Positions 1 through 50,452 of a stretch of DNA of 50,452 bases are shown one piece after another. The DNA is from Bacteroidales bacterium (lineage in GTDB: Bacteria > Bacteroidota > Bacteroidia > Bacteroidales > F082), in NCBI GenBank assembly GCA_017616735.1, contig JAFZXP010000023.1:1-50452 (forward strand). Reading direction: 5' to 3'. A program made the position numbers and the translations under genes. Below the pieces are notes generated by a model that was given only the letters and a program-made list of their open reading frames with translations, was not told the origin of the DNA and did not search any database. Each line of letters starts with the position of its first letter. Position 1 is the first letter of the stretch.

Positions 1-148
1 CACAACACCTGACGGAAAGTTCTCATTGAACTGCCTCCGTTGCGTTGGCGCCTGCGGTCTTGCTCCAGTCGCTATGATTGGTGACAAGGTCTACGGCCGT
101 TTGACACCAGACAAAGTCAAAGAAGTTTTGGCTGAGTACAACGATTAA
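1..148 (+). CDS. NuoE/HydC-like thioredoxin-fold [2Fe-2S] subunit, 3' end only
   Basis: The open frame (codons from base 2) runs in from the left edge and stops at 146-148. The visible 48 residues contain CLRCVGACGLAPV followed by a short helix and AEYND at the C terminus. This matches the second half of the [2Fe-2S] motif in the 24-kDa NADH dehydrogenase subunit family (NuoE, HydC, HndA): the two cysteines of CVGAC are cluster ligands. In anaerobic Bacteroidales such a subunit usually belongs to an electron-bifurcating [FeFe] hydrogenase or an NADH:ferredoxin-type complex, but the partner genes lie outside the window, so the complex cannot be named. It seems to end its operon, because a strong hairpin terminator follows. 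Confidence 0.8.
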   Translation, partial: TTPDGKFSLNCLRCVGACGLAPVAMIGDKVYGRLTPDKVKEVLAEYND

Positions 149-172
149 TAAGACACCTTATTAATTAATATG

Positions 173-211
173 ATTGTGGGAATGGAATTATTCTGTTCCC
201 ACAATTTTTTT
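173..211 (+). terminator. Intrinsic terminator after the NuoE-like gene
   Basis: A perfect 10-bp stem (173-182 with 196-205, arms ATTGTGGGAA and TTCCCACAAT) with a 13-base loop is followed by seven T. It ends two bases before the -7 element of the next gene, so terminator and downstream promoter are almost fused. Confidence 0.85.
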
Positions 212-212
212 G

Positions 213-220
213 TATATTTG
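213..220 (+). promoter_or_regulatory. Bacteroidota -7 promoter element for the S8 peptidase
   Basis: TATATTTG (followed by C) fits the TAnnTTTG -7 consensus and lies 18 bases before the ATG at 239. A clear -33 TTTG is not seen; that region falls inside the upstream terminator hairpin. Its position rules out translation starting at the in-frame ATG at 170. Confidence 0.6.
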
Positions 221-238
221 CAAAAATTCGGAATTGAT

Positions 239-1954
239 ATGAAAAAACTGTTTCTTACATTTATTGCAATAATAATGGGTTTTATCGGATTAGCGCAAAA
301 TCAGGCGATCGGTGGCCTGGATAAAATCAAGATAAATATTATTTTGAAGGCGCAGTCTGACGCTGTTGCGCTAAATCGGATGGCAGACGTTTTTTCAACG
401 AAAGCCGAACGCCGCGATTTCGTAGTGAATACATTGAAACATCAAGCGGAAGAATCACAAGCAGATCTGATAAATCATCTTAATGATTTGAAAACCAATG
501 GCTTGGTTGAAGATATTCGTCCTTTGTGGATTGTCAATTCGGTGAGTTGCTATGCTGAAGGATGGCTTGTTGACGAGCTGGCAAAGCGTGATGATGTCTT
601 GGCAGTTTATCAGGTGGATGAATTTCAATGTGTTGAATCAGAAGATGTTGATGCGTCAGTTGAGCGTGGCGACGGTCGCGAGATAGCTGAAAATGTCACT
701 AAAGTGAATGCCGACCAAGTTTGGGCACTTGGATACACTGGCGAAGGCGTTCTCATTGGTCTTATTGATACTGGTGTGAGATTGGATCATGCTGATTTGC
801 AGGGAAATTTGTGGGATGGTGGCGCTGAATATCCCAACCATGGCTACGATTTTTATCAGCACGACAACGACCCGTCGGATACTCACGGTCATGGCACTCA
901 TGTGGCTGGAACCATCGTCGGCAACGGTGCTTCTGGCACACAGACAGGCGTCGCTCCTGACGCTAAAATCATGGTGCTGAAGGTGTTCCATGGCGAAGAC
1001 AATCTTACCGAACCAACCATGTGGGTGGAGGCTATGCAGTTTGCCGTGGAGCATGGCGCCGAGGTGTTGAACATGTCGCTCGGACAACCTATGCCAAGCG
1101 CTTCGATAAAACTGATGATGCGTCAGGCATGTGACAACACCCTTGCGTCAGGCGTGGTGGCGGCAATCTGTGCTGGCAACTTCCGCCAGATGTCTGGTCT
1201 GTCACCAAAACCACATAATATCTGGTCGCCAGGCGACTGCCCGTCACCGTATCTACATGAAGATCAGATGGTTAATCCGGGAGGAACCAGCTGCGTGATA
1301 AGCGTCGGCGCCGTAGATTTCAACGATGCCATAGCTTCAATGTCGTCGTTCGGACCTTCAACATGGACCGATGTGGCGCAATATAACGACTATCCATATT
1401 CATCTGGCAGCTCAACTAGTATCGGCCTTATCCGTCCTGATGTATGTGCACCTGGCGTGAATGTCAAGTCGTTGGATTGGAGCAGTACCAGCGGTTACTG
1501 CCTGAAAAGCGGCACCTCGATGGCAACGCCTTGCGTGGCAGGAACCATAGCGCTGATGCTGTCGAAAGACCATGAGCTGACTCCTGAGCGTATCGACGAG
1601 ATTTTGGAAAATACGGCGGTGAAGCTATCCGTTCACAAAAGCAACGATTTCGGGTCGGGTAGGATAGACGCCTTGGCGGCAGTCATTGCCATAGACGATG
1701 ACGACGTTGAGGAGATTGATAATGATGGATTTGTGATTTATCCGAATCCTGCAACAGACGTAGTATACATTAAAAACGACGATACAGAGACGATGTGCAC
1801 ATCGTCTCTACAGATGTATTCAATTGACGGAAAATTGATAAAAAATTGTGTTCCAAACCACAACCAGATTAGGATTGATGATTTGGAACACGGCGTTTAT
1901 ATCTTGAAAATCGAAACCGCTAACGGTTATCATTATAAAAGAATCTTAAAATAG
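239..1954 (+). CDS. Secreted subtilisin-like serine peptidase (S8) with T9SS type A sorting domain
   Basis: A 571-residue secreted protease. Start chosen at 239 (MKKLFLTF...), which gives a normal signal peptide; an in-frame ATG at 170 lies inside the terminator and ahead of the promoter. Residues about 25-150 look like a propeptide. The S8 triad is complete: Asp177 (GLIDTGV), His218 (HGHGTHVAG), Ser427 (SGTSMATP), with Asn314 (CAGN) as oxyanion residue. The C terminus from about residue 497 is a T9SS type A sorting domain (IYPNPATD ... GVYILKIE ... KRILK), so the protein should cross the outer membrane by T9SS and be surface-anchored or released. A perfect 24-base palindrome at 1786-1809 encodes TETMCTSS inside this domain and looks like an inserted repeat. 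The stop codon directly abuts that of the convergent C10 peptidase. Substrate unknown. Confidence 0.93.
   Translation: MKKLFLTFIAIIMGFIGLAQNQAIGGLDKIKINIILKAQSDAVALNRMADVFSTKAERRDFVVNTLKHQAEESQADLINHLNDLKTNGLVEDIRPLWIVNSVSCYAEGWLVDELAKRDDVLAVYQVDEFQCVESEDVDASVERGDGREIAENVTKVNADQVWALGYTGEGVLIGLIDTGVRLDHADLQGNLWDGGAEYPNHGYDFYQHDNDPSDTHGHGTHVAGTIVGNGASGTQTGVAPDAKIMVLKVFHGEDNLTEPTMWVEAMQFAVEHGAEVLNMSLGQPMPSASIKLMMRQACDNTLASGVVAAICAGNFRQMSGLSPKPHNIWSPGDCPSPYLHEDQMVNPGGTSCVISVGAVDFNDAIASMSSFGPSTWTDVAQYNDYPYSSGSSTSIGLIRPDVCAPGVNVKSLDWSSTSGYCLKSGTSMATPCVAGTIALMLSKDHELTPERIDEILENTAVKLSVHKSNDFGSGRIDALAAVIAIDDDDVEEIDNDGFVIYPNPATDVVYIKNDDTETMCTSSLQMYSIDGKLIKNCVPNHNQIRIDDLEHGVYILKIETANGYHYKRILK
1786..1809. 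repeat. Family B palindromic repeat, copy 1 (in S8 peptidase)
   Basis: A perfect 24-base palindrome, AGAGACGATGTG followed by its reverse complement, then TACAG. It is read in frame as part of ETMCTSSLQ within the sorting domain. Near-identical sequences are at 24986 and 25334 in aroA. Confidence 0.8.
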
Positions 1955-3958
1955 CTAATAGCTGACGTTGACTTTTTCCGTCATAATGCCATTTTCTGTC
2001 TCAATTCTAACCATATAAATCCCCGCACCGAAACCGCTCAAATCAACGGTGGCATTGTCTGTTGCTTCAATTGTCATGATTTTCTGACCCAGCACATTGA
2101 GGACGCAGATTGTCATCGCGCCTTGGCCTTCGATGTTGAGCAGGCCGCTAGTAGGGTTAGGGTAGAGGCTTACGTTGTTGGCTATGACTTCATTCACAGC
2201 GTCGTCGCAGTTGTTGTCGTAGGTCATGAAGACACCATCGTTGTGTTCGCCTGAAACGTACAGCTCGTTGCCTTCACCGTCCATGATGACGAAATGGCAT
2301 TCGTAGTCGGTGTCGTATTGTTCTGAGGTGTGATACCATCCGTGGTTCCAGATGAAGTTGAGGTTGCCTGTCAAAAGCGGCATCACCACTGTCTGCGCAG
2401 AGCCTTCTGTCATAGTGACAGCACCAATACGCTGTCCGTCTTCAGTTGTCACGCTGATGCAGGCGCCTTTCCAGCCGTCGCCGCCATCGTCGGTGAGCTC
2501 GAATATGATGTCGCATTTGTCGCCTACCAGGATGTCTAAGTAGCTTCTCTTGCTAAATCCAGCCTCGTTTTCAGCTATTACGGAATAGTGATATAGGCCT
2601 TCTTCGAGGTTTATGTCTTGGATTTCCATCTCGGTGCCTTTGACAGGTTCGCTCATGAAGACTATCTCTCCGTCACGATAGACGTAGATGTTGAAATCGT
2701 CAAGAGGCTCGCCGTTGAGTCTGTATTCAGGGTTGGTCCATGTGATGGTGACGCTGGTCATGTCGTCGTTTTCCACGATGTTGAAGTCGGTGATCTCCTC
2801 CGGACGGTTGAGATATTCCTCCGAGTTAGGAATGATATGACCTGTGAAACCATTCATTTGGTTGAAAGCGTATTTGGTGGTGTTGAGCGCTCCGATAGGG
2901 CACCAGGCGTCGTCTTTGCCGCTCCATCCCCAGTTGAAATGGAAGTAGTCGTTTTCATCATAGCCGTCGCACACGAAGGCGTGGCCACCGGCACCACTGT
3001 CGTCTTGGCCGCTGTAATATAACGGCAATCCTTCGTCGAGACCACCGTCTTTCAGCATCTGAGCCCATTCCTCATTGGAATAGCCTTGACCCCACCAGCC
3101 ACCGCCATAGTTGGTGATATGGTCGTCGCAAGAATATCCGAAATAGGTGCGTAACGCTGGAGGCACGTCACCAGAATAGGCACCGCTGCCGTTGGCTCCA
3201 TACATCATCTCCACAGCAATGCCGCAATGGTGCAGTAGTTGTGCGATATAAAAATAATCTTCCTCTGTGCTCAGCGAGTCGAGGTCGTTAGGCATCAACT
3301 CGAAGTGGTATTCAGTCTCGCCAAAGTTGGCAGTCTGCATTGGATAACCATCAGGATAATAATAGTACGAACCTTCTCCCTGCGCCGGGTAGTCCCAGAA
3401 TTTCATCACCTGTCCCATAGCTGTGGCGACGCATCCGGCGTAGACGTGACCGCCGTTACCCTCAGGATCTTCAGGACACTGGCTGTTGTATGGAAAGTTC
3501 TGGTGCCATGTTGTCGTGCAAAGAGGCTCAACTACTGCGCGGTTTGTTCTTCCTTGTTTAATATTGCCAGTTTCGGCCACCGATTTCCATTCGGCTTTGA
3601 TGTCGGCCGTGGCCTCAATGTTATGTTCTCTGACGTATTGGATTTCTTCACAGAAACCGTTCAGTGTGAAGCTGAAACCGTCGGATACATTGCTTGAGTC
3701 GAAGCTACCCGTTGTTGAGTATGCCAAAATAGGCTTCACACGGTCGTCGCCGGCAATGATAACGAAGCCGCCGCCATCGATGTTAAATACATAGTAATCA
3801 ACGGCGTCACGTGTGGCTGAAGTGTAACATAAGTTGAGTTGGCTGGCCTTGGTGAAACGTTGGCCAAGCTGCATCGCACGATCGCAATCGACAGATCCTG
3901 CGACTGCATTGCAAATGGCAAAAGCCATAATGCTGATTATCAATAATGTCCTTTTCAT
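1955..3958 (-). CDS. Secreted C10-family cysteine peptidase (streptopain-like) with T9SS type A sorting domain
   Basis: A 667-residue protein with signal peptide (MKRTLLIISIMAFAICNAVA) and a prodomain of the Spi/streptopain type at about 25-140 (DGGGFVIIAGDDR, PILAYS). The peptidase C10 domain follows: catalytic Cys176 in YAGCVATAMGQ and His326 in GGHAFVCDGY, then the FNWGWSG motif. Residues about 385-475 resemble a fibronectin type III fold, followed by a roughly 110-residue beta-rich domain (DDGGDGWKGACISV). The last 70 residues are a T9SS type A sorting domain (LYPNPTSG, LNVLGQKI, GIYMVRIETENG). Same architecture as the P. gingivalis/Prevotella interpain-like enzymes. Convergent with the S8 gene; divergent from the DUF389 gene. 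Expected to be surface or extracellular; substrate unknown. Confidence 0.92.
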   Translation of the reverse strand: MKRTLLIISIMAFAICNAVAGSVDCDRAMQLGQRFTKASQLNLCYTSATRDAVDYYVFNIDGGGFVIIAGDDRVKPILAYSTTGSFDSSNVSDGFSFTLNGFCEEIQYVREHNIEATADIKAEWKSVAETGNIKQGRTNRAVVEPLCTTTWHQNFPYNSQCPEDPEGNGGHVYAGCVATAMGQVMKFWDYPAQGEGSYYYYPDGYPMQTANFGETEYHFELMPNDLDSLSTEEDYFYIAQLLHHCGIAVEMMYGANGSGAYSGDVPPALRTYFGYSCDDHITNYGGGWWGQGYSNEEWAQMLKDGGLDEGLPLYYSGQDDSGAGGHAFVCDGYDENDYFHFNWGWSGKDDAWCPIGALNTTKYAFNQMNGFTGHIIPNSEEYLNRPEEITDFNIVENDDMTSVTITWTNPEYRLNGEPLDDFNIYVYRDGEIVFMSEPVKGTEMEIQDINLEEGLYHYSVIAENEAGFSKRSYLDILVGDKCDIIFELTDDGGDGWKGACISVTTEDGQRIGAVTMTEGSAQTVVMPLLTGNLNFIWNHGWYHTSEQYDTDYECHFVIMDGEGNELYVSGEHNDGVFMTYDNNCDDAVNEVIANNVSLYPNPTSGLLNIEGQGAMTICVLNVLGQKIMTIEATDNATVDLSGFGAGIYMVRIETENGIMTEKVNVSY

Positions 3959-3998
3959 TTTGTTATTTAAGTTTTAAATCTTTATTTCTACTATGGTG

Positions 3999-4006
3999 CA
4001 AAAATA
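3999..4006 (-). promoter_or_regulatory. -7 promoter element for the C10 peptidase
   Basis: On the minus strand this reads TATTTTTG, fitting TAnnTTTG, 41 bases before the start codon. It forms a divergent promoter pair with the element at 4041-4048. Confidence 0.5.
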
Positions 4007-4040
4007 TGAAATATTTAACAATCAGGTGCGAATTTTTTAG

Positions 4041-4048
4041 TATTTTTG
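4041..4048 (+). promoter_or_regulatory. -7 promoter element for the DUF389 gene
   Basis: TATTTTTG followed by C fits the TAnnTTTG consensus and lies 26 bases before ATG 4075. It falls inside the longer open frame that begins at 3946, which supports the shorter start. Confidence 0.55.
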
Positions 4049-4074
4049 CAATTTCGTCACTAAACACCAACGCT

Positions 4075-5406
4075 ATGAAGAATTTTTTACGTCGAATGAT
4101 AGCTCTCGTTGATGTGTGGGATCATGTCGATTATCATACAGCTGATAATTCAATTCGAAACAATATAGAATTCCGCGGACCTAACGCGATTATTTTGGCT
4201 TGCGCCATAGTGATAGCTTCGGTAGGTTTGAATGTCAACTCGATTCCGGTCATCATAGGTGCAATGTTGATATCGCCTGTTATGGGGCCGATTTTGGGCA
4301 TGGGCTTGGGCCTTGGCACTGAAGACAACCATTTACTTGTCGATTCACTGAAGAATTTTGCTGTTATGGTGGTGATAAGCATTATTGCATCCACCTTGTT
4401 CTTCCTGTTGAGCCCTCTGACACTTGAAAATCAGTCGGAACTCCTGGCACGTACCAAACCGACCATTTACGATGTGTTGATTGCTTTGTTCGGCGGTTTT
4501 GCAGGCATACTCGAGACATCGCGCAAGAAGCAAGGCACTGTGATTGCGGGCGTAGCTATCGCCACGGCTCTTATGCCGCCTTTGTGTACAGTCGGTTATG
4601 GCATCTCGCGCTTGAGCTTGGTGTACATAGGCGGAGCATTATATCTGTTTATAATCAACACCATTTTCATCGCCATGGCAACCTTCTTTGCTGTGAAATT
4701 GTTCAGATTTCCTACGGTGGTGCTCGCCGATGAAAAACATCAGCGCATAAAAAAAGGCTGGTATTTCGTTATAATAATTATAATTGTTGTGCCAAGTATT
4801 ATAACGGCTGTAAGCGTTGTTAAGGAAAACAACTTCAAAATCAACGCGGCCACATTGGTGAGAAACAACAAGAATATGGGCAAAAGTTTTGTATATGATC
4901 ACAAGACTGTTTATAATCGTAAATCGCCCGTAATCGAGCTGTATGTGGCAGGTGAGTCGCTGTCGGATGAAGCCAAGGAAGCACTTTATCGCGAAGCCAA
5001 TGCGTTTGGCTTCACCAGAGCACAAATCATAATCCATGAAGATGCCACGGTGGTGCGTAATGATATTGACGAGACTGAAATAGTGAAAGGCATTTACGAG
5101 CATGCAGATAAGCAGATAAAGATGCTCAACGACAGCATAGCAAAGCTTAACGTACGTTTGAATATGTTCGCTAAAAAGGAACTGCCTTCATTTGCAATAG
5201 CACGCGAATTGTTTGCGCAGCATCCTGAGATAACCAGCCTTAGTCTCACCAGAGGCTCTGCCGTTGATGCCGAGACGGCAGAGGAAACAGAGCATATCGT
5301 GGCTCTGATAACCAGCGATGATAAGATTAGCGAGGAATTACGCAACCAAATCGAGCGTTGGCTGAAAGTGCGAATCGGCAATGAAAATGTCACCGTTGTT
5401 TATTAA
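4075..5406 (+). CDS. DUF389 family integral membrane protein
   Basis: A 443-residue protein. Start at 4075 (MKNFLRRM) is preferred over 3946 because a promoter element lies between them and the extra 43 residues have no family counterpart. Residues about 35-250 hold seven likely membrane segments with the conserved DUF389 signatures IGAMLISPVMGPILGMG (61-77) and GVAIATALMPPLCTVG (159-174). The remaining 190 residues are a soluble domain rich in charged residues. The family (TIGR00341/TIGR00271-like 'uncharacterized hydrophobic domain') has no proven function. The neighbouring genes are secreted proteins and give no functional clue. The following adhesin starts 37 bases later on the same strand with no visible terminator between, so the two may share a transcript. 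Confidence 0.85.
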   Translation: MKNFLRRMIALVDVWDHVDYHTADNSIRNNIEFRGPNAIILACAIVIASVGLNVNSIPVIIGAMLISPVMGPILGMGLGLGTEDNHLLVDSLKNFAVMVVISIIASTLFFLLSPLTLENQSELLARTKPTIYDVLIALFGGFAGILETSRKKQGTVIAGVAIATALMPPLCTVGYGISRLSLVYIGGALYLFIINTIFIAMATFFAVKLFRFPTVVLADEKHQRIKKGWYFVIIIIIVVPSIITAVSVVKENNFKINAATLVRNNKNMGKSFVYDHKTVYNRKSPVIELYVAGESLSDEAKEALYREANAFGFTRAQIIIHEDATVVRNDIDETEIVKGIYEHADKQIKMLNDSIAKLNVRLNMFAKKELPSFAIARELFAQHPEITSLSLTRGSAVDAETAEETEHIVALITSDDKISEELRNQIERWLKVRIGNENVTVVY

Positions 5407-5443
5407 ATGACAATTCAATTATAACTTACTAATAATCAACAGA

Positions 5444-8089
5444 ATGAGAAAAATTACTCTGCTGTCAATAATGACAGCTCTCTTAATGCTCGCTTCGTTT
5501 GAAGCCAGAGCGCAACAAGGCGTGCAAAACTACGTGTCCGCATCAGGTTACGTGATATTTAACGCGCCATTTTACAACACCGGCACCGATGGCTATGCTT
5601 TCGATTTCGAAAACGACTATGTCGAAGGCCAATTGGTTGGTTGGAAAACCATAGATGCCGACGGCGACAGCTATAACTGGACGCTTTCTCCACTAGGAGA
5701 GGGGTATGGTCGCAACGGTTCGGACGGTGTGGTGCTGTCATATTCCTACAGCAGCTATTCCGGCGCATTGAATCCTAATAATTACCTCGTTTCGCCGCAC
5801 CTTGCCATCACTGCCGCCAACCACTTTGTTACATTCTATGCCTGCGCGTTGGACGAGGCTTATCCGGCCGACCATTTCGGACTCGCGGTGTCGACGACAG
5901 GAACCTCAGTGTCAGATTTTACTATGTTGCAGGAGTGGACTATGACAGCGAAACAAGGCGGCTGGCATGAATATTCGGTCGACCTTAACGCTTACGTCGG
6001 ACAGAATATCTATATCGCCATCCGTCACTTCAACAGTCAGGATAACTTCTGCCTCTGCGTGGATGATATTTTCGTTGGACCTCAGGCTCATGACCCGCTT
6101 ATCAATTGCAGCATTGCACTTGATGGCAATGTAGTCGCAAACAATGTTACAGGAACTCAATATCTCTTGAATACGGAAGGTTTCGCAAACGGCTCGGCAC
6201 ATAATACCACCATCACGGCAACATACCAATCTGGTGCCACTCTGAGCAAATCCACTGATTGGACTTTCCGCTCAGGTGCCGGTTTCCAAGGCTCTCCGAC
6301 GGGTCTACACGCCAACAGCGACGGATCGTCAGTCAACCTTAGCTGGACACTTCCGATGATGAATTCGTCTTATGTCGTTGACGAGCTCTTCTACGACTTT
6401 GCCGACAGCACAATGTCAGACCTCACTTTAATTGACGCTAACCACGACGGTTACAATTTCAAGATTTATCCTTATGGTGGCTATGGCGGCGGCAACTGTC
6501 TTAAGTCAGATTCATGGATGACTGGAAACGTCGGGTCTCTCAACCCTGATAACTTCCTCGTGACACCACATCTCACTGCTACAGAAAACACCGTGTTCTC
6601 ATTTATGTTGAGAGACAGTGACATGCCAGGCATCGCTCCTGATCCGGAACATTTCGGTGTGGCAGTGTCGACAGCTGGCAACACCAATCCATCTGATTTT
6701 ACTATGGTTCAGGAATGGAACAGCACTGGCAGTTACACAGAGTATTCTGTAAATCTTGGAGCTTACGCGGGACAGCAGATTTATATCGCTTTGCGTCATT
6801 TCAACACCACTGGCGATACTTATTATATCTATGTCGACGACATCCGCATCACTGGCGTTGAGGCATCAATCATACGTCCGGCCAAAGGCGCTATGGTTTA
6901 TGCCAATGGTGAACTCCTCGCAACCCTCAACCATGGCGAGACAAGCTTCACTCACATGGTAAACCGTTATAATTCTGAATATTGCATCTGCGTCATCCAG
7001 GAGGGAAGCAAGACTGACGGTACTTATTACGCTCTTGCATCACCTCAGTGCGCCACTGTGCAACTTGAATGCATGGCTCCAAAGAATCTGTCGGCAAGTT
7101 ATAATGGACCAGCAGTCACTTTAAATTGGGAACGCGAAATATTTACCGACTTTGAAGACGATCCGCAGGGCTGGTCGTTCCTCGATGCTGACGGCGACGG
7201 ATTTGTTTTCGGTGTCTACGCCGCAGGTGGCATGGAACCTAACGGAAGTGTCAATGCCACAGGAACCAACGCTTCGTTGGCATCGTTCTCGTATATTGAC
7301 GGTTATGGCAATCTTACTCCTGATAACTACGCGTTTATGCCTCTGACGACGGTTCTTCCGAATGCACATGTCGAGTTTTATGCGGCGGGTTTCGACCCGA
7401 GTTATCCCGCCGAGACATTCAGTTTCGTGGTCGCGTCATCAGACGGAATGAATATCACCACATTGAACACATGGACTACATCGAATCCGTATTCGAAATA
7501 CACTGTTGATTTGTCGGCTTACGCCGGGCAGCAGGTGTTCCTTGGCTTCCGTCATCATTCAGCAGTGGCGGCTTATGCACTTGTCATCGACAATATCACG
7601 GTCACCAATGCAGTATGGGCAGGTACGGCCAGCGTAACCGATTGGTATAATATTTACCGTTCTTCGGATGGAGTGAATTACAGCATGATAGGGTATGCCA
7701 GCGGAGACGAGACATCATATGTCGATAATGACATTGTGTCGGTGAACCAATATTATAAGGTGACTGCGGTTAATACCATAGCCGGCGGACATCATTGCGA
7801 ATCAGAACCGGCCATGTCTATTGACGGAATTCACGACTACGTGCAAGTGACAACCGACGAAGTGGATGAACTTGATGTCAATGTTGGAGTTTATCCTAAT
7901 CCTACAAGCGGCATCGTCAATATTGATGCCGATGATGTCAAAAACGTAATGGTGATGAACGCTCTGGGTCAGAAAGTTTTCGAAACTACCGACAATCAGA
8001 TTGATTTGTCACAATTTGGAAACGGTGTTTTCATGCTCCGCATCGAAACCGAAAACGGCACTAGTGTGCAGCGGATTGTGGTGAGGTAA
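5444..8089 (+). CDS. Secreted adhesin with three cleaved-adhesin (choice-of-anchor J) modules and T9SS sorting domain
   Basis: An 881-residue protein with a signal peptide ending near FEARAQQ. Three modules of about 160 residues recur at about 49-213, 312-471 and 564-721. Each starts with a FDFE/YDFA/TDFE motif, carries an acidic Ca-binding-like loop (DADGDSYNW, DANHDGYNF, DADGDGFVF), a NPDNYLVTPHL-type strand, EYSVNLGAYAGQQIYIALRH, and ends with VDDIFV or similar. This is the haemagglutinin/adhesin fold found in the gingipain C-terminal regions. A fibronectin-like segment at about 722-800 precedes a T9SS type A sorting domain (VYPNPTSGIVNID ... VFMLRIETENG). No peptidase motif is present, so it is probably a surface binding protein for host or dietary glycans or proteins; the ligand is unknown. 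Confidence 0.88.
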   Translation: MRKITLLSIMTALLMLASFEARAQQGVQNYVSASGYVIFNAPFYNTGTDGYAFDFENDYVEGQLVGWKTIDADGDSYNWTLSPLGEGYGRNGSDGVVLSYSYSSYSGALNPNNYLVSPHLAITAANHFVTFYACALDEAYPADHFGLAVSTTGTSVSDFTMLQEWTMTAKQGGWHEYSVDLNAYVGQNIYIAIRHFNSQDNFCLCVDDIFVGPQAHDPLINCSIALDGNVVANNVTGTQYLLNTEGFANGSAHNTTITATYQSGATLSKSTDWTFRSGAGFQGSPTGLHANSDGSSVNLSWTLPMMNSSYVVDELFYDFADSTMSDLTLIDANHDGYNFKIYPYGGYGGGNCLKSDSWMTGNVGSLNPDNFLVTPHLTATENTVFSFMLRDSDMPGIAPDPEHFGVAVSTAGNTNPSDFTMVQEWNSTGSYTEYSVNLGAYAGQQIYIALRHFNTTGDTYYIYVDDIRITGVEASIIRPAKGAMVYANGELLATLNHGETSFTHMVNRYNSEYCICVIQEGSKTDGTYYALASPQCATVQLECMAPKNLSASYNGPAVTLNWEREIFTDFEDDPQGWSFLDADGDGFVFGVYAAGGMEPNGSVNATGTNASLASFSYIDGYGNLTPDNYAFMPLTTVLPNAHVEFYAAGFDPSYPAETFSFVVASSDGMNITTLNTWTTSNPYSKYTVDLSAYAGQQVFLGFRHHSAVAAYALVIDNITVTNAVWAGTASVTDWYNIYRSSDGVNYSMIGYASGDETSYVDNDIVSVNQYYKVTAVNTIAGGHHCESEPAMSIDGIHDYVQVTTDEVDELDVNVGVYPNPTSGIVNIDADDVKNVMVMNALGQKVFETTDNQIDLSQFGNGVFMLRIETENGTSVQRIVVR

Positions 8090-8103
8090 AATTTTTCAAA
8101 ATT

Positions 8104-8135
8104 TTTGTTTTTATTAAAAATAATCCCTAATTTTG
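8104..8135 (+). promoter_or_regulatory. Promoter of the fused transhydrogenase gene (-33 TTTG, -7 TAATTTTG)
   Basis: TTTG at 8104-8107, a 20-base spacer, then TAATTTTG at 8128-8135. Both halves of the Bacteroidota consensus are present, about 50 bases before the ATG at 8186. Confidence 0.65.
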
Positions 8136-8185
8136 TAGTTCATTTTGGACACAATTTTAGGGATTTAATTTAAAACTTTTATATT

Positions 8186-10459
8186 ATGTATCTGATAGTC
8201 AACAAGAAAGAATTAGCACAGGACACTTTTATGATGGAAATTGAAGCGCCTCGTCTGTCGAGAGCGGCATTGCCAGGGCAGTTCCTGATTATTAAAATGA
8301 CAGAAAAAGCTGAGCGTATACCGCTCACAATCAGTGACAACGACCCTTGGAACGGCACTGTGACTATTGTTTTCAAGGCTATCGGAAAATCCACTCAGGA
8401 GATGGCAAAATACAAGGTCGGCGACACTTTCCTCGATGTTGTGGGCCCTCTCGGACGTCCTTCGGAGTTCATTCACATGTCGTACGAGGAGCGTAAGACC
8501 AAGAAATACGTGTTCATCGGCGGCGGCGTGGGTATCGCCCCAATCTTCCCGCAGGTGAAATGGTTGTATCATAACGGCGTGAAAGCCGACGTCATTATTG
8601 GCGCACGTACTCACAGCCTCCTTGTTTACGAAGATGAACTTTCGTCAATGTCAAATCTTTACGTCATAACAGATGACGGTTCTTCAGAATATAAAGGTGT
8701 TGTCACCGATATGCTGCAACGTCTTGTGGATGAAGGCAATCACTACGACGAGTGCATAGCCATTGGCCCTATGATCATGATGAAGTTTGTGAGCCAACTT
8801 GCTCAGAAACTCAACATCAAGTGTACAGTGTCAATGAATGCTTTGATGGTTGACGGAACAGGTATGTGCGGTGCCTGCCGTATCAGCGTGGGTGGCCAGA
8901 CCAAGTTCACTTGCGTCGACGGTCCTGAGTTTGACGGCGCTAAGGTTGACTTCGCTGAGGCAATGAAACGTCAGTCGATGTACAACAACGTGGTTGAGCA
9001 CAAACAGCTTGAAAACGAAGAGAAAGCCGAAGGTCATAAATGCCATGTGGGCGGCATACTCGACGAGCCTCGCGACAAGAAACATCGTGTGAAAATCACC
9101 GAGCAAGATCCGCTGGTGCGTGCTCACAATTTCGACGAAGTTTGCTTAGGCTACACAGCCGACGAAGCCATTGTGGAGGCTCAACGCTGCTTGCAGTGCG
9201 GTCGTCCTCAGTGCGTGACAGGCTGCCCGGTCAATATCAACATCCCTGGCTTTATTAAAAAGGTGTCGGAAGGCGACTTCCTCGGTGCCGCACAAGTCAT
9301 TGATCAGGATTCAGCGTTGCCGGCAGTTTGCGGCCGTGTGTGTCCGCAGGAGACTCAGTGCGAAGGCAAGTGCGTGATGGGAGTGAAGTTTGAGCCTATC
9401 GCCATCGGAAAACTCGAGCGTTTTGTTGGCGACTGGTCACGTGAGAACAATATCAGCCTTGTTAAACCAATCAAGAAGAACGGTAAGCGTGTGGCTGTCA
9501 TCGGTTCAGGCCCTTCAGGCTTGACCTGCGCCAAAGAATTGTTGGTGCGCGGCTACGACGTAACAGTGTTCGAGGCATTGCACGAGTTCGGCGGCGTGTT
9601 GGCTTACGGTATCCCATCGTTCCGTCTGCCGAAAGAGACTGTCGTGCGTCACGAGGTTGAAAACGTGATGCGTTTGGGCGGTCACTTCTTCAAAGATGTG
9701 GTCATCGGTCGTACCGCTTCAATCGAGTCGTTGATGAAAGACGAACATTTCGATGCAGTGTTCATCGGCTCTGGCGCCGGTCTGCCGAAGTTCATGAACA
9801 TCCCGGGCGAGAACCTCTGCGGTGTCGTTTCAGCCAACGAGTTCTTGACAAGAAATAACTTGCTTTTCGCATATAAAGAAGGCTTCGAAACACCTAACTA
9901 CGTAGGTAAGAAGGTGGCTGTGGTCGGCGGTGGTAACGTTGCAATGGACGCTGCCCGTACAGCTTTGCGTCTGGGTGCCGACGTGCATATAGTGTATCGT
10001 CGTTCAGAGGCTGAGCTTCCGGCACGTGCCGAAGAGGTGCATCACGCCAAGGAAGAAGGCATACAGTTCGACCTGCTCTGCAATCCAGTCGAGATTCTTG
10101 GCAACGAAGATGGCTGGGTTAATGGCATGAAGTGCGTGAAGATGGGTCTTGGCGAGCCTGACGCTTCAGGTCGTCGTCGTCCGGTCGAAATCAAGGGCTC
10201 GGAATTTATACTCGATGTCGACATGGTTATCATGGCACTCGGTACATCGCCTAACCCGTTGATCTTCCGAACAACTCCGGGTTTGAACGCCGACAAGCAC
10301 GGCTGTATCATCGCCAACGACAACGGTCGTACCACACGTAACGGTGTTTATGCCGGTGGTGACGCGGTGAGTGGCGCAGCCACGGTTATCTTGGCAATGG
10401 GAGCCGGAAAGAAGGCGGCGAAGGCCATTGATGAGTATCTCCGAGGGGAGATGATGTAG
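8186..10459 (+). CDS. Fused NfnA-NfnB type NADPH:ferredoxin oxidoreductase (electron-bifurcating transhydrogenase/sulfide dehydrogenase family)
   Basis: A 757-residue protein. Residues 1-285 are an NfnA/SudB-like ferredoxin reductase: FAD motif RIPLTISD, NAD site FIGGGVGIAPIFPQ, and a [2Fe-2S] site (MCGACRIS ... FTC). Residues about 295-757 are an NfnB/SudA/GltD-like flavoprotein: cysteine motifs CLQCGRPQCVTGCP and CGRVCPQETQCEGKC for [4Fe-4S] clusters, the first FAD motif AVIGSGPSGLTCAKEL, an NAD(P) motif AVVGGGNVAMDAARTA, and the closing GDAVSGAATVI. Related systems couple NADH, ferredoxin and NADPH; databases often name this fusion 'dihydroorotate dehydrogenase electron transfer subunit/glutamate synthase', which is misleading since no GltB or PyrD accompanies it here. 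In two-gene systems the halves are separate subunits. Cytoplasmic. Monocistronic: own promoter and downstream hairpin. Confidence 0.9.
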   Translation: MYLIVNKKELAQDTFMMEIEAPRLSRAALPGQFLIIKMTEKAERIPLTISDNDPWNGTVTIVFKAIGKSTQEMAKYKVGDTFLDVVGPLGRPSEFIHMSYEERKTKKYVFIGGGVGIAPIFPQVKWLYHNGVKADVIIGARTHSLLVYEDELSSMSNLYVITDDGSSEYKGVVTDMLQRLVDEGNHYDECIAIGPMIMMKFVSQLAQKLNIKCTVSMNALMVDGTGMCGACRISVGGQTKFTCVDGPEFDGAKVDFAEAMKRQSMYNNVVEHKQLENEEKAEGHKCHVGGILDEPRDKKHRVKITEQDPLVRAHNFDEVCLGYTADEAIVEAQRCLQCGRPQCVTGCPVNINIPGFIKKVSEGDFLGAAQVIDQDSALPAVCGRVCPQETQCEGKCVMGVKFEPIAIGKLERFVGDWSRENNISLVKPIKKNGKRVAVIGSGPSGLTCAKELLVRGYDVTVFEALHEFGGVLAYGIPSFRLPKETVVRHEVENVMRLGGHFFKDVVIGRTASIESLMKDEHFDAVFIGSGAGLPKFMNIPGENLCGVVSANEFLTRNNLLFAYKEGFETPNYVGKKVAVVGGGNVAMDAARTALRLGADVHIVYRRSEAELPARAEEVHHAKEEGIQFDLLCNPVEILGNEDGWVNGMKCVKMGLGEPDASGRRRPVEIKGSEFILDVDMVIMALGTSPNPLIFRTTPGLNADKHGCIIANDNGRTTRNGVYAGGDAVSGAATVILAMGAGKKAAKAIDEYLRGEMM

Positions 10460-10463
10460 TCAT

Positions 10464-10505
10464 CAGTTGACAGTTGACAGTTGACAGTTGACAGTTGACA
10501 ATTAA
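10464..10505 (+). repeat. Heptanucleotide tandem array (CAGTTGA x5 plus a degenerate copy)
   Basis: Five perfect CAGTTGA units at 10464-10498 are followed by CAATTAA. The array forms much of the left arm of the hairpin at 10487-10560. Similar 7-base-period AGTT arrays lie at 33156-33190 and, inverted, at 28699-28719. Confidence 0.9.
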
Positions 10506-10566
10506 CAGTTATTAGTTTTCTCGTAGATTAACTGATAACTGTAAACTGTTAACTGTTAACTTTTTT
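10487..10566 (+). terminator. Long imperfect hairpin with T-tract after the transhydrogenase gene
   Basis: Two 31-base arms (10487-10517 and 10530-10560) match at about 26 positions, several mismatches being G-U wobble in RNA, around a 12-base loop. Six T follow immediately. It could end transcription of the transhydrogenase gene before the riboswitch, but the heptamer-derived arm suggests it arose from repeats. Confidence 0.55.
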
Positions 10567-10600
10567 AATAAAAAAGTATTCTTATTTCAAAAATAATTAC

Positions 10601-10608
10601 TACTTTTG
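10601..10608 (+). promoter_or_regulatory. -7 promoter element of the cobalamin-uptake operon
   Basis: TACTTTTG followed by C fits TAnnTTTG. Transcription would begin within a few bases of the riboswitch P1 stem at 10615. Confidence 0.6.
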
Positions 10609-10614
10609 CAATCG

Positions 10615-10774
10615 ATTTCAGGTGCCTTTTATAAGGCCCAACAGGGAATCGGGTGAGAACCCCGGACAGTTCCCGCTGCTGTAAACTCTTGCAGCGCCTG
10701 CAGATGTCACTGTTTATCCCATATAAACGGGAAGACGCCGGCGTACGGAGTGAGTCAGAAGACCTGCCTGAAAT
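10615..10774 (+). ncRNA. Cobalamin (B12) riboswitch
   Basis: The landmarks of the cobalamin aptamer occur in order: GGTGCC, AGGGAATCGGGTGAGAACC, CCGGACAGTTCCCGCTGCTGTAA, the B12-box-like GTCACTG, GGGAAGACGCCGG, and GAGTCAGAAGACCTGCC. An 8-bp P1 stem closes the element (10615-10622 with 10767-10774). A small hairpin with arms GACT/AGTC at 10789-10807, close to the start codon at 10828, is a candidate for the L5-L13 partner and translation control; no T-tract terminator follows, so control is probably at initiation of translation. The downstream genes, a BtuB-like receptor and a BtuG-like lipoprotein, agree with the ligand. Confidence 0.95.
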
Positions 10775-10827
10775 CAAAGACAAAATGAGACTTTCGGGAT
10801 AAGAGTCGGTCGGAAATTCAGAGAAAA

Positions 10828-12714
10828 ATGAAGAAATTGTGTGTAATGCTGTTTCTTGGTATGTCCGTTGCCTTAATGGCACAGGATACTATCATGCTGC
10901 AGACCGTCGAGGTCAACGCCGACGCGATACGGCGTAACCAGGCGGAACAGGCCATGGAACGCAAGATGGACACCGCTCTGCTGAAACGTCTCAACACAAT
11001 CACCATGTCGCAGCTGCTCATCCAGCACAGCCCCGTCTTCATCAAGACGTACGGCCCTGGCGGTGTGGCGACGGCATCGTTTCGTGGCACCACTGCTAGC
11101 CACACACTTGTGTTGTGGAACGGATTCCAACTCAATGCGCCTACACTCGGTCAGGTTGACTTCAGCACCATTCCTGTGTTTATGACCGAACAGGTCGCAT
11201 TGAAGTGGGGTAGCGGCACTTCGGCCAACAGCGGCGGCCTTGGCGGAACGGTCAACATCGAGAACACTCAGCATTTCGGGGAGGGATTGCTCCTCGATCT
11301 GAAACAGACCTACGGCAGTTTCAATTCTTTCGGCTCTTACATTACTGCCGGTTATTCATGGGCGAGTCACCTGTTGCGGGTGAAGGCTTATCGTACATCG
11401 AGTGACAACGACTTCGAGTACAACAACATAGGCGTAATCCCGCATCAGGTGATGAAGCAAAAAAACGGCGACTTTGTCGACTACGGTCTCATGCCGGAAT
11501 ATCAATGGCGTTTCCGTAACTCGCTGATAACCGTTGTATCTTGGAATCAGTGGAGCGACCGCAACTGCCCGCAGATAATGCCCAACGTCAATAGTAATAC
11601 AAAGGAATACACCGAAAACGGATATTCAAGAAACTTTGTTTCATATAAAACTTACTGGCAAACAGGTAAGATTGAGGTTAAATCGGCATATTTTTACGAA
11701 AAACAGCATTATTATCTGCAAACTTATGCCGATAACGGCATGCCGGCGACAACCATCAACTCGAAAAACGATGCCAACGTGTTTCACCAGATTGCCGATT
11801 TGAATCAGGATTTGTATAAGTCGTGGAAGCTTAACGCCAAGGTGCAATGGGATCACGAACAGGTGACGTCGAACAACTACGACGGCACGAAAGACCGCGA
11901 CGTGCTTTCGTTTTATGCAGCTGTGACAGGCAAGGTGGTGAAGCCGCTTGATCTGCGTCTCACATTGCGCAATGACTGGGTCGATTGGGCGTCGGCAGGA
12001 TTCTTCCCGACAGCGACGCTGTCGTATAACTCGATGTTTGTCAAAGGCTTGAAATTAAACGCGGGATATAGCCATAACTTCAGAAATCCAACTTTGAACG
12101 ACCTTTATTGGAATCCGGGAGGCAACCCCGATTTGAAGCCTGAAAACGGTCGCACCGTCGATGGAAACTTCATGTATTCAAGGAAGTTCGGAGGATTTTC
12201 GGTTGATGGTACTTTGGGCGCTTATTATTCCGAGGTCAAGGATTGGATACAATGGGTGCCGACCACATACAGATATTGGGTTCCGGAAAATGTCGCCACC
12301 GTGATTGCATACGGCGCCGAGGTTCATCTGAAATTGAATTATTTCATCAACGATTGGAATTTCTCGGTTTCGGGTAACTATGTCTACAGCCATACCACCG
12401 ACGAGAGCGGCCAGCAGTTGATTTACATCCCTTGGCATCATGCCAACGCATTCGCGGAAGTAAAATGGAAAACGTGGAACATCAACTACACTATGGAATA
12501 TTCAGGCGAGCGTAAGACCTCCATGAATGCCAATGAGTTCTATGGTTTCCGCCTGATGCCTTATACCTTGCATCATGTCGCTTTGGGCAAGCAGATCCGT
12601 AAATTCAATGTCGAGTTTAAGATAAACAACCTCACCGATGTCGACTATATGGCCGTGCTTTGGCGTGCCATGCCGGGCAGGAGTTATGAAATTAGTTTGA
12701 ACTACAAATTTTAA
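10828..12714 (+). CDS. btuB: TonB-dependent outer-membrane cobalamin receptor (BtuB-like)
   Basis: A 628-residue protein with a short signal peptide (ending ALMAQ), a TonB-box-like stretch (LQTVEVNAD), and a plug domain at about 40-150 with SFRGTTASHTLVLWNG and GGLGGTVNIENT. The rest is a beta-barrel of alternating strands, containing NPTLNDLYW and NPDLKPENG, typical of TonB-dependent receptors, and ends in an aromatic strand (YEISLNYKF). It lies directly behind a B12 riboswitch and five bases ahead of a BtuG-like lipoprotein, which makes vitamin B12 or related corrinoids the likely substrate. It has no SusC-type N-terminal carboxypeptidase-like extension, as expected for BtuB rather than a glycan receptor. 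Confidence 0.9.
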   Translation: MKKLCVMLFLGMSVALMAQDTIMLQTVEVNADAIRRNQAEQAMERKMDTALLKRLNTITMSQLLIQHSPVFIKTYGPGGVATASFRGTTASHTLVLWNGFQLNAPTLGQVDFSTIPVFMTEQVALKWGSGTSANSGGLGGTVNIENTQHFGEGLLLDLKQTYGSFNSFGSYITAGYSWASHLLRVKAYRTSSDNDFEYNNIGVIPHQVMKQKNGDFVDYGLMPEYQWRFRNSLITVVSWNQWSDRNCPQIMPNVNSNTKEYTENGYSRNFVSYKTYWQTGKIEVKSAYFYEKQHYYLQTYADNGMPATTINSKNDANVFHQIADLNQDLYKSWKLNAKVQWDHEQVTSNNYDGTKDRDVLSFYAAVTGKVVKPLDLRLTLRNDWVDWASAGFFPTATLSYNSMFVKGLKLNAGYSHNFRNPTLNDLYWNPGGNPDLKPENGRTVDGNFMYSRKFGGFSVDGTLGAYYSEVKDWIQWVPTTYRYWVPENVATVIAYGAEVHLKLNYFINDWNFSVSGNYVYSHTTDESGQQLIYIPWHHANAFAEVKWKTWNINYTMEYSGERKTSMNANEFYGFRLMPYTLHHVALGKQIRKFNVEFKINNLTDVDYMAVLWRAMPGRSYEISLNYKF

Positions 12715-12719
12715 TAATT

Positions 12720-13787
12720 ATGAAGAATAAACTGTTAATTTTAGGTTTTGCAATTGCGATAGCATTTGCTTCATGCAGCAAAAAAGACAATCCGCAGCCG
12801 GCTCCGCAACCGACGACAAAAGGCTTGTTTATCTCGAATGAGGGTACGTTTACCTATGCTAATTCGTCGCTATCATATTATGACAAAGAGGCAGACACTG
12901 TTGCTAACAACTTGTTTTTCAGAGTGAATGGTGCGCCAATCGGTGATGTGGCGCAGTCACTCACTATCATCGGCAACGACTTGTACATCGTAGTCAATAA
13001 CAGTAAGTACATTTACAAGGTTGATGCACAGACGATTCTTTACAAAGCTAAAATAATTGGATTCACATCGCCTAGATATATGCTTCCTGTCGGTAACAAC
13101 AAAGCGTATGTCTCCGATTTGGCATCTCCAGGTCTTTGGTCGCTGGATCTTGTCACTTATGCCAAAACATTGATTAATACTGGAAAAACAACCGAATGTA
13201 TGGTTAAGATCAACAATGAGGTGTTTGTATCAAATTGGTCAAAATCTTATGTTGATTTTGAAAATAATACAGTGCAAGTTATTGATTGTGTGAATGATGC
13301 ACTCGTTGATGAGATTGAGGTGGCTCGTGAGCCAAAAGCGATGGTTGTCGATAAAAACAATAATATCTGGGTGATTTGCAACGGCGGTTGGGATCCTACA
13401 GTTGGTCAAGATCCTGCTTTGATATGTATAAACCCTGCAACACGTGAAATCGTAAAACGTTTCGATTTTACTCCAGGCGTTGATTCACCTGATGGTCTGG
13501 CCATTGACGGAACAGGGGAGAACGTGTTTTTCATGAATGGAGGCTATGGTACACTCAATGTTTACAAAATGTCGGTCGATGCCACAGAACTTCCTGAAGC
13601 TGCATTCATTATGTCAGAAGGCCGACTCTTTTACGGTATAAAAGTTGATCCGCAAAACGGCGACATTTACTTGACTGATGCCAAGAACTATGTCCAAAAC
13701 GGCGATCTTCTGCACTATTCAGCAGAAGGCGAGCTTCTCGGCACATTCACACTCGGCATAATCCCGAGCTATATGCTTTTCAATTAA
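12720..13787 (+). CDS. Surface lipoprotein with YncE-like/DUF5074 beta-propeller, BtuG-like
   Basis: A 355-residue lipoprotein: signal sequence with lipobox FASC (Cys19), then SKKDNPQPAPQP, a short linker before the fold. The body shows repeated strand motifs of a YncE-type propeller (GLFISNEGTFTYANSSLSYYD, YVSDLASPGLWSLDL, VQVIDCVNDALVDEIEVA, PDGLAIDGTGENVFFMNGG, GDIYLTDAKNYVQNG). In Bacteroides, BtuG is a lipoprotein of this fold and size that binds cobalamin very tightly and caps BtuB; gene order, riboswitch and fold all fit, so the same role is inferred. Translation probably couples to btuB (five-base gap). A strong terminator follows. Confidence 0.82.
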   Translation: MKNKLLILGFAIAIAFASCSKKDNPQPAPQPTTKGLFISNEGTFTYANSSLSYYDKEADTVANNLFFRVNGAPIGDVAQSLTIIGNDLYIVVNNSKYIYKVDAQTILYKAKIIGFTSPRYMLPVGNNKAYVSDLASPGLWSLDLVTYAKTLINTGKTTECMVKINNEVFVSNWSKSYVDFENNTVQVIDCVNDALVDEIEVAREPKAMVVDKNNNIWVICNGGWDPTVGQDPALICINPATREIVKRFDFTPGVDSPDGLAIDGTGENVFFMNGGYGTLNVYKMSVDATELPEAAFIMSEGRLFYGIKVDPQNGDIYLTDAKNYVQNGDLLHYSAEGELLGTFTLGIIPSYMLFN

Positions 13788-13809
13788 TATAATCCTAATT
13801 TGCTCGAGT

Positions 13810-13844
13810 GCGGCGGCCGTACGGCCGCCGCCCACTTTTTTTTT
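13810..13844 (+). terminator. Intrinsic terminator of the btuB operon
   Basis: A perfect 22-base GC palindrome (arms GCGGCGGCCG and CGGCCGCCGC, centre TA) at 13810-13831 is followed, after CCAC, by nine T. Confidence 0.92.
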
Positions 13845-13872
13845 GTCATTCCGACCGAAGTGGAGTAGACTC
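13845..13872 (+). repeat. Family A dispersed repeat, copy 1 (intergenic, short)
   Basis: GTCATTCCGACCGAAGTGGAGT and flanking bases match the GTCATTTCGACCG...AGTGGAG core seen at six other places in the window. It lies between the btuB-operon terminator and the frd promoter. Confidence 0.65.
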
Positions 13873-13919
13873 TATATAAAAATTCGTGTTTTCTTCATGT
13901 GATTTTAAAGAATTTTTCG

Positions 13920-13927
13920 TATTTTTG
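13920..13927 (+). promoter_or_regulatory. -7 promoter element of the frd operon
   Basis: TATTTTTG fits TAnnTTTG and lies 25 bases before the ATG at 13953, inside an otherwise open upstream extension. This supports the 13953 start. Confidence 0.55.
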
Positions 13928-13952
13928 TAGCTTGTATTTAAAACATCCTGTA

Positions 13953-14606
13953 ATGTACAAAAAAGGTCTTTCCTCAATTACGAAAAAGCTTATTATGGCT
14001 ATAACCGGCGGCGGTTTGGTGTTCTTTCTGCTGTTCCATGGAGCCATGAATGTGGTGTCAATTATATCGGAGGACGGGTATCGCTGGATTTGCGAGTTTT
14101 TAGGCGCCAACTGGTATGCTCTGGTCGGTACGATGGGGCTTGCCCTTCTGGTGGCGCTGCATCTCATCTATGCCTTTATCCTCTCTTATCAGAATTTCAG
14201 GGCTCGCGGCCGTCAGCGTTATGCCGTGAACGAACGTCCCGAAGGCGTGTCGTGGGCATCGAAAAACATGCTTGCTTTGGGCGCGTTCATATTGTTCGGC
14301 CTCGCTTTTCATCTTTATGATTTCTGGTCGAAGATGCAGCTTGCCGAAATCAAGGGCGGTGCTCCGGTTGACGGCATCGATCAGATAAAATTCATCTTTT
14401 CGCACAACTACTTCAGCGTGATGTATCTGCTTTGGCTTGTCGCGATATGGTTCCACCTGTCGCACGGAATCGCCAGCGTGATGCAGTCGATAGGGTGGAA
14501 CAATCATGTGTGGCAGCGCCGCATCGAATGGCTCGGCAACTTCTTTGCCATCATCATAGTGCTTATGTTTGCCTCAGTTGTAATTTATTATTGGTTAATT
14601 GTTTAG
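13953..14606 (+). CDS. frdC: Fumarate reductase/succinate dehydrogenase cytochrome b subunit
   Basis: A 217-residue membrane protein starting [21 protein letters not shown]; an open extension to 13899 lies ahead of the promoter. It has five hydrophobic helices, as in B-type (two-haem) succinate:quinone oxidoreductases, with histidines inside or at helix ends ([32 protein letters not shown]) that are likely haem ligands. It anchors FrdAB to the membrane and exchanges electrons with menaquinone. First gene of frdCAB; the flavoprotein start codon lies one base after its stop. In anaerobic Bacteroidales this complex mainly reduces fumarate, giving succinate and propionate. Confidence 0.9.
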
Positions 14607-14607
14607 T

Positions 14608-16542
14608 ATGGAATTAAACTCAAAGATACCCGCAGGTCCGCTTTCGGAAAAATGGACAAAATATAAAAACGAGCAGAAACTCGTTAATCCGGCCAATAAA
14701 CGTAAGCTTGACATCATAGTGGTGGGCACCGGCCTGGCTGGCGCTTCGGCCGCTGCCTCGTTTGGCGAGATGGGCTTCAATGTGAAGGTGTTCTGCATTC
14801 AGGACAGCCCTCGTCGCGCCCACAGCATAGCCGCGCAAGGCGGAATAAACGCTGCCAAAAACTATCCAAACGACGGTGACAGCGTGCAACGTCTGTTCAA
14901 CGACACGGTCAAAGGAGGCGACTATCGTGCTCGTGAGGCCAATGTGTATCGTTTGGCCGAGGTTAGCAACAGTATTATTGACCAATGCGTCGCTCAAGGC
15001 GTTCCTTTCGCCCGTGAATACAGCGGACTGCTCGCCAACCGTTCTTTCGGCGGCGCACAGGTGTCGAGAACTTTCTATGCTAAAGGCCAGACCGGTCAGC
15101 AGCTGCTGCTCGGCGCCTACGGAGCCTTGAGCAAAGAGGTGGAGAAGGGAACTGTGAAGATGTATGCCCGCCGCGAGATGATGGATGTGGTGGTTGTTGA
15201 CGGACGTGCCCGCGGAATCATCGTCAGAAATCTTGTGACTGGCGAGCTCGAGCGCTATTCGGCTCATGCTGTGGTGGTGGCAACGGGTGGTTACGGACGT
15301 GTGTTCTTCCTTTCAACCAACGCTATGTCGTCGAACGGATCGGCAATCTGGCAATGCTACAAAAAAGGCGCTTGCATGGCCAACCCTTGTTTTACTCAGA
15401 TTCACCCGACATGCATTCCGGTTCACGGCGACTATCAGTCGAAGCTTACTCTGATGAGCGAGTCGCTGCGCAACGACGGCCGAATCTGGGTGCCGAAAGA
15501 CGATGAAAAAGCGCGCTTGTTGCGTGAAGGCAAGATCAAAGCCACCGATATTCCTGAACAGGAGCGTGATTATTACCTTGAGCGTCGCTATCCGGCTTTT
15601 GGCAATCTGGTGCCACGTGACGTGGCTTCGCGTGCGGCCAAGGAGCGTTGCGATGCCGGTTATGGTGTCAACAATACTGGTCGTGCCGTATATCTCGATT
15701 TCAAAGAAGCCATCCAACGTCTTGGCCGTCAGGCTGTTGAAGAAAAATATGGCAATCTTTTCGAAATGTACGAACGCATAGTCGACGAGAACCCTTACGT
15801 CACCCCGATGATGATTTATCCGGCTGTTCACTACACTATGGGCGGCCTTTGGGTTGACTATGAGCTGCAGACAACGGTGAAAGGCTTGTTTGCTGCAGGT
15901 GAGGCCAACTTCTCCGACCACGGTGCCAACCGTCTTGGAGCCTCGGCATTGATGCAGGGGTTGTCGGACGGATATTTCATTCTGCCCTACACCATGCAGA
16001 ACTATCTGGCCGATCAAATCAATGTGCCAAGATTCTCAACCGATTTGCCCGAGTTTGTGGAGGCTGAAAAAGCGGTGCGTCAGAAGATAGACAAGTTGAT
16101 TTCGATAAAAGGCAACGAGACAGCCGATATGATACACCGCCGCTTGGGAAGGATTATGTGGGAAAAGGTCGGTATGGAACGTACCGAACAGGGCTTGAAG
16201 GAGGCTATCGACGAGATTAAGCAGTTGCGTCAGGAGTTCTGGCAGCATATTAGAGTGCCTGAAGTCGAAGGCATGAATACTGAGCTTGAGAAAGCCCTGC
16301 GTGTGGCCGATTTCCTCGAGATGGGCGAACTCATCGCACGCGACGCCCTCATGCGTAACGAGTCGTGTGGCGGTCACTTCCGTGCCGAGCACCAAACAGC
16401 CGACGGCGAGGCTCAGCGTGACGATGAAAACTACGCTTTTGTAGCCGCATACGAATATAAAGGCGTTGATAATGAGCCGATACTTCATAAAGAAGAGCTC
16501 AAATTTGAAAATGTTGAATTAAAACAGCGTAATTACAAGTAA
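14608..16542 (+). CDS. frdA: Fumarate reductase/succinate dehydrogenase flavoprotein subunit
   Basis: A 644-residue protein. Start taken at ATG 14608, one base after the frdC stop; an upstream TTG at 14599 is less likely. The N-terminal FAD-binding motif is [19 protein letters not shown], and [12 protein letters not shown] is the region around the covalent FAD histidine. Substrate-binding and catalytic landmarks include [23 protein letters not shown] and [14 protein letters not shown]. The C-terminal helical domain includes [13 protein letters not shown]. Length and order (C-A-B) match the Bacteroides enzyme. Cytoplasmic face of the membrane; interconverts succinate and fumarate with FrdB and FrdC. 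Overlaps frdB by one base (TAATG). Confidence 0.95.
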
Positions 16543-17297
16543 TGAATATAAAACTCAAAATCTGGCGCCAGCGCAATGCTTCTTCAAAAGGTAAATTCGT
16601 TGAATATCAATTGAATAATGTCCCGGCTGAAGCCTCGTTCCTTGAGATGCTCGATATTCTCAATGAGCAGCTGGTTTTGAAAGGCGAAGACCCAGTCACC
16701 TTCGACCACGATTGTCGCGAGGGCATCTGCGGAGCCTGCGGATTGTATATCAACGGGCATCCTCACGGGCGTTTTAAAAACACCACCACATGTCAGCTGC
16801 ACATGCGCAAGTTTAAGGATGGCGACACAATCACCGTGGAGCCATGGCGTTCTGAGGCATTCCCGATAATCAAGGATTTGATGGTTGACCGTTCGGCTTT
16901 GGACAATCTGATTCAGGCCGGTGGCTATATTTCGGTACATACCGGCGGTGTGCCTGATGCCAATGCTATTCCAGTCAACAAACACAATGCCGATTTGGCG
17001 ATGGATGCCGCAGCATGTATTGGTTGCGGAGCTTGCGTGGCGGCATGCAAAAACAGTAGCGCCATGCTCTTTGTCGGCGCCAAAGTGTCGCAGTTTGCCC
17101 TTTTGCCGCAAGGCGAAGTGGAGTGGGCCGACCGTGTGCAGAAAATGGTGGCTCGCATGGATGAGCTCGGATTTGGCAGCTGCACCAACACTTTTGCCTG
17201 CCAGGCTGAATGCCCGAAGGGAATCTCGGTGACAAATATCGCCCGCATGAATCGTCAGTTTTTAGCTGCAAAAATTGCCGACCCAATAGAAAAATAA
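16542..17297 (+). CDS. frdB: Fumarate reductase/succinate dehydrogenase iron-sulfur subunit
   Basis: A 251-residue protein. The N-terminal ferredoxin domain carries the [2Fe-2S] motif [15 protein letters not shown] ... CQLHM at about 65-90. The C-terminal domain has the [4Fe-4S] motif [11 protein letters not shown] and the further cysteine clusters [16 protein letters not shown], which bind the [3Fe-4S] centre. It passes electrons between the FAD of FrdA and the haems of FrdC. The start codon overlaps the frdA stop. A new promoter element begins three bases after its stop codon. Confidence 0.95.
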
Positions 17298-17299
17298 TA

Positions 17300-17307
17300 T
17301 ATATTTG
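17300..17307 (+). promoter_or_regulatory. -7 promoter element ahead of the GT4 gene
   Basis: TATATTTG followed by C, 15 bases before the GTG start at 17322. It is the only clear promoter for the following same-strand run of genes to 25678. Confidence 0.6.
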
Positions 17308-17321
17308 CAAAAATAAACTAA

Positions 17322-18455
17322 GTGAAAATAGCTGTAAATACTCGTTTGCTGTTGAAAGACAAGCTTGAAGGCATCGGCTGGGTGGCCTGTGAATGCCTTA
17401 GCCGTATTGTCAAGGCGCACCCTGAGGACGAGTTTTACTTCCTTTTCGACCGTAAGCCGGATGAGAAGTTCATTTTTGCTGAGAATGTCAAGCCGGTGGT
17501 ACTTTTTCCGCAGGCCAGACATCCGTTTTTGTATATCATTTATTTTGAGATATCGGTGGCCAGGGCTTTGCGCAGGATAAACCCTGACGTTTATCTTTCG
17601 ACCGACGCTTACTTGAGCTTGCGCTCAAAAACACCGCAAATAGCTGTGTTCCACGATATCAACTTTGAACATTTTCCACAGGATTTCCCGAAGGTGGCTC
17701 TTTGGCATTATAAGAAGTTCTTCCCCAAATATGCGCGTAAAGCTGCCAGAATCATAACGGTTTCGGAGTTTTCAAAGCAGGATATTGTGGAAAATTACGG
17801 CGTTGAGCCTGAAAAGATCAGCGTGGCATATAACGGAGCCAACGATGGCTTTAAACCTTTAGCCGATGAGGAAAAGGAGCTGATAAGAAGCCGCTATACC
17901 GATGGTTGTCAGTATTTTATGTTTGTCGGGTCGCTGCATCCGCGCAAAAATCTGGCAAGATTGTTCCCTGCCTACGATTTGTTTAAAGAGCGCACGGGTT
18001 CGGATGTGAAGCTGCTGATAGTGGGTGAGAAGCGCTGGTGGACCGAACCTATTCAAAAGGCTTACGAGGCTATGCGGCATAAAGACGATGTGGTTTTTGT
18101 GGGACATCTGCAAATGAATGAGCTTCAGCAAGTTACGGCGGCGGCTTTGGCATCGGTTTATGTGTCGTACTTCGAGGGCTTCGGCATCCCGATTGTGGAA
18201 GCTTATAAATGCGATGTGCCGGTCATTACTTCGAACGTCACGTCAATGCCCGAAGTGGCCGGTGATGCGGCTCTGCTGGTCGATCCGTTCAATATCGAGT
18301 CGATAGCCGGTGCGCTGGAGATGGTGATGGATGAAAATGTGCGCACGGCTTTAATTGAAAAGGGTAGAGCACGTCGAAACGATTTCTCGTGGGACAAAGC
18401 CGCTCAACAGTGGTACAGCGTCATTTCGTCATTCTCTCCCGTTGTTTTGAAATAA
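17322..18455 (+). CDS. Glycosyltransferase family 4 (group 1), specific substrate unknown
   Basis: A 377-residue protein read from a GTG start; no nearby ATG fits and the promoter lies just upstream. It begins KIAVNTRLLLKDKLEGIGW, typical of GT-B glycosyltransferases. The C-terminal GT4 domain has FVGSLHPRKNLARLF, the retaining-GT E-x7-E motif in EGFGIPIVEAY, and PEVAGDAALLVDPF. It probably transfers a sugar from a nucleotide donor to a cell-surface glycan acceptor, but no glycan cluster surrounds it. It heads the run purD, membrane protein, rnhB, porX and is 14 bases from purD. Confidence 0.85.
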   Translation: MKIAVNTRLLLKDKLEGIGWVACECLSRIVKAHPEDEFYFLFDRKPDEKFIFAENVKPVVLFPQARHPFLYIIYFEISVARALRRINPDVYLSTDAYLSLRSKTPQIAVFHDINFEHFPQDFPKVALWHYKKFFPKYARKAARIITVSEFSKQDIVENYGVEPEKISVAYNGANDGFKPLADEEKELIRSRYTDGCQYFMFVGSLHPRKNLARLFPAYDLFKERTGSDVKLLIVGEKRWWTEPIQKAYEAMRHKDDVVFVGHLQMNELQQVTAAALASVYVSYFEGFGIPIVEAYKCDVPVITSNVTSMPEVAGDAALLVDPFNIESIAGALEMVMDENVRTALIEKGRARRNDFSWDKAAQQWYSVISSFSPVVLK

Positions 18456-18469
18456 TAAAATCAATAAAT

Positions 18470-19849
18470 ATGGAAAAGATAGTTATGTATCCTGGTGACA
18501 ACAAAAAAGATACAGTGAATTTTAAGGATATTCAGGCTCAATATATCACAGCCGTTGAACGCAATGTGTTGGTTTTAGGTTCAGGCGGTCGTGAACACGC
18601 TCTTGCTTGGAAGATTGCTCAGAGTGAAAGTGTGTCGAAGGTTTATATCGCTCCTGGCAATGCCGGAACAGCTTCTGTGGGCGAAAATGTTGCAATAAAT
18701 ATATCTGATTTTCAGGCTGTTAAAGATGCTGTCTTAAAGTATCACATTAACATGGTTGTGGTGGGCCCCGAGCAGCCTTTGGTTGATGGAATAGTCGACT
18801 TTTTCAAAGCCGACAGCGACCTGAAAGATGTTAAAATCATCGGACCTGATAAGCGTGGAGCACAGCTTGAGGGCAGCAAGGCTTATGCCAAAAACTTCAT
18901 GGAGAAGTATGGAATTCCTACGGCAAAATGCTTTACTGTGACTGCCGATAATCTGGAAGACGGGGTGAAGTATCTTGCAACACTCAATGCGCCATATGTT
19001 CTCAAGGCCGACGGTTTGGCAGCAGGCAAGGGAGTGCTTATTCTCGACGATTTGAAAGAAGCTCAGGCCGAGCTGAAAGAGATGCTTTCGGGCAAATTCG
19101 GCGCTGCTTCGGCAAAAGTCGTTATTGAGCAATTCCTGAAAGGTATAGAGGTTTCGATGTTCGTCTTAACCGACGGTGACAATTATGTCATTCTGCCAGA
19201 AGCCAAGGATTACAAGCGTATAGGCGACGGCGATACGGGCCTCAACACTGGCGGTATGGGAGCGGTTTCACCTGTGCCGTTTGTAACTCCCGATTTCGTG
19301 GCAAAAGTTGAAAATCGCATCATAAAACCGACCATCGAAGGCTTGAAACAAGAGAAAATAGATTATAAAGGATTCATTTTCTTGGGTTTGATGAACTGCG
19401 GAGGCGATCCGTACGTGATTGAATACAATGTCCGTATGGGCGACCCTGAAACTGAAGGCGTGATGACGCGAATCGATTCGGATTTCGCCGACCTGCTCGA
19501 TAAATGCGCCCAAGGCAAGCTCAATGAGGCTCATTATCAAGCGAGTAAAGAAACTTCAGTTACTGTGATGCTTGTTTCGGGCGGTTATCCTGAAGCATAC
19601 AAAAAAGGCATGAAAATCACTGGTTTGGAAGATGTTTGCCCTTGCTGCATAGTGGCTCATGCCGGCACTAAATTTGACGAGAATCACGATGTCGTGACCT
19701 CGGGCGGACGTGTGATAGCGGTTACAGCACACGGCAAGACAATTGAGGAAGCCCGTGAAAAAGCATATCATAATGCCAAATTGATACATTTCGATGGCAA
19801 AAATTTCCGTCACGACATTGGTGTCGACCTGATGAATTATCATGCTTAA
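18470..19849 (+). CDS. purD: Phosphoribosylamine-glycine ligase (GAR synthetase)
   Basis: A 459-residue ATP-grasp enzyme of purine synthesis joining glycine to 5-phosphoribosylamine. Visible motifs: VLVLGSGGREHALAWK, IAPGNAGTAS, VVGPEQPLVDGI, VLKADGLAAGKGV, LNTGGMGAVSP, and YNVRMGDPETE. The first 32 residues from the ATG at 18470 precede the usual family start and contain no domain that I recognise. A GTG at 18566 would give a normal 427-residue enzyme, but nothing resembling a ribosome-binding site precedes it and the extension reads like coding sequence. Follows the GT4 gene by 14 bases and overlaps the next gene by 8. Confidence 0.93.
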   Translation: MEKIVMYPGDNKKDTVNFKDIQAQYITAVERNVLVLGSGGREHALAWKIAQSESVSKVYIAPGNAGTASVGENVAINISDFQAVKDAVLKYHINMVVVGPEQPLVDGIVDFFKADSDLKDVKIIGPDKRGAQLEGSKAYAKNFMEKYGIPTAKCFTVTADNLEDGVKYLATLNAPYVLKADGLAAGKGVLILDDLKEAQAELKEMLSGKFGAASAKVVIEQFLKGIEVSMFVLTDGDNYVILPEAKDYKRIGDGDTGLNTGGMGAVSPVPFVTPDFVAKVENRIIKPTIEGLKQEKIDYKGFIFLGLMNCGGDPYVIEYNVRMGDPETEGVMTRIDSDFADLLDKCAQGKLNEAHYQASKETSVTVMLVSGGYPEAYKKGMKITGLEDVCPCCIVAHAGTKFDENHDVVTSGGRVIAVTAHGKTIEEAREKAYHNAKLIHFDGKNFRHDIGVDLMNYHA

Positions 19850-20834
19850 ATTCTTCAGACATAGCTACTTAGCTCAGCTGATAGCGATAGTGCTGCTTCT
19901 GGTGGTGCTCTGGATACCTGCGTTTGTCACGCAGTTTCGCGACACTGCTGTGGGCACACCGACAACCCCTCTCTACAATCTTTTGGCCGGTTTGTTCGAC
20001 TCGTCGGGCAGCGTAATGACGGTGCTGGTGTTTATTGTTTTCAGTTTGTATGTGCTGTTTTTTAATTCAATGATGTCTGTAAATCAATTGGTTACAAGAA
20101 ACAGTAGCATCGGAGCCTTTGTGATGATACTTTGCATGTGCTGCGTGCAGATACATGATGAATATTATCCGTTCCTTCTTGCCAACACCTTCATTCTGAT
20201 GGCCATGCAGACGGTTTACCTCATTTATCAAGTTGAGAAACCAGAGTCGTATCTGTTGAATGCCGGGCTTTTTGTAGCCTTGGCGTCAATGTTTTATTAT
20301 CCCGCTATCATATTGATTATATGGGTGTTACTGTCGTTGATGATAATGAATGTCAGAGGGCTGAGGCTTTATTTAATACCGGTAGTCGGCTTTTTGATGC
20401 CGTATTTCATAATGCTGATTTGCGTTTATTTTAATCATACTCTGATTGATAAATATTATGATTATTTACAGGCATTCGATGACTTCGGCTTTGAAAAACT
20501 CGGCCTGACTATCATGGAAACCGTGGCCTTAATCCTGGTGTTTGTTTTTGTGGGTATCTCATTGATGATCATAAGGTCGGGCGACGCCGACAATTCAATC
20601 GGCACACGTAAGAAGGTCAGTGTTACACTGTTGCTGTTCGGTTTCAGTTTCATGATGCTGTTCCTGCAAAAGCCTGTCGTGTGTAACGGGTTGATATTCA
20701 TGGTGTTGGCTGTGTTTGTGTCGATGTCGCTTTGTTATGTGAAAAAGACAAAAATATTTGATATCGCATTGATTATATTGATGTTGGCAATCATTGTGAA
20801 CCAATATCTGCCATTATTCGGGATTACAATATGA
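19842..20834 (+). CDS. Polytopic membrane protein, DUF6427-like
   Basis: A 330-residue protein made of about nine to ten hydrophobic helices with few loops longer than 20 residues and no catalytic motif. It starts [24 protein letters not shown]. Size, hydrophobic pattern and location in a housekeeping cluster resemble the Bacteroidota family DUF6427, a call made from memory of the family and not verified. It overlaps purD by 8 bases and rnhB by the 4-base ATGA, so translation is probably coupled with both. Function unknown. Confidence 0.65.
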
Positions 20835-21427
20835 ATTTGAAGCCGTTTTTCACCGATAATCTTGTCGAAGCCGGTTGCGACGAAGCCGGTCGAGGCTGTA
20901 TAGCCGGCCCGGTGGTGGCTGCCGCTGTGATTCTGCCGCGTGGAATGGATTTTCCTGAATTTGACGATTCAAAGAAACTATCTGAAAAGCAGCGTGAAAC
21001 ATTGAGAATCAAGGTGTTGGAAAATGCGGTGGCATACGGCGTGGGTATAGTTTCGGCCGAGGAGATAGACGAGATAAACATCCTTAATGCCTCATTTTTG
21101 GCCATGCATCGTGCAATCGACCAGTTGAAGGTACGGCCCGAGCTGTTGCTGATTGACGGCAACCGCTTTAATCCATACAAAGGTGTTAAGCATCAGTGTG
21201 TTGTGGGCGGTGACGCCAAGTACCAATCGATTGCGGCGGCTTCGATATTGGCCAAGACAACACGTGATCACATTATGCAAGACCTTGACAATCAGTATCC
21301 TCAATATAATTGGAGGCAAAACAAAGGCTATCCGACCATCGAGCATAAAAACGCTGTGGCAACATACGGGATGTCGCCTTATCATCGTAAAACCTTCAAT
21401 ATGTCGATACAGTTGAAATTATTTTAA
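20831..21427 (+). CDS. rnhB: Ribonuclease HII
   Basis: A 198-residue protein with the RNase HII signature [19 protein letters not shown]; Asp17 and Glu18 are metal ligands. Other family landmarks are [20 protein letters not shown] (third acidic residue), [15 protein letters not shown] (fourth acidic residue) and [17 protein letters not shown]. It removes RNA and single ribonucleotides from DNA. Shares ATGA with the upstream membrane-protein gene. Confidence 0.96.
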
Positions 21428-21479
21428 AATTTTGCAAAACAATAAGCGGTCTTTCACGTTCTAATAAAAAATTGATATT

Positions 21480-23036
21480 ATGGCAAACGCAAGAATTCTT
21501 TGGGCTGACGATGAGATTGAGCTTCTGAGGCCGCATATTATTTTTTTGGAACAGAAAGGTTACTCTGTTGAGACCGCCATCGATGGCAGCGAGGCTGTGG
21601 AAAAAGTGCGCAACGATCATTTCGACATAGTTTTTCTGGACGAGCAGATGCCTGGCATTTCGGGCGTTGAGGCTTTGGAGAAGATTAAGGCCGAATTTCC
21701 ACATCTTCCGGTGGTTATGATTACCAAGAGCGAGGAGGAGCGCATAATGGAAGACGCTATCGGCAGCAATATAGCCGATTACCTGATAAAACCGGTCAAT
21801 CCTAATCAGATTCTGCTGTCACTGAAACGCAATCTTGAGAATAAAAAGCTTGTCGACGAGAAATCGACATCCAAGTATCAGCAGGAGTTTCGCAAAATAG
21901 GCATGGATTTGAGCAACAACCTTGATTTCAACGAGTGGGTGTCGATGTACAAAAACATCACGCGTTGGGAGCTTGAGCTTGAGAAATCGGCTGACCAAGG
22001 CATAAAAGAGATACTGTTTATGCAAAAACAGGAGGCCAATACGCAGTTTTCGCGCTATATAGAACGCAATTACTGCGATTGGGTGTCGGGCAAGGGCGCC
22101 CAGAAGCCGACCATGTCGCACACCGTGATGCGTGACAAGGTATTTCCGCGCCTTGACAGCAGCGATAAGCCTCTGTTTTTCATCCTGATAGACAATCTGC
22201 GTTACGACCAGTGGAAGGCCATACAGCCGCTTGTGGAGCGCTATTTCCGTGTGCAGGACGACGATATCTACTACAGCATATTGCCCACAACCACGCAATA
22301 CGCCCGTAATTCCATATTCGCGGGCCTGATGCCGCTGGAAATCAGACGCCATTATCCGAAATATTGGGTTGACGAGGAGGATGAAGGCACCAAGAATCAG
22401 TTTGAGGGCGAGCTGCTTGGCGAACAGTTGCGCCGCTATGGCAAGAATGTGAAATATTCTTACAACAAAGTGCTCAATCTGGCAGCTGGCAAAAAGCTGT
22501 TCGAGCAGATGAACAACTTGATGCAGAATAAGTTAAACGTCATTGTTTATAATTTTGTTGACATGCTGTCGCATGCCCGCACCGAGATGGAGATAATCCG
22601 CGAGCTGGCCGACGACGAGGTGGCTTACCGTTCGCTTATGCTTTCGTGGTTCGAGCATTCTTCGCTGTTCGATATGATTAAGTTTATCGCGCAAAAAGGC
22701 TGCGACATGATTGTCACCACCGACCACGGCTCGGTTTGGGTGAAGAACCCTGTCAAGATTTTGGGCGACAAGGCTGTGAACACCAACTTGAGATACAAAT
22801 ATGGCAAGTCGTTGAAATACAATCCAAAAGAGATGTTCGAGGTGAAAGATCCCGAGAAGATATTCCTTCCGCGCATCAACGTCTCGACGGCATACGTGTT
22901 CGCGCGCTCCAACGACTTCTTTGCATATCCGAACAATTACAACTACTATGTGAATTACTACAAGAACACCTTCCAGCATGGCGGTATCTCCATGAATGAG
23001 ATGATGATTCCTGTGGCATATATGAAAGCAAAATAG
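21480..23036 (+). CDS. porX: PorX: response regulator with PglZ effector domain, T9SS regulator
   Basis: A 518-residue protein. Residues 1-120 are a CheY-like receiver with acidic pocket ADDE (10-12) and phosphorylated Asp54 (FLDEQMPG); K104 lies in the IKPVNP motif. After a helical linker, residues about 205-518 are a PglZ domain of the alkaline phosphatase superfamily with metal-site residues Asp238 (LIDNLRYD), Thr271 (LPTTTQYAR) and TTDHGS. Family knowledge: PorX pairs with histidine kinase PorY, affects T9SS gene expression with SigP in P. gingivalis, and has zinc-dependent phosphodiesterase activity. No PorY is in the window. The window's three T9SS cargo proteins fit its presence. Followed by tsaE after 11 bases, an arrangement I recall from other Bacteroidota. 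Confidence 0.93.
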   Translation: MANARILWADDEIELLRPHIIFLEQKGYSVETAIDGSEAVEKVRNDHFDIVFLDEQMPGISGVEALEKIKAEFPHLPVVMITKSEEERIMEDAIGSNIADYLIKPVNPNQILLSLKRNLENKKLVDEKSTSKYQQEFRKIGMDLSNNLDFNEWVSMYKNITRWELELEKSADQGIKEILFMQKQEANTQFSRYIERNYCDWVSGKGAQKPTMSHTVMRDKVFPRLDSSDKPLFFILIDNLRYDQWKAIQPLVERYFRVQDDDIYYSILPTTTQYARNSIFAGLMPLEIRRHYPKYWVDEEDEGTKNQFEGELLGEQLRRYGKNVKYSYNKVLNLAAGKKLFEQMNNLMQNKLNVIVYNFVDMLSHARTEMEIIRELADDEVAYRSLMLSWFEHSSLFDMIKFIAQKGCDMIVTTDHGSVWVKNPVKILGDKAVNTNLRYKYGKSLKYNPKEMFEVKDPEKIFLPRINVSTAYVFARSNDFFAYPNNYNYYVNYYKNTFQHGGISMNEMMIPVAYMKAK

Positions 23037-23047
23037 ATTTTTCCCGT

Positions 23048-23479
23048 ATGATTGAAAAAATCTTCGATATTAAGGGCGTAGACGAACTTTCGCAGGTTTC
23101 CGATATGTTGATCGACTGGCGCGAGAAGTCCGATATAATCGCATTTTACGGCCCAATGGGGGCAGGAAAAACCACTCTGATCAAGAACTTGTGCCATAAG
23201 TTGGGCGTAACCGATGAGGTCAACAGCCCGACTTTCGCTTTGGTCAACGAGTATCCGACACCGGTGGAAGGCTCGATTTTCCATTTTGATTTTTACAGAA
23301 TCAAGAAGTTGGAAGAGGTGTATGACATTGGTTATGAAGACTATTTCTACAGCGGACACTTGTGCCTGCTGGAATGGCCCGAGCTGATTGATCCGCTGAT
23401 GCCCGATCATTTCATCAAGGTTGAGATAGCGTTGGGAGATAGCGATGATAGCCGCAAAATAAAGGTTAGTTACGTTTAA
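23048..23479 (+). CDS. tsaE: tRNA threonylcarbamoyladenosine biosynthesis ATPase TsaE
   Basis: A 143-residue P-loop protein with Walker A GPMGAGKTTLIK (about 36-47), then NSPTFALVNEYP, HFDFYRIKKLEE and LLEWPE, all hallmark TsaE segments. It works with TsaB, TsaC and TsaD to make the t6A modification at A37 of ANN-decoding tRNAs. Its stop codon overlaps the aroB start by one base (TAATG). Confidence 0.95.
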   Translation: MIEKIFDIKGVDELSQVSDMLIDWREKSDIIAFYGPMGAGKTTLIKNLCHKLGVTDEVNSPTFALVNEYPTPVEGSIFHFDFYRIKKLEEVYDIGYEDYFYSGHLCLLEWPELIDPLMPDHFIKVEIALGDSDDSRKIKVSYV

Positions 23480-24507
23480 TGATAGTTTATAAAGATAATT
23501 TAGCAAAGTTAGCCGGGATTGTGGGGTCTCATACCAAAACATTTCTGTTGTTGGATGAGAACTCTGAGCGTTTTTGCCTTGATATTCTGAAAAATTCGGG
23601 CGTTTTAACCGGTGATTTTGTAAAAATCGTCATTCCTGCAGGCGAGCAGAATAAAAGCATCGACACAGTTCAATATATTTGGTTGCAACTTGTTGAAAAT
23701 AAGGCTGATAGAAGGTCGTTGCTGATAAATGTCGGAGGCGGAATGGTGACTGATATCGGAGGCTTTGCCGCTTCTTGCTACCAAAGGGGCATTGATTTCA
23801 TAAACATTCCAACCACTTTGCTGGCTATGATTGATGCGGCGGTAGGAGGAAAGACTGGTATTGATTTTCAAGGACTTAAAAATCAGATTGGAGTATTTTC
23901 GCAACCTCTGGCGGTGGTGGTTTTGTTTGATTTTTTGGCCACTCTGCCCAAAAGAGAGTTGCTGTCGGGGTTGGCAGAGATTATCAAATACGGTTTTATA
24001 GTTGACAAATCTTTTTTGGATGCGTCGCCGACCGAAGATTTTATAAGGCAATCCATCGCAATCAAGGATGAAATAACCGATGGCGACGCCAACGAGCGCG
24101 GCCGTCGCAAGATTTTGAATTTCGGACACACGGTGGGGCATGCCATTGAAACTTATCTTAACTGTCACGGCATGGATATCCGTCATGGCGAGGCGGTGGC
24201 TATGGGTATGGTGTCGGCATTGTACCTGTCGGAAAAATTGTGCGGTTTAGACCCTCGATGGACGACTTTGTACAAGGAGATTTATGCCAAGAATTTCGTC
24301 AGATACAACCTTGGGAATATACCGGCTGAAGAGCTGCTGGAGATAATGCGTCATGACAAGAAAAACGAGGGCGGCGACATTAGATTTGTGCTGATTGAAG
24401 CCCCCGGGAAGCCTGTTTTTGATGTGGTTGTTGACTTAAAGTATATTCTAGATTCGATATCGTATTTAATTGATTATATGGAAGATGAAAATTATTGGAG
24501 TAAATAA
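23479..24507 (+). CDS. aroB: 3-dehydroquinate synthase
   Basis: A 342-residue shikimate-pathway enzyme converting DAHP to 3-dehydroquinate with NAD and a divalent metal. Motifs: PAGEQNKSID, NVGGGMVTDIGGFAAS, PTTLLAMIDAAVGGKTGID, LSGLAEIIKYG (metal Glu), and NFGHTVGHAIE and HGEAVAMGM (metal His). Length is normal. The 3' end overlaps the aroA start by 23 bases in another frame, placing the second and sixth shikimate enzymes together and suggesting coupled translation. Confidence 0.95.
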   Translation: MIVYKDNLAKLAGIVGSHTKTFLLLDENSERFCLDILKNSGVLTGDFVKIVIPAGEQNKSIDTVQYIWLQLVENKADRRSLLINVGGGMVTDIGGFAASCYQRGIDFINIPTTLLAMIDAAVGGKTGIDFQGLKNQIGVFSQPLAVVVLFDFLATLPKRELLSGLAEIIKYGFIVDKSFLDASPTEDFIRQSIAIKDEITDGDANERGRRKILNFGHTVGHAIETYLNCHGMDIRHGEAVAMGMVSALYLSEKLCGLDPRWTTLYKEIYAKNFVRYNLGNIPAEELLEIMRHDKKNEGGDIRFVLIEAPGKPVFDVVVDLKYILDSISYLIDYMEDENYWSK

Positions 24508-25678
24508 AAATTTCGATTTGACGGTTGATCTTGTAGGCAGTAAGAGCGAGAGCAACCGAGCTCTGATGATTTGTCATTATGGAGGCTTCAAACCCCGCAT
24601 CAACAACCTTTCCGCATCCGACGACACGGTGCTTTTGAATCAGATTCTAGGCACGATTTCCACTTCTACAACACCGCTAACCATCGATTGCCACAACGCC
24701 GGCACAGTGCTGCGTTTTTTGGCCACAGCCTTGGCGTTTCGCGACGGCGAATGGACTCTGACCGGCAACGATCGCATGCGGCAACGCCCAGTCGGCGACC
24801 TGGTTGATGCTTTAAAGGCCCTGGGAGCCGATATCGACTATTTGGATGGAATTGGGGTGCCGCCACTGAAAATTCACGGTAAAACGGCTGTAAGGCCTAT
24901 TTTTGACAATATTGCGAACATACATGTCGATGTCAGCAATAGTTCACAATTCGCGTCGTCAATTTTATTGGCGTTGCCTGTTGTGGAGACGATGACGTCG
25001 TCTCTACATTTGGATGGCGATTTGTCGTCGCTGCCTTACATTGACATGACAATCGATGTGATGCGTAAATACGGCGCCAAGGTTGAGCGAAACGGACGTG
25101 AAATACTGGTTCAACCTTCTGTGTATCAAGATGTTGAATATACTGTTGAATCGGATTGGAGCAGCGCTTCATATTGGTATGAAATAGTCGCTTTCAGCGA
25201 TAACGGCCGTGTGCGTTTGCGCAACCTGCATTTGGATTCGATACAAGGCGATGCTGTTGTGGCACAATGGTTTGAACAGTTTGGCGTGAAATCGGTTCAA
25301 GACGGCAGCGACGTTATTATTGAAAAATCTGCGGAGACGTTGTGCACATCGTCTCTACAATTCGATTTCATCGACCATCCCGATTTGTATCCGACCATCG
25401 CCGCCACCTGCGCGGGGCTGCGAATCGAAGGCAGATTCACCGGATTGCGCAATCTCGCTTATAAGGAGTCGGATAGGGTGGCGGCGATGACCACGGAATT
25501 GGCAAAAAATAATGTTTTCGATTCCCACAACGATCACCGCATTGCTATGGCCCTTGCGCCTCTGGCAATGAAAATCGGCGCCATTGAAATCAATAACGCC
25601 GATGTGGTTTCCAAATCGTATCCGGGATTTTGGGAGGAGATTTCTCCGCTCGCTACGCTCGGTCGAAATGACGGGTAA
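24485..25678 (+). CDS. aroA: 3-phosphoshikimate 1-carboxyvinyltransferase (EPSP synthase) carrying three repeat-derived insertions
   Basis: A 397-residue protein that joins PEP to shikimate 3-phosphate. Start at ATG 24485 (MKIIGVNK); an earlier TTG at 24470 is less likely. Conserved sites present: GSKSESNRALM, NAGTVLRFLATALA, NDRMRQRPVGDLVDAL, SSQFASSILLALP, YKESDRVAAM, and DSHNDHRIAMALA. Three stretches derive from dispersed repeats: ETMTSS (about 168-173) and ETLCTSS (about 284-290) from family B palindromes, and the C terminus ISPLATLGRNDG from a family A element that also precedes the stop. All lie in positions expected to be loops or the C-terminal tail, and the catalytic motifs are intact, so the enzyme is probably active. 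Convergent with the LutA-like gene, 2 bases apart. Confidence 0.92.
   Translation: MKIIGVNKNFDLTVDLVGSKSESNRALMICHYGGFKPRINNLSASDDTVLLNQILGTISTSTTPLTIDCHNAGTVLRFLATALAFRDGEWTLTGNDRMRQRPVGDLVDALKALGADIDYLDGIGVPPLKIHGKTAVRPIFDNIANIHVDVSNSSQFASSILLALPVVETMTSSLHLDGDLSSLPYIDMTIDVMRKYGAKVERNGREILVQPSVYQDVEYTVESDWSSASYWYEIVAFSDNGRVRLRNLHLDSIQGDAVVAQWFEQFGVKSVQDGSDVIIEKSAETLCTSSLQFDFIDHPDLYPTIAATCAGLRIEGRFTGLRNLAYKESDRVAAMTTELAKNNVFDSHNDHRIAMALAPLAMKIGAIEINNADVVSKSYPGFWEEISPLATLGRNDG
24986..25004. repeat. Family B palindromic repeat, copy 2 (in aroA)
   Basis: Arms GAGACGA and TCGTCTC around TGACG, then TAC as in the other copies. Read in the same frame as copies 1 and 3 (ETM-T-SSL). Confidence 0.75.
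25334..25355. repeat. Family B palindromic repeat, copy 3 (in aroA)
   Basis: GAGACGTTGTG facing CACATCGTCTC, palindromic except for one T-T pair, followed by TACAA. It encodes ETLCTSSLQ, almost the same peptide as copy 1 in the S8 gene. Confidence 0.8.
25638..25672 (-). repeat. Family A dispersed repeat, copy 2 (3' end of aroA)
   Basis: The reverse complement reads GTCATTTCGACCGAGCGTAG and continues to GCGGAGAAATCT, matching the family core. It encodes the last residues of AroA. Confidence 0.85.
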
Positions 25679-25680
25679 AA

Positions 25681-26406
25681 CTATTCCCAGCCGCTGGTCA
25701 AAACGTCAACAATGTGAATCACCTCAATCGGTAATCCTTGCTTTTTGGCATACGAATTCAGATGCATAAGGCACGATATGTCGTTGGTTATCAGGTATTC
25801 AGCTCCGGCTTCGATGGCATCGTTGAGCTTTTTGTCGGCCATTGCCGATGATATCGCCTCGTGCTGCACCGCAAACAAGCCTTTGCCGAATCCGCAGCAA
25901 ATCTCGGGATGTTTCAGCTCGACCAAGGTCAGGCCGTTCACCTTGTCGAGGAGCTGGCGTGCCTCGTTTTTTAATCCGAGTTCCCTCAGCGACGAGCAGC
26001 AGTCCATGTATGCCGCTTTATGACGGAAAACTGCCTCGAAATAATCCTTATGCAGTTGATTTACAAGGAAATCGGTAATCTCGTAGATGTTGTCCACGAA
26101 ACGTTTGCATTCCAGATGAAGGCTCGAGTTGTAAAACAGCTCTCTGTATCTTGTCTTTACGAAACCCACGCACGACGAGCTGATTCCCACAATGGGGCGG
26201 TTGTTGGGGAAGTAGTGCATGAACTTCTCGGCAACATTTCTCGACTCGTCGATAAAGCCGCTGTTGAACGCGAATTTTCCGCAGCAGGTTTGCTCAGGGT
26301 TGTAATCCACCTCAACGCCGGCAGCTTTAAGCAGCTTCAGGGTGTTCATCGCCGTCATAGGGTAAAACTGGTCGGCGACGCAAGATACAAAGAGGTCTAC
26401 TGTCAT
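25681..26406 (-). CDS. LutA/LldE-like (Fe-S) oxidoreductase subunit with two CCG domains
   Basis: A 241-residue protein from ATG 26406; a TTG three codons upstream is less likely. It begins VDLFVSCVADQFYP, as LutA does. The first CCG domain is intact: TCCGKF and SSSC. The second is altered: where LutA has H-x-S-C-H, this protein has M-D-C-C-S, followed by CCGFG and a final Cys in TNDISCLM. LutA acts with LutB and LutC in L-lactate oxidation in Bacillus, and related proteins serve as glycolate oxidase or heterodisulfide reductase subunits. No LutB or LutC is here; the gene follows the M3 peptidase gene by 18 bases on the minus strand. Possibly an orphan electron-transfer subunit. Confidence 0.78.
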   Translation of the reverse strand: MTVDLFVSCVADQFYPMTAMNTLKLLKAAGVEVDYNPEQTCCGKFAFNSGFIDESRNVAEKFMHYFPNNRPIVGISSSCVGFVKTRYRELFYNSSLHLECKRFVDNIYEITDFLVNQLHKDYFEAVFRHKAAYMDCCSSLRELGLKNEARQLLDKVNGLTLVELKHPEICCGFGKGLFAVQHEAISSAMADKKLNDAIEAGAEYLITNDISCLMHLNSYAKKQGLPIEVIHIVDVLTSGWE

Positions 26407-26424
26407 GTTTTTCAATGATTTGTG

Positions 26425-28551
26425 TTATTTCAATCCACGTGCTCTGAGGTAAGGCTCGTTGCTTGGCTCCTGACCGCGGAACTTCTTGTACTGCACCATT
26501 CCTTCGTCGTTGCCGCATTCTTGCAGACAGTTGATTCTGAACGATTTGGCAAGCTCCGGGTTGAACAGGTCGCCCGATTCCTTGATGAAGTTGAAAGCGT
26601 CTTTGTCGAGCACCTCGGCCCAGGTGTAGGCGTAGTAACCCGCGCTGTAGCCGCCGCTGAACACATGCGAGAAGTTGGTGCTGCGGTAACGTGGCTGAAT
26701 CTCGTGAATCAAGCCGATGGCTTTCATTTGCTCTCTTTCGAAAGCGTCGACGTCGATTTTGTTGATTGCGTCGATGTCGGTCAGCTCGTGATATTTCATA
26801 TCCAAAATAGAGGCCGCGATGAGCTCGGTGGTGTTGAATCCCTGGTTGAACAATGCGCTGTTTTCGAGTTTGTTGATCAATGAGTCAGGCATGACCTCAC
26901 CGGTTTGGTAATGTTTGGCGTACATGCGGATCACTTCAGGCTCGCCTGCCCAGTTTTCCATGATTTGTGAAGGCAATTCCACATAGTCGTGAGGCACGTT
27001 GCCGCAAGTTCTGCTGTACAAACCTTTCGAGAAGAAGGCGTGCAGCGAGTGTCCGAACTCGTGCCACATGGTCTCGGTTTCATCCCAGTCGAGTAGGGCG
27101 GGGGTGTTGCCTGTGGCCGGCGTGAAGTTCATAACCAGTTGAATTAAAGCTGGTTGCCACACTTTGTTGATGTCGTAACTGCCTTCGCGGAACGAGGTGC
27201 ACCATGCGCCGCTGCTCTTCGATTCGCGCGGATAATAATCCAGGTAAAGCAGGCCTAATGTCGAACCGTCAAAGTCTTGCACTTCGTAGGTTTCGACGCC
27301 TTCAAAATAGACCGGAATGTCGGTTCTCTTTTCAAAAGTAACGCCATATAACTTGTTGGCAGCCATGAACATACCGTTGCGGACGTTGTCCAACGATAGG
27401 TAAGGGCGAATCTGATTCTCGTCGAAGTCATATTTTGCCTTGCGGAGCTTCTCGGCGAAATACCACCAGTCGCTGCGCTGAATCTCGACAGGCTCGGCGT
27501 TGCAGCTACCCTTGGCCAGACACTGCATCTGGTGACGCTCTTTCTTTGCCAATTCGTTGGCCGAATAGAAGATGTCGGCGAGGAATTTGTCGACTGTCGG
27601 GGCGTTTTTGGCCATGTTGACGTCAAGCACGTAATTTGCGTAGTTGTCGAAGCTGAAAAGCTGTGCTTTTTGCAGTCTCAACGCCAGCATTTCCTTGATG
27701 ATGGCCTTGTTGTCGAACTCGTTGTTGTTGTCGCCGCGGTTGTAGTAGGCGTTGTACATCTTTTCGCGCAACAGCGAGTTGTCGGCATAGGTCAGGAACG
27801 GGATGAGACTGGGTTTGCTCAAAGTGAACACCCACTTGCCTTCCATGCCGTCTTTCTTGGCCTGTTCGGCTGCGGCATCGATGCTGCTCTGCGGCAGGCC
27901 GGCAAGGTCGGCCTGGTTGTCGATCACTAGCTTGTAGTTGCTGTTTTCTTTCAACAGGTTGTTGCCGAACTGCAGACTCAACATTGAGAGCCTCTCGTTG
28001 ATTTCGCGCAGCTTAGCCTGGTCTTGCGGATTCAAATCGGCGCCTCGGCGGATAAAGTCGTTGTAATACTTCTCAACCACACGGTTTTGCTGGTCATCGA
28101 GGTTCATCTCGGTGCGGTGGTCGTAAACGTATTTGATTTTTTCGAAAAGCACCGGATTCATTGCGATGTCGTCGCCATGAGCCGTCATCAGAGGCATCAC
28201 CTCTTCGGCAATCTGCTGCATCTCGGCGTTGTTCATGCATTCCATCATGTTGAAAAACACGCCGCCCACTTTGCCGAGCAGCTCGCCCGACTTGTCATAA
28301 GCCCAGATTGTGTTTTCAAAAGTCGGGGCCTCGGTGTTGTTGCAAATAGCCTCGATTTCGGCCTTCTGCTGCTTCATTCCTTCGATGAATGCAGGCATGT
28401 AATGCTCGTTTTTAATCTTGTCGAAAGCCGGAGCCTCGAGATATGTTCCGTAATCCGAGAAAAATGGATTTTCGTTGCAATTGTCTGAATTGCAGGAAGT
28501 TAAGCCAATGACGCTCATTGCTGAAATGATTAAGATGTTTTTAAATCTCAT
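26425..28551 (-). CDS. M3-family metallopeptidase lipoprotein (peptidyl-dipeptidase Dcp-like)
   Basis: A 708-residue protein from ATG 28551, giving the signal MRFKNILIISAMSVIGLTSC with lipobox LTSC; the 12-codon extension to 28587 does not look like a signal peptide. The zinc site is MWHEFGHSLHAFF with His497, Glu498 and His501, and a downstream acidic segment (YVELPSQIMENW) supplies the third ligand region, as in thimet oligopeptidase/Dcp enzymes. The N-terminal half is the usual long helical domain. Dcp removes C-terminal dipeptides from peptides; the lipobox places it in the periplasm or outer membrane, where it could trim peptides released by the secreted proteases encoded nearby (inference). 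Confidence 0.92.
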   Translation of the reverse strand: MRFKNILIISAMSVIGLTSCNSDNCNENPFFSDYGTYLEAPAFDKIKNEHYMPAFIEGMKQQKAEIEAICNNTEAPTFENTIWAYDKSGELLGKVGGVFFNMMECMNNAEMQQIAEEVMPLMTAHGDDIAMNPVLFEKIKYVYDHRTEMNLDDQQNRVVEKYYNDFIRRGADLNPQDQAKLREINERLSMLSLQFGNNLLKENSNYKLVIDNQADLAGLPQSSIDAAAEQAKKDGMEGKWVFTLSKPSLIPFLTYADNSLLREKMYNAYYNRGDNNNEFDNKAIIKEMLALRLQKAQLFSFDNYANYVLDVNMAKNAPTVDKFLADIFYSANELAKKERHQMQCLAKGSCNAEPVEIQRSDWWYFAEKLRKAKYDFDENQIRPYLSLDNVRNGMFMAANKLYGVTFEKRTDIPVYFEGVETYEVQDFDGSTLGLLYLDYYPRESKSSGAWCTSFREGSYDINKVWQPALIQLVMNFTPATGNTPALLDWDETETMWHEFGHSLHAFFSKGLYSRTCGNVPHDYVELPSQIMENWAGEPEVIRMYAKHYQTGEVMPDSLINKLENSALFNQGFNTTELIAASILDMKYHELTDIDAINKIDVDAFEREQMKAIGLIHEIQPRYRSTNFSHVFSGGYSAGYYAYTWAEVLDKDAFNFIKESGDLFNPELAKSFRINCLQECGNDEGMVQYKKFRGQEPSNEPYLRARGLK

Positions 28552-28576
28552 GATTTTACGATGTTTGTACGAACTG

Positions 28577-28584
28577 CAAAGATA
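28577..28584 (-). promoter_or_regulatory. -7 promoter element of the M3 peptidase gene
   Basis: Minus-strand TATCTTTG followed by C, 25 bases before ATG 28551. Confidence 0.55.
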
Positions 28585-28596
28585 CAAAATTATTCA

Positions 28597-28625
28597 CGTC
28601 ATTTCGACCATAGTATAGAAAACTC
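28597..28625 (+). repeat. Family A dispersed repeat, copy 3 (degenerate, intergenic)
   Basis: CGTCATTTCGACCA followed by TAGTATAGAAAACTC keeps the left half of the family and a decayed right half. It lies between the divergent dcp and glycogen-operon promoters. Confidence 0.55.
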
Positions 28626-28642
28626 AAAAAATTACTTTTTTT

Positions 28643-28674
28643 CTTGTTTTTTATGATAAAAAATCATATATTTG
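28643..28674 (+). promoter_or_regulatory. Promoter of the glycogen operon
   Basis: CTTG at 28643-28646, a 20-base spacer and TATATTTG at 28667-28674 (then C) fit the Bacteroidota -33/-7 consensus well. The debranching enzyme starts 52 bases downstream. Confidence 0.65.
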
Positions 28675-28698
28675 CAGTTTCAAATAATGCTAAATACT

Positions 28699-28719
28699 GA
28701 CTTTTGACTTTTAACTTCA
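28699..28719 (-). repeat. Inverted AGTT/AGTC heptamer array in the glycogen-operon leader
   Basis: Two GACTTTT units and AACTTCA, in register at 7 bases, directly upstream of the debranching-enzyme start. On the minus strand the units read as AAAAGTC-type heptamers, like the arrays at 10464 and 33156. Confidence 0.5.
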
Positions 28720-28726
28720 AATAAAT

Positions 28727-30733
28727 ATGTCCTATATCTCTTTCGACAAACAGCATCTGGTAAACCTCGAGTTTACAATGAACAAGGAGATTTTGCGCTC
28801 TAACCGTTCCGGAGCGTTTTTCAACACCACGATTATCGGCTGCAACACCCGAAAATATCACGGGTTGCTGGTGGTGCCACAGCCTAAGCTCGACAACAAC
28901 AACCATGTGCTGCTGTCGTCAATCGACGAGACTATTGTGGCCAACAAGGAGGAGTTTCACCTTGGCGTGCATGAATACAAGGACGGCACGGTGGCGCCAC
29001 GCGGACACAAGTATTTGCGCGAGTTTACCGCCGAGCCCATACCTAAGCTGAAATATCGCGTAGGTAGTTCGATACTCACCAAAGAGTATATTTTTGAGGA
29101 GAAAGAGCCTCGCATACTGATTCGCTATACTCTGTTGGAGGCGGCGCAGCCAATCACCTTGCGTTTGATGCCTTTCTTGGCATTCCGCAATGTCCATATG
29201 CTGACTCACGAAAACTACGACGCCAAACGCAAGTATACGCCTCTGAAAAACGGCGCCGCATGGCAGATGTACGACAACTACGACACTCTCTGCTTCCAGA
29301 TTTCAAAAGCCAACGAATACACTCACTGCCCGATGTGGTACAAAGATGTCTTCTACATCCGCGAGTTTGAACGCGGTTACGACGCGGTTGAAGATCTTTA
29401 CGTGCCGGGCTTTTTCGAGGTTGCGATGAAACAGGGCGACTGCGTTGTGGTGTCGGCCGGCTTGGAAGAGAAGAATCCGGCTTTGTTTAAGAAACAATTT
29501 GAAAATCAGATAGATCATCGCATTCCGCGCGACAGCTTCGAGCATTGCCTGCAAAACTCGGCGCAGCAGTTCATCGTCAGGGAGGAGAAGGGCACCAGAA
29601 TGTTTGCCGGTTTCCCGTGGTTCGGCTCATGCAGCCGCGATATATTCCTGTCGCTGCCGGGTATCTGTTTGGCAAACAACGACGAGAAGACGTTCCGTGA
29701 AATGCTGAAATATCTGATTGAGAGGATGCAAGGCGCATTCTTCCCGCACAGATACTATCAAAAGAATTTGTATTACACCGCCGTCGACTCGCCTTTGTGG
29801 TTCTTCATGAACCTTCAGAAATACGAGTCGATGCTGGGCAAGGATAAAAAAGCCATCTGGCACGATTATGGCGAGGTGGTCACAAAGATTCTCGACAGCT
29901 TCATCCAAGGCACCGACTTCAATGTTAAAGCCATGGACAACGGCTTGCTTTACGCTGGCAACGAGAATCTGGCTTTGACATGGATGAACGTGTTCTGCGA
30001 CGGAAAGCCATGGACTCCGAGAACAGGATATGCCATCGAGGTGAATGCATTGTGGTACAATGCATTGCGCTATGGTGTTGAGCTTCTGAAGGCAGCCAAC
30101 AAGAAAAACCCGCATCTGAAGCTGTGGCAGGACATAGCCGACAAGGTGGAGAAGTCGTTCGTGCCTGTGTTTTATGATGAAAAGAACGACATGTTCTACG
30201 ATTTCGTGAATGAGCACGAGAAAAACGAGATGGTTCGCCCCAACATGCTGCTGGCCGGCTCGCTGCGTTTCTCGCCTCTGAAAGATGAGCAGAAGAAACG
30301 CATTCTCGATATTACCCGTTCCGAATTGCTGACAATCAGAGGGTTGCGTTCGCTGTCACCGCGCGATGAACACTACAAAGGCATAACCATCGGCAACCAT
30401 CGCGAGCGTGAGCAAGCTTATCATATGGGAACGGTATTCCCTTGGCTGATAATGCCTTACGCCGATTTGTGCGTGCGTCTGTATGGCAAAACGGCTCTGC
30501 CTTATCTGGAAGATTTGTACAACGGCTTCGAGCAAGCCATATTTGAGAACGGCATAGGCAGCATATCGGAGATTTACGACGGCAATCCGCCTCATGAGGC
30601 GCGCGGCTGCATCTCGCAGGCGACAAGCGTGGCGGCACTGCTGTACCTGAATCATGTGATTAATTTTTTGAGAAATGATGACAGTTTGTATGCGATTCAT
30701 CGCATTGCGAACAATAAAAATACAAAACTATGA
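28727..30733 (+). CDS. Glycogen debranching enzyme (amylo-alpha-1,6-glucosidase, GDE type)
   Basis: A 668-residue protein. The N-terminal GDE domain (about 10-230) starts with SYISFDKQHLVNLEFTMNKE and has GAFFNTTIIGCNTRKYHGLLV. The C-terminal (alpha/alpha)6 catalytic domain follows, with GFPWFGSCSRDIFLSLPG, GLLYAGNENLALTWMN and ISEIYDGNPPHEARGC, typical of archaeal/bacterial amylo-1,6-glucosidases. It removes alpha-1,6 branch stubs from glycogen. First gene of a four-gene glycogen operon; shares ATGA with the next gene. No signal peptide, so cytoplasmic. Confidence 0.9.
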   Translation: MSYISFDKQHLVNLEFTMNKEILRSNRSGAFFNTTIIGCNTRKYHGLLVVPQPKLDNNNHVLLSSIDETIVANKEEFHLGVHEYKDGTVAPRGHKYLREFTAEPIPKLKYRVGSSILTKEYIFEEKEPRILIRYTLLEAAQPITLRLMPFLAFRNVHMLTHENYDAKRKYTPLKNGAAWQMYDNYDTLCFQISKANEYTHCPMWYKDVFYIREFERGYDAVEDLYVPGFFEVAMKQGDCVVVSAGLEEKNPALFKKQFENQIDHRIPRDSFEHCLQNSAQQFIVREEKGTRMFAGFPWFGSCSRDIFLSLPGICLANNDEKTFREMLKYLIERMQGAFFPHRYYQKNLYYTAVDSPLWFFMNLQKYESMLGKDKKAIWHDYGEVVTKILDSFIQGTDFNVKAMDNGLLYAGNENLALTWMNVFCDGKPWTPRTGYAIEVNALWYNALRYGVELLKAANKKNPHLKLWQDIADKVEKSFVPVFYDEKNDMFYDFVNEHEKNEMVRPNMLLAGSLRFSPLKDEQKKRILDITRSELLTIRGLRSLSPRDEHYKGITIGNHREREQAYHMGTVFPWLIMPYADLCVRLYGKTALPYLEDLYNGFEQAIFENGIGSISEIYDGNPPHEARGCISQATSVAALLYLNHVINFLRNDDSLYAIHRIANNKNTKL

Positions 30734-32019
30734 GAGTCTTGATGTTTGGTTGGGAGTTTCCGCCTCATATCACAGGCGGTCTCGGAACAGCGTGCTTCGG
30801 CATGACAAAGGGCCTCGCCAAAAACGGCGTTGAGGTGCTTTTTGTTGTGCCCAAGGCCTTTGGCGATGAGGATCAGACCAACGTGCGTCTGCTCAACGCC
30901 AGCGACGTGACGGTCGACATCGACCACGAGACGGAGCGAAGCTATTGGGACAGAGTTCAGTACATGGAGATAGGTTCGAACATAATTCCTTATGTCGGGC
31001 CTGAGCAGTATGAGCTTATGTTTGAGGAGCAACGTCATGCCACACAGGGCTTCCGTAGCTCGGTGTTCGCCCCGAGGTATGAGTTTTCGGGCAAGTACGG
31101 CGCCAATCTGATGGAAGAGGTGGCACGTTACGCTCTGATTGGCTCGTCGTTGGCCACAAAGTACGACTTCGACGTCATTCATGCCCACGACTGGCTGACG
31201 TATTCGGCTGGCATAGCTGCCAAAGAGACTACGGGCAAGCCGCTGGTGGTGCACATGCACGCCACCGAGTTTGACCGCTCGGGCGAGAACATCAACACCG
31301 ATGTTTATGCAATCGAGCGTCGCGGAATGGAGGCGGCCGACCTTGTAATCACCGTGAGCGACTGGACACGTAACATCGTCATCGAGAAGTACGGCATCAA
31401 TCCCGATAAGGTGATAACAGTGCACAACGCTGTCGAGCCCAGCGACAAATCGCTTGATGAATACGAGCGCAGCGGCCTGAAAAACAAGGTGGTGACCTTC
31501 CTCGGACGTATCACCTACCAGAAAGGGCCTGAGTATTTTGTGGAGGCGGCTTACAAGATTCTGCAGGTCGACCCGAGCATACATTTTGTGATGGCAGGCA
31601 CAGGCGACCTTTTGCAGAAGATGATAAAACGTGTGGCTCAGCTGAAGATAGGCAAAAACTTCCACTTCACAGGCTTCTTGAAAGGTAACGACGTCGACCA
31701 GATGTTCGCTATGACGGATGTGTTTGTAATGCCTTCAATATCAGAGCCTTTCGGTATAGTGCCGCTTGAGGCTATGCGTCTGCATGTGCCGGTTGTGATT
31801 TCAAAGCAATCGGGCGTTTCTGAGGTGGTTGAGCATGCTCTGAAAGTCGATTTCTGGGACATCAACGGGCTGGCCGACGCCATCTACGGTCTGTGCAAGT
31901 ACAAGGCGGTGAACGATGTGTTCCGCAAGGAAGGCAAGGAAGAGGTTGACAACCTCAAGTGGGAATACGCCGCCAAAAAGATCAAGAATGTTTATGAGTT
32001 AGCAATAAATAAAAAATAA
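30730..32019 (+). CDS. GT4-family glycosyltransferase, glycogen/starch synthase-like
   Basis: A 429-residue GT-B enzyme. MFGWEFPPHITGGLGTACFGM is the nucleotide-sugar/acceptor loop resembling the K-x-G-G-L motif of starch and glycogen synthases. The Rossmann half has FLGRITYQKGPEYFVEAA and the retaining E-x7-E motif PSISEPFGIVPLEAM. Homologues lie next to GH57 amylase genes in Bacteroides glycogen loci. It probably adds glucosyl units to alpha-glucan or makes maltosyl primers; the donor cannot be told from sequence. Shares ATGA with the debranching-enzyme gene and lies 5 bases ahead of the GH57 gene. Confidence 0.85.
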   Translation: MRVLMFGWEFPPHITGGLGTACFGMTKGLAKNGVEVLFVVPKAFGDEDQTNVRLLNASDVTVDIDHETERSYWDRVQYMEIGSNIIPYVGPEQYELMFEEQRHATQGFRSSVFAPRYEFSGKYGANLMEEVARYALIGSSLATKYDFDVIHAHDWLTYSAGIAAKETTGKPLVVHMHATEFDRSGENINTDVYAIERRGMEAADLVITVSDWTRNIVIEKYGINPDKVITVHNAVEPSDKSLDEYERSGLKNKVVTFLGRITYQKGPEYFVEAAYKILQVDPSIHFVMAGTGDLLQKMIKRVAQLKIGKNFHFTGFLKGNDVDQMFAMTDVFVMPSISEPFGIVPLEAMRLHVPVVISKQSGVSEVVEHALKVDFWDINGLADAIYGLCKYKAVNDVFRKEGKEEVDNLKWEYAAKKIKNVYELAINKK

Positions 32020-32024
32020 GATAT

Positions 32025-33152
32025 ATGAGAAATTTGTGTTTTTACTTCCAAGTGCATCAGCCGTACAGGCTCCGCACATATCGTTTCTTCGATATCGGAA
32101 AACGTCATTTTTATTATGACGAATACAATAACCGCATAGTGATGCAGCGAGTGGCTGAGCGTTGCTATCTGCCGATGAATCAGCTGATGATGAATAAGAT
32201 AGCTGAACTTGGCAACAAGATGAAGTTTGCCATATCGTTCTCGGGAACAGCTGTGGAGCAGATGGAGCAATATGCGCCCAATGCGCTTGACAGCTTCAAA
32301 AATCTGGTGGCGACGGGTAATGTCGAGGTGCTGGCCGAGACTTATTCGCACAGCGTGGCGTCGCTTATGAATAAAGAGGCTTTCAAGATGGAAGTGGCTG
32401 AGCATAAACGTCTTATGAAAGATGTTTTCAATGTGAGGCCTAAAACATTTCACAATACCGAATTGATTTATTCCAACGAGATAGGCGCCGATGTGGCTGA
32501 GATGGGTTTCGACCTGATACTGACCGAGGGCGCTAAGCACGTGTTGGGATGGAAGAGCCCTAACTATTTGTATGTGAATGCTATAAATCCAAAATTGAAA
32601 GTGATGCTTCGCAATTGGAAGATGAGCGACGAAATCAGCTTGAAATTCGCTCACGAGACATTCAAGGTGGAGGATTTCGTCAACTGGCTCAACTCTATCC
32701 CAAAGGATGAGGAATTGGTCAATATATTTATTGATTACGAGACATTTGGCGAGGCTTTGGACGCTTCGACGGGTATATTTGAGTTTATGAAATATTTGCC
32801 CGATGCTGTTTTGAAATACACTGATTTCAAACTGGTTACGCCTCATCAGATTGTCGAGAAGCTGCAGCCTATGGGTGTTTTCGACGCGCCTATACCGCTT
32901 TCGTGCCGTGACGAGGAGCGTGACCTGTCGACATGGATGGGCAACGACATGCAGGACGATGCCCTGGCAGCCTTATACGGATGCTTCAAGAAGGTGAAAG
33001 CCTCTAAGGATGAGGAGATTATCCGCGACTGGCATGCGCTTCAGGCGTCTGAGAACTTTGCCGCGATGTGTACCAAGCACCAGGGAGGCTCGCCTTATGA
33101 TTACTATATCAACTACATGAATGTTTTAACAGATTTTATTAACAGAATTTAA
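32025..33152 (+). CDS. GH57-family alpha-amylase/glucanotransferase
   Basis: A 375-residue cytoplasmic enzyme. It begins NLCFYFQVHQPYRLRTYRFF, the first GH57 motif (HQP). Glu146 in FHNTELIYSNE fits the catalytic nucleophile, and Asp237 in FIDYETFGE fits the acid/base residue of motif IV. It is shorter than many GH57 proteins (often 450 or more), mainly at the C terminus, but matches the compact Bacteroides type. Expected to hydrolyse or rearrange alpha-1,4-glucan during glycogen turnover. Separated from the next gene by a 36-base spacer made of AGTT heptamers. Confidence 0.9.
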   Translation: MRNLCFYFQVHQPYRLRTYRFFDIGKRHFYYDEYNNRIVMQRVAERCYLPMNQLMMNKIAELGNKMKFAISFSGTAVEQMEQYAPNALDSFKNLVATGNVEVLAETYSHSVASLMNKEAFKMEVAEHKRLMKDVFNVRPKTFHNTELIYSNEIGADVAEMGFDLILTEGAKHVLGWKSPNYLYVNAINPKLKVMLRNWKMSDEISLKFAHETFKVEDFVNWLNSIPKDEELVNIFIDYETFGEALDASTGIFEFMKYLPDAVLKYTDFKLVTPHQIVEKLQPMGVFDAPIPLSCRDEERDLSTWMGNDMQDDALAALYGCFKKVKASKDEEIIRDWHALQASENFAAMCTKHQGGSPYDYYINYMNVLTDFINRI

Positions 33153-33155
33153 CAT

Positions 33156-33190
33156 AGTTTTTAGTTGGTAGTTAGGAGTTAGCAGTTAAT
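33156..33190 (+). repeat. AGTTNNN heptamer array ahead of the glycogen synthase-phosphorylase gene
   Basis: Five units in perfect 7-base register: AGTTTTT, AGTTGGT, AGTTAGG, AGTTAGC, AGTTAAT. The last unit supplies the AT of the ATG at 33189, so the array occupies the whole translation-initiation region. Confidence 0.75.
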
Positions 33191-36100
33191 GAAAAAAGCG
33201 GATTATTTATTTGAAACGAGTTGGGAAGTGTGCAACATGGTGGGCGGCATTTACACTGTGCTGTCGACCAAGGCTGAGGAATTGAAGCAACTTCTTGGTG
33301 ATCATTATATTACGATTGGTCCGGATGTCGTAAAAGAGGCACATGAGACCATGTATTTTGTTGAAGACCCGTCGCTGTTTGCCGAATGGCGTGAAAAAGT
33401 GTCGGAGCAGCTGGGGCTGAAGGTAAGGGTTGGCAGATGGAAGATTTCAGCCAAGCCTATAGCGATTCTGATTGACTACACCTCGATGTATTCAATTAAG
33501 AATGAGATACTTGGACATCTTTGGGAGAAGTATCAGCTCGACTCGATTCAGGGTCAGTGGGATTACATCGAGCCGGTGGTGTTCGGCTATGCGGCAGGTA
33601 AGGTGATTGAGAGTTTCGTGGATTGGAATGTCGGTCAGGATGACATGGTGGTGGCTCATTTCCACGAATGGATGACTGGCGCGGGAGTGCTTTACATAAA
33701 AGAGCATTGCCCTTATATTTCAACGGTTTTCACCACTCACGCCACCTATTTGGGCCGTGCTATCAGCGGCAACGGACTGCCGTTGTACAGCCAACTGGGT
33801 TCGTATAACTGGCAAGCCATGGCCAGCCGTTTCAACATAGTGTCGCAGCAGTCGATGGAGATGAAATCGGCCCAGAATGCCGATGTTTTCACAACTGTCA
33901 GCGATATCACGGCACAGGAATGCGAGCAGTTTTTGTTGAGAAAACCTGATTTTATAACGATAAACGGAATTAATTCAGATTTCAGGAGATTTCTCGACTG
34001 CGCTCGAAATGACGGTATGCCATTGAGCGAAGAGTGCAGGAAAAAGAGCAGGGCTAAGATATATGAAATAATTGACGCCCTTTGCGGCAAAGAGGTGTCG
34101 CGCGATTCGTTGTTGCTGATCAACAGCGGCCGTTACGAATTCCACAACAAGGGTATCGACTTGTATATCAAGATGTTGGCTAAGTTGAACCATGACGAGA
34201 ACCTGAAGCGCGACATTGTGGCCGTGATAGCTGTGCCTGGCAATATTGCCGGTCCGTCGAAAGACTTGATGCACCGTCTGAACCGAGAGGTGGAAATAGT
34301 TGGTCATACTGATTATCCTTGTACGCATTATGTGCATGATTATCAGTGGGATATGGTGCTCAATGCCTTGCGTGACAACGGCTTGCAAAACAATGAGGGC
34401 GACCGTGTGAAAGTGATGTTCATACCTGCCTATTTGAACGGCAATGACGGCGTTTTCAATATCAAATACAACGATTTCCTATACGGTTTTGATTTGTCGG
34501 TGTTCCCGTCGTATTACGAGCCATGGGGCTACACTCCGCTTGAGAGCATAGCACACGGCATTCCGACAATCACAATGGATGTGTCGGGCTTTGGCAAATA
34601 TGTAGCCGGCAAAAAGCTTGATAAAGCGGCGGTTACGGTTGTTCATAGGGAAGAAGGCAATGAGGATGCCGTGGTCGATGAAATGAAGAAAGTGGTCCTG
34701 AAGATGGCAGCCTGCTCAGATAACGAAAAAGCTGAAATTTCAAAAGAAGCCATCGACATCGCATCTACATTGGTCTGGAAAGAATTGATAGCCAATTATT
34801 TGGAAGCATACGACCTTGCTACGAGAAAATCAGGAGGAAGGGAATATATTAAACAGAGTAAAAAATATTCAGAAGTGTTAAGAAATTTTGACTACAAAAA
34901 ACAGGATGCGCCGACTTGGAAGAAGATTTTGATTGAACCGGTGTATTCCGAGCAGATGAAGAAATTGCAGGAACTCGCGAACAATTTGTGGTGGTGCTGG
35001 AATGTCGACGCCATCGAATTGTTTGAATCTATCGATCCGATTGAGTTTGAGCGCCTGGAACAGAACCCGATAGCGTTGATGAAAGGCCTCACAAAATCGC
35101 AGATTGAGGAGCTGGAAAACGATGCGCGGTTCATTGAGAAACTGAATAAAGTTTACGACAGATTCAAGAAATATATGTCGGTGAAGCCTGCCGACGACAA
35201 TAAAATTGCCTATTTCTCGATGGAATACGGCTTGCTGAAATCGCTGAAGATTTATTCGGGCGGTCTTGGCATATTGGCTGGCGACTACCTCAAACAGGCT
35301 TCCGACTCGAATGCTAACTTGTTGGCTATCGGTTTGTTATACCGTTACGGTTACTTCAATCAGGAGCTTTCGGTGTGGGGCGACCAGCTTTCGCAGTATC
35401 TGCCGCAGAAATTCTCCATGCTGCCTATTGAACCGGTGCGCGACGACGAAGGCAACTGGGTGACAATAAGCATTGCATTCCCTGGCAGAAACGTCATTGC
35501 GAAAGTGTGGAAAGTCAGCGTGGGAAGGATTTGCTTGTATCTGCTTGACACTGATACCGAAAAGAACTCGCCCGACGACAGAGCCATCACCGGCCAGCTT
35601 TACGGAGGCGACAGCGAGATGCGTATCAAACAAGAGATTTTGCTTGGTATAGGTGGTATTAGAATGCTTAATGCATTGAATATCAAGCCTACAATTTATC
35701 ACTGCAACGAAGGTCACGCAGCATTCTGCGGATTGGAAAGGCTGAGCAATTATGTTGCTAAGCACAATCTCGACTTCGATGTGGCAAAGGAACTTGTGCG
35801 CACTTCGACCTTGTTCACGACACATACGCCGGTGCCGGCTGGTCACGACGCGTTTGAGGAGAATCTGATGCGTACTTACCTGTCGCAATTCCCAGGCAGA
35901 GTCAACATTTCGTGGGAAGACTTCATGAACATGGGACGCATGCGCCACAACGACCCGAATGAGAAATTCTCGATGAGCGTTTTGGCGGTAAATCTCAGCC
36001 AGGAAGTGAACGGTGTGAGCCGTATACATGGAAGAGTCAGTAGAGAGATGTTCCAGCAAATGTGGCCTGGCTATTTCGCCGAGGAGAATCATATCGGCTA

Positions 36101-37442
36101 TGTCACCAACGGAGTGCATCTGCCGACATGGGCCGACAAGAATTGGCAACGCATGTACAGCAAGGTGCTGGGCGAAGATTACCTGGCCAACCAGTCGGAT
36201 CCTACAGTGTGGGAGAAGATTCAAAATGTGCCTGACAAAGATTTCTGGGCAATTCGTAAAGAATTGAAACATAATTTGATAGAGTTTATCAAGGTGAAGA
36301 TTACCGACGATATGCAGCGTCGCTCTGAAAGCCCGAAACTCATCATCGAGACGGTTGAAAAACTTAACGAAAACGCGTTGATCATAGGCTTTGCCCGCCG
36401 TTTTGCCACATACAAACGCGCGCATCTGCTGTTCAGAAACCTCGAGAGATTGGCTGAGATTGTCAACGATCCAAATCGGCCGGTCATCTTCCTGTTTGCT
36501 GGCAAGGCTCACCCTAACGATAAGGCAGGTCAGGATTTGATCAAGAATATCATTGAGGTCAGCAGAAAGAAAGAGTTTATCGGTAAAGTGCTGTTTATCA
36601 ATAATTACGACATGGAAATCGGCAAGTTGCTGACTTCGAGTGTCGATATCTGGATGAACACGCCTACACGTCCACTTGAGGCTTCCGGAACGTCGGGCGA
36701 AAAGGCTGCGATGAACGGAACGCTTAATTTCTCGGTGCTCGACGGCTGGTGGGCCGAAGGCTACCGCCCGAAAGCCGGCTGGGCAATCAAGGAGGAGCGC
36801 ACCTATGACGACCAGCGTTATCAGGATGAGCTCGATGCCGAGACAATTTACAACACTTTCGAAAACGAGATTATCCCGTTGTATTACAACCGCGACAAAG
36901 CCGGCGTGCCATGCGAGTGGATTCAGTGCATGAAGAACGACATGATGCAGATTGCACCGTTCTACACCATGAAACGTATGCTTGACGACTATTTCAGCCA
37001 GTATTACAACAAACTTATCGAGCGCACCAATTGGATGAAGGCAAACCGTTACGCCAAGGCGTTTGAGATTGTCGATTGGAAACGCAATATCGAGGCCAAT
37101 TGGGATAAAATCGAGGTGGAGTCAATAAAAGTGCCTGATCCGGATGTGCGTCCGCTTAACTTCGGCGAAGTTATCATTGCTGAGATTACTCTGAAGACTC
37201 CTGGCTTGAATAGTGGCGACGTGGGTGTGGAACTGGTTGTCGCCGACAAGAACAACGATGTGATAGACAAGCTGATACGTGTCGACCAGCTGCAATTGGT
37301 TGACGCAGGTGAAGGCTGGGCACGTTATTACATCAGCTTGCCAATCAACAGGGCAGGGGTGTTCAATTACACCTTCCGCATTTTCCCGACCAATGCGATG
37401 CTGCCGCATAGACAAGATTTGTCGCTTGTGAAGTGGATTTGA
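33189..37442 (+). CDS. Fusion of GT3 glycogen synthase and GT35 alpha-glucan phosphorylase
   Basis: A 1417-residue protein. Residues 1 to about 555 are a GT3 (animal/yeast-type) glycogen synthase: YLFETSWEVCNMVGGIYTVL, HFHEWMTGAGVLY, TTHATYLGR, and the E-x7-E motif YYEPWGYTPLE. From about 575 an alpha-glucan phosphorylase of the TIGR02094 type begins: ANNLWWCWN, IAYFSMEYGLLKSLKIYSGG, YHCNEGHAAFC, GYVTNGVHLPTW, and RRFATYKRAHL. Lys1172 in SGTSGEKAAMNG is the expected pyridoxal-phosphate lysine. One chain therefore holds both chain-building and chain-degrading activity. A family A repeat at 33984-34015 encodes RFLDCARNDG in the synthase part near residue 267, after INGINSDF. Last gene of the glycogen operon. 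Confidence 0.9.
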   Translation: MKKADYLFETSWEVCNMVGGIYTVLSTKAEELKQLLGDHYITIGPDVVKEAHETMYFVEDPSLFAEWREKVSEQLGLKVRVGRWKISAKPIAILIDYTSMYSIKNEILGHLWEKYQLDSIQGQWDYIEPVVFGYAAGKVIESFVDWNVGQDDMVVAHFHEWMTGAGVLYIKEHCPYISTVFTTHATYLGRAISGNGLPLYSQLGSYNWQAMASRFNIVSQQSMEMKSAQNADVFTTVSDITAQECEQFLLRKPDFITINGINSDFRRFLDCARNDGMPLSEECRKKSRAKIYEIIDALCGKEVSRDSLLLINSGRYEFHNKGIDLYIKMLAKLNHDENLKRDIVAVIAVPGNIAGPSKDLMHRLNREVEIVGHTDYPCTHYVHDYQWDMVLNALRDNGLQNNEGDRVKVMFIPAYLNGNDGVFNIKYNDFLYGFDLSVFPSYYEPWGYTPLESIAHGIPTITMDVSGFGKYVAGKKLDKAAVTVVHREEGNEDAVVDEMKKVVLKMAACSDNEKAEISKEAIDIASTLVWKELIANYLEAYDLATRKSGGREYIKQSKKYSEVLRNFDYKKQDAPTWKKILIEPVYSEQMKKLQELANNLWWCWNVDAIELFESIDPIEFERLEQNPIALMKGLTKSQIEELENDARFIEKLNKVYDRFKKYMSVKPADDNKIAYFSMEYGLLKSLKIYSGGLGILAGDYLKQASDSNANLLAIGLLYRYGYFNQELSVWGDQLSQYLPQKFSMLPIEPVRDDEGNWVTISIAFPGRNVIAKVWKVSVGRICLYLLDTDTEKNSPDDRAITGQLYGGDSEMRIKQEILLGIGGIRMLNALNIKPTIYHCNEGHAAFCGLERLSNYVAKHNLDFDVAKELVRTSTLFTTHTPVPAGHDAFEENLMRTYLSQFPGRVNISWEDFMNMGRMRHNDPNEKFSMSVLAVNLSQEVNGVSRIHGRVSREMFQQMWPGYFAEENHIGYVTNGVHLPTWADKNWQRMYSKVLGEDYLANQSDPTVWEKIQNVPDKDFWAIRKELKHNLIEFIKVKITDDMQRRSESPKLIIETVEKLNENALIIGFARRFATYKRAHLLFRNLERLAEIVNDPNRPVIFLFAGKAHPNDKAGQDLIKNIIEVSRKKEFIGKVLFINNYDMEIGKLLTSSVDIWMNTPTRPLEASGTSGEKAAMNGTLNFSVLDGWWAEGYRPKAGWAIKEERTYDDQRYQDELDAETIYNTFENEIIPLYYNRDKAGVPCEWIQCMKNDMMQIAPFYTMKRMLDDYFSQYYNKLIERTNWMKANRYAKAFEIVDWKRNIEANWDKIEVESIKVPDPDVRPLNFGEVIIAEITLKTPGLNSGDVGVELVVADKNNDVIDKLIRVDQLQLVDAGEGWARYYISLPINRAGVFNYTFRIFPTNAMLPHRQDLSLVKWI
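33984..34015 (-). repeat. Family A dispersed repeat, copy 4 (inside the GT3 domain)
   Basis: The reverse complement, CGTCATTTCGAGCGCAGTCG then AGAAATCTCC, matches the family. It is read in frame as RFLDCARNDG, the same reading frame as the copy at the end of aroA (LGRNDG). Confidence 0.8.
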
Positions 37443-37450
37443 CGCTCTTG

Positions 37451-37490
37451 CGTCATTTCGACCGGAGCGAAGCGTAGTGGAGAAATCTCA
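37451..37490 (+). repeat. Family A dispersed repeat, copy 5 (intergenic, near full length)
   Basis: CGTCATTTCGACCGGAGCGA, then AGCGTAGTGGAGAAATCTCA. It fills most of the 54-base gap between the fusion gene and the esterase gene and forms the latter's leader. Confidence 0.85.
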
Positions 37491-37496
37491 TAATAT

Positions 37497-38072
37497 ATGG
37501 AAAAGAAAAAAATAGTCTATATCCACGGTTTCGGAGGCTCACCATTCACCCAGACGGTGGGCTTCCTGAACTTGTATTACCCTGATTATGAATGGTGTGC
37601 GCTTGAAGTTGGCCATCATGCAGCGGCTTCAATCAAGAAAATCAACGATTTTGCAAAGGAAAACGATGTATTTGCCATGATTGGCACTTCGTTGGGAGGT
37701 TTTTATGTGCTTTGCAGCGATTTCACTGGTCCGAAGCTGGTGATAAATCCTGTCATCGAACCGATGAAGTCGTTGAAAAAGAGTGTCGGCACCGTACAGT
37801 ATCATGCCCGCCGAAGCGATGGAGCCACATCGTTCAAGTTCACTATGCAGGATTTGTTTGAGTTCAAGAAATTCAAGTTCACCGCCGGCGACAACGTGAC
37901 CTGTCATCACTGTGAGCACGACGAGCTGCTCGGTGACGACATCAAGCGCGATTACGAGAAAATCTTCAAAAACCGCAAAATCTGCCCTAAGAAGACATTG
38001 CCGTCGCATATCATCAGCGAGAGCTATGTGAAACATGAGGTTGGGGAGTGGCTTTCAACTATTAACATATGA
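37497..38072 (+). CDS. YqiA-like alpha/beta-hydrolase (UPF0227-type esterase)
   Basis: A 191-residue protein. It starts with VYIHGFGGSPFTQT (oxyanion-loop region) and has the nucleophile elbow GTSLGGFYVLC, as in E. coli YqiA/YcfP. NPVIEPM follows, as in the family, and an Asp/His pair appears in the last third (SESYVKHEVGEW holds the likely His). Family members hydrolyse short acyl esters in vitro; the physiological substrate is unknown. The stop codon overlaps the terminator stem. It follows the glycogen operon on the same strand, but a family A repeat separates them. Confidence 0.82.
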   Translation: MEKKKIVYIHGFGGSPFTQTVGFLNLYYPDYEWCALEVGHHAAASIKKINDFAKENDVFAMIGTSLGGFYVLCSDFTGPKLVINPVIEPMKSLKKSVGTVQYHARRSDGATSFKFTMQDLFEFKKFKFTAGDNVTCHHCEHDELLGDDIKRDYEKIFKNRKICPKKTLPSHIISESYVKHEVGEWLSTINI

Positions 38073-38093
38073 CGTCATTCGACGTCTTTTTTT
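38071..38093 (+). terminator. Short hairpin terminator after the esterase gene
   Basis: GACGT (38071-38075) pairs with ACGTC (38082-38086) around a 6-base loop, followed by seven T. The stem begins within the stop codon. Confidence 0.6.
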
Positions 38094-38433
38094 ACGCCCT
38101 CTCGGGCTAGTTTCTTTGATACTTTTTTCTTGACAAAAAAGTATCCAAAAAGTCAAGGCCCGAATTATCGGCCCAACGCTGCAGCCGTCCTAAGGCGGTG
38201 ATCCTCATGGCGGGTAGTGCTTCTTCCAGAAGCAAACGACTAGGCGCCCCGCCTTGAGTATCAATGCCTTAGTCCGTCTTTTGGGCCATCGCTGCCCCGC
38301 GATTCGGGCCGGGCCCACCCGCCGTACTTTTTTATTGTTAAAAATATCTTGACAAACCAGAAAATTTGTTGTATTCTTGTAGCATGAATTAAAACTGAGT
38401 CGGTTCGGTTATAGTTTTCTTTATAAAGAATAT
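38094..38433. other. GC-rich structured intergenic element, no recognised gene
   Basis: About 340 bases without a convincing gene. It opens with an 11-bp hairpin (GATACTTTTTT at 38118-38128 with AAAAAAGTATC at 38135-38145). A markedly GC-rich block (about 38155-38333) follows with several self-complementary pieces: TGCTTCT/AGAAGCA, CTAAGGCGG/CCGCCTTGAG, and GGCGGGT/ACCCGCC. The composition differs sharply from the AT-rich bases on both sides. On the minus strand a 33-codon frame (38208 to 38107) would end FLSRKKYQRN, but it runs through the hairpin and is probably chance. Possibilities: a dispersed repeat unit, the remnant of a mobile element, or a structured RNA. Confidence 0.5.
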
Positions 38434-38449
38434 TTCACTTTTAAGTGAA
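38434..38449. promoter_or_regulatory. Candidate operator of the XRE regulator (inverted repeat)
   Basis: TTCACTT and AAGTGAA, perfect 7-base inverted arms with a 2-base spacer, 16 bases upstream of the -7 element and thus over the -33 region. This is where a HigA/XRE repressor would bind to control its own gene. Confidence 0.5.
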
Positions 38450-38465
38450 GCTTAATAATTATTTG

Positions 38466-38473
38466 TATATTTG
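38466..38473 (+). promoter_or_regulatory. -7 promoter element of the XRE regulator transcript
   Basis: TATATTTG followed by C, 20 bases before the small frame at 38494. No good -33 match; the operator-like repeat takes its place. Confidence 0.55.
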
Positions 38474-38493
38474 CAAATTAAATTTGTGAAGCT

Positions 38494-38568
38494 ATGATTC
38501 GACAAATTCAATTGATGTTGGAGCACAATTTAATCATCGGAATAGATAAAACTGTTTTTGAAATATGA
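38494..38568 (+). CDS. Possible 24-residue leader peptide or toxin remnant upstream of the XRE gene
   Basis: ATG 38494 opens a 24-codon frame (MIRQIQLMLEHNLIIGIDKT then VFEI) just after the promoter. Its TGA overlaps the ATG of the regulator gene (ATGA at 38565-38568), a classic coupling arrangement. XRE antitoxins of this size usually follow a HigB/RelE toxin of 90-110 residues; none fits here, so this could be a truncated toxin, a leader peptide that couples translation, or an accidental frame. No homology recognised. Confidence 0.4.
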   Translation: MIRQIQLMLEHNLIIGIDKTVFEI

Positions 38569-38903
38569 TCCAGAATAAACTATTTAGAGAGTGTTTAGCT
38601 GCTATTCCAGAAGATCGAATGGCTGAATTCGAGCTGTCGTTTGCTATTGCCGAACGAATTGTGGAAGTTCTGAAACAAAAATGCATGACTCGTCGTGATT
38701 TGGCTAACAAACTCGGCAAACGCGAATCGGAGATAAGCAAATGGTTAACAGGTCGTCATAATTTTACCATCAGCACGTTATCGCGTATCAGTTCGGCTCT
38801 TGGTGAAGACATAATAATGGTCGCAAGAAAGCAATATGATTTTGCTAATGAAAATTGCTTAAAAGCTGCTGAGGATCAACAACCATACGGCAAGAAACAG
38901 TAA
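38565..38903 (+). CDS. XRE-family helix-turn-helix regulator (HigA-like antitoxin)
   Basis: A 112-residue protein. Residues about 25-90 form an XRE/Cro-type domain with the helix-turn-helix RRDLANKLGKRESEISKWLTGRHNFTISTLSRIS. N-terminal residues 1-25 are an acidic helix (AAIPEDRMAEFELSFAIAERI), as in HigA-like antitoxins associated with RelE-type toxins. The C-terminal tail is polar. The start codon overlaps the stop of a 24-codon frame, and an inverted repeat lies at the promoter, consistent with autoregulation. No toxin gene is adjacent on either side: the next gene is convergent. Confidence 0.82.
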   Translation: MIQNKLFRECLAAIPEDRMAEFELSFAIAERIVEVLKQKCMTRRDLANKLGKRESEISKWLTGRHNFTISTLSRISSALGEDIIMVARKQYDFANENCLKAAEDQQPYGKKQ

Positions 38904-39464
38904 TTATTGATTAAACACCTCCATGGCGATCGCAGCGCAGGCTTCGGCGTCGGCTAGGGCGTTGTGATGCTTTTTCTTTTTGTCGAAATCGTAGCTGCAG
39001 GCTGAGGCGGCAGTTTGAAGTTTGTGGTTCTCCAAGTCGGGGAAGACGATTTCCGAGGCGCGTTTGGTGTCGTAAATCTTGAAGCGTTTGCGCCCCATTT
39101 TGTAATACTCGAATAAAGAATTCAGGCAGCGTTTCTCAAACTCGTAGCCGTGCGCAACGAATGGCAACCCTTTGATTTTCTTCTCAATCTGATTCCAAAT
39201 CTGCGGGAAGATAGGCGCATCGTCGGTGTCTTTTTTGGTGATGCCGTGAATCTTGGTAGTGTAGAAGTCGTAGTAGTTTGGCACAGGCTTCACCAAACTA
39301 TAGAATTCCTCCACTATCTCGCGGTTGCGCACAATGACGACTCCCATGCTGCACACACTTGTAGTTGCAGCATTTGCAGCCTCAAAATCGATTGCGACGA
39401 AATCGGGGAGGTCCGGTAAAACGTTATCAGCCTTTGATTTCGCAGTAGTAGATGTCGATGCCAT
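38904..39464 (-). CDS. DEDDh-family 3'-5' exonuclease (DNA polymerase III epsilon-like)
   Basis: About 186 residues from ATG 39464; an earlier ATG at 39485 is also possible. DFVAIDFEAAN provides the first Asp-x-Glu pair, and HHNALADAEACAAIA the final His-x4-Asp motif. In the middle motif, where the family has HNxxFD, this protein has AHGYEFEKR, with Glu in place of the catalytic Asp. HGITKKDTDDAP is another family signature. Similar stand-alone proteins in Bacteroidota are called exonucleases or DNA polymerase III subunit epsilon. It overlaps the 3' end of the upstream unknown gene by 38 bases and ends just beside the convergent XRE gene. Confidence 0.85.
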   Translation of the reverse strand: MASTSTTAKSKADNVLPDLPDFVAIDFEAANAATTSVCSMGVVIVRNREIVEEFYSLVKPVPNYYDFYTTKIHGITKKDTDDAPIFPQIWNQIEKKIKGLPFVAHGYEFEKRCLNSLFEYYKMGRKRFKIYDTKRASEIVFPDLENHKLQTAASACSYDFDKKKKHHNALADAEACAAIAMEVFNQ

Positions 39465-39738
39465 CGTCTTCAAACATTGCTTCACTCAGACAATACTGAC
39501 CCGGACGGTCGTCTTCCTGGAACAGATAAACCGATGCCTTGTGGAATGTGATAGGCTTCTGGTCGGCAGAGAGCTTCTGAACGGTTTCGTACGATAAACC
39601 CTCAATTTTGCACAACTTCATCATGGCCGCAAGGTCGAGGTCGACGTTCAGGAACATGTCGTTTTTGCCTTCTTTCCATGCTATACTGATAATTCCGGTG
39701 GTGTAAAGCTCGAAATCTTTTATTTCAATTTTTTTCAT
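39427..39738 (-). CDS. Unknown protein, 103 residues
   Basis: I do not recognise a family. The protein begins MKKIEIKDFELYTTGIISIAWKE, is acidic and mixed alpha/beta by eye, and has no signal peptide, membrane segment or metal motif. Its 3' end overlaps the exonuclease gene by at least 38 bases, which favours a real co-translated pair over a chance frame. A structured region (39774-39839) lies in its leader. Confidence 0.6.
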   Translation of the reverse strand: MKKIEIKDFELYTTGIISIAWKEGKNDMFLNVDLDLAAMMKLCKIEGLSYETVQKLSADQKPITFHKASVYLFQEDDRPGQYCLSEAMFEDDGIDIYYCEIKG

Positions 39739-39773
39739 TGTAATTTAACTATTTAACTAATTTAAAAACGAAA

Positions 39774-39839
39774 AACTATATAAAGCCTCACGAATGTGAG
39801 ACCTCAAGGGCTTACCCTGAAGTGAGGATTTATATAGTT
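39774..39839 (-). ncRNA. Switch-like hairpin region: terminator of the MATE gene or structured leader
   Basis: Outer arms of 18 bases (39774-39791 and 39822-39839) match at 17 positions. Inside, shorter complementary pieces compete: CTCAC/GTGAG at 39787-39800, and on the minus strand CCTCA/TGAGG with AGGG/CCCT around TAAG. On the minus strand the element is followed by a T-rich stretch (TTTTTCGTTTTT). It lies 18 bases after the MATE stop and 36 bases before the unknown gene. Confidence 0.5.
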
Positions 39840-39856
39840 TGTAGTGTCTCATATAA

Positions 39857-41185
39857 CTATATGTTAAGCTTTTTCCAATTTGCAAATTTAATGTAAAGTA
39901 TTGATACCAAGGCGATTAAGCCTCCATAAATGTATTCACACGTCCACACCCATTCCACTTTAGTGGTGATGCCTGTCAAGATCCAGACATAAACGATGTA
40001 AAGTATCAGGATGCCGAATTCAAGCCAAAGTGCAGCGTTGGTGTTGCCAGTTCCCGACACCGACTCAAATATGACCGCACCCATCGCCTGGAATAATATT
40101 GCTCCGCAAATCACGTAAATGGAAGGGATAGCGGCGTTTGCAAGCACCATGTCGTCGGTGTAAATGCTCATCACTGAGGTGGGGAAGAAGATGCACACCA
40201 AAATCAGCGGAATGCAGCATAGGATGCAATTGAAGACGATTTTGAACACTGTTTTCATGACTTCATCTGCATGACCTGCACCGATGATACGGCTCGTCAG
40301 GGTGTTGGAAGTGGCCAGGAAGCCGAAAACCGGAATGAAAAGAATCATATAGACGCTGCGAGCTATCGACGAGATGCCGATGGCTTGTTCACCCATTTTC
40401 TCAACCATGATGAAGAAAATAAACCAGGCGCTGAACGAGAACAGCTTCTGGAACATGGTCGGTGTGGCTATCTTGAAGATATTGATAATCAATTCTTTAT
40501 TTATTCCATGAGGCTTGAATAGCTCGTATTCGCGTTTGCCTAAAGTAATATATGTGTAGACAAAGAAGAACGTTGTGGCGGTGATCTCAGCTATCAGCGA
40601 AGCCAAGGCTGCACCGGCAATCCCCATCTCGGGAAGGCCCCAGTGACCGAAAATCAGGCAGTAGTCGAGGATGATGTTGACCGTTGCCATGAGGACAGTC
40701 GAATATGTGATGACTTTGGTGTTGGAAAGCCCGGTATAAAGCGAGCGGAAAAGGTAGTTGAAACACACAAAGACGATGCCAAACTGCCTCACGTTGATGT
40801 AATCCATCGCGCCGGCGTAGATGTTTTCCGACTCGATGATGAAATCGAGCAGGGAGCCTGAGAAGATACTCATAATTGCAAACAACATCAGTCCGAAAAT
40901 GAGTATCGAAGCTGCTCCGTGTTGGAATATGCTGCCTATTTTGTTGTACTCCTGCGCGCCGAAACGTCGGGCAATGATAATCTGAATGCCGATGGCAAGG
41001 CCCATCGCCATGGTGGTGAACACGAAATAATACATGCCGGCCATCATCGAAGCGCCAAGGGCAATCACGCCGAGGTGTCCCAAAAACGCTGTGTCGGTGA
41101 AGGTAATGAGCGTCTGCGCGAGTCCGCCAATCATTATCGGAACCGCTATACGCCAAATCTCTTTTGTCGAAATACTTGTAGTCAT
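39857..41185 (-). CDS. MATE-family efflux transporter
   Basis: A 442-residue protein with 12 hydrophobic segments in two halves. It begins with EIWRIAVPIMIGGLAQTLITFTDTAFLGHLG, the classic N-terminal MATE helix, and has AIGIQIIIARRFGAQ after helix 2; the second half repeats the pattern (MFQKLFSFSAWFIFFIMVEKMG, TSRIIGAGHADEV). MATE proteins export drugs or metabolites in exchange for Na+ or H+; the substrate cannot be predicted. Divergent from the cell-wall operon at 41321. Confidence 0.92.
   Translation of the reverse strand: MTTSISTKEIWRIAVPIMIGGLAQTLITFTDTAFLGHLGVIALGASMMAGMYYFVFTTMAMGLAIGIQIIIARRFGAQEYNKIGSIFQHGAASILIFGLMLFAIMSIFSGSLLDFIIESENIYAGAMDYINVRQFGIVFVCFNYLFRSLYTGLSNTKVITYSTVLMATVNIILDYCLIFGHWGLPEMGIAGAALASLIAEITATTFFFVYTYITLGKREYELFKPHGINKELIINIFKIATPTMFQKLFSFSAWFIFFIMVEKMGEQAIGISSIARSVYMILFIPVFGFLATSNTLTSRIIGAGHADEVMKTVFKIVFNCILCCIPLILVCIFFPTSVMSIYTDDMVLANAAIPSIYVICGAILFQAMGAVIFESVSGTGNTNAALWLEFGILILYIVYVWILTGITTKVEWVWTCEYIYGGLIALVSILYIKFANWKKLNI
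39883..39890 (-). promoter_or_regulatory. Possible -7 element inside the end of the MATE gene
   Basis: Minus-strand TAAATTTG followed by C. A transcript from here would carry the structured region 39774-39839 as leader of the unknown and exonuclease genes. It lies within coding sequence, so it may be chance. Confidence 0.3.
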
Positions 41186-41195
41186 AAAAACGCAG

Positions 41196-41203
41196 CAAAA
41201 TTA
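41196..41203 (-). promoter_or_regulatory. -7 promoter element of the MATE gene
   Basis: Minus-strand TAATTTTG followed by C, 10 bases before the start codon. Confidence 0.5.
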
Positions 41204-41238
41204 CAAAATTTTTTCGATGTTTCTTACGTTAAAAAATG

Positions 41239-41246
41239 TATATTTG
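41239..41246 (+). promoter_or_regulatory. -7 promoter element of the cell-wall operon
   Basis: TATATTTG, about 75 bases before ATG 41321. It forms a divergent pair with the MATE promoter. It is the only clear promoter before the genes running to 48796. Confidence 0.55.
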
Positions 41247-41320
41247 TAATTTGAAAAGTTGTCATGGAAACTTTGATAACGTTTGTGTAAATCATTGAAA
41301 ATAAAATAGTTGATTTTGAT

Positions 41321-42373
41321 ATGAGTAAAACTGTGAAATTGTTTCTCACGCTTGTGGCGATATTGCTGATTGTTCCGTTTGTCATGAATGCCCAAAATGC
41401 CAAGAATAATCGTAAAGCTGAGTTTAAAAATGCTAAAAGCATGTATAAAAACGGCACGCAGGACGAGATGATCAAGGGCATGAAAATTATGGTTGACATC
41501 AAAGGTGAAAAATCGCTGAAATATGTTTACAAAGCTTTGAAAAATGATGATCGTACGGTGCGACGCGAGGCGCTTGATATTTTGGTGCCTTATGCCAATC
41601 AGAACATGTGCGACCGGGTGGTGAAGAAATACGCCAAAGGCGATGCTGTGGCCGATGTGGCTAAATGGCTGGGCGATGTAAAAGACACAACCCATAGGGC
41701 ATATCTGATTGATTTGGTAAACGACCCGTCAAGCGACAAAGTGACTGTCGTAGAGTCGGTGCTTTCATTGGGTAAAATGGCAAATCCTGATGTTCTGCAA
41801 TGCTTGGTTCCTCTTATCGGAAGCCCATATCAAGCTGATGTGAAAACGGCTTTTGTCTCGTATAATGGCGATATACAGCCATACTTGATGGAAACTATCA
41901 AAGGCAACGATGCGCAGAAGCTGGGCACCTTGGACATATTGCAGAGTCGCTATTGCCCGATGTTGCATTTTGAAGTGCGTCATCTGTTGTCGTATTATAA
42001 CAATAGCGATGTAAGGGATGCCGCATATAAGGCTCTGAAAAATGTCGTGACTATAGGTGACGCGAGTTTTTTGAAAGAGCATCTTGAGTATTGCGATGAA
42101 TGCTATGTTGCCGATGTGCAAGACGCCTTGATTACGGCAATGAGAAACGCCACGCCTGCAATTAAAGACGATATGGTGGGTGGCATGCAAAAAACCTCAC
42201 CCTATGTGGTGCCGCGTTTTTACAGAGTCTTCGCCTCGTTTAGAACCGAAGCCAGCGTCAGACAGCTTGTGGAATGGTATAATGCCGGTATCGAGCAGGA
42301 AAAGGCAATGGAAGTCATACAGACAATCTCAACCAAAAAATACGGACACATTCTGAAAGATTTGAAAAAATGA
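41321..42373 (+). CDS. Exported HEAT-repeat protein, function unknown
   Basis: A 350-residue protein with a signal peptide (MSKTVKLFLTLVAILLIVPF, cleavage near NAQ). The mature part is all-helical, with about seven HEAT/PBS-lyase-like repeats: SLKYVYKALKNDDRTVRREAL, TVVESVLSLGKMANPDVLQCL, HLLSYYNNSDVRDAAYKALK, ADVQDALITAMRNAT. Such repeats are protein-binding scaffolds, so a periplasmic adaptor role is plausible. First gene of a run in which it, the thioredoxin-like gene and the GH3 gene are joined by ATGA overlaps. Confidence 0.8.
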   Translation: MSKTVKLFLTLVAILLIVPFVMNAQNAKNNRKAEFKNAKSMYKNGTQDEMIKGMKIMVDIKGEKSLKYVYKALKNDDRTVRREALDILVPYANQNMCDRVVKKYAKGDAVADVAKWLGDVKDTTHRAYLIDLVNDPSSDKVTVVESVLSLGKMANPDVLQCLVPLIGSPYQADVKTAFVSYNGDIQPYLMETIKGNDAQKLGTLDILQSRYCPMLHFEVRHLLSYYNNSDVRDAAYKALKNVVTIGDASFLKEHLEYCDECYVADVQDALITAMRNATPAIKDDMVGGMQKTSPYVVPRFYRVFASFRTEASVRQLVEWYNAGIEQEKAMEVIQTISTKKYGHILKDLKK

Positions 42374-43158
42374 GACTGGTCAGATGGTTGATAACGGCAG
42401 CGTTGATGTCGGCCTTCTCAATTGCGAGAGGGCAGGACGATGTCACTGTGCTCGATCAAATCGACTTCAGCGACACCACGCTCATAGGCTCGGAATACTT
42501 GAACAAAACAATTGCCGATTACGTCGACTCGAATCAGGAGTACGATATGATTCTTGCGGCTGACAATGTTTTGGCCTATGCCAGCTCCAATTATGAGATG
42601 TACAAATATGTGTATCAGTTTTTGATTAGCGGTTTCTCGGCTCTTGGGGCCAATATGGTGGTTGACTATATGGTGAGGCTGCCGTATTTTGAGTTTGTCG
42701 ACGCCAGCGAAGAGCAATCGGCCGAGATGAATGCCATAGCAGAGTCGTATGTTAGAGTCAGAATAGGGGCGAAAGCTCCGGCGATAAAGGCTGCCACCAT
42801 AAAAGGAAAGCCATTTGACCTTTATGAAATTGATACTGAATACACGCTGATTTTGTTTTGGTCGCCCTCTTGCCCGCATTGCACCGATATGATAAAGGAT
42901 TTGGCAAGATTTGTTTCGAAACACGATAATGTGACTCTGGTGACTGTCAGCGTCGACGAAGATTTGCGTAAAGTTAAGAAAACGCTTAGAAAATCGAGGA
43001 TGAAGGGATATCATATCTGTGATGGTGAAGGCTGGAGTTCTCCCATTGCGAGCGACTATGCCGTCGATACCACACCTACGATGTTCCTTTTGTCGGACAA
43101 TATTATTGTAGCTAAACCATTTGATGTTGAAGAACTTATAACTTTTTTTGAGAAATGA
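42370..43158 (+). CDS. Exported thioredoxin-like protein (TlpA/ResA type)
   Basis: A 262-residue protein with a signal peptide (MRLVRWLITAALMSAFSIAR). The N-terminal half (25-130) is helical, as in Bacteroidota TlpA-like proteins. The thioredoxin fold begins at VRIGAKAPAIKAATIKGK, with active site SPSCPHC (Cys168 and Cys171) and the cis-proline region DTTPTMFLL. Expected to be a periplasmic thiol-disulfide reductase. Its CPHC dipeptide resembles DsbA rather than thioredoxin, so either a reducing or an oxidising role is possible. Shares ATGA with both neighbours. Confidence 0.88.
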   Translation: MRLVRWLITAALMSAFSIARGQDDVTVLDQIDFSDTTLIGSEYLNKTIADYVDSNQEYDMILAADNVLAYASSNYEMYKYVYQFLISGFSALGANMVVDYMVRLPYFEFVDASEEQSAEMNAIAESYVRVRIGAKAPAIKAATIKGKPFDLYEIDTEYTLILFWSPSCPHCTDMIKDLARFVSKHDNVTLVTVSVDEDLRKVKKTLRKSRMKGYHICDGEGWSSPIASDYAVDTTPTMFLLSDNIIVAKPFDVEELITFFEK

Positions 43159-46034
43159 GGAGACTGTGTTTTTGTATTATTGTTTTATTTGCGGCAACGG
43201 TTGCCAATGCTCAGACCGATGAAGACCGTTGGGTGGATTCAGTGTTCAACTCGTTGACTTTGGAACAACGGGTCGGTCAGCTTGTCAATGTCAGAGCCAA
43301 CAACCCGAATCAGGCTTTTATGCCATACATCGACAGTCTCGTTATTAAATATAATATTGGTGGCGTCACGTTTTTCCGTACCGACGCCGACCTTTTGCTG
43401 CAGCAGGCCAACCAGTGGCAGTCTTTAGCGCAGACACCTATGATGGTGGCAATTGACGCTGAATGGGGCTTGGGTATGCGCCTGAATGACGGCATGTCGT
43501 ATCCATTCCAGATGACGCTTGGCGCTATACAGAATCGTGAGCTGATAGCCGATATGGGGCAGCAAATAGCCGAGCAGTGCCGTCGATTGGGTATCAATGT
43601 GAATTTTGCTCCCGATGTCGATGTCAACAATGAGCCTACCAACCCTGTTATCGGAATGCGCAGCTTCGGCGACGACCCTCAGTCGGTGGCCGAACTCGGA
43701 ACACTGTATGCTTTGGCATTGCAGCGAAACGGGGTGCTGCCTACGATGAAGCATTTCCCGGGCCACGGCGATACAAAAAACGACTCGCATCTCACTTTGC
43801 CGGTCGTTGACAAAAAGCTGAAAAACATTCAGAAGACCGAGCTTTATCCATTCAAATACCTTATCGGACATGGGGTTAAAGGCGCTATGGTCGGACATCT
43901 TTACATGCCGGCGCTTGAACCGGTTAAAAACACTTCCTCGTCCCTTTCAAAAACCGTGGTTACCGATTTGCTGAAAAATGAAATGGGATTTGACGGCATA
44001 ATATTCACCGATGCTCTTGATATGAAAGGAGCTTACGTGCAACGCGATCCCGACAGCGTTGGCTTAAGGGCTCTAATGGCCGGCGACGACGTGCTGCTGA
44101 TGCCGTTGCATCCTCAGCAAACCTTGGAAGTGATCGTGGCGGCGGCTCATGACGACTATGAAGTTTATAAAAGGGTGGAGGAGTCGTGTAAAAAGGTGCT
44201 GCGATACAAATACCGCCTTGGACTTGTGCGCCTCCAGATTCAGCCTGAGCATTCGCTATACAACGATTTGCATCAGGCAAAATACGACAATCTCAAACAG
44301 CGTCTCTACAACGAGGCCGTGACAATGCTTCGCAATCGGAACGATGTTTTGCCTTTGGACAAGGCACAATCGCTGGCTGTCATAACCTTTGGCAAAACCG
44401 ACAACATGGCCAAAAAACTCAAGGCCGAAGGCTATAATGTACGCTCGTATCTGATTGGAGAAAAGCTGAATAAGAACGAAAGACAACGGATTATCAAGGA
44501 ATTGGGCGCGTATAATGTGGTGATTGTCAGCGTGCAGAATACCTCAATCTTTCATTACAAAGGCTTTGGAATCACTGCCGAAACGCTGGAGTTTGTAAAA
44601 GAGATAAGCGCCAAATACAGAGTGGTATTCGATTTGTTTGCCTGCCCGTATGCCTTGAATAAGTTTGATTTCAAGAAAGATCCGGCAGCCATTATCATTG
44701 GCTATGAAGACAACCCGATGTCGGTTAATGCCGTTGTCGATGTGATGACCGGCCGGCAGAATCCTATCGGACGTTTGCCTGTGAGCATCAAGAAATACAA
44801 GAAGGGCGACGGACTTAGCTTTGAGGGTATGCTTACTCCTGAGACGTTGCCTGTTGAGCTTGTTGACAACAAATACACCGCCAAAGTCGACTCCATAGCG
44901 CTTGACGGAATCGCGATGAAAGCTTATCCAGGCTGTCAGATTTTTGCCATGAAAGACGGAAAAGTGATCTACGACAAGTGTTTTGGCACGTTTACCTACG
45001 ACGACGAGCACGAGGTGCAAGCCGATGATGTCTATGACATTGCATCGCTGACCAAGGTGTTCGCCACCACTTTCGCCATCATGAAACTATACGACGAGGG
45101 AAAGCTGAGCTTGGAAAGCAAGCTGGGCGATTATTTCCCTTATCTGCGCAAAACCGACAAAGGCGATGTGACACTGATTGAAATTATGACGCATCAGGCT
45201 GGCCTCACATCATGGATACCTTTATATAAAAACACTATAGTGAATGGCAAGCCTGATGCAGGATTGTACCGCAATGAGATAGACGAGGAGCATACTGTGC
45301 GCGTGGCTAAAGGCATGTACATATCGGATGATTTCCGCTTTGAGCTTTTCGAGACGATAAAAGATTCCCCAATGGCTGAAAAGAAGTACAAATACAGCGA
45401 TATGGGCTTTTATTATATGCCTAAGATTGTGGAGATGATAACAAACATGCCGTTTGAAAAATATCTCGAGGAGAACTTCTACAAGCCGCTTAATCTGAAT
45501 CACATCTTTTATAAACCATTGAAACACATCGATGTGGAGAAGATTGCACCCACCGAGAACGACACGGTTTTCAGAATGCAGCTGTTGCGTGGCGACGTTC
45601 ACGATCAGGCGGCGGCATTGATGGGTGGCGTTTCGGGGCATGCCGGCCTTTTTGCCGCCGCCCGCGATCTGGCCGTCATGATGCAGCTGCTGCTTGACAA
45701 CGGATACGCCAACAACCGTCAGTTCCTCTCGGAATATACAATCAGGAAGTTTACATCGGCACCATTTGCCGACAATATGAACCGTCGCGGCATAGGCTTC
45801 GACAAGCCTGAGGTTGACCCGAGCGTACCATACTACACACCAGCCAAACAGTCTTCGATGCGGAGCTTCGGACATACTGGATTTACAGGCACTTTCGCAT
45901 GGGCCGACCCGGAGAACAATCTGATAGTGATATTCCTGTCAAATCGTGTGTATCCTGACGCTTCCAACAATAAATTGTCACAAAACGACATTCGCACAAA
46001 GATTCACGAAGCGTTTTATGAGGCGGTAAAATAA
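43155..46034 (+). CDS. GH3 beta-N-acetylhexosaminidase fused to a class C beta-lactamase-like serine hydrolase
   Basis: A 959-residue exported protein (signal ending ANAQ). Residues about 25-350 are a NagZ-type GH3 domain: KHFPGHGDTKNDSH (His204, Asp210, His212), with nucleophile Asp286 in FTDALDMKGA. The GH3 C-terminal domain covers about 370-560. From about 590 a beta-lactamase/esterase domain follows: Ser631-x-x-Lys634 (IASLTKVF), tyrosine motif YSDMGFYY, and HTGFTGT in place of KTG. In Bacillus, NagZ and AmiE (an amidase of the same serine-hydrolase family) act in sequence on muropeptides, so this chain probably removes GlcNAc and then cleaves the MurNAc-peptide bond. Peptidoglycan turnover fits the downstream murL and murD2 genes. 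Confidence 0.88.
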   Translation: MRRLCFCIIVLFAATVANAQTDEDRWVDSVFNSLTLEQRVGQLVNVRANNPNQAFMPYIDSLVIKYNIGGVTFFRTDADLLLQQANQWQSLAQTPMMVAIDAEWGLGMRLNDGMSYPFQMTLGAIQNRELIADMGQQIAEQCRRLGINVNFAPDVDVNNEPTNPVIGMRSFGDDPQSVAELGTLYALALQRNGVLPTMKHFPGHGDTKNDSHLTLPVVDKKLKNIQKTELYPFKYLIGHGVKGAMVGHLYMPALEPVKNTSSSLSKTVVTDLLKNEMGFDGIIFTDALDMKGAYVQRDPDSVGLRALMAGDDVLLMPLHPQQTLEVIVAAAHDDYEVYKRVEESCKKVLRYKYRLGLVRLQIQPEHSLYNDLHQAKYDNLKQRLYNEAVTMLRNRNDVLPLDKAQSLAVITFGKTDNMAKKLKAEGYNVRSYLIGEKLNKNERQRIIKELGAYNVVIVSVQNTSIFHYKGFGITAETLEFVKEISAKYRVVFDLFACPYALNKFDFKKDPAAIIIGYEDNPMSVNAVVDVMTGRQNPIGRLPVSIKKYKKGDGLSFEGMLTPETLPVELVDNKYTAKVDSIALDGIAMKAYPGCQIFAMKDGKVIYDKCFGTFTYDDEHEVQADDVYDIASLTKVFATTFAIMKLYDEGKLSLESKLGDYFPYLRKTDKGDVTLIEIMTHQAGLTSWIPLYKNTIVNGKPDAGLYRNEIDEEHTVRVAKGMYISDDFRFELFETIKDSPMAEKKYKYSDMGFYYMPKIVEMITNMPFEKYLEENFYKPLNLNHIFYKPLKHIDVEKIAPTENDTVFRMQLLRGDVHDQAAALMGGVSGHAGLFAAARDLAVMMQLLLDNGYANNRQFLSEYTIRKFTSAPFADNMNRRGIGFDKPEVDPSVPYYTPAKQSSMRSFGHTGFTGTFAWADPENNLIVIFLSNRVYPDASNNKLSQNDIRTKIHEAFYEAVK

Positions 46035-46062
46035 TTTGGATGAATTAAAAATGAAATAGCAT

Positions 46063-47514
46063 ATGTCAAATCAAGCGAAATATGATGAATTGAGAGAAAC
46101 ATTCGAGCGTTTCTGTTATAAAGGTTTCCATTATTCAGTGGAAAAAGGAGAGTTTTTCGCTGAATTTGACTTTGCTCTCACCCCACGTCATTTCGACCGA
46201 AGCGAAGCGGAGCGGAGAAATCTCAAGCAAATAGAATTTCACCCTTGTTTCCGCATTCCGGCCCGTCAGTTCTATCATTGGGATGCGATTCCCAAGCCAC
46301 TTCTCGACAATTTGATTTTTCATATTGGAATGATTGAGCTGATTAGCTATTGGAAGATTGCGTGCCCACAAAAGGTGGTCGTCGAGCCGTTCGCTTTGGA
46401 TGATGACCAGATTCGCTGGTGGAAGAAGTTGTATTTCAATGGGTTAGGGGAGTTTTTCTATGTTAATGGCATCACAACGAGTCTCGACGATTTCATGACC
46501 ATTATACCCACACCGTCATTTCGACCGGAGCGGAGCGAAGTGGAGACCCGAGCACAGCGAGAGCTTTCATCACAGGTGAAAAAATCTCCGGCACACAACG
46601 GCTTTTTACAAGAGCAGACTATCATTCCCGTCGGCGGCGGCAAGGATTCCGTCGTCACGTTGGAAATACTGAAGTCGCGTCTGCCCATCATCCCGATGAT
46701 TATCAATCCACGCGGCGCCACCACGCAGTGCGTAGCCGCCGCCGGTCTTGACGAGCAGCACACCGCCATTGTGCATCGCACACTCGATCCGACCATGCTT
46801 CGCATGAACGCCGAAGGATATCTTAACGGACATACTCCGTTCTCGGCCATGCTGGCGTTTTACACCATACTGATAGGTTTCGCCACGCAAAGCAAATACA
46901 TAGCCTTGTCAAACGAGTCGTCGGCCAACGAGCCTACAGTACCTGATACTGAGATTAATCATCAATACAGCAAGTCGGTGCAGTTCGAAAACGACTTCCG
47001 AAGCTATGTCGCTAAGTATATTGATGCTGATATTCAGTATTTTAGCTTTTTGCGTCCACTCAACGAACTGCAGATTGCCATGCTTTTTAGCCGTGCCAAA
47101 GCTTATCATAAAGTCTTTAAGAGTTGCAATGCCGGCTCCAAAACCGACTCGTGGTGCGGCCGTTGCCCCAAGTGTCTGTTTACCTGGCTGGCGCTTTCGC
47201 CATTTATCAGTCGCGATGAACTGACCGGGATATTCGGCAAAGATTTGCTCTCGGATGTCGGCCTGCGTCCGATTCTCGACCAGCTTGACGGATCGGTTGA
47301 GGTGAAGCCTTTTGAGTGCGTCGGCACGGTGGGCGAGGTGAGAGCCTGTGTCAATCATATATTGCAACACGATAAAGCCTTAAACAGCACCATACTCGAC
47401 GGCGTCACTCCAACAGGCGATATGACCGTCGGCGACTACATCTCGCAGTTTGACCAAGGCAACAATCTCCCGCCTAAGTTTAAAAACATATTGAAGGAGG
47501 CTCTGAATGATTAG
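46063..47514 (+). CDS. murL: UDP-MurNAc-L-Ala-L-Glu epimerase (MurL) with two repeat-derived insertions
   Basis: A 483-residue protein. The PP-loop-like ATP site VGGGKDSVVTLE is at 190-201. Conserved MurL stretches as I recall them follow: YLNGHTPFSAM, ALSNESSANEP, EINHQYSKSVQFENDF, FLRPLNELQIA, SCNAGSKTDSWCGRCPKCLF, IFGKDLL and KPFECVGT. MurL was characterised in Xanthomonas oryzae: it inverts the terminal L-Glu of UDP-MurNAc-L-Ala-L-Glu to D-Glu, replacing glutamate racemase. Two family A repeats sit in the N-terminal domain, RHFDRSEAERRNL (about 42-54) and SFRPERSEVETRAQRELSS (about 151-170), each in a different frame and both outside the conserved motifs. It overlaps murD2 by 8 bases. Probably active, because all motifs after residue 185 are intact. 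Confidence 0.87.
   Translation: MSNQAKYDELRETFERFCYKGFHYSVEKGEFFAEFDFALTPRHFDRSEAERRNLKQIEFHPCFRIPARQFYHWDAIPKPLLDNLIFHIGMIELISYWKIACPQKVVVEPFALDDDQIRWWKKLYFNGLGEFFYVNGITTSLDDFMTIIPTPSFRPERSEVETRAQRELSSQVKKSPAHNGFLQEQTIIPVGGGKDSVVTLEILKSRLPIIPMIINPRGATTQCVAAAGLDEQHTAIVHRTLDPTMLRMNAEGYLNGHTPFSAMLAFYTILIGFATQSKYIALSNESSANEPTVPDTEINHQYSKSVQFENDFRSYVAKYIDADIQYFSFLRPLNELQIAMLFSRAKAYHKVFKSCNAGSKTDSWCGRCPKCLFTWLALSPFISRDELTGIFGKDLLSDVGLRPILDQLDGSVEVKPFECVGTVGEVRACVNHILQHDKALNSTILDGVTPTGDMTVGDYISQFDQGNNLPPKFKNILKEALND
46186..46225 (+). repeat. Family A dispersed repeat, copy 6 (in murL)
   Basis: CGTCATTTCGACCGAAGCGA, then AGCGGAGCGGAGAAATCTCA. Almost identical to the intergenic copy at 37451. Read as RHFDRSEAERRNL. 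Confidence 0.9.
46514..46570 (+). repeat. Family A dispersed repeat, copy 7 (in murL, longer form)
   Basis: CGTCATTTCGACCGGAGCGG, then AGCGAAGTGGAGACCCGAGC and ACAGCGAGAGCTTTCAT. Read one frame apart from copy 6, as PSFRPERSEVETRAQ. Confidence 0.85.
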
Positions 47515-48796
47515 AATCAACACTATTTTCAAACGTTTAAGAGGAAAACGCATCCTCATACTCGGATTCGGCCGCGAAGGCAAATCGTCGCTGGCTTTCA
47601 TACAGAAATTTCTTCCTCATGCCACTGTCGGTGTGGCCGACCGAAACGCCGAAGCTTTCAATGACTTGAATGTCAACAATCTTAACCCGATAGCCACCTA
47701 TTCGGGCGAGGATTACTGGAAAGCAATCAATTATTACGACATAGTGCTGAAAACCCCAGGCATCTCGTTGAAAGACAAAGATGTCGATCTTTCAAAAATC
47801 ACTTCCCAAACCGATTTGTTTCTGGAAGATTTTCATAAGCAGATTATCGGCGTCACAGGCACAAAGGGCAAAAGCACCACATCAACGCTGATTTATCATT
47901 TGCTGAAAGAGTCGGGGAGAGACGCGTTCTTGGCCGGCAATATCGGCATCCCTATTTTCGATATCATCGATAAAATCAACAACCGATCGATAATAGTGTT
48001 CGAGCTTTCGGCTCACCAGTTGCAGTTTATCCATCGCAGCCCTCATATCGGCATACTGCTCAACGTCTTCGAGGAGCATCTCGACCATTTCGGCACATTT
48101 GAATCGTATCGTGACGCCAAGTTCAATATAATCAGGAAGATGGATGAGCACGACTGGGCCGTCACCAATGGCGAGTTCAGTTATCAGGCATCACAGCTGA
48201 TGCTGCATTCGCTCAATTATCAGTATTACGACTTTAATGTCGATTGGGACAAGCTGCCGCTGAAGGGCGATCATAACCGCTTGAATGTCAAAGCGGCGCT
48301 CTGTGCGATTCAGGCCTACGGCATACCGGTTGATGAGGTTATTCCATATTTGTACACCTTCAAGCCGCTTGAGCACCGTCAGGAGCTGGTTGGCACTTTC
48401 CACGATGTGACATTCTATAATGATAGTATTTCTACTATCCCTCAGGCAACCATAGCCGCCGTGCAGACTGTTAAAAATGTCAAGTTTCTGCTTTTGGGAG
48501 GATTTGACCGCGAGATTGACTATACTCCTCTTATTAATTATCTGATTGCAAATCCGTTGAAACACATACTTTACACTGGCAAAGCCGGCTGCAGAATGTA
48601 TGACATGCTCCAAACTGCAGGTTATAAAGGCGAAGCTGAGCGATTTGACAATCTTGAGGAAGCATTCGCGATAATAAAACAGAAAGCCGAAAAAGGCGAT
48701 GTGGTATTGCTTTCTCCGGCTGCTGCAAGCTACGACCAATACAAGAATTTCGAGCAACGAGGCTCGAAATTCAAGGAGTTGGCCAGTAAATTCTAA
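47507..48796 (+). CDS. murD2: UDP-N-acetylmuramoyl-L-alanine-L-glutamate ligase (MurD2)
   Basis: A 429-residue Mur ligase. The N-terminal Rossmann part has ILILGFGREGKSS, the ATP P-loop GVTGTKGKSTT is at 115-125, and NIGIPIFD, LSAHQLQ and EHLDHFGTFESY follow. The C-terminal domain has LEHRQELVGTFHDVTFYNDSISTIPQ in two adjoining stretches: NDSIST stands where classical MurD has NDSKAT, a difference I associate with the MurD2 form that adds L-Glu rather than D-Glu. Next to murL this gives a full route: MurD2 adds L-Glu to UDP-MurNAc-L-Ala, and MurL then epimerises it. Cytoplasmic. A classical murD may still exist elsewhere in the genome. Confidence 0.85.
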   Translation: MIRINTIFKRLRGKRILILGFGREGKSSLAFIQKFLPHATVGVADRNAEAFNDLNVNNLNPIATYSGEDYWKAINYYDIVLKTPGISLKDKDVDLSKITSQTDLFLEDFHKQIIGVTGTKGKSTTSTLIYHLLKESGRDAFLAGNIGIPIFDIIDKINNRSIIVFELSAHQLQFIHRSPHIGILLNVFEEHLDHFGTFESYRDAKFNIIRKMDEHDWAVTNGEFSYQASQLMLHSLNYQYYDFNVDWDKLPLKGDHNRLNVKAALCAIQAYGIPVDEVIPYLYTFKPLEHRQELVGTFHDVTFYNDSISTIPQATIAAVQTVKNVKFLLLGGFDREIDYTPLINYLIANPLKHILYTGKAGCRMYDMLQTAGYKGEAERFDNLEEAFAIIKQKAEKGDVVLLSPAAASYDQYKNFEQRGSKFKELASKF

Positions 48797-48802
48797 ATAG
48801 AT

Positions 48803-49549
48803 TTATCTGTATGGGTTGAAGGCTTTGTGAGGGTTGATACCTTTGCTGTCTTCTGATACCTGGTAATAGAACAGCAGGGTCTCATTCCAATCGTTGCCTG
48901 TGAAATACTTGCCTAAGATAACTGTTTCGTCAACTTTGTCGCGATAAAATTCGGTCAAAATCGAGTCGGTTTCAGAAAGATGCATCCACAAGGTGTCGAT
49001 TGCATCGAAGTTTTCGTTTAAATAACGTTCGAGCATATAATCAAGACCATCTCTGACGTAGATGTTCGATTCGACATAGGCTCCGTCTTGGAAGAAGAAG
49101 TCCATCTCGCCGCAAGCGTATGAATAATAACCGTCTTCGGTATTCATAGTGTATCTGTAAACCAAGTCGTTATTGGCATTATAGCCGCTCTCGTATGGGG
49201 CGCCGTAAAGCTCTCTGATGCGACTTGACGGGCAACCGAATTCGTAAGTCGGCTGGACAAACAGCGACACTTTCACTTCGACAGTCTTGTTTTGGTAACC
49301 GTTGTCCATGGTCAATTGGGCTGTGCCCACGTTCTTGCCGTAGATATAGCCGTTGTTAGGCATCAAAACCAGCGGGTTTGACGATGTGTATGTTACATCA
49401 TAATCCGAACTCAGGTCAACTCTGTGGTAATCTTTCAATGCAATCTCGATAGGATCGTTGTCGTTGTATTTCAAGTCCTTTGATTTGTCTTTATTGCAAC
49501 CGGTGACTATAAAAGCCAATGCAATCATTAGAAACAATGTCTTTTTCAT
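48803..49549 (-). CDS. Lipoprotein with Ig-like domain, function unknown
   Basis: A 248-residue protein from ATG 49549; an ATG three codons upstream is less likely. The signal MKKTLFLMIALAFIVTGC has lipobox VTGC followed by NKDKSKD. Residues about 28-90 resemble a bacterial Ig-like (BIG2-type) domain: IEIALKDYHRVDLSSDYDV, SSNPLVLMPNNGYIYGKNVGTAQLT. The rest, beginning FGCPSSRIRELYGAPYES, is an unrecognised acidic domain rich in aromatic residues. Probably anchored in the outer or inner membrane. Convergent with murD2, 6 bases apart. Confidence 0.75.
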   Translation of the reverse strand: MKKTLFLMIALAFIVTGCNKDKSKDLKYNDNDPIEIALKDYHRVDLSSDYDVTYTSSNPLVLMPNNGYIYGKNVGTAQLTMDNGYQNKTVEVKVSLFVQPTYEFGCPSSRIRELYGAPYESGYNANNDLVYRYTMNTEDGYYSYACGEMDFFFQDGAYVESNIYVRDGLDYMLERYLNENFDAIDTLWMHLSETDSILTEFYRDKVDETVILGKYFTGNDWNETLLFYYQVSEDSKGINPHKAFNPYR

Positions 49550-49569
49550 AACTGTCAAAATTTATGATG

Positions 49570-49577
49570 CAAAATTA
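49570..49577 (-). promoter_or_regulatory. -7 promoter element of the Ig-like lipoprotein gene
   Basis: Minus-strand TAATTTTG followed by C, 20 bases before ATG 49549. Confidence 0.55.
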
Positions 49578-49610
49578 TAAAATTCTTTAAGAAGTATGAA
49601 GAAAAAAAGT

Positions 49611-49618
49611 TAAATTTG
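49611..49618 (+). promoter_or_regulatory. -7 promoter element of gcvP
   Basis: TAAATTTG followed by C, 39 bases before ATG 49658. It is divergent from the lipoprotein promoter. Confidence 0.55.
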
Positions 49619-49657
49619 CACGTTTTTGAAATCAATAACAAATCAAAATATAACTGT

Positions 49658-50452
49658 ATGATTAACAATAACTTCATCAAACGTCACAATGGCCCGACAG
49701 AAGCAGATGTTGAAAAAATGCTCAAAGTCATTGGCGTGAAATCGACCGAACAGCTCGTCGATGAGATTATCTCTCCCGACATCCGTCTGAAAAACGACCT
49801 CAATATCGGTCGCGGAATGAACGAATACGAATGCATCAGCCATCTCAAGGCTCTCGGCGCAAAGAACAAACAGTTCCGCAGCTACATCGGAATGGGTTAC
49901 TACAACGTGATTACCCCTGGTGTTATCACACGTAACATTCTTGAGAACCCGGGTTGGTACACCTCATATACTCCTTATCAGGCTGAAGTTTCACAAGGCC
50001 GTCTCGAGGCTTTGCTCAACTTCCAGACTGTTATCAGCGACATGACAGCCATGCCTTTGGCCAACGCTTCATTGCTCGACGAGGCTACAGCAGCCGCTGA
50101 GACAATGCTTATGTTCTATCACGAACGTACACGTGCTCAGGTGAAGGCCAATGTCAACAAGATTTTCGTGGCTAACGACATGTTCCCGCAGACAATCGAG
50201 GTTATCAAGACAAGAGCTCACTTCCTCGGAATCGAAGTCGTTGTTGACGATATCAAGAACTTCAGCGCAGGTGAGGAATACTTCGGCGTCATCGTCCAGA
50301 ATCCTAACCAGTTTGGTGAAGTCATCGACTACCGCGAATCAGTGAAAGCTTGGAAAGAAAAAGGTATGCAGGTTGGTGTCGCAGCCGACTTGATGAGTTT
50401 GGCTCTTATCACACCTCCAGGTGAATGGGGTGCTGACGTGGTGTTTGGCAGC
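49658..50452 (+). CDS. gcvP: Glycine dehydrogenase (decarboxylating), P-protein, N-terminal part
   Basis: 265 codons are open from ATG 49658 to the right edge. FIKRHNGPTEADVEKML is the usual N-terminal motif; then FRSYIGMGYYNVITPGVI, NPGWYTSYTPYQAEVSQGRLEAL, LNFQTVISDMTAMPLANASLLDEATAAAETM, split over two conserved blocks, and QNPNQFGEV. GcvP is the pyridoxal-phosphate subunit of the glycine cleavage system, decarboxylating glycine onto the lipoyl H-protein. The start fits a single-chain P-protein of about 950 residues, as is normal in Bacteroidota, but the PLP lysine lies beyond the window. Confidence 0.94.
   Translation, partial: MINNNFIKRHNGPTEADVEKMLKVIGVKSTEQLVDEIISPDIRLKNDLNIGRGMNEYECISHLKALGAKNKQFRSYIGMGYYNVITPGVITRNILENPGWYTSYTPYQAEVSQGRLEALLNFQTVISDMTAMPLANASLLDEATAAAETMLMFYHERTRAQVKANVNKIFVANDMFPQTIEVIKTRAHFLGIEVVVDDIKNFSAGEEYFGVIVQNPNQFGEVIDYRESVKAWKEKGMQVGVAADLMSLALITPPGEWGADVVFGS

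Follow-up and report, generated by a model that had tools for sequence, protein, structure and literature searches.

A probable MurD2/MurL route to D-glutamate in Bacteroidales and the retained C-terminal domain of a shortened MurD

The MurL-MurD2 gene pair and its surroundings

The window (the whole stretch analysed, 50,452 nucleotides of a Bacteroidales contig) carries two forward-strand genes that overlap by 8 bases, at exactly the coordinates, 46063..48796, where the initial annotation had proposed a MurL-MurD2 pair. The first gene (46063..47514, + strand) encodes a 483-aa protein assigned to MurL by its match to NF041275 (E 1.6e-71, 241 bits, residues 89-436), an NCBIfam model whose name refers to the Xanthomonadales MurL epimerase; the score lies below the curated cut-off of 700 bits. 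The second gene (47507..48796, + strand) encodes a 429-aa ligase that matches the murD model TIGR01087 (E 3.6e-97, 326 bits against a cut-off of 212) and is assigned to MurD2 from this match, from residue counts and from alignment with E. coli MurD (2jff). Values of this order rule out a chance match for either protein.

Sequence comparison revealed that MurL retains the motifs first read in it. The PP-loop GGGKDS (residues 191-196; 46633..46650, + strand) is invariant in both MurL alignments (A1 and A2), as are the four cysteines of a predicted metal site, C355...C365-X2-C368-X2-C371 (47125..47175, + strand). This cluster resembles the Cys4 site of QueC. In the 28-row alignment, the cysteines and the motifs GGGKDS, SNESSANE (283-290), NHQYSK (299-304) and KPFECVGT (415-422) are invariant or nearly so, and each of six motif patterns is kept in 52 or 53 of the 53 MurL frames. 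The assignment of these motifs to MurL follows from the NF041275 match and from the initial reading of the sequence.

Pfam-A returned no match to the window's MurL at 0.001; at E up to 1, DUF6395 touched 26 of the 28 aligned MurLs (best 5e-05) and the Pfam QueC family matched 8 of 28 weakly (best 0.018). Sequence searches against solved structures gave weak PP-loop matches only, among them TtuA (E 1.2e-4, over the PP-loop), and no PADLOC defence model matched. The predicted fold of MurL corresponds to the QueC/QatC ATP-pyrophosphatases: QueC (PDB 2pg3, 3bl5), QatC (9y01, 9y02) and Cap9 (9nto) share the fold from about residue 183 together with the PP-loop, and QatC aligns across residues 13-446 of the model, at sequence identities of 9-16% and with a different substrate and product. 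Such a fold fits the published AMP-forming reaction, and we infer from the model that MurL may work by adenylation. The open-access literature yielded no paper joining MurL with QueC, and the fold offers a testable template for MurL chemistry.

The ligase carries the P-loop GTKGKST, the NDSIST variant already singled out by the initial annotation, and GGFDR. In direct alignment with 2jff, its E190, I308 and R335 correspond to E. coli MurD D182, K319 and K348. These positions bear on glutamate stereospecificity: the mutational data summarized in PMC8788868 include X. oryzae MurD2 E197D/R358K, which becomes a D-Glu enzyme (E. coli equivalents D182 and K348), and E. coli MurD K319T, which accepts L-Glu. 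Across 44 MurD2 frames, the D182 position holds E in 42, D in one and a gap in one; the K319 position holds I in 42 and the K348 position R in 42, with two gaps at each. All 35 full classical MurDs have D, K and K. The window ligase thus aligns with classical MurD (TIGR01087; E. coli 1e0d, 2jff) along its whole length and fails the classical signature of D182, K319, K348 and a GxNGK-type P-loop, having E, I, R and GTKGK instead. This supports its assignment, at sequence level, as a MurD2 with L-Glu-type residues at all three positions.

A relocated classical D-Glu MurD beside a MurL with some other job would explain why the ligase scores above the TIGR01087 cut-off, why D occupies the D182 position in one MurD2, that of G034, and why R at the K348 position is not diagnostic alone, since it also occurs in S. 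mutans MurD (PMC8788868) and in 3lk7. We consider this very improbable: the combination of E190, I308, R335 and GTKGKST is absent from all 35 classical MurDs examined, no genome with a MurL match in our 149-genome sample has a MurI above cut-off, and the two genes travel together. When named genomes were scanned with the MurL alignment, at least 584 stretches turned up, at least 570 of which encode relatives; of the 80 named loci kept from the matches listed, 79 have MurD2 beside MurL. In the order sample, six genomes (G001, G045, G050, G071, G077 and G120) have MurD2 away from MurL, and a search of G054 at E 1e-15 gave no MurD2; in G107 (937 aa) and G079 (876 aa) the two are fused in one frame with the motifs of both present.

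Upstream of murL, in the same run of closely spaced genes, lies a gene (43155..46034, + strand) that had been described as NagZ-like. In its product a beta-lactamase-type domain is joined to a GH3 domain, and the protein scores 156 bits against the NagZ-type model PRK05337, below the cut-off of 207. The run of HEAT protein, thioredoxin-like protein, GH3/beta-lactamase-type fusion, murL and murD2 persists in the relatives closest to the window and breaks up in more distant ones (20 loci examined). The NagZ-like neighbour is therefore local context, and the fusion is not needed for the MurD2/MurL pathway.

Occurrence of MurL and MurI

The reference for this pair is the MurD2/MurL route of Xanthomonas oryzae (XOO_1320/XOO_1319), for which Micromonospora and Salinispora orthologues have also been assayed (PMC8788868, PMC5808125). 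The Bacteroidales pair shares with it the adjacent genes, the MurL profile match, a MurD-like ligase with L-Glu-type residues and no MurI above cut-off. It differs in host and in a MurL score below the Xanthomonadales cut-off, the likeness being drawn through the profile and through E. coli MurD residues; it differs further in the MurD C-domain remnant of the dcw cluster and in the occasional MurL-MurD2 fusion. The passages of the reviews that treat occurrence mention Proteobacteria and Actinobacteria, with some relatives of low similarity, and do not mention Bacteroidota (PMC8788868, PMC5808125); we found no earlier report of MurL/MurD2 in Bacteroidota in the open-access literature.

A survey of 149 Bacteroidales genomes identified MurL matches in 55: 53 with a readable MurL frame, G052, where a contig end leaves only a fragment, and G075. 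The G075 match was rejected as spurious (39 residues, an internal stop and no MurD2-like match above the classical level), which leaves 54. The suggestion that such a pair is unusual in Bacteroidales does not survive this count. MurI (TIGR00067) is above cut-off in 89 of the 149 genomes, and no genome stands in both lists; six have neither (G015, G088, G118, G126, G127, and G075 with its spurious match). Closer to the window, MurI above cut-off was found in none of one own genome, 10 genus genomes and 80 family genomes, which supports the earlier conjecture that the lineage lacks it. The window genome is a 2.08-Mb MAG, 80.5% complete and without detectable rpoB, so its own absences are weak and the relatives carry the argument.

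Other sources of D-glutamate are less clear-cut. Matches to the MurI model below cut-off occur in 11 of the 55 MurL-match genomes (E 1.5e-5 to 6.6e-13) and in 29 of the 80 family genomes; they resemble other Asp/Glu racemases and might supply D-Glu. For D-amino-acid transaminase, the model TIGR01121, a strict one that only one of 14 controls passes, is above cut-off in one of 149 genomes, a MurI-positive one, so a transaminase route may still operate; class IV aminotransferases of about 280-300 aa occur below cut-off in several genomes.

Phylogenetic analysis of RpoB+RpoC (58 rows, with G000 and G046 absent for want of an rpoB match) placed all 46 MurL-positive rows under one starred 100/100 branch, together with the MurI-positive G086 and with G075. 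The MurL/MurI state changes twice on this tree, and one old switch to MurL with one reversal fits the data. The correlation between MurL and RpoBC distances is only moderate (Mantel 0.33, p 0.004), and the MurL and species trees share 7 cherries, of 17 and 16, respectively; some transfer is therefore possible. In a phylum sample whose listing shows few members of the order, MurL was found in one of 395 genomes at E 1e-30, the window's own; to the extent of this sample, its range in Bacteroidota seems limited to part of Bacteroidales. The nearest matches listed in the named-genome scan come from uncultured Bacteroidales, with record titles that in many cases point to rumen and gut. More distant matches include a Lentimicrobium MAG (L214/G188), which carries the pair together with a full-length MurD, and, from another phylum, Pseudobutyrivibrio xylanivorans DSM 14809 (L227).

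Taken with specificity residues that differ from classical MurD, the lack of a MurI above cut-off in the lineage agrees with the original reading of the two genes as a MurL-MurD2 pair. Judging from these sequences, they very probably constitute the MurD2/MurL route, by which this lineage would supply its wall with D-Glu. MurD2 would add L-Glu and MurL would then flip it to D-Glu, activities that we infer from gene identity and residue signatures; among recognised routes, the pair would be the only one through which the lineage brings D-Glu into its peptidoglycan.

A shortened murD beside ftsW

Beyond MurD2 and other Mur ligases, a murD search of the window's own genome returned one match, to model positions 278-421 only. 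It lies in the dcw cluster on contig C17 (L016:8918-9454), where a 178-aa frame begins 11 bases after mraY and ends 6 before ftsW in the order PBP, murE, mraY, 178-aa frame, ftsW, murG, murC. The product covers positions 282-421 of TIGR01087, aligns to E. coli MurD 295-433 and has Mur_ligase_C alone above cut-off, the ATP-binding domain Mur_ligase_M being absent. It thus corresponds to the C-terminal domain of classical MurD without the first two domains, and should not act as a Mur ligase. A second classical MurD was sought among the seven Mur_ligase_M proteins of the genome and not found, all seven being otherwise assigned (MurC, MurE, MurF, a MurF-Alr fusion, a MurC/Mpl homologue, FolC and MurD2). 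With classical MurD left as a C-terminal fragment, MurD2 is the only murD match above cut-off in the genome. The idea that two routes might run is not supported in this genome, where no second complete route was seen.

The fragment query matched 144 of the 149 order genomes, with no internal stop in any listed match. Among the 54 MurL-positive genomes, 51 match: 22 with closed short frames (176-187 aa), 26 with full-length frames, and three unreadable at contig ends and dropped from the count (G052, G095 and G107). The other three (G020, G077 and G129) gave no match, so the C-domain may also be lost or too diverged. Short MurD thus occurs in 22 of 48 readable MurL-positive genomes versus 0 of 88 readable MurI-positive ones; 88 of the 89 MurI-positive genomes match, all with a frame of at least 422 aa (eight frames read directly). 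Five of the six genomes with neither gene match, all full-length. The MurI-positive G006 has, in addition to its 436-aa frame, a 111-aa match on another contig. Among 40 genomes hand-picked from the 80 named loci, 36 match (31 short, five full), and the 30 of these loci that were read comprise 25 closed short and five full frames; here too, none of the listed matches contains a stop.

Forty-seven of the 50 short frames examined are closed and three run off contig ends. The 47 closed fragments are distinct, of 176-215 aa with 182 the commonest length (14 of 47); none are identical and two pairs exceed 90%. This rules out an assembly artefact as the general cause. Both mraY and ftsW flank the fragment in 44 of 47 cases; upstream lies murE in G150 and G151 and a contig end in G005, and ftsW adjoins the fragment in all 47, including the two genomes without mraY upstream. 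We found no report of a truncated dcw MurD in such bacteria in the open-access literature; the single listed paper on a truncated MurD deals with a protein study in Acinetobacter.

Alignment of the fragments revealed loss of catalytic residues together with strict retention of others. The H of GxHN persists in one of 47, K348 in 9 and K319 in 17; D317, R302 (as R or K), W347 and V369 are each kept in 47 of 47. Three shifts occur mainly in the fragments, S333A (39 of 47), Y336F (33 of 47) and L418F (32 of 47), with W347, V369 and these three numbered on the G065 protein. The fragment dN/dS is 0.06-0.23 (15 of 21 pairs among seven close relatives, six having infinite dS), compared with 0.06-0.26 for FtsW (21 of 21 pairs) and 0.04-0.08 for MraY (9 of 10 pairs), values that are rough because dS is near saturation.

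These patterns bear on whether the short gene is a functionless pseudogene in slow loss. The eroded catalytic residues would suit decay, as would the very long branches of some copies (G071, G079, G034 and G054) and the three MurL-positive genomes without a match. Decay is nonetheless improbable, given closed frames without internal stops, a dN/dS similar to that of the neighbouring FtsW, four positions kept throughout and constant adjacency to ftsW even where mraY is not upstream. We consider it highly probable that the leftover domain is a working protein.

On the RpoB+RpoC tree the short form requires 13 changes, at least seven of them forced by starred branches, and a single short-MurD clade is rejected on these data (AU p 2e-44). 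A dcw-gene tree (39 rows, without MurI-positive genomes) again pairs the short and full sisters G049/G051, G034/G148 and G140/G026, which indicates that the genes around murD descended together with the rest of the genome. Repeated truncation of murD is therefore likely. A single truncation, with full-length murD later regained by recombination in several lineages, would account for the similar size and shared start methionine of most copies, for many short copies lying near each other in the C-domain tree, and for a G140 domain that has nearer neighbours than the domain of its sister G026 (rank 20 of 56). We regard it as unlikely in view of the trees above, and because the start methionine (at which 42 of 47 fragments begin in the alignment) already exists inside 33 of 35 full-length MurDs (9 of 9 and 24 of 26), which itself accounts for the shared start. 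The C-domain tree (181 columns) is weak, with long branches; its seven changes, one forced by starred branches, do not confirm repeated truncation, nor is the tree strong enough to date the truncations.

The 26 MurL-positive genomes with a full classical MurD beside MurL/MurD2 complicate this picture. All 26 proteins are canonical at the ten positions counted, as if in use even without a MurI above cut-off, which a simple account of MurD as redundant leaves unexplained. Here the two-route suggestion, inapplicable to the window genome with its fragment that lacks the ATP-binding domain, keeps some force for the lineage: two routes could run side by side, the D-Glu being supplied by scavenging, by a transaminase or by a racemase that has escaped recognition. 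The weak racemase-family matches and the sub-cut-off class IV aminotransferases would fit such a supply, and we rate coexistence in those relatives only slightly less probable than its opposite.

Possible function of the retained domain and implications

For the window's genome and its many relatives with a short murD, we favour the following account. Once MurI was gone, MurD catalysis would have become dispensable, the dcw murD would have been cut to its C-terminal domain, and that domain would have been retained, most probably because it serves assembly or regulation without catalysis. The account as a whole, with MurD2/MurL as the sole recognised D-Glu route and murD reduced to a retained non-catalytic domain, has a high probability in our judgement.

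The role itself may lie in Mur or division complexes. According to PMC6420597, MurG binds the Thermotoga enzymes MurD, MurE and MurF, and it may be the scaffold on which Mur enzymes come together; a domain beside ftsW and usually behind mraY would, by analogy, suit a role of this type. A scaffold function for the leftover domain is a tentative proposal, somewhat below an even call. Slightly better placed, though still short of even, is the broader idea that the MurD C-domain has a conserved non-catalytic wall or division job that the MurL/MurD2 switch unmasked, murD having been cut repeatedly and independently, mostly from the same internal methionine, and kept under purifying selection beside ftsW. 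If true, these bacteria would offer a natural experiment in which the functions of a Mur ligase are separated, and the apparent repeated reduction of MurD would give a direct handle on the structural versus catalytic roles of Mur ligases.

Earlier work places the MurD2/MurL pathway in a relatively small number of genera and advocates it as a target for narrow-spectrum drugs (PMC8788868). Our survey suggests that it looks standard in a large, mostly uncultured Bacteroidales clade and is also present in Pseudobutyrivibrio, so that drugs directed against the route might hit commensals.

Classical MurD in genomes carrying the pair

Within the order set, 26 genomes matching the MurL profile encode a full classical MurD with canonical residues alongside MurD2-MurL, as exemplified by genome G119 (locus L106), and none of these 26 yielded a glutamate racemase (MurI) over the cut-off.

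In the window's own genome (G000) classical murD is cut down to a 178-aa C-terminal domain, located on the minus strand at G000:C17:11920-12453 (L016:8918-9454) and flanked by mraY and ftsW. Genomes G150 (L241) and G151 (L242) carry murE in place of mraY upstream of their own MurD C-terminal domain fragments, which still precede ftsW. The dcw-cluster murE of genome G071 (L082) is split into two overlapping frames. The window's genome also encodes two MurF proteins (L002, G000:C3; L003, G000:C53), one of which is an alanine racemase fusion.

Arrangement and distribution of MurL-MurD2

MurL and MurD2 form single-frame fusions in genomes G107 (L145; 937 aa) and G079 (L143; 876 aa). The 92%-complete genome G054 (L125, L080) carries MurL and the MurD fragment, and a search of it for MurD2 at E 1e-15 found none.

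Among the matches listed, the pair is also present at L221 and L227, from records titled Pseudobutyrivibrio (Lachnospiraceae, Bacillota), and the MurD C-terminal domain query returned no match in either genome. The portions consulted of two reviews (PMC8788868, PMC5808125) do not mention this group.

Genomes off the MurL/MurI pattern

Six genomes (G015, G088, G118, G126, G127 and G075) showed neither MurI over the cut-off nor a credible MurL. Genome G086, which is MurI-positive and nested within the MurL-positive clade, apparently represents a reversion from MurL to MurI.
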